From positions 291,738-325,375 of the forward strand of contig CASDYC010000001.1 in NCBI GenBank assembly GCA_949285665.1: DNA of 33,638 bases. Direction: 5' to 3'. The stretch's first letter is position 1. Each line of letters starts with the position of its first letter. Below are positions 1 through 33,638 of the stretch, one piece after another. Made by a program: the position numbers and the translations under genes. Source of the stretch: an uncultured bacterium. Lineage in GTDB: Bacteria > Bacillota_I > Bacilli_A > RFN20 > CAG-826. A model generated the notes under the pieces. It ran no database searches and was not told the origin of the DNA. It worked only from the letters and a program-made list of their open reading frames with translations.

Positions 1-1230
1 GTAATCCGTAGTAAAACGAATCTTATATCTATATTTATTACTTTCTTTTATAAGTCTATTTTGTTCTTTTTCATTTAAAGGTATTACATAATTATTTTTT
101 ATATCTTCAGTAATATTTATTTCCTTTTTTTGTTTTTGATTTTTAAATGGTAAATTAAAAAAATCAATTAAAATTTTAAGTCCATAAATAGATTTTACAA
201 GACATATATACTCTATAATTTCAAGCTGGGCCGGATAAAATGGACCTTCTTTTATAAATGTTTGTCCATTTATAAATTTAGATACAAATATATCAAAATT
301 TATTTTATTATAAATTTTAAAGGGCGTAGAAGTATCTAATATTTGAATATTCTCCATATTTTGAACATAACATAGATACATCAAATATTTACGATTAAAA
401 TTACTTTCTGGTTTTGAATAATCATAATTAGTATTTGCAACCGAACCAATTACAATCTCTTTACCATTTTTAGAAAATATATAATAAGGGGTCATAGTAA
501 TTGTTGTTTTCTTGTTATTAAATTCTTTTTTTAAATCTATTTCATTATTAATTAATCCAATACCGGTTTCAAAAGTTATATCTTTTTTATTTTCTTTAGC
601 TCTAGTTATTAATGATAATTTATCTAGTGTTGAGTTAGTTTCTATTTTTATTAAAGATGAATTATAACTATAATTTTCTTTTAGATTTAATAAATCATGA
701 AAAGTAATATCACTTTCTCCTAATTTTAATATTTTTTTGATGAATTCTTCGCTTTCTTTTTTAGTTAAAGATACCGATGACAAAATTGCATTTACAATAA
801 AAGTAATCTCTCCAAGAGATAATTTTTCACTATCTAATAAAAAGAACCCGGTATTACCAGCTTTTACAATTGTAGATTCATTAAATTTATCGAAAGTATT
901 TTCTTTTAAATCAACATAATTTATATAACCAATTTCTTCTATAGCTGCACTTATTGTATCTTTTGATTCAATTTTAACACCGTAATCTTCTTCAATTTTT
1001 TTAATAATATCTTCTCTTGTTAATCTATTATTTACAGATGAATACTTTTTTAAAATACTATAAACAAGATATGAAGTTGGTTTTTTAATTAATTTTCTTT
1101 TTATTTCTTCTGCTTCTTTTTTAGTAATTTTTCCTTCTTTAAGAGAATCAGTTATTATCTGAATTCTTTCTTTTCTATTTTTACAAACTTTACATTGATT
1201 ATATACATAATATGCATTACTTTTTTTCAT
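1..1230 (-). CDS. WYL-domain transcriptional regulator (3' end cut by window edge)
   Basis: I translated this frame by hand. It starts at ATG 1230 with a GGAG 9 nt upstream and stays open for 410 codons to base 1, so the C-terminus is missing. Residues about 53-102 look like the winged HTH of Firmicute WYL regulators (a helix, then LTREDIIKKIEEDYG-like sequence, then a recognition helix). Next comes the linker that begins with aGNTGFFLLDSEKLSLGEI. Residues about 230-320 look like a WYL fold (TMTPYYIFSKNGKEIVIGS, then a strand with MENIQILD). WYL proteins sense nucleic-acid or nucleotide ligands and often repress phage-defence operons (established knowledge). The N-terminal about 50 residues are unusual for the family and carry a Cys-x2-Cys (CKVC, near residue 14). 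A 26-bp palindrome lies 70 bp upstream. The family call is by pattern only. Confidence 0.62.
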   Translation of the reverse strand, partial: MKKSNAYYVYNQCKVCKNRKERIQIITDSLKEGKITKKEAEEIKRKLIKKPTSYLVYSILKKYSSVNNRLTREDIIKKIEEDYGVKIESKDTISAAIEEIGYINYVDLKENTFDKFNESTIVKAGNTGFFLLDSEKLSLGEITFIVNAILSSVSLTKKESEEFIKKILKLGESDITFHDLLNLKENYSYNSSLIKIETNSTLDKLSLITRAKENKKDITFETGIGLINNEIDLKKEFNNKKTTITMTPYYIFSKNGKEIVIGSVANTNYDYSKPESNFNRKYLMYLCYVQNMENIQILDTSTPFKIYNKINFDIFVSKFINGQTFIKEGPFYPAQLEIIEYICLVKSIYGLKILIDFFNLPFKNQKQKKEINITEDIKNNYVIPLNEKEQNRLIKESNKYRYKIRFTTDY

Positions 1231-1298
1231 AATAACAAACTCCAATATAATATTATTAAAATTTTAATTATATTAACACATTATTATAAAAATATTAA

Positions 1299-1324
1299 TT
1301 AAAACATAATATATTATGTTTTAA
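1299..1324. promoter_or_regulatory. 26-bp perfect palindrome upstream of the WYL regulator
   Basis: The half-site is TTAAAACATAATA and the right half is its exact reverse complement, with no loop. It lies about 70 bp upstream of the WYL regulator start and just left of the IS30 remnant. No T-run follows on the regulator side, so an operator for the adjacent HTH protein is more likely than a terminator. An AT-rich palindrome can also arise by chance. Confidence 0.4.
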
Positions 1325-1348
1325 GTATCTATTTAAGTTAAATTTTAC

Positions 1349-1687
1349 TTAACTGAATATTCTAACGCTTCAGCTCTAGAATATTCAAAAGGTGAAATTA
1401 TTTGTAAAACTTTTTATACAAGACCATACCGTTCTACTGATAAATCTTCTTGTGAAAATTTACATAGATTACTCAGATATGCTTTTCCAAAAGGAAAATC
1501 TTTAGCTAATTTAACTCAAGATGTTCTTGACGAAGTCTTTTCACACTTAAATTCATATGTTCGAAAAAGTTTAAATGATAAAACACCATATGATTTAGTA
1601 AAGAAAAAGTTCGGTAAGGAATTTTTAGAGAAAATCAATATAAAAAGAATCGCAAATAAAAAGGTTAAATTAAAACAAATAATTTAA
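1349..1687 (+). pseudogene. IS30-family transposase, C-terminal remnant
   Basis: About 112 codons are open in one frame, ending at TAA 1685-1687, with an in-frame stop upstream and no start codon or N-terminal half. The translation has the typical IS30 C-terminal pattern: FYTRPYRSTDKSSCENLHR, in which the Glu of SCEN is the third acid of the DDE triad, then AFPKGKSL, then an LNxKTPYDL-like segment (SYVRKSLNDKTPYDL) and a Lys-rich tail. The HTH and the first two Asp residues are missing, so the element cannot move by itself. It marks past insertion in this accessory stretch. Confidence 0.85.
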
Positions 1688-1706
1688 CCTAAATACCTTG
1701 CAAAAA

Positions 1707-1749
1707 GGCGAATCACAACTTAAATCCCCGGTGTTGCGATTAAGCCGCC
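1707..1749. repeat. imperfect inverted repeat, possible IS30 remnant right end
   Basis: GGCG plus AATCACAAC (1707-1719) pairs with GTTGCGATT (1733-1741) and CGCC (1746-1749), with one mismatch and a short bulge. It starts 20 bp after the transposase remnant's stop codon, so it may be the right terminal region of the old element or a transcription stop. It is notably more GC-rich than its surroundings. Confidence 0.4.
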
Positions 1750-1817
1750 AAGTTTAATCCAACATCCTTTTAAGTATGTTAAAAATATAGCATTTTACAG
1801 AAAAAAAAGCAATTTTG

Positions 1818-1895
1818 GACATCTTAAACGCGAAATTTTAGGGTAAAACTTGCGTTTCGTCCAAATTTATATAATTTTGTCGCTTTTAAGATGTC
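1818..1895. repeat. nested inverted repeat (MITE-like or terminator-like)
   Basis: Perfect 11-bp arms GACATCTTAAA (1818-1828) and TTTAAGATGTC (1885-1895) enclose a second hairpin with AAACGC (1826-1831) against GCGTTT (1852-1857). The interval is about 78 bp and lies between the transposase remnant and the stop of the nuclease-helicase gene. It could be a tiny non-autonomous element or the 3' structure of the leftward operon. No target-site duplication was identified. Confidence 0.45.
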
Positions 1896-1920
1896 ATCTT
1901 ACAATTTTAATTATTAATTT

Positions 1921-3810
1921 TTATAATATATCAATTTTTGTAATTTTAGAAATATATTCCAATAAATTTTTATCTTCACAATAAATGTAGCAACCTTTTT
2001 GTCCTCTAGTTAGCAAGACTTTATAAGTATTTTTTATAATTTTATCTGCAATTAATAAATAATTTGCTTTATGTTTCAATCCTTTTAACGATTGATCAGT
2101 TCTTGCTCTTTTGCTTGGATCTGTAACAACGTGATTGTTTTCGTATCGTAAATCTTTTCCAATAATTACACCAACATAGTCAAATTCTAATCCTTGCGAT
2201 GTATGAATACAGCCAACTTGATCAAAACTATCATCATCAATAGCCCATGTTGAAGTATTACTAAAGTTCCATTTGGCTTTAAAATTATCTTCTAATTTAA
2301 TGTCATATTCATCCGAATCATTTTTATCTTTTGTTATCCAATCATAACAATAACCAGCTAATATACGTGCTTTATTATTCCTGTTTTTCTTTTTTAGTTC
2401 TTCTTTTAATTTTGTCGGGCTACTAAAAAGTTTTAAATCGTAATCTAAATCAAAATCATAATTTGCAGTTTTTCTTATTTCTAATAAATTATCTATGAAA
2501 GCTAAATATCCATCTGAACCATTACATCTAAATTGACTTTTCAAATTTAAACTATCATCATATATAACTTTGCTTCTTTCAATATTTGCCCATCTTTTAA
2601 TTTCTTCAACACTTCCAATATCTGATGAAGTAACAATTTGATCTTCGTCTATAAAAAATACAGATACTCTTGATGCATGTATAATTTCTTTTATTTGATT
2701 TTCACCTAAATTTTTAAATATACCACTTTTTGAATTTAACCTGTGTGCTTCATCACAAACTATACAATCAAATTCATTTAATCTAGCATTAATAAAAGAA
2801 CCAGAACCAATAAAAAGACTTTTTAAATATCTTTTTTTATATTGATTTTCTATTAACTTTTTAAAGTAAACTTCTCTTGGTGAACTATTTTTTGAAGTAT
2901 AAACAGCAGATTTACCACTCGAAATCAAATCTTTTAAAAGTTGAATAGCTATTATACTTTTTCCTGTACCTGGTCCACCTTTAATAATTATTGTATATTT
3001 ACCATTTACATTATTGACATCTTTAGATAATTTTAAACTTTTATTAACAAGTGATTTTACAATCTCATAAGCAACCTTTTGTTCATCAATTAAATAAAAT
3101 TCTTGTTTTCCTTTAAATATATTACTTATTGCATCTTGCAACGATTTAGAAGGTTTTAATTTTCCGTTTTCAATTTGCATTAAAATATTAATATTATCTT
3201 CTTTTTTTATAAATTTTTTAATAAAATTTGTTAATTTAATTTCATCTCGACCTAAAAAAATAGGAGCTAAAGTTATTGCTTCTTTATAAAATTCATTGTC
3301 TATATGACTACGATTTGCTTCTTTATAATTATGTAAATACGCACAACTTTGAATTTTTATGTTATTTTTTTGAATTGTTTCATTAAAATTTTCAATGACT
3401 TTTGCATATGAATAAGCTTGATATGAAGGATGACAAACAAATCTATTAGAACCTCCAGTATAGGCATAAACAACATCAGGTCTATCAGTTTGTTTACTAT
3501 CTTCCCATTGTTTTAATTCAACTACGACAACATTGTTATTATTATATTCATCGCAGCCAGAAATTAAAAAATCTACTCTTTTAGAAGTTAATGGAATTTG
3601 ATATTCAATTGCAACTTTACATAAATCAGAAATTTCATTGTCATTTAAAACATCTCTCATAAATCGAAGAGAATTCATCCACGCTCTATACTCTCCTTCA
3701 TGACTATGTGGTATATGATGATTATTCATTTCATTTTCAATTACATCAGCAATTATACCTTGTCTTACATCATCAATGAAACCTCCTTTTGTATTTTGAT
3801 AAACAATCAT
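1921..3810 (-). CDS. PD-(D/E)XK nuclease fused to SF1-like helicase (DUF2075 type)
   Basis: This 629-residue protein has two parts. The N-terminal part (about 1-200) has a PD-(D/E)XK signature: Asp80 in KRVDFLISG, then Glu98-x-Lys100 in VVVELKQW. The C-terminal part is an SF1-like/DUF2075 motor: Walker A GGPGTGKS 278-285, Walker B CDEAHR 352-357, motif III FFIDEDQ 385-391, QFRCN about 426, HTSQGLEFD 536-544, and a motif VI-like LLTRGQKG about 599-606. Predicted role: ATP-driven DNA or RNA unwinding coupled to cleavage. The start overlaps the MazG-like gene stop by 4 nt (ATGA), so the two are translationally coupled. Location in a decayed island with an IS remnant fits a mobile defence or plasmid-type cassette. 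That role is inference; the motifs are visible. Confidence 0.8.
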   Translation of the reverse strand: MIVYQNTKGGFIDDVRQGIIADVIENEMNNHHIPHSHEGEYRAWMNSLRFMRDVLNDNEISDLCKVAIEYQIPLTSKRVDFLISGCDEYNNNNVVVVELKQWEDSKQTDRPDVVYAYTGGSNRFVCHPSYQAYSYAKVIENFNETIQKNNIKIQSCAYLHNYKEANRSHIDNEFYKEAITLAPIFLGRDEIKLTNFIKKFIKKEDNINILMQIENGKLKPSKSLQDAISNIFKGKQEFYLIDEQKVAYEIVKSLVNKSLKLSKDVNNVNGKYTIIIKGGPGTGKSIIAIQLLKDLISSGKSAVYTSKNSSPREVYFKKLIENQYKKRYLKSLFIGSGSFINARLNEFDCIVCDEAHRLNSKSGIFKNLGENQIKEIIHASRVSVFFIDEDQIVTSSDIGSVEEIKRWANIERSKVIYDDSLNLKSQFRCNGSDGYLAFIDNLLEIRKTANYDFDLDYDLKLFSSPTKLKEELKKKNRNNKARILAGYCYDWITKDKNDSDEYDIKLEDNFKAKWNFSNTSTWAIDDDSFDQVGCIHTSQGLEFDYVGVIIGKDLRYENNHVVTDPSKRARTDQSLKGLKHKANYLLIADKIIKNTYKVLLTRGQKGCYIYCEDKNLLEYISKITKIDIL

Positions 3811-4124
3811 TTAAATTCGTTCTCCTTATCAAGTGGATATTTTTCGGAATTCTTTTTTAATTTTTCATTTATTATTTCATCAATATTTAAATGATATTTT
3901 TCAGCAATTTGAACAGCATAAATAAAAACATCTGCAAGTTCTTCTTTTATTTTATTTAAACGATCAAGACGATCCAAATCAACATTATTCCATTGATAAA
4001 TTTCTAAAAGTTCAGAAGATTCTAAAGACAATGATAAAGCTAAATCTTTACCATTGTGGTATTTTTCCCAATTTCTATCTTTATTAAATTTATTTATTTT
4101 TTGAATTGTTTTATCTGAAAGCAT
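3807..4124 (-). CDS. MazG-like nucleotide pyrophosphohydrolase
   Basis: This 105-residue all-alpha protein is the usual single-domain MazG size. The metal-binding pattern ExxE...ExxD is present: E35-x2-E38 (LESSELLEIYQW) and E62-x2-D65 (EELADVFIY). The family hydrolyses (d)NTPs or nucleotide alarmones to the monophosphate plus PPi, in the cytosol with Mg2+. It is the first gene of the operon and overlaps the nuclease-helicase by 4 nt. The conserved coupling suggests it supplies or removes a nucleotide signal for that partner (inference). A good Shine-Dalgarno is not evident: AAGG lies only 2 nt before the ATG, so start choice is less certain. Confidence 0.85.
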   Translation of the reverse strand: MLSDKTIQKINKFNKDRNWEKYHNGKDLALSLSLESSELLEIYQWNNVDLDRLDRLNKIKEELADVFIYAVQIAEKYHLNIDEIINEKLKKNSEKYPLDKENEFK

Positions 4125-4334
4125 AACCTTTTTTATTATAACACTTATTATTTGATATAAAATTAAATTAATTTAACAATCAATTAAAGAACAAAAAATC
4201 CCAGCACTTTTGATAAAATATAAATAAAAAAGTCGATTAATATTTAATTTAAATGTCAAAGCGTGAATTATTTATTTTTTTGGTCTTTTAAAAAATTAAC
4301 ATAAATTTTGTTGCTAAATCATAGCATTGAAAGT

Positions 4335-4509
4335 TTACAAGTTCCCAACCATCTCTCCAAGTTTAGAACACATATCTTGGAGTTTTCTTTCAGAAGCTCC
4401 ACCCGTTATAAAATGTGCATTGACATTTAATGTTTTGTATTCCTATTTCATTATAAATTCCTAATGTTATTTTTTTAAAAATATCATAAATTTTACTGCG
4501 TAGAATAAC
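4335..4509 (-). pseudogene. frameshifted 3' remnant of an unrecognised gene
   Basis: Two coding-like pieces lie in different frames. Upstream is VILRSKIYDIFKKITLG and on to EIGIQ. After a frame change near 4440 comes TLNVNAHFITGGASERK through to MCSKLGEMVGNL, ending at TAA 4335-4337. Residue usage (Gly-Gly, Cys, Met, amphipathic helix) looks like real protein. I do not recognise the family. The iteron array lies directly upstream, so it may mark the old gene's promoter region. The stretch 4125-4334 shows nothing else beyond AT-rich upstream DNA of the MazG-like gene. Confidence 0.4.
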
Positions 4510-4525
4510 CTATTTTGATACAATT

Positions 4526-4573
4526 TGCGTACACCCCTCAAAAAGTGCGTACATTTTGCTGAAAATGCATACA
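4526..4573. repeat. three 8-bp iterons with exact 20-bp period
   Basis: TGCGTACA at 4526-4533, TGCGTACA at 4546-4553 and TGCATACA at 4566-4573. Spacing is exactly 20 bp, two helical turns, so all three face the same side of the DNA. Each unit is close to palindromic (TGYRTACA). This looks like an array bound cooperatively by a regulator or replication initiator. It lies between the ATPase gene's 3' side and the pseudogene at 4335-4509. Confidence 0.6.
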
Positions 4574-4831
4574 GCTAAAAAAAGACTAGAAGAATTGACT
4601 CTATCACAAACCGCATTGCTCACATTTAGCATTATCAACTTTATTTTTTTACAATACTTTTTGGTTTTATTATAAAAAAAATAGTCGCTGACCAAATAAC
4701 CCAGTCAAATGGTGAAAAAAGTTCAAACCCTCTTTTGGATAACAGTTATTTTTTTTATAGCCTTTTTCGCTTATATTTTCTCCCGTTAATAAATTATTTA
4801 TTTCTTAAATTATGAATATTATTTTGTTCTA

Positions 4832-5524
4832 TTAAAATAAAAGCCCTCTTTCTCTTAGATGTAATTTCCTTGAATTAGAATAATCTATTATCACTATCAT
4901 CATTAAACAATTTATTTTTGTTTTAATTTTATTACCTAAATCATCAAGAACAGTTACTTCACGTTTTTTGATTAGATTACAAAATGCTTCAATAATCTTA
5001 AGATCAAAACGATCATAATGATCAAAAAGCAAAATAGTATTCTCGTCGATACAATCAATAATCGCTTTAGAAAATATTAGTTCATCATCATTAGTAGATT
5101 CAATTAATGATTCTAGGTTCAAATGATGTTTAATGCAGTTTTCTTTGTTTATAGATTGAATTTTACCTTTATACAAAATGTAAAGTTCTTCTCCTCCATG
5201 GGCAACCATATCTTTAAACCAACCTTCATCGGCTTTCATAAAGCTTATATTCGCTTTTTCTAAATCAAAGTTTGCAATATTATTTGTCACAAATACTGAT
5301 CTTTGAAATTTATTAACAACGTTGTTTTCTTCTAGCCATTCAAGCACAATTGAAGATTTACCTGAACCCGTTAAACCTTCAATTGGAAGGACAGGCATCA
5401 ATCCTGGATTTTTCTTAGCCGATTCTAAAACTTCGTTTAATGCATTAACAATCGGATTAGATGAATCTAGTTTCTCATAGTCATCTTCAGTAATAATAAT
5501 GTCTTCGAATTTTTCTTTACTCAT
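4832..5524 (-). CDS. small P-loop (AAA-type) ATPase, partner of MORN protein; possibly truncated
   Basis: This 230-residue protein has Walker A GLTGSGKSS at 50-58, Walker B ILLFDHYD at 164-171 (Asp168), a sensor-1-like strand LMMIVIIDYSN about 207-217, and then SRKLHLRER, an arginine-finger-like element. The fold resembles AAA modules of the NPIVNALNEAL...PVxPIEGxxGSGKSS kind seen in phage and MoxR-like proteins. No lid domain follows. However, coding-like sequence continues past the stop in other frames (FILIEQNNIHNLRNK, then INNLLTGENISEKGY and on to about 4670), so the gene may be frameshifted. It lies 41 bp after the MORN gene on the same strand, with AAGG 9 nt before ATG. Its P-loop region matches the partner's degenerate C-terminus, so the two probably form a complex (inference). 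Confidence 0.7.
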   Translation of the reverse strand: MSKEKFEDIIITEDDYEKLDSSNPIVNALNEVLESAKKNPGLMPVLPIEGLTGSGKSSIVLEWLEENNVVNKFQRSVFVTNNIANFDLEKANISFMKADEGWFKDMVAHGGEELYILYKGKIQSINKENCIKHHLNLESLIESTNDDELIFSKAIIDCIDENTILLFDHYDRFDLKIIEAFCNLIKKREVTVLDDLGNKIKTKINCLMMIVIIDYSNSRKLHLRERGLLF

Positions 5525-5565
5525 TTTTCATACCTTCATTTTTAGACAAACTAATTAATTAATAA

Positions 5566-7422
5566 TCAATCCATATAAGGATCTAGATCTACCCTATATT
5601 CAGTAGAATGCATTTTCTCATCAATGTTCATTCCTAAATAAATATCAGCAATATTAGATTTTTCTACAAAAGCTATACGTTTATAACGCTTACCTAAAGT
5701 ACTAACGCAATAGATTGAGAACAAAAGATTTTCACTATAATCTCCATCAAGACATTCATTAGTTAAAGCTATTAAATCTAATCTTATATTTATGCTCGCT
5801 TCATCGTATCCATGAATTAACAAAACGCATTTGTTCTTGTAAATCGGATTTTTTAACTTTTCGAATAATTGATTTTTATCGTAGCTATAAGCATCTGTTT
5901 GAATTAATTCTAATCTCTTTTCTTTGCACCATTTTAAAACTATAGGATCAACTGTAAACTCATGAAGCCCTTCAATATAAACATTGTTCCCTTTCGGTGA
6001 AACATTATTTGATGTTTGTCCCTCTCTTTTTCCTCTATATGCTGTCTTTCTTTCATAAGCGAAATTTAGTCCATCAATAATATTTTGCCTATAAGTTTCT
6101 TTATTCATATTTATGATATTCTTTTTGATAATCCATTTTCCGTTTTTAGAGAAAATTCCATTAACAAATTCTCCTTCATAAATAGATCCATTTTTTAACC
6201 ATATGCATCCATTACCATGAGGAACACCATCTTTTATATCCCCTTCATATTTTATTCCCAAAGCATCAAACAGCATGCCATATCCTGTTGGTTGAAAAAA
6301 ACGTAGACCCTGAACTCCAATATAATTTGATTTAAAATTTCCTTCATATATACATGCATTAAGATAATAAGTCTTATCTCCAAAGTGCCCGTCACGGACA
6401 TATGTTATACGGCCTTGAAATTGTTTTTTCTCGGGTAAAAAGTCACCATCTATAAAAAAATGACTATCAAAATCTTGTGTTTCAAAGTCTAACAAAAATG
6501 AATATTGTTGACCAACACAATACTCTCCGTCTTTAAAGAATCCATCAACGAATATGGATCCTGTTGAAAATTCATCTACCGAAGTCAAGTACAAGCAACC
6601 TAATCTATTTGGCTTATATTCATTTTTGTGATTTTTAAATTCCCTTACAAATTCACCTTCGTATTTTTCTATATTGTAAGAATTATAATCACCTGAGTAG
6701 CTATATATAATTGCCTTATCGTTTTCATCATCATTTTCATAAGGATCGGCTTGGATTCTACTTATAGACATGGAATTTTTTTGTTCAAACTTCCATTTCA
6801 TCTTTAAATCATAAATTTCTTCAAATTCGCTTAAAGAATTAAATTTTATACCATCCGCTCCATAGACTATGCATTCTTCTGCAGGGATACCATCAGAAAA
6901 ATAACCTTCATATTTATTAACTCCATTATGAAAAATACCTTTTCCATTAATTTTTCCGTCAAGAAATTCTCCGGAATACTTTCCTTCAGCATTATGAAAA
7001 CTTTTATCTATACAACTTATTTTATTAACATATTCATAGGAAACTCGATTAATTACGCCATATAAGGTTCCTTTACCATGAGGCACTTCATTTTTAAATT
7101 CTCCAACGTACTTATTGCCATCTTGATACCAAAATGTTCCTGAGCAATCTACTCTATGGTCATTAGAAAATTCACCTTCATATTTATCACCATTAAAATA
7201 CCAATAGATACCATGTCCTGATTTTAAATCATTAACAAAGTTACCCTGATACTTATCTCCATTAGAATACCACATTGTGCCAAAGCCATTACGTAAGCCA
7301 TACTCAAAGTGGCCTTCATACTTAGATCCATCATCATAATAAATAATGCCATCGCCTACACTAGTAAAAGCTTTGGAACCTTTTCCTACAATCACTTCTT
7401 TTCCATCACATATTATTTTCAT
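5566..7422 (-). CDS. MORN-repeat protein with degenerate ATPase-like C-terminal domain
   Basis: This 618-residue protein has about 9-11 MORN repeats (YEGxFxxGxxxGxG pattern) at residues 35-185, 254-270 and 355-430. Clear units include YEGHFEYGLRNGFG, YEGEFVNGIFSKNG and YEGDIKDGVPHGNG. Residues about 481-618 align by eye with the downstream ATPase: YIEGLHEFTVDPIVLKW against PIEGLTGSGKSSIVLEW. Walker A is lost (GSGKSS replaced by EFTVDP), and the Walker B position is VLLIHGYD with His instead of Asp. So this is a pseudo-ATPase fused to MORN repeats. MORN repeats bind membranes or proteins in known cases. There is no signal peptide or TM segment. Codon use appears less AT-rich than the core genes. 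An AGGAG lies 13 nt upstream of the ATG, a long gap. Function unknown. Confidence 0.75.
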   Translation of the reverse strand: MKIICDGKEVIVGKGSKAFTSVGDGIIYYDDGSKYEGHFEYGLRNGFGTMWYSNGDKYQGNFVNDLKSGHGIYWYFNGDKYEGEFSNDHRVDCSGTFWYQDGNKYVGEFKNEVPHGKGTLYGVINRVSYEYVNKISCIDKSFHNAEGKYSGEFLDGKINGKGIFHNGVNKYEGYFSDGIPAEECIVYGADGIKFNSLSEFEEIYDLKMKWKFEQKNSMSISRIQADPYENDDENDKAIIYSYSGDYNSYNIEKYEGEFVREFKNHKNEYKPNRLGCLYLTSVDEFSTGSIFVDGFFKDGEYCVGQQYSFLLDFETQDFDSHFFIDGDFLPEKKQFQGRITYVRDGHFGDKTYYLNACIYEGNFKSNYIGVQGLRFFQPTGYGMLFDALGIKYEGDIKDGVPHGNGCIWLKNGSIYEGEFVNGIFSKNGKWIIKKNIINMNKETYRQNIIDGLNFAYERKTAYRGKREGQTSNNVSPKGNNVYIEGLHEFTVDPIVLKWCKEKRLELIQTDAYSYDKNQLFEKLKNPIYKNKCVLLIHGYDEASINIRLDLIALTNECLDGDYSENLLFSIYCVSTLGKRYKRIAFVEKSNIADIYLGMNIDEKMHSTEYRVDLDPYMD

Positions 7423-7448
7423 AAGTAAGTAGATACTCCTATATAGAC

Positions 7449-7478
7449 AGTTTACACGCCCTCCCCGTATCGTTTCAA
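7449..7478 (-). promoter_or_regulatory. candidate promoter of the MORN/ATPase operon
   Basis: TTGAAA (7478-7473) and TAAACT (7454-7449) are separated by 18 bp, 26 bp before the MORN protein start. The -10 is only moderately like TATAAT. The spacer is GC-rich for this DNA (GATACGGGGAGGGCG). Confidence 0.35.
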
Positions 7479-7523
7479 GAAAATTTTTTTGTCACTAAGC
7501 ATATTTCCCTTGCTGAACTGCTA

Positions 7524-7829
7524 TTAATAAAGTAGACACAAATAATGATTAACAATTGAAGAAGAAATTAATTTTTCAAAATACAAATAAGGAAAATTAA
7601 CTAAGCATAGCTCATAAGAAGAACTTTCCTTTAGTCTTTCTAACGTCAACTCTTTCCATGCTTCTGATGAAGTAAATTTGTTAAAAATCGTTTTCCCTTC
7701 TCTAAAAAAATGCCACGCAAATGGTTTATTATTTAATAAATCTAAATTAAATTCACTGTTTTCTTTTCTTTAACCATCATTGTAAGGTCCAAAATAAATA
7801 TAATTTAAAATATTTTCTTCTTTTTCCAT
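7524..7829 (-). pseudogene. small unrecognised gene interrupted by an internal TAA
   Basis: ATG 7829 has AAGGAAAAT directly before it. The frame runs 19 codons (MEKEENILNYIYFGPYNDG), meets TAA at 7770-7772, then continues in the same frame for 81 codons (RKENSEFNLDLLNNKPFAWH, FREGKTIFNKFTSSEAWKEL and so on) to TAA 7524-7526. The downstream part looks like real protein rich in aromatics. I do not recognise the family. It precedes the MORN operon on the same strand and may be a lost third component or an unrelated remnant. The interval 7830-8070 is AT-rich with no coding signal that I can support. Confidence 0.45.
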
Positions 7830-8070
7830 GTTATTTTCCTTTTGTTTTAGTGTTTGATTTAACTCATATTAGTAAACTTGCCGTTGATAATAAATAGCGT
7901 AAGAAATATCTAGAGTTTAAAATTTTTAAAAGTAGATAAAAAGGCATCGAGAAAACATATGTACTAATTTATAACTTTTTTTAGTAAATTAATTTTAAAA
8001 ACAGGAATTTTTTGTTAAAAATTGCATTTTTTAATAAACATATAGTGGTAAAGTAGAGTGGTTGGTGTAT

Positions 8071-8326
8071 TGCCACTTTTAAAGCACGTTCCGACTCAGT
8101 CATTTTACGATCTCTATTTGTTATAACCCTAGATATATCGTCTTATACTTTTAGGCTCATCTAAATTTAAGACTCTCTTGTATATAACATCTCTTTTTTA
8201 TTACCGATAGTGAATTTTTATATTCACAGTGATGAAGAAATTACTTTCCTTAATATCAATCGTCTTATCACGTAAGCCTTTAGCAACTTCTAATAAACCA
8301 GATTCATACACTTCTACACTATAAGC
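8071..8326 (-). pseudogene. decayed coding remnant, several frames
   Basis: Three protein-like pieces lie in different frames: SVEVYESGLLEVAKGLRDKT through to ITVNIKIHYR (8201-8320), then RVLNLDEPKSI (from 8176), then DDISRVITNRDRKMTESERALKVA (to about 8071). Together they look like one ancestral gene broken by indels. Family not recognised. The interval 8327-8424 shows nothing more. The remnant abuts the tRNA-Glu 3' end, as expected for island DNA. Confidence 0.35.
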
Positions 8327-8424
8327 TCACTCATAATTTGTGATAAAAGATTAAATAGACTTTATGTTATTTTTTCTCTTCAATCATATTCTTAAATTTT
8401 ATTAATGCTGATTTGTTTAAATTA

Positions 8425-8501
8425 TGGTGATCTGTACGGGATTCGGACCCGTGAATGACGCCTTGAGAGGGCGTTGAGTTAAACCACTTCTCCAACAGAC
8501 C
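8425..8501 (-). tRNA. tRNA-Glu(CTC)
   Basis: This is a 77-nt cloverleaf with CCA encoded. The acceptor is GGTCTGT/ACAGATC (one G-T), the D arm is GAG...CTC with GG in the loop, the anticodon arm is ACGCC-CTCTCAA-GGCGT (anticodon CTC, Glu), the variable loop is CATTC, and the T arm is ACGGG-TCCGAAT-CCCGT. The body resembles Firmicute tRNA-Glu. It is odd that the T loop reads TCC instead of TTC, so position 55 is C, not the nearly universal U that becomes pseudouridine. It lies just downstream of gltX, its cognate synthetase, on the same strand. Its 3' end faces the accessory island. Confidence 0.85.
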
Positions 8502-8510
8502 ATTTATAAA

Positions 8511-8528
8511 TTAGACCGTTTGGTCTAA
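8511..8528 (-). terminator. hairpin between gltX and tRNA-Glu
   Basis: TTAGACC and GGTCTAA form a 7-bp stem with a 4-nt loop, one base after the gltX stop and 9 bp before tRNA-Glu. Only TTT follows, so termination would be weak. It may instead be a processing site that lets gltX and tRNA-Glu share a transcript. Confidence 0.45.
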
Positions 8529-8529
8529 T

Positions 8530-10218
8530 TTAATTTAGTATGGAATTAATAAATAATTCCATACGTTTATTAAATGTTTCAGTATTTAATATACATAAAA
8601 TATTATACAAGTTTGGTGTATTAAATCGAAGTGTTATTGCAAATCTTAATATTTGAGATGCAGTTGATATATTACCTAAATATTTATCTTGGTTTAGTTT
8701 ATATTCTTTATTATTAGTACAAAAATTATGTCTTGAAGCAATTTCTTTTAAATTATTAAACCATTCTTGTTCGGCTAAATTAATAAATTTTAAATTATCT
8801 TTTAAATCTTTTAAGTAATTAATTAAATCTAGTTTATTAATTTTAGATATATTAATATCTTTATAGAATATATCTAATTCTTTATTAATATTATTAATAT
8901 AATAATCATTATAGAAATATATAATTCCATTATATATTTCACTTAAACAAGAATAATCTTTTCGAGGTTTATCTTTTTCTCTTTCAATATTAATTATTTG
9001 TCTAAAATAATTAATATCTCTAGAGACTAAATTATATAAATCTTGATTATATAATTTAGAATAAGATAATACTAAGTTAGTTATATCGTCTTTATTTAAA
9101 CTGGCTAAATATTCTTTTGAAAAATAATTTAATTTTTCAATATCAAATAATGCTCCATCTAGTGACATCTTATTAAAACTAAAGATAAAGTCATTATAGT
9201 CTTTATCTTTATTTTTAATTAAGTATTCTTCAAAATTAGAATTAGCTATACTCATTAAATAAGTTAAAATTGGTTTAATTGGATAACCGGTTTTTAAAAA
9301 GAAATCAACAGCTGCTTCTTTATCTTTTCTTTTAGATAGTTTTCTTTTATTTCCATTTTCATCTACTTTCATAATAACTGGTAAATGAGCATATTTAGGT
9401 CTTTTAAAATTTAATGCGTCAAATAATTGAAGATGAATTGGAAGGCTTGATAACCACTCTTCTCCTCTGGTAATTATTGTTGTATGCATAAAGTGGTCGT
9501 CTACAACGTGAGCAAAATGATATGTTGGGAGTCCATCCGACTTCATAATTACAATATCTTGGTCGTTTTCACTAAGTTCCAAATCACCTCTTATTTCATC
9601 ATGGACATGAATTTTATTTAAGTGATTGCCAGATGATTTAAATCTAATAACATATGGTTTATTAGCTTTTATTAAGTTATATGCTTCATCTATACTTAAA
9701 TTTCTACATTTAGCAAATTCTTGATAATATCCAGTTATTAATTTATGTTCTTCTTGATATTTTCTAAGATTATCTAAATCTTCTATACTACAAAAACAAG
9801 GATAAGCTAAACCTTTTTTAATTAATTCTTTAATAACAATTTGATATATTTCTTTTCTTTGAGATTGAACATATGGTCCATATATTCCTTTTTCTCCATT
9901 AAGAGTTATTCCTTCATCAATATCAATATTAAATTCTTCTAGTTGTTTAATTAATTGCTCTCCAGCTCCTTCTACTTCTCTTTTAGTATCAGTATCTTCA
10001 AGTCTTAAATAAAAAATCCCACCTGATTGTTTAGCTACTTTTTTGCCAATAAATGAGGTAAATAAAGAACCAGTATGTAAAAATCCAGTTGGAGATGGAG
10101 CAAATCTAGTTACTTCAGCATCAGGAGTTAAATTTCTACTAGGATATAATTTTTCTAAGTCATCGATAGTTTTATTAATATTATGAAATATTAAATTTGC
10201 TAAATCAGTTGTTGTCAT
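8530..10218 (-). CDS. gltX: glutamyl-tRNA synthetase
   Basis: This class I GluRS charges tRNA-Glu with glutamate. The HIGH region is FAPSPTGFLHTGS (FLHTG at residues 46-50 from the chosen start) and the KMSKS-like loop is KLSKR 293-297. YLRLEDTDTKREVEG and TRGEEWLSSLP are also family hallmarks. The 562 residues, with about 35 extra at the N-terminus and a poorly conserved anticodon-binding C-terminus, match the longer clostridial/RF39-type enzyme rather than the 480-residue form. I place the start at ATG 10218, with AAAGGA 6-7 nt upstream. The upstream ATG at 10245 would add nine Lys-rich residues containing that SD. tRNA-Glu(CTC) follows on the same strand. Confidence 0.95.
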   Translation of the reverse strand: MTTTDLANLIFHNINKTIDDLEKLYPSRNLTPDAEVTRFAPSPTGFLHTGSLFTSFIGKKVAKQSGGIFYLRLEDTDTKREVEGAGEQLIKQLEEFNIDIDEGITLNGEKGIYGPYVQSQRKEIYQIVIKELIKKGLAYPCFCSIEDLDNLRKYQEEHKLITGYYQEFAKCRNLSIDEAYNLIKANKPYVIRFKSSGNHLNKIHVHDEIRGDLELSENDQDIVIMKSDGLPTYHFAHVVDDHFMHTTIITRGEEWLSSLPIHLQLFDALNFKRPKYAHLPVIMKVDENGNKRKLSKRKDKEAAVDFFLKTGYPIKPILTYLMSIANSNFEEYLIKNKDKDYNDFIFSFNKMSLDGALFDIEKLNYFSKEYLASLNKDDITNLVLSYSKLYNQDLYNLVSRDINYFRQIINIEREKDKPRKDYSCLSEIYNGIIYFYNDYYINNINKELDIFYKDINISKINKLDLINYLKDLKDNLKFINLAEQEWFNNLKEIASRHNFCTNNKEYKLNQDKYLGNISTASQILRFAITLRFNTPNLYNILCILNTETFNKRMELFINSILN

Positions 10219-10239
10219 AAATTTTCCTTTCTTTTTTTC

Positions 10240-10268
10240 TTGCATATAAAATTAATAAATAATATAAT
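10240..10268 (+). promoter_or_regulatory. promoter of tRNA-Gly
   Basis: TTGCAT, 17 bp, then a perfect TATAAT (10263-10268), 17 bp before the tRNA 5' end. It lies in the gltX leader on the opposite strand, so the two units diverge from about 65 bp. Confidence 0.75.
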
Positions 10269-10285
10269 AATAAAGCACGTGAATT

Positions 10286-10359
10286 GCAGGTGTAGTTCAG
10301 TGGTAGAACACCACCTTGCCAAGGTGGCTATGCGAGTTCGATTCTCGTCACCTGCTCCA
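10286..10359 (+). tRNA. tRNA-Gly(GCC)
   Basis: This is a 74-nt cloverleaf with encoded CCA. Acceptor GCAGGTG/CACCTGC, D arm GTTC...GAAC, anticodon arm CCACC-TTGCCAA-GGTGG (anticodon GCC), T arm GCGAG-TTCGATT-CTCGT, discriminator T. It is the only rightward gene in the left two thirds of the window, with its own promoter and terminator. Confidence 0.97.
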
Positions 10360-10372
10360 TTAAAATTGTAAC

Positions 10373-10395
10373 GCCGAAGAGCTTCGGCTTTTTTT
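10373..10395 (+). terminator. intrinsic terminator of tRNA-Gly
   Basis: GCCGAA-GAGC-TTCGGC stem followed by seven T. It is embedded in a wider inverted repeat (AAATTGTAA ... TTACAATTT), starting 13 bp after the tRNA. Confidence 0.9.
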
Positions 10396-10435
10396 ATTAC
10401 AATTTTTTGTGTTATATTTGAAATTTAATATAATT

Positions 10436-10479
10436 AATTCCATTAAGTTAACTTAATGGAATTTTTAATATAAAATTCC
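10436..10479. terminator. two overlapping, mutually exclusive palindromes
   Basis: A perfect 28-bp palindrome (half AATTCCATTAAGTT, 10436-10463) shares its GGAATT with a second hairpin, GGAATTTT-TAATAT-AAAATTCC (10458-10479). Read rightward, T-runs follow both. Read leftward, this is the 3' side of the membrane-protein operon. It is probably a bidirectional stop between convergent units. Confidence 0.5.
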
Positions 10480-10514
10480 TTTAAAATTTTATCATAATAT
10501 AGTAATAAAATTAA

Positions 10515-11633
10515 CTAACCATCATCATTATCGTTTGTTTCATCGCTATTTGGTATATTTATATTATTTTGATGGTCGTAAAATCTTTTATTTGATAATA
10601 ACTCTTTTAATTGTTCATAACCTTGTCTTATTTTACTTTGATCTAGATTAATAACTTGATTATTAATCTTAAAATTAGTTATATTAATTTGATTAAATTC
10701 TTTATATAAGACATTAGCGTAAAATGAAGCTAGATTTTCATGAATTTTAATAATATTATTTATAAACATTGGAATTAAAAAACTGGAGAAAAAACTAGAT
10801 ATAATAAATGAAATTACTAAAATAAAGACAACACTATTAGAAAAGAGGGAAAATACTATTTCACTAATTATAAATAATAAATAAAAAGTAATCATAATTG
10901 GAAAATTATTTAAAAAATATAACTTAAAATATTCTCCTCTTGCTTGATTTTTTCCAGATTTAAATAAACTATAAGTAGCTTTATTTGAAATATAAAATGA
11001 GCCTAGAGATATTTTTAGTGTATAGTGTAAATAGTTTCGTGCAATTGTATGAACAAAATAAAAAATAATAAAAGTACCTAATACTAAACTTATAGTATTT
11101 AAATATGGAGTGAGTTGTGTTTCATATTGTAAAATTAAACTAATATCTCCGCTACTTATTGCATTTGCATAACCATTAATAATTATTGTAAGTTCAGGAT
11201 TAAAACTTACTAAGATATATAAAACTAAACTTGTAATTAAGCTTTCAAAGATAATAAAAATAACAATAGTTTTAATTAATGTCCAAAGAAATTTTAAACT
11301 ACCTCTATTTGGTATAAAAAAACATCTTGTATAGTTCTTTTTTAAGAATTTAAAAAAAGAGAATCTATTTTTTTCTTTATCATTAATAAAGAATAAATAA
11401 TGACAATATAGCATTATAAAATTTAATAATGGATAAAAGAAAAATAAGAATATAATACACATTAAAAATATCATTAATCCAGTTGATATTTTTAATTCAA
11501 GAGAAAATTCAAAACATAAAATAACTGCTCCAAAGGCAATTACTACTAGTGATATTAATAAAGATAGGGATAAATATTCACTTAGATTCTTTTTATATTT
11601 ACTTAGTGAATTTTTTAAAATACTTAATAACAA
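10515..11633 (-). CDS. polytopic membrane protein, function unknown
   Basis: About six hydrophobic segments (for example SLSLLISLVVIAFGAVIL, IFLMCIIFLFFFYPLL, IKTIVIFIIFESLITSLV, ISLVLGTFIIFYFVHTI, FPIMITFYLLFIISEIVF and VVFILVISFIISSFFSSF) are followed by a soluble, Asn/Asp-rich C-terminal tail of about 70 residues. I prefer the TTG start at 11633 with AGAGGTG 5 nt upstream. The first ATG, at 11675, would overlap the preceding gene by 32 nt and has no clear SD. It follows the NERD-like gene closely, so it is probably in the same operon. No family recognised. Confidence 0.7.
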   Translation of the reverse strand: MLLSILKNSLSKYKKNLSEYLSLSLLISLVVIAFGAVILCFEFSLELKISTGLMIFLMCIIFLFFFYPLLNFIMLYCHYLFFINDKEKNRFSFFKFLKKNYTRCFFIPNRGSLKFLWTLIKTIVIFIIFESLITSLVLYILVSFNPELTIIINGYANAISSGDISLILQYETQLTPYLNTISLVLGTFIIFYFVHTIARNYLHYTLKISLGSFYISNKATYSLFKSGKNQARGEYFKLYFLNNFPIMITFYLLFIISEIVFSLFSNSVVFILVISFIISSFFSSFLIPMFINNIIKIHENLASFYANVLYKEFNQINITNFKINNQVINLDQSKIRQGYEQLKELLSNKRFYDHQNNINIPNSDETNDNDDG

Positions 11634-11643
11634 ATAAACACCT

Positions 11644-12285
11644 CTATATTTTTGATTTAATCTTGTATAAATCATTACAAGTTTGAATAACTTGTTCTTG
11701 ATTTATATCATTAATATTAGAATTTTCTAAATTCTTAATTAACTTAATGATATAAGATAAATTAACTAAATATGTATCCTTATTTAGTTCTTTATTATTA
11801 TATTTATCTATTTGTAATATACAATCATTATTAAATAAAATAATTGTTTTAAATAAGTTATTATCTAAATTTGTTAATTCTATAAAATTATTAACTTCTT
11901 TTTTAATATCGTTAATTTTATTGTGAATTATTTTGGATTTATTATTTAGTGGATAATAAATCCAACTATTATCATTTATTTTTCCATTAATAAATCCTAG
12001 ATAATATTCATCAAATATTAAATAAATATATTTCTTTCCAAATAATAAATGATCAATACTAAAACCATTTTTATAACCTTGTTTATAGTTAAAGTTATTA
12101 ATAAGTAAATAATCCGTATCTAAGACATATTTATATATTTTTTTAAAATAAAACTTTTTATATGCTTTTTTATAGACTTGTTTTTTATAAAACAAAAATA
12201 GATATAAATTAATAAAGATAAAAATTATACCAACTAAAAGAATAATATAAATAATTTGAATATCAGTAAATAAAAAATTTAACAT
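11644..12285 (-). CDS. membrane-anchored NERD-like protein with lost catalytic residues
   Basis: This 213-residue protein has one N-terminal TM segment (about 8-32) followed by Lys/Tyr-rich linker and a fold with NERD spacing: SIDHLLFGKKYIYLIF, then a Gly (G97), GFINGK and a Trp (W108). NERD domains are nuclease-related and normally carry Asp, then Glu-x-Lys. Here D78 is kept but the ExK position reads F91-x-E93, so cleavage is unlikely. It lies 2 nt after deoD and upstream of a membrane protein gene. It could be a membrane scaffold or nucleic-acid binder. The NERD match is by eye. Confidence 0.55.
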   Translation of the reverse strand: MLNFLFTDIQIIYIILLVGIIFIFINLYLFLFYKKQVYKKAYKKFYFKKIYKYVLDTDYLLINNFNYKQGYKNGFSIDHLLFGKKYIYLIFDEYYLGFINGKINDNSWIYYPLNNKSKIIHNKINDIKKEVNNFIELTNLDNNLFKTIILFNNDCILQIDKYNNKELNKDTYLVNLSYIIKLIKNLENSNINDINQEQVIQTCNDLYKIKSKI

Positions 12286-12287
12286 TA

Positions 12288-13001
12288 TTATACAAGACTT
12301 AAAGCTATCTCAATCATTTTTGTTAAACCAAGTAATCTTTCTTCACTTGTTAAATGTTTGTTATATGTAAAATGATCCGTTACCGTTAATAAAGTTAAAG
12401 CTTTTTTTCTAGCCCTACTTGCTTCTAAATATAACCCATAAGATTCCATTTCAACGGCTAGAATTCCAAATTTTGCAAATGATTTATATATTTTATTATC
12501 TTCATCATAAAAAACATCAGATGCTAAAACATTTCCAACCTTATAATTAATTCCTCTTTTTTCAATTTCGCTAACAGCACTTCTAGTAAGTTGAAAATCA
12601 CTACCTAATGATAAATTTCCAATAATTCCTTCACATTGTGCCATATTAGAATTAGTACTTGCAAGAGATGCAACAACAATATCTTTAACATCTAAATCTT
12701 TATCTTCAGTTCCACATGTTCCAATTCTTATAATTTGTTCAACATTGTAAAAGTTAAATAATTCATGAGAATAAATTCTAATAGAAGCTTGTCCCATACC
12801 GCTTCCCATAACAGTTACTAATTTATTATCTTTTGTATAACCAGTATAAGCAAGCATGTTTCTGACACTATTTACAAGCTTATAATCATGCAAAAAATTT
12901 TCGGCAATCCATTTTGCTCTTTTTGGATCACCTGGCATTAAAACAGTTTTTGCAAAATCATTTTCTTTTGCTTCAATGTGTGGGGTTGGTACTTTTGACA
13001 T
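12288..13001 (-). CDS. deoD: purine nucleoside phosphorylase, DeoD type
   Basis: At 237 residues this is the usual size of the hexameric DeoD-type PNP, which splits purine (deoxy)nucleosides with phosphate to base plus (deoxy)ribose-1-phosphate in salvage. Hallmarks: TPHIEAKENDFAKTVLMPGD at the N-terminus, DPKRAKWIA, RIGTCGT, VEMESYGLY near residue 182 and TVTDHF with the catalytic Asp. The start has AGGAGG 5-6 nt upstream. It lies between the Nudix gene and the NERD-like gene, in an apparent operon. Confidence 0.95.
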   Translation of the reverse strand: MSKVPTPHIEAKENDFAKTVLMPGDPKRAKWIAENFLHDYKLVNSVRNMLAYTGYTKDNKLVTVMGSGMGQASIRIYSHELFNFYNVEQIIRIGTCGTEDKDLDVKDIVVASLASTNSNMAQCEGIIGNLSLGSDFQLTRSAVSEIEKRGINYKVGNVLASDVFYDEDNKIYKSFAKFGILAVEMESYGLYLEASRARKKALTLLTVTDHFTYNKHLTSEERLLGLTKMIEIALSLV

Positions 13002-13032
13002 AAATCCTCCTAAAATTAAAATAAAAAACTAA

Positions 13033-13647
13033 TTAATCAAATATAGTTTCACCACTTATAGCAGCTTTTATTGATTTATTAAAATTATCTAAAGTCATTT
13101 TTTTAGATAATGTTGGTAAATTATTAATATCAAAGAAATTAACATCAAGTATTTCATGATCGTGCGTGTGATAGTCTTCGTCTATTTCACAGACAAAAAT
13201 AACAGCATATTCTGGAATACTAGTTCTTACATTAAATGGAAGTCCATTTAATAAAGCACATAATCTTATAACTTTAACTTTAACTCCAGCTTCTTCAAAG
13301 CATTCTCTTTTGATTGCTTGACTTGGAGATTCATATAGATCAGCCCAGCCTCCTGGAAGAGAATAGGCATGATCTTTTTTTTCTTTAACTAATAAGACTT
13401 TAGTTTTATCTTTATTTAATATTACCGCTCTTACAGATACATTTGGAGTTGGATAAACATTTCTTTCAAAATAATTAGGTCTTTTAAAATCAGTATTTAA
13501 AAAATTGTTTAAAGTTTTTTGTGTTAAATTTTGAATTTCTTTATAATCAACTAAAGCATATCCATCTCGAGAATAAGTTAGACCAATTTTGGCAATAGAT
13601 AACATTTTTATTAAATAATCATAAAAATATTGTTTTTCATTATCCAT
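13033..13647 (-). CDS. Nudix hydrolase with Nudix_N_2-type N-terminus
   Basis: In this 204-residue protein the Nudix box Gx5Ex7REUxEExGU is complete at 100-122 (G100, E106, R114-E115, E118-E119, G121). The N-terminal about 65 residues are helical and like the extra domain of ADP-ribose/NDP-sugar pyrophosphatase-type Nudix enzymes (YjhB group). The precise substrate cannot be read. It lies 2 nt after cdaA on the same strand and 31 bp before deoD, so a nucleotide clean-up or salvage role in the same operon is plausible. Confidence 0.9.
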   Translation of the reverse strand: MDNEKQYFYDYLIKMLSIAKIGLTYSRDGYALVDYKEIQNLTQKTLNNFLNTDFKRPNYFERNVYPTPNVSVRAVILNKDKTKVLLVKEKKDHAYSLPGGWADLYESPSQAIKRECFEEAGVKVKVIRLCALLNGLPFNVRTSIPEYAVIFVCEIDEDYHTHDHEILDVNFFDINNLPTLSKKMTLDNFNKSIKAAISGETIFD

Positions 13648-13649
13648 TA

Positions 13650-14444
13650 TTAATCATTCTCCATTGCATCTGAAAAAATACGTTTAAAATTATCTAAAGG
13701 TACTGCTTCAATTCCTCCAGCTGCAGCAATTGAAACTCTACCAGTTTCTTCTGATACAACAACAGTAATTGAATCTGATACTTCACTAATTCCAATTGCG
13801 GCACGGTGTCTTGAGCCATATTTACCATTTAATGGTTTTGTAGTTAATGTATAATAAACACTTGCAGCAATTATTTTATCATCTTTTATAATTACCGCTC
13901 CATCGTGTAATCTAGTTCCTGGATAAAAGATAGTTTGTAATAATTCTTGATTAACTTTACAATCAAGATTAACACCGTTTTTCATTAAATATTTTAAATC
14001 ATCATTTCTTTGAAAAGTAATAATAGCACCGGTTTTACTTCTTGATAAGACATTTACAGTTCGATCAATAATATCATATATTTCATCTCTATTTATAATT
14101 TTAGTTGCTTCTTCTTTTCCTTTTTTAGCCTTTGGAGCATTTGGATTTCTAAAGACAAATATTTTTCTTGCTGTTCCAAGATTTATAAAAAGCACAATAA
14201 CTAAAATTATAGAAATTATTGATAATAATAAATAAAACAATGGGCTAATATTTCCAGCTTCATTTCCAAGTAATCCTAAAGCTAAAATACTTGCCGCACT
14301 TAAGCTTGAAATTATAATAGATAATATAATTTTTTTAGAAAAAATTATTATTAAAACGCTTAATGCAATTAATAATAAAGATATTAAAATAAATTCAATT
14401 ATTGAGCCAACATTTGTAAAGTTATATATCAAAAAGTTTAACAT
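13650..14444 (-). CDS. cdaA: diadenylate cyclase CdaA
   Basis: It makes c-di-AMP from two ATP at the membrane. From the chosen start the protein is 264 residues: N-terminal TM segments (about 12-85), linker, then the DAC domain with RLHDGAVI (DGA 181-183) and GSRHRAAIG (RHR 212-214), the two catalytic/ATP-binding motifs. I choose ATG 14444 because GAGGAA lies 7 nt upstream. The earlier ATGs (14489, 14459) lack this. In most Bacilli cdaA is followed by cdaR and glmM; here a Nudix gene follows instead. Confidence 0.95.
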   Translation of the reverse strand: MLNFLIYNFTNVGSIIEFILISLLLIALSVLIIIFSKKIILSIIISSLSAASILALGLLGNEAGNISPLFYLLLSIISIILVIVLFINLGTARKIFVFRNPNAPKAKKGKEEATKIINRDEIYDIIDRTVNVLSRSKTGAIITFQRNDDLKYLMKNGVNLDCKVNQELLQTIFYPGTRLHDGAVIIKDDKIIAASVYYTLTTKPLNGKYGSRHRAAIGISEVSDSITVVVSEETGRVSIAAAGGIEAVPLDNFKRIFSDAMEND

Positions 14445-14512
14445 ATTAAAATTCCTCATATGTATAAATATTTTAACATGCACAAACATAAAAATTCATT
14501 AAAAAATCATTA

Positions 14513-14544
14513 TTTTGCAAGAAATTTTAAAATTTTTTGCAAAA
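14513..14544. promoter_or_regulatory. 32-bp near-perfect palindrome between the ABC operon and cdaA
   Basis: TTTTGCAAGAAATTTT followed directly by AAAATTTTTTGCAAAA. Fifteen of 16 positions are symmetric and there is no loop. It lies 22-53 bp after the ABC gene pair begins to end (leftward) and about 69 bp before the cdaA start. It has no GC-rich stem, so operator or cruciform is as likely as a terminator. Confidence 0.4.
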
Positions 14545-14565
14545 TATTTATATATTATTTTATTT

Positions 14566-16428
14566 TTAATCTAATTCTATTTTTCCACTAAATAAATTGT
14601 AATAATAACCTTTTAATTTTAATAATTCTTCATGACTTCCTCTTTCAATTATTTTTCCATCTTTTAATAATAAAATTGCATCAGAATCTACAATTGTTGA
14701 AAGTCTATGAGCAATTACTAAAACAGTTCTTCCTTTCATTAATTTATCTAAACCAAGATCAATTAATTTTTCAGTTCTTGTGTCAATATTACTAGTTGCT
14801 TCATCTAAGACTAAGACTGGAACTTTAGAAGTCATTGCTCTTGCAATTGATAATAATTGTTTTTGTCCTTGCGATAAGTTTGAACCATCGTCATATAAAA
14901 TTGTGTTATATCCATCTTTTAATTTTTCTATAAATTTATTAGCATTTGCTCTAATACAAGCTTCTTCTACTTCTTTATCAGTTGCAGATAATCTTGAAAA
15001 TCTAATATTATTATAAATAGTATCATTAAATAGATGAGTTTCTTGTAAAACCATTGAAATACTTTTTCTAAGTGAACTTTTTTTAATATCTTTTATATTT
15101 ATGCCGTCATATAAAATTTCACCTTCATCTATTTCATAAAATCTTGTAATTAAATTAATAATAGTAGTTTTTCCAGCTCCAGTTGATCCTACAAAGGCAA
15201 TTTTTTGTCCAGGTTTTGCAAATAAAGATATATTATTTAAGACAACTTTATTTTTTAGATATGAAAAAGTTACATTATTAAATCTTATATCACCTTTAAG
15301 TAATTTTAATTTATATGCTTTTTTGTCATCTTTTAAAGGAATTAACCAGCCAAAATCTCCAGTATATTTATTTGATAAATATAAGTGACCATTATGTCTT
15401 TTAACATTAACAAAAAGTACATTTCCTTCATCTACTTCACTTTTAATATCTAAAAATTCAAAGATTCTTTCACTTCCAGCAAGTGCTGTTAAAATTGTAT
15501 TAATGTGTCCGATAAATTGGTTAAATGGTTGACTAGATTGTCTTACATAAACTAAATATGAAGATAAAACACCAAAACTAATTAAATTTGAAATTGCAAA
15601 TAAAGAACCAACTATTGCACTAATCGCAAAATTTAAATAACCCAAAGATACAATAAATGGGGTATTTATTTGAGTATGAAAAACTGCTTTAGTAGAAGCT
15701 TTTCTTAAATTTTCATTAAGTTTTGTAAAGTTGGCTAAATTCTTTTCTTGATGATTAAATATTTTTTCTTCTTTAATTCCTTTAATATGTTCTTCAATAA
15801 ATCCATTTATATCAGAAAGACATTGTTGATTTTTATCAAAGTATTTTTTACAAATTTTAGAGTTTATTAACATAAATATTAACATTCCAATAATAAATGC
15901 ATAAACAATTAAAGCTAAATAAACATTTAATAAAAGTAAAGCAACCATTGTTCCAACAATTGAAAAGAATGTGTAAAAAATATTTACAATTGAATTATTT
16001 AAACATTCATTTAATGTGTCAACATCATTTGTAAAATATGACATAATCTCACCATGAGTTCTTCTATCAAAATAAACAAGAGGTAAGTCTTGCATATGAG
16101 AAAATAGCTGACTTCTAATTTTATTTATTATTTTTTGAGCAATATTAATCATTAACTCTGTATATAAAAGAGTAGAAATAACACCTAGTAAATAAATACT
16201 TGCAACAATTAATATCCAATAAACTAATTCAACATAATCATTATTTGCAATTACACTATCGACGACAAGTCTAATACAATATGTTCCAAATACATTTGCA
16301 AAGCTTGAAAAGATTGCAAAAAAGATAACTAAGGCAAATTTTAATCTATAACCTTTAAAATATGTCATTAGTCTTTTAAATGTTTTAAGAGAATTTTTAG
16401 CTCTCACTCGATTAAAATTATTTCTCAT
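14566..16428 (-). CDS. ABC exporter half-transporter, catalytic-Glu subunit
   Basis: This 620-residue protein has a six-TM domain (about 30-310) and a C-terminal NBD. NBD motifs: Walker A GSTGAGKT 414-421, signature LSQGQ 518-522, Walker B VLVLDE 538-543 with the catalytic Glu543, H-loop His574. An unusual 50-residue insert lies between TMD and NBD (about 335-378). It pairs with the next gene upstream (5 bp gap). Together they fit an asymmetric heterodimeric exporter of the BmrCD/LmrCD/YheIH kind, multidrug or lipid-like substrate unknown. This subunit gives Walker A/B of the active site and the weak signature to the degenerate site. Confidence 0.93.
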   Translation of the reverse strand: MRNNFNRVRAKNSLKTFKRLMTYFKGYRLKFALVIFFAIFSSFANVFGTYCIRLVVDSVIANNDYVELVYWILIVASIYLLGVISTLLYTELMINIAQKIINKIRSQLFSHMQDLPLVYFDRRTHGEIMSYFTNDVDTLNECLNNSIVNIFYTFFSIVGTMVALLLLNVYLALIVYAFIIGMLIFMLINSKICKKYFDKNQQCLSDINGFIEEHIKGIKEEKIFNHQEKNLANFTKLNENLRKASTKAVFHTQINTPFIVSLGYLNFAISAIVGSLFAISNLISFGVLSSYLVYVRQSSQPFNQFIGHINTILTALAGSERIFEFLDIKSEVDEGNVLFVNVKRHNGHLYLSNKYTGDFGWLIPLKDDKKAYKLKLLKGDIRFNNVTFSYLKNKVVLNNISLFAKPGQKIAFVGSTGAGKTTIINLITRFYEIDEGEILYDGINIKDIKKSSLRKSISMVLQETHLFNDTIYNNIRFSRLSATDKEVEEACIRANANKFIEKLKDGYNTILYDDGSNLSQGQKQLLSIARAMTSKVPVLVLDEATSNIDTRTEKLIDLGLDKLMKGRTVLVIAHRLSTIVDSDAILLLKDGKIIERGSHEELLKLKGYYYNLFSGKIELD

Positions 16429-16433
16429 ACTTA

Positions 16434-18185
16434 TTAAACTCCAGCTTTCTTTTGAAGTTCATACATATCTTTATAAATAGGATCATGATTTATTAAGTAT
16501 TCATGATTTCCAATATTTGAAATACGACCATTATCTAAAACAATAATTTTGTCAGCATTTTTAACAGAAGTAATTTTTTGAGAAATAATAATTTTAGTAG
16601 TATCTTTTAATTTTGTTTTTAAATTATTTATTATTTCAAATTCGGTTGCTCTATCAAGAGCACTAGTTACATCATCTAAAATTAATATTTTAGGTTTTCT
16701 AATTAAAGCTCTAGCAAGACATATTCTTTGTCTTTGGCCACCTGATAAATTACTCCCAGTTTGTCCTACTTCACTATCAATTCCATTTTTTAAGTCGCTA
16801 TAAACAAAATTATAACTACAAGATAATTTTAAAGCATCATTAATCTCATCTAATGTTGAATCTAGTTTTCCCCATAAAATATTATCTTTAACACTACCTT
16901 TAAATAAAACATTATTTTGAGGAACTAAACTTACATCCTGTCTTAAATTAAATAATGAATAATCTTTAATATTATGGTCGGAGATTAATATTTCACCACT
17001 ACTAATATCATAAAATCTCATTAATAAGTTAATTAAACTAGACTTTCCAGATCCAGTTTGACCAACAATTGCAATCGTTTCTCCAGATTTTATTTTAAAA
17101 TTTAAGTCAGATAAAATATAATTTTTAGAATTTTTATTATATGAAAAATAAACATTTTTAAATTCAATATCACCATTTGTTAGTTTTAAAATGGAGTTTT
17201 TATTATCAACAATATCAACTTTTTCATTTAAAATTTCATTAACTCTAATTGCTGAAGCATTACTTCTTGAAATCATCATAAATACACTAGAAAACATCAT
17301 TAATGTATTTAAAAGTTGTAAAACATAACTTAAAAAGCTAGTTAGTGCTCCGACTTTTATTCCGCCAACTGAGTGTAGACTACCACCAAAATATAAAATT
17401 AAAGTTATTGTTAAATAAATTACAAGTTGCATAATTGGAGCATTTAAAGCAACAAAGCCAAATCCTTTTTTTGCAGTTACATAAAGTTCAGTGTTTATTT
17501 CTTCATATTTTGAAACTTGATAATCTTTTCTAACGTATGATTTTATCGTTTTTATTCCAATAATATTTTCTTGAACAGATCGATTTACTTTATCAAATAT
17601 TTTTTGAATTTTTGTAAATATTGGAGTAACTTTTCTTAAAATTAAAAATAATAAGAAAGCTAAAAATGGAATTACAATTACAAAAATAATTGCTAATTGC
17701 CAAGACATAATAAAGGACAAGATTATTGATGATGCCATCATTATTGGAGCTCTTAAAGCTGGTCTATATCCTTGGGTTATTGTTGTTTGAATTGTTGTAA
17801 TATCACTTGTTAGTCTTGTAATTAAACTATTTGTTCGATATTTTGATACATTATTTAGTGAATATTCTTGAATTTTTTTATATTGAGCAAGTCTTAGTTC
17901 AGCTGCTAGTCCATTTCCAGCTATCCCTACATATTTTGCAAATAATAATCCAAATAAAAAAGCAAAAAGAGCACAAACTACCATGCTCCCTCCAATTAAG
18001 TATATATAATTTAAATCATAGCCAATTATTTGTTCACTTGAATTTGTTAATAATCCATTATCAATTAATAATGATGATAAAAATGGAACAACAATTTCTA
18101 AAATTGATTCCAAAAATATAAAAACTATTGCAAGAATTGCTTCTTTTTTGTATTTTTTGAAATACTTAAATAATTTAAAGACCAT
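16434..18185 (-). CDS. ABC exporter half-transporter, degenerate-site subunit
   Basis: This 583-residue protein has a six-TM domain (about 15-305) and an NBD with Walker A GQTGSGKS 375-382, canonical signature LSGGQ 480-484, and Walker B ILILDD 500-505 where the catalytic Glu is Asp505. The H-loop His is Gln536 (ISQKIT). These two changes mark the non-hydrolysing half of a heterodimer. Its start overlaps ytpR's stop by 1 nt, and the partner follows after 5 bp. Confidence 0.93.
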   Translation of the reverse strand: MVFKLFKYFKKYKKEAILAIVFIFLESILEIVVPFLSSLLIDNGLLTNSSEQIIGYDLNYIYLIGGSMVVCALFAFLFGLLFAKYVGIAGNGLAAELRLAQYKKIQEYSLNNVSKYRTNSLITRLTSDITTIQTTITQGYRPALRAPIMMASSIILSFIMSWQLAIIFVIVIPFLAFLLFLILRKVTPIFTKIQKIFDKVNRSVQENIIGIKTIKSYVRKDYQVSKYEEINTELYVTAKKGFGFVALNAPIMQLVIYLTITLILYFGGSLHSVGGIKVGALTSFLSYVLQLLNTLMMFSSVFMMISRSNASAIRVNEILNEKVDIVDNKNSILKLTNGDIEFKNVYFSYNKNSKNYILSDLNFKIKSGETIAIVGQTGSGKSSLINLLMRFYDISSGEILISDHNIKDYSLFNLRQDVSLVPQNNVLFKGSVKDNILWGKLDSTLDEINDALKLSCSYNFVYSDLKNGIDSEVGQTGSNLSGGQRQRICLARALIRKPKILILDDVTSALDRATEFEIINNLKTKLKDTTKIIISQKITSVKNADKIIVLDNGRISNIGNHEYLINHDPIYKDMYELQKKAGV

Positions 18186-18799
18186 TATTGTTTATATACC
18201 TTGAAAAAGTCTTCTCCTAGTTTATAAGTATTATCTAAAATTAGTAATCCTCTTTTTTGTGGATCATTAGTTAAATTTAATTCTCTTTCACTACAGCACA
18301 TTCCATAACTTTCATAACCTAATAATGAAGATTTTTTTATAGTTTCTCCATTAAACATCATGGTATTTAGTGTTGCGACAACAACATACTGATTTAAAGC
18401 AACATTACTTGCCCCACAAACAATATCTAATACTTCACTTCCAATATCTACTTTTAATAAATGTAGATGACTTGATTCTGGATGTTCTTCTAAACTTATG
18501 ATTTTTCCAATTTTAAATCCAGATTCTTTTTTATATGGAAGTTTTATATCATATTTATTTAAAATATTATTAATAATATCGATTAATTCATCACTTGGTA
18601 AAACAATTAAACCTCTTGCTTTAATTTTTACAATTTTAGAAAAGTTAAAAATATTAATTCCAATTAATTTATCTTTATTATAAATAAAAACAACATCTTC
18701 ATCTTTTCTTTCACTTCTTGTTGATATTTCATCGTTGTTAAAAACAATCATTAAAATATCACCGATTAATTTATAATTATAAAATAATGAATAATCCAT
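18185..18799 (-). CDS. ytpR: YtpR-type tRNA-binding domain protein
   Basis: It is 204 residues from ATG 18799 (AGGAAATAAT upstream). The earlier in-frame ATG (18826) would overlap trmB and has no better SD. The N-terminal half is a DUF4479-type domain and the C-terminal half (about 95-200) is an OB-fold tRNA-binding domain like that of PheRS-beta and EMAPII: KIGKIISLEEHPESSHLHLL, DIVCGASNV, GYESYGMCCSERELNL. Predicted binder of tRNA or of another RNA; precise role not known in the family. It overlaps the ABC gene and lies 1 nt after trmB. Confidence 0.88.
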   Translation of the reverse strand: MDYSLFYNYKLIGDILMIVFNNDEISTRSERKDEDVVFIYNKDKLIGINIFNFSKIVKIKARGLIVLPSDELIDIINNILNKYDIKLPYKKESGFKIGKIISLEEHPESSHLHLLKVDIGSEVLDIVCGASNVALNQYVVVATLNTMMFNGETIKKSSLLGYESYGMCCSERELNLTNDPQKRGLLILDNTYKLGEDFFKVYKQ

Positions 18800-18800
18800 A

Positions 18801-19448
18801 TTATTTATTTCCTTTCTTATTTGCAATAAGTCGATTTATTTTTATATTTTTATTAATAAACATTTTTTCATAATTTGTTAGCGCATCAAAATTATCATCT
18901 TGTTTGTAATCATAATTTAAATAAGTTATATTCCAATTATTTTCTTTTAAAGATTCTAATGAATAATTAAACATATCTAAATTGTCAGTTTTTAATATTA
19001 AATTATTACCATTTAATAACTGCTCATATTTTAATAAAAAATTTGGATGAGTTAATCTTCTTTTTTCATGTCTTTTTTTAGGCCAAGGATCTGGATGATT
19101 TAAAAAGATAGTATTGAATTTTGTATTAATAATTTGAGGATAAATTTTTTCAAAATCACCCGAAATTAAAAACACATTACCCACTTCACTTTTAATTATT
19201 TCCTTTAAACAAATCCCAGAAATTGAAACATTTTTTTCAATTGCAAGAAAATATAAAGAAGGAAATTTACTAGCCATTGAGATAATAAATTTTCCCTTCC
19301 CGCTTCCAATTTCAAGAATTAAATTATCTTTAGCTTTATTTAAAAATTTTAAAAAGTTTTGATTAGAATTTAATTCATTATCAAAACAAGCTAATTTAGG
19401 ATTTTCATTAATTAAAGGTTCAGCCCACTTTTTAAATCTTCCACGCAT
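18801..19448 (-). CDS. trmB: tRNA (guanine-46-N7)-methyltransferase
   Basis: At 215 residues this is the normal length. It is SAM-dependent and makes m7G46 in the variable loop of tRNAs. The SAM site is LEIGSGKGKFI. The TrmB hallmark NHPDPWPKKRHEKRRL follows in the middle, with TNYEKMF near the C-terminus. It lies 3 nt after pepV and 1 nt before ytpR, so the three are co-transcribed. Confidence 0.96.
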   Translation of the reverse strand: MRGRFKKWAEPLINENPKLACFDNELNSNQNFLKFLNKAKDNLILEIGSGKGKFIISMASKFPSLYFLAIEKNVSISGICLKEIIKSEVGNVFLISGDFEKIYPQIINTKFNTIFLNHPDPWPKKRHEKRRLTHPNFLLKYEQLLNGNNLILKTDNLDMFNYSLESLKENNWNITYLNYDYKQDDNFDALTNYEKMFINKNIKINRLIANKKGNK

Positions 19449-19451
19449 AAT

Positions 19452-20804
19452 TTATTTATTTTTTAAATTTCCCAAAGCATAAATTGCATGAGCATATATA
19501 GAAATTGAATTATAGAAATCTTCTAAATCAATTTTTTCATCTACTTCATGAATGTGATCTTCCTTTCCAGGGAAGTGACTTCCAAAAGCAACAGTATTTT
19601 TAGCTTCTTTAGCGTATGTGCCACCTCCAATTGTAAAAGGTTTTGATTTATAATCACCGGTTTCTTTTTGATATACATCAACTAAGGTTTTGATCATTGG
19701 AGAATTTGGATCATAATATAAATAATTTGATTCTCTTTCATTATAAATTGCAAATGGTGAAATTTTTTGAATTTCATTAATAACATGTTCACAATTTACA
19801 TTATCTGGAAATCTAAAATTAACTGTCATTTCAAAGATATTATCTAAATAATTAATAATACCAACATTATAAGTGGTTTCTCCAAGTTTATCGGTCTTAT
19901 AATATTGTTTTAATTCTTTTCCATTTACATCAGAATATTGTTTTGCAAGTAATAATAAGATTTTATCATTATAAAATTCGCCTAAACATTTTAAGGCAAT
20001 TAAGCCAGAATTAACACCAAGTTCTGGAGTTGATCCATGAGCAGATTTACCTAAAAAGTTAATTGTCTCTCCATCAAGAGTGAAATTAATTTTATTTTCT
20101 TTTAAGTATTTTACAAATTCATCAAATTTATAATTTACTTCAACTTTTGCTAAATCAATAACACAGTTTGCAGCAACTCCTGCTTTTAAACTTTTTAAAT
20201 AATCAAGTTCAATTCTTCCTCTTAATGTATAATTTACTACACCTTTTTCTCCATAAATTAGTGGAAAATCAGCATCTGGAGTAAATCCATAATCAACATT
20301 TGGTTTATTTAATTTATGGAAATAATACTCTAAACAACTAGAACCTCTTTCTTCATCGCCACCAGCTACAAATCTTACTTTATAATTATTAACTAAATTA
20401 TTTTCTTTTAATAAAATTAATGAATATAAAGCGGCCATTAAAGGACCTTTATCATCACTAGTGCCTCGAGCATAAATTCTATTATCTCTAATATTTGGTT
20501 CAAAAGGTGGCGTTGTCCAATTTCCGCTTGCTGGAACTACATCACTATGAGCAAAAATTCCAATATCATTTCCAGTTTCTCCAAAGCAAATTTCACAAAC
20601 TCTATTGTTATAAACTTCTGCTTTTAAACCATATTTTATTGCTAAATTTTTTAAATAATTTAATGCACAAGACACTCCTTTTCCATAAGGATTTTCTTCG
20701 TCTATACTATTTTCATCATATACAGAATTAATACTTAAAAATTCCAATAATGAATTGAGTGCATCTTTTTTATAATTTTCAGCTAATTTTTTAAAATCTA
20801 TCAT
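19452..20804 (-). CDS. pepV: M20-family dipeptidase PepV
   Basis: This 450-residue two-zinc aminoacyl dipeptidase acts in cytosolic peptide breakdown. Motifs: FAHSDVVPASGNW (His-x-Asp metal ligands), RGTSDDKGP, GGDEERGS with the catalytic and metal-binding Glu pair, TPDADFPL, and a C-terminal GGGTYAK and HxxDE-type segment. Start at ATG 20804, where AAGGAG lies 6 nt upstream. The longer frame from 20867 would run into tex. Confidence 0.93.
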   Translation of the reverse strand: MIDFKKLAENYKKDALNSLLEFLSINSVYDENSIDEENPYGKGVSCALNYLKNLAIKYGLKAEVYNNRVCEICFGETGNDIGIFAHSDVVPASGNWTTPPFEPNIRDNRIYARGTSDDKGPLMAALYSLILLKENNLVNNYKVRFVAGGDEERGSSCLEYYFHKLNKPNVDYGFTPDADFPLIYGEKGVVNYTLRGRIELDYLKSLKAGVAANCVIDLAKVEVNYKFDEFVKYLKENKINFTLDGETINFLGKSAHGSTPELGVNSGLIALKCLGEFYNDKILLLLAKQYSDVNGKELKQYYKTDKLGETTYNVGIINYLDNIFEMTVNFRFPDNVNCEHVINEIQKISPFAIYNERESNYLYYDPNSPMIKTLVDVYQKETGDYKSKPFTIGGGTYAKEAKNTVAFGSHFPGKEDHIHEVDEKIDLEDFYNSISIYAHAIYALGNLKNK

Positions 20805-20814
20805 ACTTTTCTCC

Positions 20815-22965
20815 TTAATTTTCCAATGCTTGTTTAATTGATAAACCAATTCTTTTTTTGTCAACATCTACTGATATAACTTTAACTTTTACAATTTGAT
20901 TAATTGATAAAACTTCAGTTAAATCTTTTACAAATTTATTACTAACTTCTGAGATATGAACTAATCCATCTTGGTGAACGTTAATATCCACAAAAGCACC
21001 AAAGTCTGTAATTGAATGTACAACTCCAGTTAAAACCATACCAACTTTTAGATCTTTTATATCTTTAACATTATTATCTAATTCTAAAGTTTCTACATCA
21101 TCTCTAACATCGTGTCCAGGTTTAATTAATTCTTGAATGATGTCAATTTGAGTAGGAGTAATGTTAGGGATTTTTTTATTAAAAAATCCATTATCATTTA
21201 ATAATGATATTTTTTCTTGAGTATTTTCTTTTAAAATATCTGATTCTTTAAAACCTGCAATATTTAATATATTTAATGCTATTTCATAACTTTCTGGATG
21301 AACGGCCGTCATATCAAGAGGTCTAATTCCACCATAAATTCTTAAAAAACCAGCACATTGTTCAAATGCTTTTGGCCCCATTTTTTTAACTTCTTTTAAT
21401 TCTTCTCTTGAATTAAATCTTCCGTTTTTAACTCTATATTCAATTATATTTTTAGCAAGAGTTTTACTAATTCCGGAAACATATTGTAATAAACTTGCAC
21501 TAGCAGTATTTATATCAACGCCAACACCGTTTACACATTCTTCAACAACAGCATTTAAACAAAATTCTAATTTATTTTGGTTTAAATCATGTTGATACTG
21601 TCCAACACCAATGTTTTTAGGATCAATTTTAACCATTTCGGCTAATGGATCTTGAAGTCTTCTTGCTAATGATATTGCACTTCTTTTTTCAACAGTTAAA
21701 TTTGGAAATTCTTCTTGACCAAGTTTTGAAGCGCTATAAATTGAAGCTCCCGATTCATTTACAATTGAAACTTTACATTTTAAATTATTTTCTTTAATTA
21801 ACTTAGAAATAAAAAATTCAGATTCTCTGCTTGCAGTTCCGTTTCCAAGAGCAATATAATCAACATTATATTTAGTAATATAGTCTTTTAATTTTACTAA
21901 AGAAACGTCAACTTCTTTTTGAGAATTTGATGTTAAATATAAAACATCAACTAAAATTAAATCACCATTTTTATTAATAATTGCAATTTTACATCCAGTT
22001 CTAAAGCCAGGATCAAAACCAAGAATTATTTTATTTTTTAAAGCCGGTGCCATTAATAATTGTTTTAGATTTTTTTCAAAAACTAAAATTGATGCATCTT
22101 CGGCTCTTTCAAATAAATCGTTTCTTATTTCATTTTCAATACTTGGATAAATTAATCTAGTTAGAGAATCTTTTATTGCATCTTCAAAAATTTCATAATA
22201 TAAGTTTTTAAAGATATATTTTTTTATTAAATTATTTAAAATAACGTCATTTTCAAACTTTAATCCAACTTTTAGACACTTTAAATTTTCACCTCTATTA
22301 AGAGCTAAAATTCTATGATTAGGTATTTTTTTAATTAATTCTTCATAATCATAATAATTAATAAAAGTATCTTTTTCATCTTTTTTGTTTACCTTTGATG
22401 TTATAAAACCAGTTTTATTAATATAAATTTTAATATAATTTCTTGTTTTTGAATCATCAGATATAATTTCGGCAATTATATCTTTTGCTCCTTGAATTGC
22501 TTCTTCTTTTGAATTAACTTTCTTTTCTTGGTTAATAAATGATTCCAAATATTTATCAAAATTGTCAATATTTTTTTGTTCTAAAATAAGTTTTGCAATC
22601 GGTTCTAAACCTTTTTCTTTTGCGATAGATGCTCTTGTTTTCTTTTTTGGTTTATATGGACGATAAATATCTTCTAAGTCAGTTAATTTTTCACATTTAT
22701 TAATTTGATCTTTTAACTCATCGGTTAAGACACCTTGAGCTTCCATACTATCTAAGATAGTTTTAGCTCTTTCATTAATTGATTTATAATAAACATACTT
22801 TTTATTTAATTCTCTCAAAACTTCATCACTTAAAGAACCAGTTAATTCTTTTCGATAACGAGCAATAAAAGCAAGAGTATTACCTTCGTCAATTAATGAA
22901 ATGGCAGATTCTACTTGTTTACTAGTAATATTTAAATCTCTTGATAACACTTCAATGATATTCAT
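20815..22965 (-). CDS. tex: Tex-family S1 RNA-binding protein
   Basis: In this 716-residue protein the order matches Tex/YhgF: N-terminal HTH and linker helices (LAFIARYRKE, DIYRPYKPKKKTRA), YqgF-like RNase H fold (LGFDPGFRTGCK about 325), helix-hairpin-helix pair (ASASLLQYVSGISKTLAKNI and FKxREELK), and C-terminal S1 domain (VHSITDFGAFVDINVHQDGL about 645-680). Tex binds nucleic acids and is linked to transcription and RNA handling. It lies between leuS (2 bp gap) and pepV. Confidence 0.95.
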   Translation of the reverse strand: MNIIEVLSRDLNITSKQVESAISLIDEGNTLAFIARYRKELTGSLSDEVLRELNKKYVYYKSINERAKTILDSMEAQGVLTDELKDQINKCEKLTDLEDIYRPYKPKKKTRASIAKEKGLEPIAKLILEQKNIDNFDKYLESFINQEKKVNSKEEAIQGAKDIIAEIISDDSKTRNYIKIYINKTGFITSKVNKKDEKDTFINYYDYEELIKKIPNHRILALNRGENLKCLKVGLKFENDVILNNLIKKYIFKNLYYEIFEDAIKDSLTRLIYPSIENEIRNDLFERAEDASILVFEKNLKQLLMAPALKNKIILGFDPGFRTGCKIAIINKNGDLILVDVLYLTSNSQKEVDVSLVKLKDYITKYNVDYIALGNGTASRESEFFISKLIKENNLKCKVSIVNESGASIYSASKLGQEEFPNLTVEKRSAISLARRLQDPLAEMVKIDPKNIGVGQYQHDLNQNKLEFCLNAVVEECVNGVGVDINTASASLLQYVSGISKTLAKNIIEYRVKNGRFNSREELKEVKKMGPKAFEQCAGFLRIYGGIRPLDMTAVHPESYEIALNILNIAGFKESDILKENTQEKISLLNDNGFFNKKIPNITPTQIDIIQELIKPGHDVRDDVETLELDNNVKDIKDLKVGMVLTGVVHSITDFGAFVDINVHQDGLVHISEVSNKFVKDLTEVLSINQIVKVKVISVDVDKKRIGLSIKQALEN

Positions 22966-22967
22966 AT

Positions 22968-25364
22968 TTATCTAACAACAATATTGATAATTTTATTTTT
23001 AATATAAATAACTTTAACAATATTTTTCCCTTCTATTTGTTTTTTAACAGAATCTAATGCAAAAGCTTTTTCTTTTACACTTTCCTCATCTTCATCACTT
23101 GAAATTTCAATTGTTCCTCTTAACTTACCCAAAACTTGGACAGCGATTGTTTTCTTATCTAATTTTATTTTTTCTTCATCGTGTTTTGGCCAAGGTTGAT
23201 AAGTTAATAATTCATTTGAAAATTGACTCCAAATTTCTTCTCCGACAAATGGACAAATACATGAAAACATTTTTACAAAATCTTTCATATATTCTTCATA
23301 AATTTCATCTTGTTTATAAACTTCATTTATAAAAATCATCATTTGAGAAATTGCAGTATTAAACTGTAAATTCTCAAAATCTTCAGTTACTTTTTTAACA
23401 GTAAAATTATAAATATAATCAAGTTTATGATTATTTTCATTTTTAAATTTACTTCTCATATTTTCATCAAAATAGACTCTATAAACTCGATCAATAAATC
23501 TATGAGCGCCTTCTAAACCAGTATTTGACCAAGGAAGACTAGCTTCTAGTGGTCCCATAAACATTTCATATAATCTTAAAGTATCAGCTCCATATTGTTC
23601 TACAATATCATCTGGATTAATAACATTACCTCTTGATTTTGACATTTTTTCACCATTGGAGCCTAAAATTATTCCTTGATGGAATAATTTTTTAAATGGT
23701 TCTTTACAAGAAACTACTCCAATATCATATAAGAATTTATGCCAAAATCTTGCATATAATAAATGTAAGACAGCGTGTTCTGCTCCTCCAATATATAAAT
23801 CAACTGGAAGCCAATGATCTAGTAATTTTTTATCTCCAAGAGTTGTTTCATTATGTGGATCAATATATCTAATATAATACCAACAAGATCCAGCCCATTG
23901 AGGCATTGTATTTGTTTCTCTTTTACCTTTGACTCCATTTATTTCAACATTTACCCAATCTTTGTCATTTGCAAGAGGAGATTCTCCAGTGCCAGATGGT
24001 TTATATTCTTTTAATTCTGGTAAAACTAATGGTAATTCATTTTCTTTTAGACAATAAGTTGTTCCATTATCTAAAAATACAATTGGAATTGGTTCACCCC
24101 AGTATCTTTGACGAGAAAATAGCCAATCTCTAATTTTATAGTTTACTTTTTTATTACCTAGTTTAAGCTCTTCTAGTTTATTAATTACAGCAATTTTTGC
24201 ATCTTCATTATGAAGTCCATTAATAAAATCAGAATTAATATGAACACCATCTCCAGTAAATGCTTCTTTTGAAATATCAGATTCTATAACTTTAATTATT
24301 TCAAGATTATGTTTTTTTGCAAATTCATAATCTCTTGTATCATGAGCTGGAACAGCCATTACAGCACCACTTCCATAACTTGCAAGTACATAATCAGCAA
24401 TATAAATTGGAACCTTTTTTTTATTTATTGGATTAATTGCATAACTTCCAGTAAATACACCCGTTTTTTCTTTGCTAGTTGAGGTTCTTTCAATATCAGT
24501 TTTATTTTTAATACTATTAATATATTCTTCAACTTTTGTTATATTTTCTTTTGTAGTTAATTTTTTTACTAAATCATGTTCTGGCGCAAGACAGACATAA
24601 GTACAACCAAATAAAGTATCAGCTCTTGTTGTAAATACTTTAAAGCTTTCATCCATTCCAACAACTTTAAAAATAATCTCTGCACCAACGGATTTTCCAA
24701 TCCAGTTTTTTTGCATTTCAATTGTTGATTTTGGCCAATCTAAACTGTCAATATTTTCTAAAAGTTTATCAGCATAATCAGTTATTTTTAAAACCCATTG
24801 TTTCATTGGTTTTTTTATAACTGGATAACCGCCTCTTTCACTTTTTCCATCAATTACTTCTTCATTTGCTAAAACAGTTCCAAGTTCTAGACAAAAATTA
24901 ACATCTCGATAATCATCGTATGCTAAATTGTTTTCATATAATTTAGTAAATATCCATTGTGTCCATTTATAATATTTTGGATCACAAGTTTTAATTTCTT
25001 TATCCCAGTCATAAGAAAAGCCTAATAAATCAATTTGTCGTTTAAAATTTTCAATATTTTTATCAGTAAAAATTAAAGGATTTTGATTCATTTTTATAGC
25101 ATATTGTTCAGCTGGAAGTCCAAAAGCATCCCAACCCATTGGATGAAGTACATTAAATCCTTGCATTCTTTTCATTCTAGCAATTATATCACTAGCAGTA
25201 TATCCTTCTGGATGTCCAACGTGTAAGCCTTGTCCACTTGGATATGGAAACATATCTAAAATATAATATTTTGGTTTTGAAAAATCATGGACATCACAAT
25301 AAAAAGGTTTTTTATCTTTATAAACTTGTCTCCATTTATTTTCAATACTTTTATGATCAAACAT
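22968..25364 (-). CDS. leuS: leucyl-tRNA synthetase
   Basis: This 798-residue class I LeuRS of bacterial type has HIGH at 48-51 (HVGH), the editing CP1 domain ([31 protein letters not shown], with the editing Asp), and KMSKS at 573-577. [12 protein letters not shown] and the C-terminal [11 protein letters not shown] are also typical. Under T-box control (see 25385-25575), so it is induced when tRNA-Leu is uncharged. ATG 25364 has AAGGAG 7 nt upstream. Confidence 0.97.
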
Positions 25365-25384
25365 ACTTCACTCCTTTTAATAAT

Positions 25385-25575
25385 CTTTTTAAATATAAAA
25401 GCGTCCATAAGGACGCTATTGCGTGTTACCACCTTATTTCATCTTTAAATTTTATAAGATACACTCATTAATATTTTTAACGCAAACTTACGGCTAGTTT
25501 ATAGCTGAGACTTAATAATTAATATAGTATTTTTCACCAAACAATACTTCTCTTTAATATTAATTTATTAATTAA
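25385..25575 (-). ncRNA. T-box leader of leuS (leucine)
   Basis: The leader reads from about 25575 down. It has an AGAGAAGTA start, a stem AGTATT/AATACT, a candidate specifier TTA just before AGTCTC, and then the T-box AAGGTGGTAACACGC (25437-25421). The T-box is followed by the terminator hairpin GCGTCC/GGACGC (25416-25401) with TTTTAT. T-boxes sense uncharged tRNA. A UUA (leucine) specifier is my reading; CUC two bases later is the alternative. Stem I looks short. Confidence 0.85.
25397..25416 (-). terminator. T-box terminator hairpin
   Basis: GCGTCC-TTAT-GGACGC with TTTT after it, in the leuS leader. The GCG next to the T-box motif can pair with it to form the antiterminator. Confidence 0.85.
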
Positions 25576-25591
25576 TGCATCTAGCAAAATA

Positions 25592-25600
25592 ATTATAGCA
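25592..25600 (-). promoter_or_regulatory. extended -10 promoter of leuS
   Basis: TGCTATAAT: a TG extended -10 with perfect TATAAT (25597-25592). No good -35 is visible 17 bp further, where the jetC 3' end lies. Position fits the T-box RNA start. Confidence 0.7.
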
Positions 25601-25604
25601 AAAT

Positions 25605-28600
25605 TTAATCAACTTCGACATCTTTTGCGTATAATCTTACGCAACTTGAGTTTTTACTATGTAAAACAACAAGAGTTTCATCAACAAGTTCGGAAATATC
25701 AGTCAATTTTTCGCTTGGTGCTGAAACAATAGCTTGAAGATTAAATTTTCTTAAAAGTTTAATTGATTCTTGAATTCTTCCTCGATCCATTTTAGAGAAT
25801 GCTTCATCAAAAATAATTAATCTAATTGTATTTGAAAGTTCACCTTTTTCTTTTGTTCGATAAAGTTGGGCAAAACTTGCAAGAACAGAAATATAGAATG
25901 GAGTTTGAGTTTCACCGCCAGATTTCTTTTTAATCATCTTAGAAAGTCTTTGTTTAACTCCTTCTTTATTTGTAACGATTAAATCAAAATCAAGATAGCT
26001 TCGATAATCAACAAATTTTTCAAAATTACTTAAGAAATCTTGGCTTGGAGTTTGACTTGTTAAAGTGATTTGCGAGAATAAATCATTCATTACATCTTGA
26101 TATTTTGTAATAAATTCATTTTCATCTTCATCTTGTGATAAAATTAAATCATCTTTAAACATATCATAATATCGTTTATAAACTGGATTTGGTTTAACAG
26201 TAAATTGATATGAGTCATTTCCAAATGTTGATGCACTTAAAGCTTCGTTTAATTCGTTAATTTGGTCTTCGACCATCTCAATTTGATTTCTAATTTTAGC
26301 AATAAAGTCATCTTTAAATTGTTTTGTTGCTTTATTATAAGCATCAGCAATTTTTTCTTCATATTCTGGAAGTTTGACATCTCTTAAATCAATAAGTTCG
26401 TTATCAAACTCAGTATTTTCCTCACTATCACAATTTAAAGATAAATGATAATCAGAAACGTATTCTTTTCTTAATTTTTTAATTTGATTTAAGACATTAG
26501 CACTTAAATATTGGCCTCTTCCAATTTCAACTTGATATTTTTTCATAATTTCCAAAACTTTATTATCGTTTTCTGCAAGTTCTCTTTCAAGAGTTGGAAG
26601 ACCTTCTGTTTTTACAAATTCAAAATCATAATTTTGATTTAAGTGTTCTTCTTTTTCTTTAATATTTTTAGTTTCTTCTTTAATCTTATCTTCTTTTAAA
26701 GTTTTAATTGAAGTTGTTAAATTACCTTTTTCAATATTTAAATTATCAGCATCAGTTTGTAATTGTTTTAAATCCTCATCTAAATTATTGATACGTTTTT
26801 CAATTGAATCAATTTCAACTACATCATGTTTTGATAATTCTTCTTCAATATAATTTAAAGAAGATTTTAAACCAGTTAATTCATGAGATTGTTTAATATC
26901 AGAAAGCATTGAATTAATTTCATTTGTATTAATAATTTCTAATGAATTAGCTTTATTAATAATTTGATATAAACTTCGATATTGATTAATTAAATTAACT
27001 AAATTGTCAATTTCAGTTTGTTTTTCTAAAATTAATTTTGGTCCAACATTTCTTCCGATAAATGAATTTGCATAAAGTCGAGGATTAATTTTAGAAAGTG
27101 AGAAATTTCTATAAATATCGCAATCTCTTGTTATACCATTTTGAGATTCTCGAGCTTGTTGAACATTTTCACATTTTTTAATTGTTCCAAGTAAGAAATT
27201 AATATAACTTCTAGCACCTTTATGGTCGGTTATAATTTCAGTTGCAAGAGAGTTTGGGGCTGCTTTAAAGTCTCTTTCAATTAATTTTTCTTGGTCAACT
27301 AGGCTTGTTTGATAAAATCTATTTTCCTCAAGTAAGTGTTTTAAAATTTCATATGCATCAAAATAATATCTTGGCTCAACAAATAAATGGAACTTTTGAT
27401 TAAAAATATATCCTTCAATTGCATTTGTCCAAGACTTATCAGAGATATCAATTAAATCCGCTAAAATCTCAACATCGATTTGTTTATTATATTTTAAAGT
27501 AAGACGATTTTGTAATTCATTTTTAATTCTATAAAACGTTGGATCATACGCCTTGACTCCACGTTTTAAGGAATCAAAATCTAATCTTAAACTTGTCAAT
27601 TTGCTTTCAAGATTTCTTATACTTCTTGCAAAGGAAACACAAAATGCACTAACTAATTGTTTAAATGAGAATAATGATTCTCTCCAAGAATTTAAATCTT
27701 CATCAGAGACAAATGTTAATCCTTTATCAAGAGTATCTAAGATAACTTTTGATTTTTTAATAACGACATCTAATATATTTTTAATTTCTAAAATATCACT
27801 GACTCTATCTTCATCTAAAATATCTACATTAATATTATCAAAGTTTTCTTTTAAAACTTTAGAGATTTCAAAGTAATTATTAGCATAATTATGAAGTTTG
27901 CTTTGAACATCATTTAAATCTTTTTCAATAACTTTAATCTTATCATTTAATGATTTCTTTTCTTCTAATAATTCACTTGTCATCTTATAAGTGTCATTAT
28001 TACTTTGATCAGCGATAAGTTGATATTTTTTTCTTGTTAATTCATTTTTATTGGCTTCAATATCTTCAAGTTCAGAATCAATTTCAACTAAACGATGCTT
28101 ATATGAATCAATTTGTCGATAATATGAAGCAACTCTATCACTTGCAATTTGATATTCTAATTTTTCAATAATATAAGAACATAATTTAACGCCAGATTTA
28201 ACATTTTTAAAGTTTTCATATAAATCTTCAATCTCTTCAAGTTTTTCAATTCTTTTTCTAAGTTTTGAAGCTTCAGCTTCTAAATCTTTATATTGAAGAA
28301 TTGTCTCTTGCATAGCTTGAAGTTCAATGTTTGCTTGAGGATCACAAACATATTCGGTAATAAATGTTGTAATATCAGTAATTGGAGTAAAACTTGTTGC
28401 TTTTTTTAATAATTGGAAATATTTATCTTTTAATCCACCAAATTTTTTCTTTAAAGCTTCTTGATAAGCTTTATTTGAATCAAGGAATGTATATTTATTA
28501 GGATATTCTTGTTTAAAATATTCTAAAAGTTGTTTATATGACATTGGTGTTTTATTTAAGATGAATTCATTATCTGGAATTTTATCATTTAATATAAAGA

Positions 28601-28979
28601 AACGATGTTCTTCACTTCCATCATCAAAAATATCAAAGACACAACCCATTGTAAAATATTCTTGATTGACATCATCAAAAAATTCGACAGCTAAATAAGA
28701 TGAAAATCTTCCTTCTCTTAAATATCTAAATCCACCATCTTCGGTATCACCAAGTTCACCTTTTAAATATCCTTTTAGAGTTCTATTTGATTTATCCATG
28801 GCGGCTTTATTAAAAAATCTACCACTTGTATCACCTAATAAAATAACTAAAAGTCCATCAAGGAGAGTTGATTTACCACTAGCATTTCTTCCGGTTAAAA
28901 AGACAATTGGTCTTAAATCAATTGTTTCATTCCAAAAATAATGCCAGTTAATTATTTTAAATTTTGTTGCACTTTTCAT
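25605..28979 (-). CDS. jetC: SMC-like ATPase JetC/MksB
   Basis: This 1124-residue protein has an SMC/MukB architecture: N-terminal Walker A GRNASGKST 30-38, long coiled-coil (about 230-470 and 640-950) around a hinge-like middle (about 480-640), then signature KKSGGETQ (1018-1025) and Walker B IIFDEAFSKMD (1055-1065) with catalytic Glu1059. Length and partner order match Wadjet JetC / condensin MksB. It would drive ATP-dependent DNA loop extrusion. It has a strong SD (AAGGAGG, 9 nt from ATG) inside the jetB 3' end, and its ATG shares one base with the jetB stop. Confidence 0.88.
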   Translation of the reverse strand: MKSATKFKIINWHYFWNETIDLRPIVFLTGRNASGKSTLLDGLLVILLGDTSGRFFNKAAMDKSNRTLKGYLKGELGDTEDGGFRYLREGRFSSYLAVEFFDDVNQEYFTMGCVFDIFDDGSEEHRFFILNDKIPDNEFILNKTPMSYKQLLEYFKQEYPNKYTFLDSNKAYQEALKKKFGGLKDKYFQLLKKATSFTPITDITTFITEYVCDPQANIELQAMQETILQYKDLEAEASKLRKRIEKLEEIEDLYENFKNVKSGVKLCSYIIEKLEYQIASDRVASYYRQIDSYKHRLVEIDSELEDIEANKNELTRKKYQLIADQSNNDTYKMTSELLEEKKSLNDKIKVIEKDLNDVQSKLHNYANNYFEISKVLKENFDNINVDILDEDRVSDILEIKNILDVVIKKSKVILDTLDKGLTFVSDEDLNSWRESLFSFKQLVSAFCVSFARSIRNLESKLTSLRLDFDSLKRGVKAYDPTFYRIKNELQNRLTLKYNKQIDVEILADLIDISDKSWTNAIEGYIFNQKFHLFVEPRYYFDAYEILKHLLEENRFYQTSLVDQEKLIERDFKAAPNSLATEIITDHKGARSYINFLLGTIKKCENVQQARESQNGITRDCDIYRNFSLSKINPRLYANSFIGRNVGPKLILEKQTEIDNLVNLINQYRSLYQIINKANSLEIINTNEINSMLSDIKQSHELTGLKSSLNYIEEELSKHDVVEIDSIEKRINNLDEDLKQLQTDADNLNIEKGNLTTSIKTLKEDKIKEETKNIKEKEEHLNQNYDFEFVKTEGLPTLERELAENDNKVLEIMKKYQVEIGRGQYLSANVLNQIKKLRKEYVSDYHLSLNCDSEENTEFDNELIDLRDVKLPEYEEKIADAYNKATKQFKDDFIAKIRNQIEMVEDQINELNEALSASTFGNDSYQFTVKPNPVYKRYYDMFKDDLILSQDEDENEFITKYQDVMNDLFSQITLTSQTPSQDFLSNFEKFVDYRSYLDFDLIVTNKEGVKQRLSKMIKKKSGGETQTPFYISVLASFAQLYRTKEKGELSNTIRLIIFDEAFSKMDRGRIQESIKLLRKFNLQAIVSAPSEKLTDISELVDETLVVLHSKNSSCVRLYAKDVEVD

Positions 28980-29632
28980 TAAAAGTCACCTCCTTGAAAT
29001 TTAGTTAGGTCAACTTTTTCTTTTTCTTCATTAATTCTTGAAATGGCATCAGCCATAGCTTGAATTTTATTATTATCAATTGCATAAACTATACTTGGTA
29101 AAATATAAAATGAAACATTTCCTTCATCATATGAACCAGATACTTTATTAATAATATTTCTATTAGCTAATAATCTTAAAGATTTAGCAATTGATCGACC
29201 GGTTAATCTTTTTCCTTGGAAAGGAACATTAAATTCCAACATTGTTTTAATTAAAGCGCTTGTTGTGATATAAATTCCCGCATTTGCTTGAGAGCTATCA
29301 GTTTTCTCGCTTTCATAAATTAATCTTAAAACATATAAAACTAGGGATGTTTCTCTATCTAATTTAAATCGATTTTCAGAATAGATATTATTTAGAGAAA
29401 TTACTCCTAGTAAAATATCTTTTTCAATTGAATAACCAATATAATTTAAATAATCATTAATCAAATCAAATTTTCTTTCGGCAAATCGATAATAAGGATT
29501 TAATTTAACAATTTTTTCTTTTGTATCAAAAACATCTCTAACTATAAATGAATGGGTTAATAAATGATTTATGACATTTGCAAAATTAGATTTATCACTA
29601 TTTGTTAAACTTAAAAATTCTTCTTCAAACAT
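28979..29632 (-). CDS. jetB: JetB/MksE-like (DUF4194-type) winged-helix subunit
   Basis: This 217-residue protein is of a size, position and pattern that fit the kite-like winged-helix subunit of JetABC/MksEFB (LTNSDKSNFANVINHLLTH, YRFAERKFDLINDYLNYIGY, ALIKTMLEFNVPFQGKRLTG, a Ser-Leu-Arg-Leu helix, then a C-terminal strand pair). Partner of the SMC-like ATPase and the kleisin. It follows jetA by 6 nt and overlaps jetC by 1 nt. Confidence 0.8.
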   Translation of the reverse strand: MFEEEFLSLTNSDKSNFANVINHLLTHSFIVRDVFDTKEKIVKLNPYYRFAERKFDLINDYLNYIGYSIEKDILLGVISLNNIYSENRFKLDRETSLVLYVLRLIYESEKTDSSQANAGIYITTSALIKTMLEFNVPFQGKRLTGRSIAKSLRLLANRNIINKVSGSYDEGNVSFYILPSIVYAIDNNKIQAMADAISRINEEKEKVDLTKFQGGDF

Positions 29633-29638
29633 TATTAT

Positions 29639-31063
29639 TTAATCTCCTTTCTTTTTTCTTTTAAATATCATCTTAGGAAGGATATATCCTTGGGAGTGGA
29701 CTTTTTCACTACTTGAGTAATCTACTTCATAAAATGATTCAGGTTCATCTCTTTTAATAGTTGCAAGAATTAATAAAATTAATGCATCAAAATTTACTAG
29801 AGGTATTTCTTCAATTTTAATTTCATCTTTATCTTGAAATACTTCTTGCATAAATTTAAAGACCATTTCATCAGTAAACATGCCATTTACACTATCTAAA
29901 AATGATTGCATTGCATAATCATCTAATTCATTAAATCCCATAATTTCTAGTGGGACTTCACTATGAATAAATTTTCTTAAAAATGGTAATGTAACTGAAT
30001 CAGAATCAATAAAACCATTATCATAAAAATAAATTGAATCTTGCATTGATGATAAAATATCTCGCATTATTTTATAATTTGATTTATATTTTCCAATACC
30101 AACAAGTATTGTCTCTAAATTACCTTTAACCGATTTATCAGTATTATTAAGATATAAAATCTTATTAGCACTTGCTTTGGTGTAATCTCTATGAGATTTA
30201 TCAATTTGATCAATCATCTTAGATAATTGAGTCAACATATCGGTTATATAATTAATTTTTGTAATAATATCACTTTCAATTTCTTGAGGAGTTAAAGATT
30301 TTGTTTGATAAATCATGGCTTGTTTTATTAATAATTTTTTTGTATCTTCATCTTTTAGCCATGATTCTAAAATATTAATAATTGGTCTTTTAAATCTTGT
30401 AACACTATCAAAAGTCTTTAATGGATGATAGAGTCGATCAGATATTAATTCTTTATAATTATCAAAATAAGAATGTAAAACTTCATTTGATGTATAAAGT
30501 TTTGCTAATCTACTTTGATAAATTTTAATACTATGAGATAAAGTAATTAAATCAACTCTTAATTTTTTTGTATTTTCATAAGCTCTTAATAGCGATGGAT
30601 ACATAAATTCATCTTTATTTTGATTTTCTAAATAAAGTTCTGAATACATGGTATGCACTAAAGATGAATATCCAGCACTTGATTCATTAACAACATTAAA
30701 AATTGATTCTAAACAAATAATTGAATAATTTGGTAAGACAATAAATTCATCATAAGTTTCTGGATCCATTTCAAGTTCAATCCAACCAGTATCTTCTAAT
30801 CTTCTTAAAACTAGATTAGCTTTTGATGATACACTTGTTGAAATTTCTTCATTATCAAATTCATTTTCTTCTTCAATTGATAAAGTTTCAATTTCATTAC
30901 TTAATTTCTCTTTTAAAGAACGCAAAAATTCATCCTTTTTTACGTACATATCATTATCATTAACTAAGTTATATAATAACAATAAACTCGAGGCATAAAC
31001 TTGTTTATTTTTTCCAGTTAATATTGAGTAAAATTTTTCTGGTAATATATCAAATAATTTCAT
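29639..31063 (-). CDS. jetA: JetA/MksF-like kleisin subunit
   Basis: This 474-residue protein is the first gene of the operon, with the JetA/MksF size. N-terminal winged-helix-like region about 1-110 (LRRLEDTGWIELEMDPETYD), a helical middle with long helices (about 140-330) and a C-terminal domain (about 400-474), as in kleisins that bridge the SMC heads. No SD is seen before ATG 31063. A TATAAT lies only 14 nt upstream, so the mRNA may be nearly leaderless. The rest of the operon follows without gaps. Confidence 0.8.
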   Translation of the reverse strand: MKLFDILPEKFYSILTGKNKQVYASSLLLLYNLVNDNDMYVKKDEFLRSLKEKLSNEIETLSIEEENEFDNEEISTSVSSKANLVLRRLEDTGWIELEMDPETYDEFIVLPNYSIICLESIFNVVNESSAGYSSLVHTMYSELYLENQNKDEFMYPSLLRAYENTKKLRVDLITLSHSIKIYQSRLAKLYTSNEVLHSYFDNYKELISDRLYHPLKTFDSVTRFKRPIINILESWLKDEDTKKLLIKQAMIYQTKSLTPQEIESDIITKINYITDMLTQLSKMIDQIDKSHRDYTKASANKILYLNNTDKSVKGNLETILVGIGKYKSNYKIMRDILSSMQDSIYFYDNGFIDSDSVTLPFLRKFIHSEVPLEIMGFNELDDYAMQSFLDSVNGMFTDEMVFKFMQEVFQDKDEIKIEEIPLVNFDALILLILATIKRDEPESFYEVDYSSSEKVHSQGYILPKMIFKRKKKGD

Positions 31064-31077
31064 AGAACGTTTTAATT

Positions 31078-31106
31078 ATTATATTAAAAAATAATTGAGT
31101 TTTGAA
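31078..31106 (-). promoter_or_regulatory. promoter of the jetABC operon
   Basis: TTCAAA (31106-31101), 17 bp, then TATAAT (31083-31078), 14 bp before the jetA ATG. The -35 overlaps the rightward promoter's -35 on the other strand. Confidence 0.5.
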
Positions 31107-31130
31107 TAAGTTTTTTAAAAAAATTAAAAT
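31102..31130 (+). promoter_or_regulatory. promoter of the small membrane protein
   Basis: TTGAAT (31102-31107), 17 bp, then TAAAAT (31125-31130), 21 bp before the ATG at 31152. A second TATAAT at 31130-31135 has no -35 at suitable distance. Confidence 0.5.
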
Positions 31131-31151
31131 ATAATATATAATAATAAAAGT

Positions 31152-31592
31152 ATGAAAAAACTTAACTTAAATTATGGAAAATTAATCGCTTATTTAACAA
31201 TATTTTTAGTAATAATTTTTTGTTGTATTTATTTTCCAATCTGCCAATTAAATTTTGATATTACATCGTGGATTATTATTGGTGTTTTTCTTATTTTATA
31301 TGTAGCAATTATTATCTTAATTTTTAAGACTTTTAAAATGGAATATAATGATAAAGCATTTTATTACACTCGCCTTAGTAAAATTGAAGTTATTAAATTT
31401 CAAGATGTTTTATATATTGATGAGCCTTACACAATAAGACACAAAGCTTTAACAATTTATTTTAAAAACGGAAAATTAAGATTTATTACACTAGACAAAG
31501 ATAATAAAATTCTTCAAGTTTTTAAAGAAAAATGTCATAACCAGATATCAAGAGAGGAATTTCAAAGAAGATTTCCAACAATTAAGCTATAA
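31152..31592 (+). CDS. small two-TM membrane protein, function unknown
   Basis: This 146-residue protein has two TM segments at about 10-33 and 39-58 (YLTIFLVIIFCCIYFPI, WIIIGVFLILYVAIIILIF). A soluble, strand-rich C-terminal half follows (MEYNDKAFYYTRLSKIEVIKF, LTIYFKNGKLRFITLDKD), which looks like a PH-like or bPH-2 domain facing the cytosol. No SD is clear before the ATG. It is divergent from jetABC and upstream of rpmB. No family recognised with confidence. Confidence 0.7.
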   Translation: MKKLNLNYGKLIAYLTIFLVIIFCCIYFPICQLNFDITSWIIIGVFLILYVAIIILIFKTFKMEYNDKAFYYTRLSKIEVIKFQDVLYIDEPYTIRHKALTIYFKNGKLRFITLDKDNKILQVFKEKCHNQISREEFQRRFPTIKL

Positions 31593-31597
31593 AAATA

Positions 31598-31626
31598 TTG
31601 GCAATTATTATAATTTGTAATATAAT
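31598..31626 (+). promoter_or_regulatory. strong promoter of rpmB
   Basis: TTGGCA (31598-31603), exactly 17 bp, TATAAT (31621-31626). It lies 35 bp before the rpmB start, with GGAGG just upstream of the ATG. Confidence 0.85.
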
Positions 31627-31661
31627 ATTAAAGCGTTTTTAAAGAAATGGAGGTTAATTAT

Positions 31662-31850
31662 ATGGCAAGATACTGTCCTTTAACTGGAAAAGGCCCATTA
31701 AGTGGCAACAATAGATCACATTCTCTCAGAGCTACAAGAAGAAGATGGAATGTTAATTTACACACATATAAAGTAACTATCGACGGAAAAGAATATCGTG
31801 TAAAAATGTCTGCTAGAGCTCATAGAACTTTAGTTTCAAGTGTCAAATAA
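31662..31850 (+). CDS. rpmB: 50S ribosomal protein L28
   Basis: This 62-residue protein is the usual L28 size in this group. MARYCPLTGKGPLSGNNRSH is the family signature, followed by WNVNLHTYKV and RVKMSARAHRTL. It is a structural protein near the L1 region of the large subunit. Start at ATG 31662, with TGGAGG 7-8 nt upstream. The upstream in-frame ATG at 31647 (MEVNY) overlaps that SD and is unlikely. Confidence 0.97.
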   Translation: MARYCPLTGKGPLSGNNRSHSLRATRRRWNVNLHTYKVTIDGKEYRVKMSARAHRTLVSSVK

Positions 31851-31876
31851 TATAACCTTTTTTAAATATGTTAACT

Positions 31877-31908
31877 AAAAAAAGAATTTCAATAAAAATT
31901 CTTTTTTT
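31877..31908. terminator. bidirectional terminator between rpmB and the convergent operon
   Basis: AAAAAAAGAATTT (31877-31889) and AAATTCTTTTTTT (31896-31908) are perfect 13-bp arms with a 6-nt loop. T-runs face both directions, so it can stop rpmB and the leftward membrane-protein operon. Confidence 0.85.
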
Positions 31909-31924
31909 ATATTTATTTTCATAT

Positions 31925-32608
31925 TTATACAAACAATATATAAATTGTTAACAAAATTACAAATATTATATTTAAAAAATAACTAATCCATTCATATAAA
32001 GCTAGATATAAAACTTTTGGTCTAACATAAGTTCCATCTTCTTTTCTTTCTAATTTATACCATGAGTATAAATTTTTATTAAATAATAAACCAATTAAAA
32101 CTACTACTATTATTATAAAAATAATTATATAAGATAAATTTAATTCAAAATTTATAACTCTATTTTCATTTAATTGAATAAATAATCCAATTAAAAATAT
32201 CATAAATTCAGAAACAACTGCTAAATAATTAAATACAAATTCTTTTAAAAATAAATTAATATTTAATGTTTTTGTAATAAATAACAAAATCTTACTAATA
32301 ATTGTTACTAATAAAATAACACAAGCCACAACTAAGTATACATCTAGTGTGTGATTATAATTTAAATTAACTAGTAAATAAATCACGCTTGAAAGCGGCA
32401 TAATTAGAGTAAAAATATATAATAATCTATAAGAAATTAAGGTTGAGTTATTTTTCAAATTATGAACTTCAAAAGAAAAATATCTTGAAAAAGAATAATT
32501 AAGTTTTGTTTCTTTATCAAAATTTTTAATAAGAAAAAATAAAGAAACTGCAGAAAAGACAATATATAAAATAATAAACGTAATACTATAAATTAAATCA
32601 ACAGTCAT
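31925..32608 (-). CDS. polytopic membrane protein, function unknown
   Basis: This 227-residue protein has about six TM segments (about 7-27, 63-83, 89-112, 125-145, 157-177, 205-226), the last at the very C-terminus. A short charged loop (WYKLERKEDGTYVRPK) lies before the last helix. It overlaps the rpe stop by 4 nt (ATGA), so it is the last gene of the kinase-rpe operon, with the bidirectional terminator after it. No family recognised. Confidence 0.75.
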   Translation of the reverse strand: MTVDLIYSITFIILYIVFSAVSLFFLIKNFDKETKLNYSFSRYFSFEVHNLKNNSTLISYRLLYIFTLIMPLSSVIYLLVNLNYNHTLDVYLVVACVILLVTIISKILLFITKTLNINLFLKEFVFNYLAVVSEFMIFLIGLFIQLNENRVINFELNLSYIIIFIIIVVVLIGLLFNKNLYSWYKLERKEDGTYVRPKVLYLALYEWISYFLNIIFVILLTIYILFV

Positions 32609-33255
32609 AATTTATTTTTTCTATCTTTAATATCAGCTAGTAAATAACTTCCACTAACTAAGACATCAGCCCCATATTTTCGGACTTTTTTAGCATTAGT
32701 ATCATTAATTCCACCATCTACAGAAATTAAAACATTTAAATTTTCTTTATTAATTTCACTTTTTAATTCTTTAATTTTTTGATAAGTTTCTTCAATAAAT
32801 TTTTGTCCACCAAAACCTGGTTCGACTGACATTATTAAAACTAGATCGACATATTTTAAATATTTAAATACTTCACTTATATTTGTTTTTGGTTTTAATG
32901 AAATTCCAACTTTTACATTATGTGATTTTATTAAATTAATTAATTTTAAATTTTTTTCAAAATCAAAATTATATGATTCAATATGAAATGTAATCATTGA
33001 AGCACCGGCTTCAATAAAATCTAAATAATATTGCAAAGGATTATTAATCATTAAATGCACATCATTGAAAAATCTATATTCTGAATCATTAATACTTTTT
33101 AAAATTGAACTTCCAAATGATAAATTTTTTACAAAATTTCCATCCATTACATCAAAATGTAACCAAGGAATTTTATTTTCATGAAGTTCTTTTAAAATCT
33201 CATTAAGTTTTAAAAAATCAACATTTAATATTGAGCATGAAATAATTTTTTTCAT
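32605..33255 (-). CDS. rpe: ribulose-phosphate 3-epimerase
   Basis: This 216-residue TIM barrel of the pentose phosphate pathway (Ru5P to Xu5P) has motifs LHFDVMDGNFVKN (catalytic Asp and metal-binding site), DVHLMI, SVEPGFGGQKF, ISVDGGI with the second catalytic Asp, and ADVLVSGSYLL. The ATG follows the kinase stop codon directly (TAGATG), with AAGGAAG before it inside the kinase end. Confidence 0.95.
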   Translation of the reverse strand: MKKIISCSILNVDFLKLNEILKELHENKIPWLHFDVMDGNFVKNLSFGSSILKSINDSEYRFFNDVHLMINNPLQYYLDFIEAGASMITFHIESYNFDFEKNLKLINLIKSHNVKVGISLKPKTNISEVFKYLKYVDLVLIMSVEPGFGGQKFIEETYQKIKELKSEINKENLNVLISVDGGINDTNAKKVRKYGADVLVSGSYLLADIKDRKNKL

Positions 33256-33638
33256 CTATCTTCCTTTCAAACCAAAAAATCTTTCAAACCAATTTTGAGT
33301 TCTTAATTTCTTTTTATCTTGTAAAAGAATGGTTATGCTATCTTTAAATTCTTTAACATTTTGGAATCGATTTTTTGGATTTTTTTCACAAGCTTTGTTT
33401 ATAATTTTTACGAGTTCATCTGGAATTGATGTTCGATAATTTGAAGCATTTGGAAATGGTTGTTCAATTTGTTTTTTTAATATTTCATTTGGATCATCAC
33501 CATTAAATGGGACACTTCCAACTAATAATTCAAAAAAAGTTATTCCAACTGCATAAATATCACTTAAAAATGAAGCTTTTTTACCCATTGCTAATTCTGG
33601 CGCCATATATTGAGGAGTTCCAATTATTTTATTAACTT
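33256..33638 (-). CDS. Hanks-type Ser/Thr kinase, C-terminal part (5' end outside window)
   Basis: The frame is open to the right edge (first complete codon at 33636): IIGTPQYMAPE is the activation-loop end with APE. Asp in LSDIYAVGI (DxW/YxxG), PFNGDD and the Arg in NPKNRFQN mark the C-lobe. After the C-lobe only about 20 polar residues remain (KLRTQNWFERFFGLKGR), with no TM segment or PASTA repeats. Usual PrkC-type kinases have both, so this one is cytosolic or truncated. It is directly followed by rpe. In Bacilli prkC-rsgA-rpe is the usual order; here rsgA is not between them. Confidence 0.92.
   Translation of the reverse strand, partial: VNKIIGTPQYMAPELAMGKKASFLSDIYAVGITFFELLVGSVPFNGDDPNEILKKQIEQPFPNASNYRTSIPDELVKIINKACEKNPKNRFQNVKEFKDSITILLQDKKKLRTQNWFERFFGLKGR

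Follow-up and report, generated by a model that had tools for sequence, protein, structure and literature searches.

What is encoded by a pair of adjacent genes in which one product carries a P-loop and the other joins an array of MORN repeats to a C-terminal domain that resembles the P-loop protein but is stripped of its nucleotide-binding motifs? The pair lies in the window, the whole stretch of 33,638 nucleotides that was analyzed, within an AT-rich 1.03-Mb genome of the same family as the rumen Erysipelotrichaceae metagenome-assembled genome (MAG) G204. On the minus strand, the MORN gene (7422-5566) is followed after 41 nt by the P-loop gene (5524-4832), and Shine-Dalgarno-like sites are present ahead of both genes. 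An earlier note on this DNA proposed that a single operon codes for an active ATPase and for a dead copy of that ATPase fused to about ten MORN repeats. The features on which the analysis turns are the following.

5566 to 7422, minus strand: 618-aa protein with ~10 MORN repeats (residues ~35-435) and a C-terminal AAA+ pseudo-domain (ORF, PF02493, repeat units).
5566 to 6117, minus strand: degenerate MoxR-like AAA+ domain, residues 436-618 of the MORN protein (profile and shuffle test, hhalign, BLASTP, AlphaFold model).
5525 to 5565, minus strand: 41-nt intergenic gap with a Shine-Dalgarno-like TGAAGG before the second gene and no terminator-like site (sequence, terminator scan).
4832 to 5524, minus strand: 230-aa lidless MoxR-like P-loop protein (ORF, profile 30.3 bits, hhalign E 7e-10, model and fold matches).
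8425 to 8501, minus strand: tRNA-Glu(CTC), beside a variable segment (ARAGORN, Rfam).

The 618-aa protein contains tandem MORN repeats, with a PF02493 match of 1.7e-19 (68.9 bits; cut-off 22.5). Five MORN stretches each pass PF02493 alone, and approximately ten Y-x-G units are found, in agreement with the number given in the earlier note. MORN repeats are modules of protein–protein interaction and dimerization, and the window array, like the tandem arrays of TbMORN1 and its relatives, would be expected to be elongated, to bind protein and to dimerize (PMC7725318). TbMORN1 consists of repeats only, whereas the window array ends in an AAA+ pseudo-domain (PMC7725318). This C-terminal domain was not seen in the MORN proteins of relatives, whose sequences were read by eye.

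The AAA+ cores of the two proteins gave no match above cut-off in Pfam, NCBIfam, PADLOC, PHROGs and PDB sequence searches. Their family was identified using a P-loop DNA pattern, G[LIMV][TP]G[ST]GK[ST].IV..W, that was scanned in viral contigs and in the whole genome collection. Four viral contigs match the pattern, as do three genome contigs (L035, L036 and L037), and a MoxR-type AAA+ family is encoded by all four viral matches and by one genome contig (L036). The L036 relative matches Pfam AAA_5 and AAA_3 and adjoins an M48-like metallopeptidase, and the relative from a Vibrio phage carries the annotation 'putative MoxR-like ATPase'. A second DNA pattern, [IV]EGL(7)IV..WC, returned only the same MoxR family and one unrelated frame from the viral contigs. 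Six phage-type MoxR AAA+ domains were combined into a MoxR profile.

The C-terminal domain of the MORN protein (residues 436-618) scores 32.2 bits against the phage MoxR AAA+ profile, compared with a maximum of 7.1 bits in 2,000 shuffles. Because the MoxR family had been found through the shared motif, the post-motif part was scored separately, and it reaches 17.4 bits by itself (shuffle maximum 8.3). The domain also aligns with the phage MoxR family in hhalign (E 8e-9) and with L031 in BLASTP (6e-8, an E-value for one comparison). When the MoxR profile was run on 958 open frames as controls, only the neighboring ATPase and its relatives scored above the C-terminal domain. Apart from the two window proteins, the only one to exceed 20 bits was the small ATPase of G204, a single locus that occurs under three ids. 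A Pfam match of the domain to GAP1-M (0.015, below cut-off) was treated as chance.

In the AlphaFold model of the C-terminal domain (183 residues), the core has pLDDT values of ~80-95 and its elements are arranged in AAA+ order, whereas model residues 142-183 have pLDDT values below 50. The Foldseek and VIA matches of the model are AAA+ proteins, with HslU and ClpX first. Fold rankings cannot tell MoxR apart from the remaining AAA+ clades, and sequence is the basis on which the domain is assigned to MoxR. The best structure match has a Z value of 12.2 and an rmsd value of 3.1 over 148 residues. This agreement lends support to the sequence result and is not independent of it, because the input alignments of the AlphaFold models contained AAA+ sequences. 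The nucleotide site itself is lost. The Walker A motif is replaced by GLHEFTVDP (from residue 485) at the position of GLPGSGKT in relatives, and the Walker B region reads VLLIHGYD (from residue 533), in which H-G stands for D-E. Arg579 aligns with the invariant arginine-finger column of MoxR proteins, in a stretch with pLDDT below 50. Judged from profile and model together, the C-terminal domain is a true, divergent AAA+ domain without its nucleotide-site motifs. The earlier note was right on these points: the domain belongs to the same superfamily as the neighbor, is fused to MORN repeats and has lost both Walker A and Walker B. A degenerate AAA+ domain that is invisible to Pfam thus proves recognizable through phage relatives.

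The 230-aa protein scores 30.3 bits against the phage MoxR profile (maximum of 11.7 in 2,000 shuffles) and matches the MoxR family in hhalign (E 7e-10). Its post-P-loop part is weaker, with 13.4 bits against a shuffle maximum of 12.6. The model of the protein has a mean pLDDT of 57, and its structure matches are AAA+ proteins, including the MoxR protein NorQ (Z 11.1). The Walker A motif is intact (GLTGSGKS, residues 50-57), as would suit an ordinary active ATPase accompanied by a MORN-fused regulatory dead paralogue, which is how the earlier note explained the pair. Mixtures of active and dead subunits are also known in other AAA+ assemblies. However, the remainder of the site departs from that of an active enzyme. 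In the Walker B motif (LFDHYDR), the catalytic Glu is changed to His, giving D-H for the D-E that is invariant in five of five aligned phage-type relatives. The sensor-1 Asn is changed to Asp (IDY vs INP in phage relatives), and the arginine-finger stretch is degraded (RERGLLF vs AE..RF in relatives). The C-terminal all-alpha lid with sensor 2 is absent; the protein ends directly after the sensor-1/arginine-finger region, and no open continuation was seen in any frame. In NorQ, a single Walker B change, E109Q, left ~2% activity (PMC9976466). Because of these substitutions and the NorQ precedent, an active ATPase is doubtful and its combination with a regulatory dead paralogue is very unlikely. 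As read from its sequence, the 230-aa protein is a lidless MoxR-like P-loop protein and probably not a normal active ATPase.

The short form of the 230-aa protein is not a fresh truncation, given that an intact short relative exists in another genome. This relative, at locus L029 of G204, has 142 residues and a D-N Walker B motif. A second locus in G204 (L028:5328-5624) contains a C-terminal fragment akin to the 230-aa protein (DDYGRF, NPLMMIVVLD); it has stop codons upstream and is probably a decayed relative.

The relation between the two AAA+ cores is apparent mainly by way of the phage proteins. The alignment by eye in the earlier note, YIEGL-HEFTVDP-IVLKW (from residue 482) with PIEGL-TGSGKSS-IVLEW, is exact in its letters, but the match alone is not significant. 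A BLASTP comparison of the C-terminal domain with the 230-aa protein gave an E-value of 0.45, and the profile–profile comparison of the domain with the ATPase's own small family gave an hhalign probability of 4.9%. In an all-against-all BLASTP, the two cores score 19 bits against each other, whereas their scores against phage-type domains reach 39 and 33 bits; a direct duplication of one core from the other is unsupported on this score. The core-to-core match becomes significant because third-party phage MoxR domains link both cores. The nearest relatives of each core are thus the MoxR ATPases of phages and not its partner core, and the description of the C-terminal domain as a dead copy of its neighbor is not supported. 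On these alignments, the two cores are divergent members of one MoxR family.

In target remodeling, the typical partner of a MoxR ATPase is a vWA protein (PMC9976466, PMC13036017). In a survey of jumbo phages, a MoxR-vWA-metallopeptidase set was described and a role in virion assembly was proposed (PMC7824862). These large-phage sets (PMC7824862; L031-L034, L036, L040) resemble the window pair in that their AAA+ proteins are of the same family as both cores and in the two-part combination of an NTPase with a partner protein. In contrast to them, the pair has no recognized vWA or peptidase partner and no lid, has lost catalytic residues, and has a MORN array instead. The MoxR-vWA chaperones NorQ/NorD and RavA/ViaA likewise combine a MoxR-type core with an accessory partner (PMC9976466, PMC6987120). 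NorQ, however, has the full motif set and forms a hexamer, whereas the 230-aa protein is devoid of the Walker B Glu, the sensor-1 Asn and the lid, and its presumed partner is MORN-based. No vWA gene was recognized among the neighbors scanned, a part of the window ORFs that was compared to Pfam. The combination of a MORN arm and a dead AAA+ core beside a mini-MoxR is an unusual design, and a literature search, with most subscription papers outside its coverage, found no paper joining MORN, MoxR and AAA+.

A second pair of this kind was not found with the ATPase as query in 146 genomes of the family, 279 of the order and 392 of the phylum, with the profile of its small family in 346 genomes of the class, or with the full-length MORN protein in 273 genomes of the order. 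The C-terminal domain, searched in 146 and 346 genomes, also yielded no second pair and produced only weak matches, mostly in broken frames. Searches of phages and plasmids gave the same result. The genome sets overlap and are all from one phylum, and the whole collection was scanned by one P-loop DNA pattern only, which distant or P-loop-variant pairs could escape. Near the matches of that pattern, no MORN gene was seen among the ORFs read at L036 and L037, and L035 was read at the match only. Since no second pair was found, the argument for joint function is drawn from adjacency and shared composition.

The composition of the pair differs from that of its surroundings. GC3 is 0.20 in both pair genes, compared with 0.08-0.12 in the 16 other window genes measured, and the fit to host codon usage is worst for these two among the window genes measured. 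In several relatives, the gltX gene stays together with the genes on its far side, and the side on which the pair lies varies between genomes. Because the foreign GC3 and codon usage are shared and the slot by gltX and tRNA-Glu is variable, the pair was probably imported as a unit; by composition and position, the two genes are probably one horizontally acquired cassette. The one-operon proposal of the earlier note is consistent with the common strand, the 41-nt gap and the lack of a terminator, and the genes have the look of a jointly imported cassette, but the conserved adjacent pair that it anticipated was not encountered in the family, order, class or phylum genome sets, phages or plasmids.

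An imported origin would also fit a decaying mobile-element or prophage remnant, in which phage- or island-borne MoxR-derived genes are losing function and have no present role. The catalytic residues are gone from both AAA+ sites, the codon usage is foreign, no second pair was found, and the rumen relative in G204 is reduced to the C-terminal fragment with its upstream stop codons. The flanks of the pair (4125-4831 and 7423-8424) are without a long ORF. Upstream of the MORN gene, an open frame near 7490-7834 (minus strand) is interrupted by one in-frame stop, matches nothing in Pfam and is probably a decayed gene. However, both pair genes are uninterrupted, with 230 and 618 codons and Shine-Dalgarno-like sites, the MORN periodicity and the complete order of the AAA+ core are retained, and the short relative at L029 is intact. 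Decay is a serious rival, although an unlikely one.

The variable slot beside a tRNA gene is a setting that would also suit an anti-phage or conflict module, in which an invader protein would be detected by the MORN arm and the signal relayed by the two MoxR-like NTPases. MoxR-vWA ternary systems have been described as conflict systems (PMC7159879, PMC10910872). The neighbors of the pair include a Schlafen-group-3 helicase gene (1921-4124, minus strand), with PADLOC PDC-S41 and AbiO matches, and a MazG-like gene that it overlaps, which form a possible defense pair. The GC3 values of these two genes are host-like (0.10-0.11), however, and for this reason they are probably outside the imported unit and probably arrived separately from it. 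Neither of the two pair proteins matches any PADLOC model, and the pair has no effector domain. A function of the pair in defense is rather unlikely. To the left of the window, L030:8704-10983 encodes a protein of 759 aa that weakly matches a NACHT-like P-loop close to the C-terminus.

The preferred reading, with a probability of roughly 0.4, is that the pair is a nucleotide-gated, MoxR-derived adaptor or scaffold in which the MORN arm holds a target protein. The cassette would derive from MoxR-type AAA+ machinery such as large phages combine with vWA and metallopeptidase proteins. The two AAA+ cores may pack together into a heterodimer or a mixed ring, in which the sole nucleotide site would be that of the 230-aa protein. 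Nucleotide binding at this site, with slow hydrolysis or none, could act as a switch. The arm gripping a specific protein partner, in the usual role of the vWA protein, would be the MORN array. Such a pair would be a nucleotide-gated adaptor or scaffold and not a processive motor. Counted against the adaptor reading are the failure to find a second pair, which leaves it without evolutionary evidence of joint work, and the insignificant direct similarity of the cores (BLASTP E 0.45; hhalign 4.9%).

AAA+ assemblies with a dead subunit exist, an example being the delta-prime subunit of the clamp loader, which has no nucleotide site of its own and could complete that of its neighbor; for the window pair, we only infer a complex and a trans site. 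Arg579 of the dead domain, located in a low-confidence part of the model, might complete the nucleotide site in trans. This arginine finger is speculative because of the mean pLDDT of 57 in the 230-aa model and the values below 50 at residues 142-183 of the C-terminal model. A new asymmetric AAA+ device, in which a nucleotide-binding but hydrolysis-impaired mini-MoxR, a dead core giving a trans arginine finger and a MORN target arm make up an imported switch, is distinctly improbable. If the adaptor is real, it would represent MoxR chaperone machinery pared down to a switch of two parts, in which a MORN array replaces the vWA partner. It would also give a testable role to the MORN proteins of bacteria, a group with poorly characterized roles.

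A MORN gene was also observed in a different setting in the relative genome G025. There, L059:389-6362 contains vWA, PP2C and protein-kinase genes followed by the gene of a 586-aa MORN protein, and the gene set resembles a TerY-type phosphorylation triad to which a MORN protein belongs.

What the first reader, a model, noticed from the sequence alone, without database searches (positions are those of the whole stretch)
25605..31063. JetABC (MksFEB-like) operon without JetD
The SMC-like ATPase, winged-helix and kleisin genes are contiguous and coupled, but no TOPRIM nuclease gene (jetD/mksG) follows; the leuS promoter starts directly after jetC. Without the nuclease the complex would condense or move DNA rather than cut plasmids. 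Its place among core genes suggests a fixed chromosomal role.
Basis: partly seen in the sequence, partly recalled or inferred. Interest (0 to 1): 0.6.

Follow-up and report, generated by a model that had tools for sequence, protein, structure and literature searches.

The report
Wadjet-type JetABC without its nuclease
A three-gene DNA-looping motor that normally belongs to a plasmid-cutting defence system is kept here without its cutting enzyme, in bacteria that seem to lack the usual chromosome-organising machine, so it may have taken over that housekeeping job.

Summary
jetA (31063-29639), jetB (29632-28979) and jetC (28979-25605) form a tight minus-strand operon with all ATPase motifs intact. 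No jetD follows: a T-box leader for leuS begins 21 nt after jetC. No JetD was found elsewhere in the 1.03-Mb, 98% complete genome. This is not a degenerate defence locus. In the order, the JetD-less copy forms one taxonomy-congruent clade, sits among core genes, is under purifying selection, and is separate from sporadic true JetABCD operons. The same 94 genomes contain no recognisable Smc, ScpA or ScpB (0 of 94 each over cut-off). Across 247 class genomes, JetA without JetD occurs with ScpA in 2 of 56; JetA with JetD in 8 of 11. Best explanation: a nuclease-less, Wadjet-I-derived condensin standing in for Smc-ScpAB, as MukBEF does in enterobacteria (confidence 0.62). Against it: in its own family 36 of 56 genomes lack JetC and still show no Smc-ScpAB, so it is not indispensable; function is untested. 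JetD-less Wadjet-group operons are already in print (PMC7617805); the vertical, Smc-excluding, apparently repeated pattern in Bacilli is what I did not find described.

The parts
29639..31063 (-). jetA (mksF/mukF-type kleisin), 474 aa
   Evidence: PF18982 280 bits; PADLOC JetA1 378 bits; AlphaFold2 model mean pLDDT 80.9, Foldseek best hits MukF chains 9gm7/9gm9/7nz2 and JetA 8q72
28979..29632 (-). jetB (mksE/mukE-type KITE), 217 aa
   Evidence: DUF4194 61 bits; PADLOC JetB1 213 bits
25605..28979 (-). jetC (SMC-like ATPase), 1124 aa
   Evidence: PADLOC JetC1 PDLC00519 1101 bits over residues 1-1120; phmmer to solved JetC chains 9qxt and 8as8, E 1.5e-15 and 4.7e-14
28866..28892 (-). jetC Walker A (residues 30-38, GRNASGKST)
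   Evidence: G30, G35, K36 and T38 invariant in 29 order JetC; motif name recalled
25911..25922 (-). jetC ABC signature SGGE (residues 1020-1023)
   Evidence: invariant in 29 order JetC; motif name recalled
25803..25808 (-). jetC Walker B D1058-E1059 (IIFDEAFSKMD)
   Evidence: invariant in 29 order JetC; PF13558 SbcC_Walker_B 90 bits
25406..25584 (-). T-box leader of leuS, occupying the place where jetD would start
   Evidence: RF00230 66.3 bits, E 2.3e-14 in 401 bases, below gathering score 93; terminator-like hairpin 25417-25400
22968..25364 (-). leuS (leucyl-tRNA synthetase), next gene downstream; not part of the complex
   Evidence: PF13603 229 bits, PF00133 175 bits
31152..31592 (+). divergent small membrane-type protein, conserved neighbour (cluster c5, 19 loci); not in the operon
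   Evidence: only weak Pfam matches

Best explanation
It is a nuclease-less, Wadjet-type-I-derived SMC complex that works as a chromosomal condensin, standing in for the missing Smc-ScpAB, by analogy with MukBEF in enterobacteria. Inferred mechanism: two JetC dimers, each closed by JetA kleisin and JetB KITE and coupled through the JetA N-termini, load on chromosomal DNA and use ATP to extrude loops, compacting and separating sister chromosomes. With no JetD to cut when the motors stall, the complex stalls or turns over without cleaving DNA. Shown here: operon, subunit families, intact ATPase motifs, no JetD found, no Smc/ScpA/ScpB found, taxonomy-congruent clade, purifying selection. Inferred: complex formation, loop extrusion, chromosomal substrate, functional replacement.
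For: No JetD in the genome; JetD_C in 8 of 94 order genomes, most of them in separate JetABCD operons or their remains. Smc TIGR02168 over cut-off 0 of 94 (10 of 14 controls over), ScpA 0 of 94 (9 of 14), ScpB 0 of 94 (9 of 14). JetA in 37 of 38 order genomes outside the window's family. Class: JetA without JetD has ScpA in 2 of 56 genomes; JetA with JetD in 8 of 11 (Fisher p 1e-6, not phylogeny-corrected). JetC tree: 49 core order copies one clade (SH-aLRT 100) with f3, f5 and f8 (100 each), f2 (100) and f4 (84) each a clade and the 16 core f1 copies one clade (97), while JetD-linked JetC are scattered. Core neighbours look like housekeeping genes: leuS, glycogen genes, rpe, rpmB, plsC, ftsK-type. 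dN/dS 0.003-0.24 in 31 usable of 33 comparisons. Motifs invariant in 29 JetC. JetA model resembles MukF and JetA. Precedents: MksBEF acts on the P. aeruginosa chromosome (PMC7485682, passages); MukBEF lacks JetD and segregates the chromosome (PMC7617805, passages).
Against: 36 of 56 genomes of the window's own family have no JetC, and none of the 56 has Smc, ScpA or ScpB over cut-off, so these lineages do without either. 74 of 247 class genomes have neither JetA nor ScpA. In another family (f14) a JetD-less copy coexists with ScpA (G141; also G132 and G149, which have JetD too). No subunit change marks the JetD-less form: JetB N-termini match those of clostridial JetD+ systems, and no column is conserved at 90% to different residues in the two groups. 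ParB is not detected in the window's genome. No experiment.
Confidence: 0.62

Rival explanations
1. The complex still acts against plasmids or phage DNA without JetD: it extrudes and silences or mis-segregates small circles, or recruits an unrelated nuclease encoded elsewhere.
For: It derives from Wadjet. The JetB N-terminus is unchanged from that of clostridial JetD+ relatives. The window encodes other candidate nucleic-acid enzymes, such as a Schlafen-type helicase and a weak NERD-domain protein.
Against: The clade follows taxonomy and sits in core-gene surroundings, unlike the scattered JetD+ copies; no one gene follows jetC across the families; nearly mutually exclusive with ScpA, which defence does not predict.
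Confidence: 0.2
2. A narrower chromosomal role, such as repair or ori/ter handling, in lineages that had already lost Smc-ScpAB and need no condensin; not a true replacement.
For: More than half of the genomes sampled from the window's family lack both Smc-ScpAB and JetC. Within the family core JetABC co-occurs with ParB (15 of 16 against 21 of 40; p 0.005; 13 of 14 against 18 of 28, p 0.07, at 90% completeness; not phylogeny-corrected).
Against: Near-universal outside the family (37 of 38).
Confidence: 0.13
3. A vestigial defence system that lost its nuclease and is decaying.
For: Decaying JetABCD operons do occur in the order: G025 (jetA and jetD broken) and G086 (JetD end fused to a recombinase ORF).
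Against: Core copies are mostly intact, ATPase motifs invariant, dN/dS far below 1, clade spans the order's families.
Confidence: 0.05

Closest known systems
Wadjet type I (JetABCD / MksBEFG / EptABCD)
   Same: Gene order jetA-jetB-jetC, subunit families, motifs; in the 149-row tree the order's copies lie next to clostridial JetABCD operons.
   Different: No JetD TOPRIM nuclease, hence no known means of cutting plasmids; taxonomy-congruent and in core-gene context instead of sporadic.
MukBEF (Escherichia coli)
   Same: Wadjet-group condensin without MksG/JetD that stands in for Smc-ScpAB (PMC7617805 passages; PMC10586767 sections 3 and 7). The JetA model's best Foldseek hits are MukF chains.
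   Different: Sequence is JetC1/JetA1, not MukB/MukF (MukB Pfam model 18 bits, below cut-off 23). ParB is present in many order genomes; its absence beside MukBEF is recalled.
Pseudomonas aeruginosa MksBEF
   Same: Mks condensin with a chromosomal role (PMC7485682, passages).
   Different: Coexists with Smc-ScpAB there; here Smc-ScpAB is not found.
Smc-ScpAB
   Same: Presumed role only.
   Different: None of the three proteins is found over cut-off in 94 order genomes.

Membership tests
Wadjet type I defence system | JetA, JetB and JetC homologues in one operon | tested here: met
   Pfam and PADLOC matches, coupled ORFs
Wadjet type I defence system | JetD TOPRIM nuclease | tested here: not met
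   PF09983 no match in the genome; own JetD profile at E<=10 gives only 12 strong JetD in 101 loci, none at core copies
Wadjet type I defence system | Plasmid restriction | not testable with these tools
   needs an experiment
MukBEF/MksBEF (Wadjet-group) condensin without nuclease | kleisin-KITE-SMC operon with intact Walker A, signature and Walker B | tested here: met
MukBEF/MksBEF (Wadjet-group) condensin without nuclease | No MksG/JetD | tested here: met
MukBEF/MksBEF (Wadjet-group) condensin without nuclease | Replaces Smc-ScpAB in its host | tested here: inconclusive
   Smc, ScpA and ScpB over cut-off in 0 of 94 order genomes, but 36 of 56 genomes of the family lack JetC too
MukBEF/MksBEF (Wadjet-group) condensin without nuclease | Acts in chromosome organisation or segregation | not testable with these tools
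   needs genetics or Hi-C
Smc-ScpAB | Smc, ScpA and ScpB homology | tested here: not met
   JetC gives only 11 bits to PF02463 (cut-off 40)

The most novel reading that the evidence does not exclude
In several separate lineages of Bacilli (the window's order; families f16, f10 and f26-f28) a plasmid-defence Wadjet system lost its nuclease and became the vertically inherited chromosomal condensin while Smc-ScpAB disappeared: repeated domestication of a defence motor, the route that has been only speculated for MukBEF. Some sister genera then lost every recognisable SMC condensin.
Probability: 0.45. Interest if true: 0.82.

Novelty: new variant of a known kind. Interest (0 to 1): 0.62.

Why it matters
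A review speculates that MukBEF-type condensins arose from a defence system (PMC10586767, section 7). These Gram-positive lineages offer independent cases, with JetD+ relatives close by in the tree, true JetABCD operons in some of the same genomes, and genera that have lost the complex. That makes the step from plasmid cutter to chromosome organiser testable. It also warns that defence-annotation tools may call these core genes a partial Wadjet system (PADLOC JetC1, 1101 bits).

Tried and rejected
JetB N-terminus as a mark of JetD loss: the order's core JetB lack the N-terminal extension of class JetD+ JetB, but clostridial JetD+ JetB lack it too, so rejected. The 'IFDR motif' named in PMC10586767 was not recognised by eye in either group.

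In-place replacement of scpAB: in four f8 genomes jetC is followed, after a small ORF, by a DUF2953-like ORF (name recalled; Pfam gave no family for it) and a YtfJ spore-protein gene, which I recall beside scpB in clostridia. In 20 ScpA loci of the class no such neighbours were found, so unsupported.

Residues conserved differently with and without JetD: none at 90% in both groups.

One origin for the order's JetD-less copies: the best tree nests clostridial JetD+ rows among them, but a single clade is not rejected (AU p 0.2; 31 order rows against 29 others, thinned from the full set; L075, L083, L097, L245 and L268 left out). The number of JetD losses in the class is therefore approximate; the 149-row tree has long branches that meet.

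Solved structures: phmmer found none for JetA or JetB, so JetA was modelled instead.

Literature: ten searches listed no paper that I recognised as reporting JetD-less Wadjet replacing Smc-ScpAB in Bacilli. PMC7617805 (passages and section 52) states that several Wadjet-group members lack JetD; its Data S1 may hold these operons and was not read. Also seen: passages of PMC10123090, PMC10512200, PMC10197239 and PMC12287153 and section 17 of the last. The library has no bioRxiv collection and misses most subscription papers.

Full report
1. The observation. JetA matches PF18982 at 280 bits, JetB matches DUF4194 at 61 bits, and JetC matches PADLOC JetC1 at 1101 bits over its whole length. jetA and jetB are 6 nt apart; the stop of jetB overlaps the start of jetC. 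JetC has a complete ATPase: Walker A, SGGE signature and Walker B residues are invariant in 29 JetC of the order. The JetA model (mean pLDDT 80.9, pTM 0.51) has MukF chains and JetA 8q72 as its best Foldseek hits, E 3.5e-5 to 1e-3, with low TM-scores (0.19-0.34 by query length), which I put down to a flexible kleisin.

2. No room and no gene for JetD. A T-box leader (66.3 bits, below Rfam's gathering score) starts 21 nt after jetC and leads into leuS. PF09983 finds no JetD in the 1,030,441-base, 98% complete assembly. In 101 loci, a JetD profile built here finds, at E<=10, only 12 proteins, all strong JetD. In the five order loci with an intact JetABCD operon jetD overlaps jetC by 4-29 nt; none of the other 51 order loci with a listed jetC neighbour has JetD there (three of the 51, L062, L083 and L097, are a split copy or copies outside the core clade).

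3. Relatives. Among 94 order genomes (the window's own included) JetA is in 58: 37 of 38 outside the window's family (f1) and 21 of 56 inside it. JetC is in 57: 37 of 38 and 20 of 56; the one exception outside f1 (G061) has jetA and jetB on a short contig that ends there. In the 279 order genomes held, JetA is in 121, 68 of them in f1 by my count of the rows (family totals are not given there). JetD_C is in 8 of 94, 7 over cut-off. Four genomes (G005, G025, G035, G087) carry a core JetABC and, elsewhere, a JetABCD operon (that of G025 is broken); G027 and G037 have JetABCD and no core copy.

4. Smc-ScpAB is missing. Over the curated cut-offs: Smc 0 of 94, ScpA 0 of 94, ScpB 0 of 94, with 10, 9 and 9 of 14 control genomes over cut-off. 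The Smc search scored at most six candidates per genome and gave weak matches up to 55 bits against a cut-off of 567 (84 of 94 genomes at E<=0.001; the two best lie in JetD-linked JetC). ScpA and ScpB, with one weak match each below cut-off, are independent checks.

5. The same pattern across the class. In 247 class genomes (counted) ScpA is over cut-off in 116, JetA in 67, JetD in 18 (16 over cut-off). JetA without JetD: 56 genomes, 2 with ScpA (G141, G195). JetA with JetD: 11 genomes, 8 with ScpA. Neither JetA nor ScpA: 74. Fisher p is 1e-15 (against all others) and 1e-6 (against JetD+), but genomes are related, so the p-values overstate the evidence. Families f10, f16, f26, f27 and f28, and the window's order, have JetD-less JetABC and no listed ScpA over cut-off; f14 has ScpA plus JetD+ and JetD-less copies. 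One f27 genome (G235) has both a JetD-less and a JetABCD operon.

6. History. In a tree of 96 JetC the 49 core order copies form one clade (SH-aLRT 100); f2, f3, f5 and f8 (100 each) and f4 (84) are each a clade and the 16 core f1 copies are one clade (97). f16 (14 rows), f26-f28 (12) and f10 (3) are separate clades (100 each). The 12 JetD-linked JetC need six changes on the tree and pair across orders (G087 with G235), as mobile defence genes do; several such joins are long branches. A scan of named genomes (best 80 of 576 relatives) gave JetD next to jetC in 46 of 80. The 34 without are 29 loci that I assign to the order (by contig identity with the fetched genomes, gene order or place in the tree; for instance Candidatus Onthovivens merdipullorum and RUG131) and five others: a Treponema, a Peptococcaceae and a Lachnoclostridium locus without JetD, and two whose contigs end soon after jetC. 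In the 149-row tree the order's copies lie with clostridial JetD+ systems; a single clade of order copies is not rejected (AU p 0.2). In that tree f5 takes two changes and f4 has support 62.

7. Selection and context. dN/dS in 11 pairs and three genes is 0.003 to 0.24 (31 of 33 usable; one failed for lack of a jetB ORF, one saturated; many dS exceed 1; two of the 11 pairs are from families f28 and f16). Core neighbours look like housekeeping genes: leuS, glycogen genes, rpe, rpmB, plsC, an ftsK-type gene (only leuS, rpe and rpmB were confirmed by Pfam, the rest is my reading of the sequences). In f1 core JetABC and ParB go together: 15 of 16 against 21 of 40 (p 0.005), or 13 of 14 against 18 of 28 at 90% completeness (p 0.07). 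The window's own genome is the exception without a ParB match.

8. How it probably works. By homology to JetABC and MukBEF it should be a dimer of SMC motors that extrudes DNA loops. Without JetD the known defence output is gone. With no Smc-ScpAB found in the same cells, the simplest role is chromosome compaction and segregation. P. aeruginosa MksBEF shows that an Mks complex can do this (PMC7485682, passages); MukBEF shows that a JetD-less Wadjet-group complex can be the condensin of a cell (PMC7617805, passages; PMC10586767, sections 3 and 7).

9. What speaks against it. Much of f1 has neither complex, so the cell can live without. Some class genomes keep both. No sequence feature found here separates JetD-less from JetD+ subunits. 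Nothing here is experimental.

10. Novelty. That several Wadjet-group operons lack JetD, and that MukBEF may descend from Wadjet, is in print. I did not find (ten searches, listed under Tried and rejected) a report of JetD-less type I JetABC as a vertically inherited, Smc-excluding complex in Bacilli. I call it a new variant of a known kind.

Noticed in passing
window 25406-25584 (-): T-box leader of leuS with terminator-like hairpin; 66.3 bits, below Rfam's gathering score, so default annotation misses it.
   Followed up: yes
L035 343-1983 (G086): A 546-aa ORF joins a serine-recombinase-like sequence (my reading) to the C-terminal part of JetD: a jetD apparently interrupted by a mobile element.
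   Followed up: no
L036 (G025:C32): Decaying JetABCD copy (split jetA, truncated jetD) in a genome that also holds an intact JetD-less core copy.
   Followed up: partly
L228, L230, L232, L237, L248, L267 downstream of jetC: In a gut clostridial clade jetABC are intact but jetD is broken into two to four ORFs; early nuclease loss, frameshifts or assembly errors.
   Followed up: no
L190 and L191 (G132, G141): JetD-less jetABC at a conserved locus in family f14, whose genomes keep ScpA: a possible intermediate state.
   Followed up: partly
class sample: 74 of 247 genomes have neither JetA nor ScpA; their condensin, if any, is unknown.
   Followed up: no
L083 (G023) and L097 (G046): Family f1 JetC without JetD that group with JetD+ copies on long branches, outside the core clade; possibly nuclease-less relics.
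   Followed up: no
L054, L055, L058, L059: In family f8 a YtfJ spore-protein gene lies a few genes downstream of jetC.
   Followed up: partly
L040, L046 and several f3/f5 loci downstream of jetC: An uncharacterised membrane-type protein of about 300-400 aa (weak DUF3137 in one) often follows jetC, directly or after one small gene.
   Followed up: partly
window 1921-4124 (-): Schlafen group 3 helicase-domain protein next to a MazG-like protein; may be a defence pair.
   Followed up: no
window 5566-7422 (-): 618-aa protein with MORN repeats.
   Followed up: no
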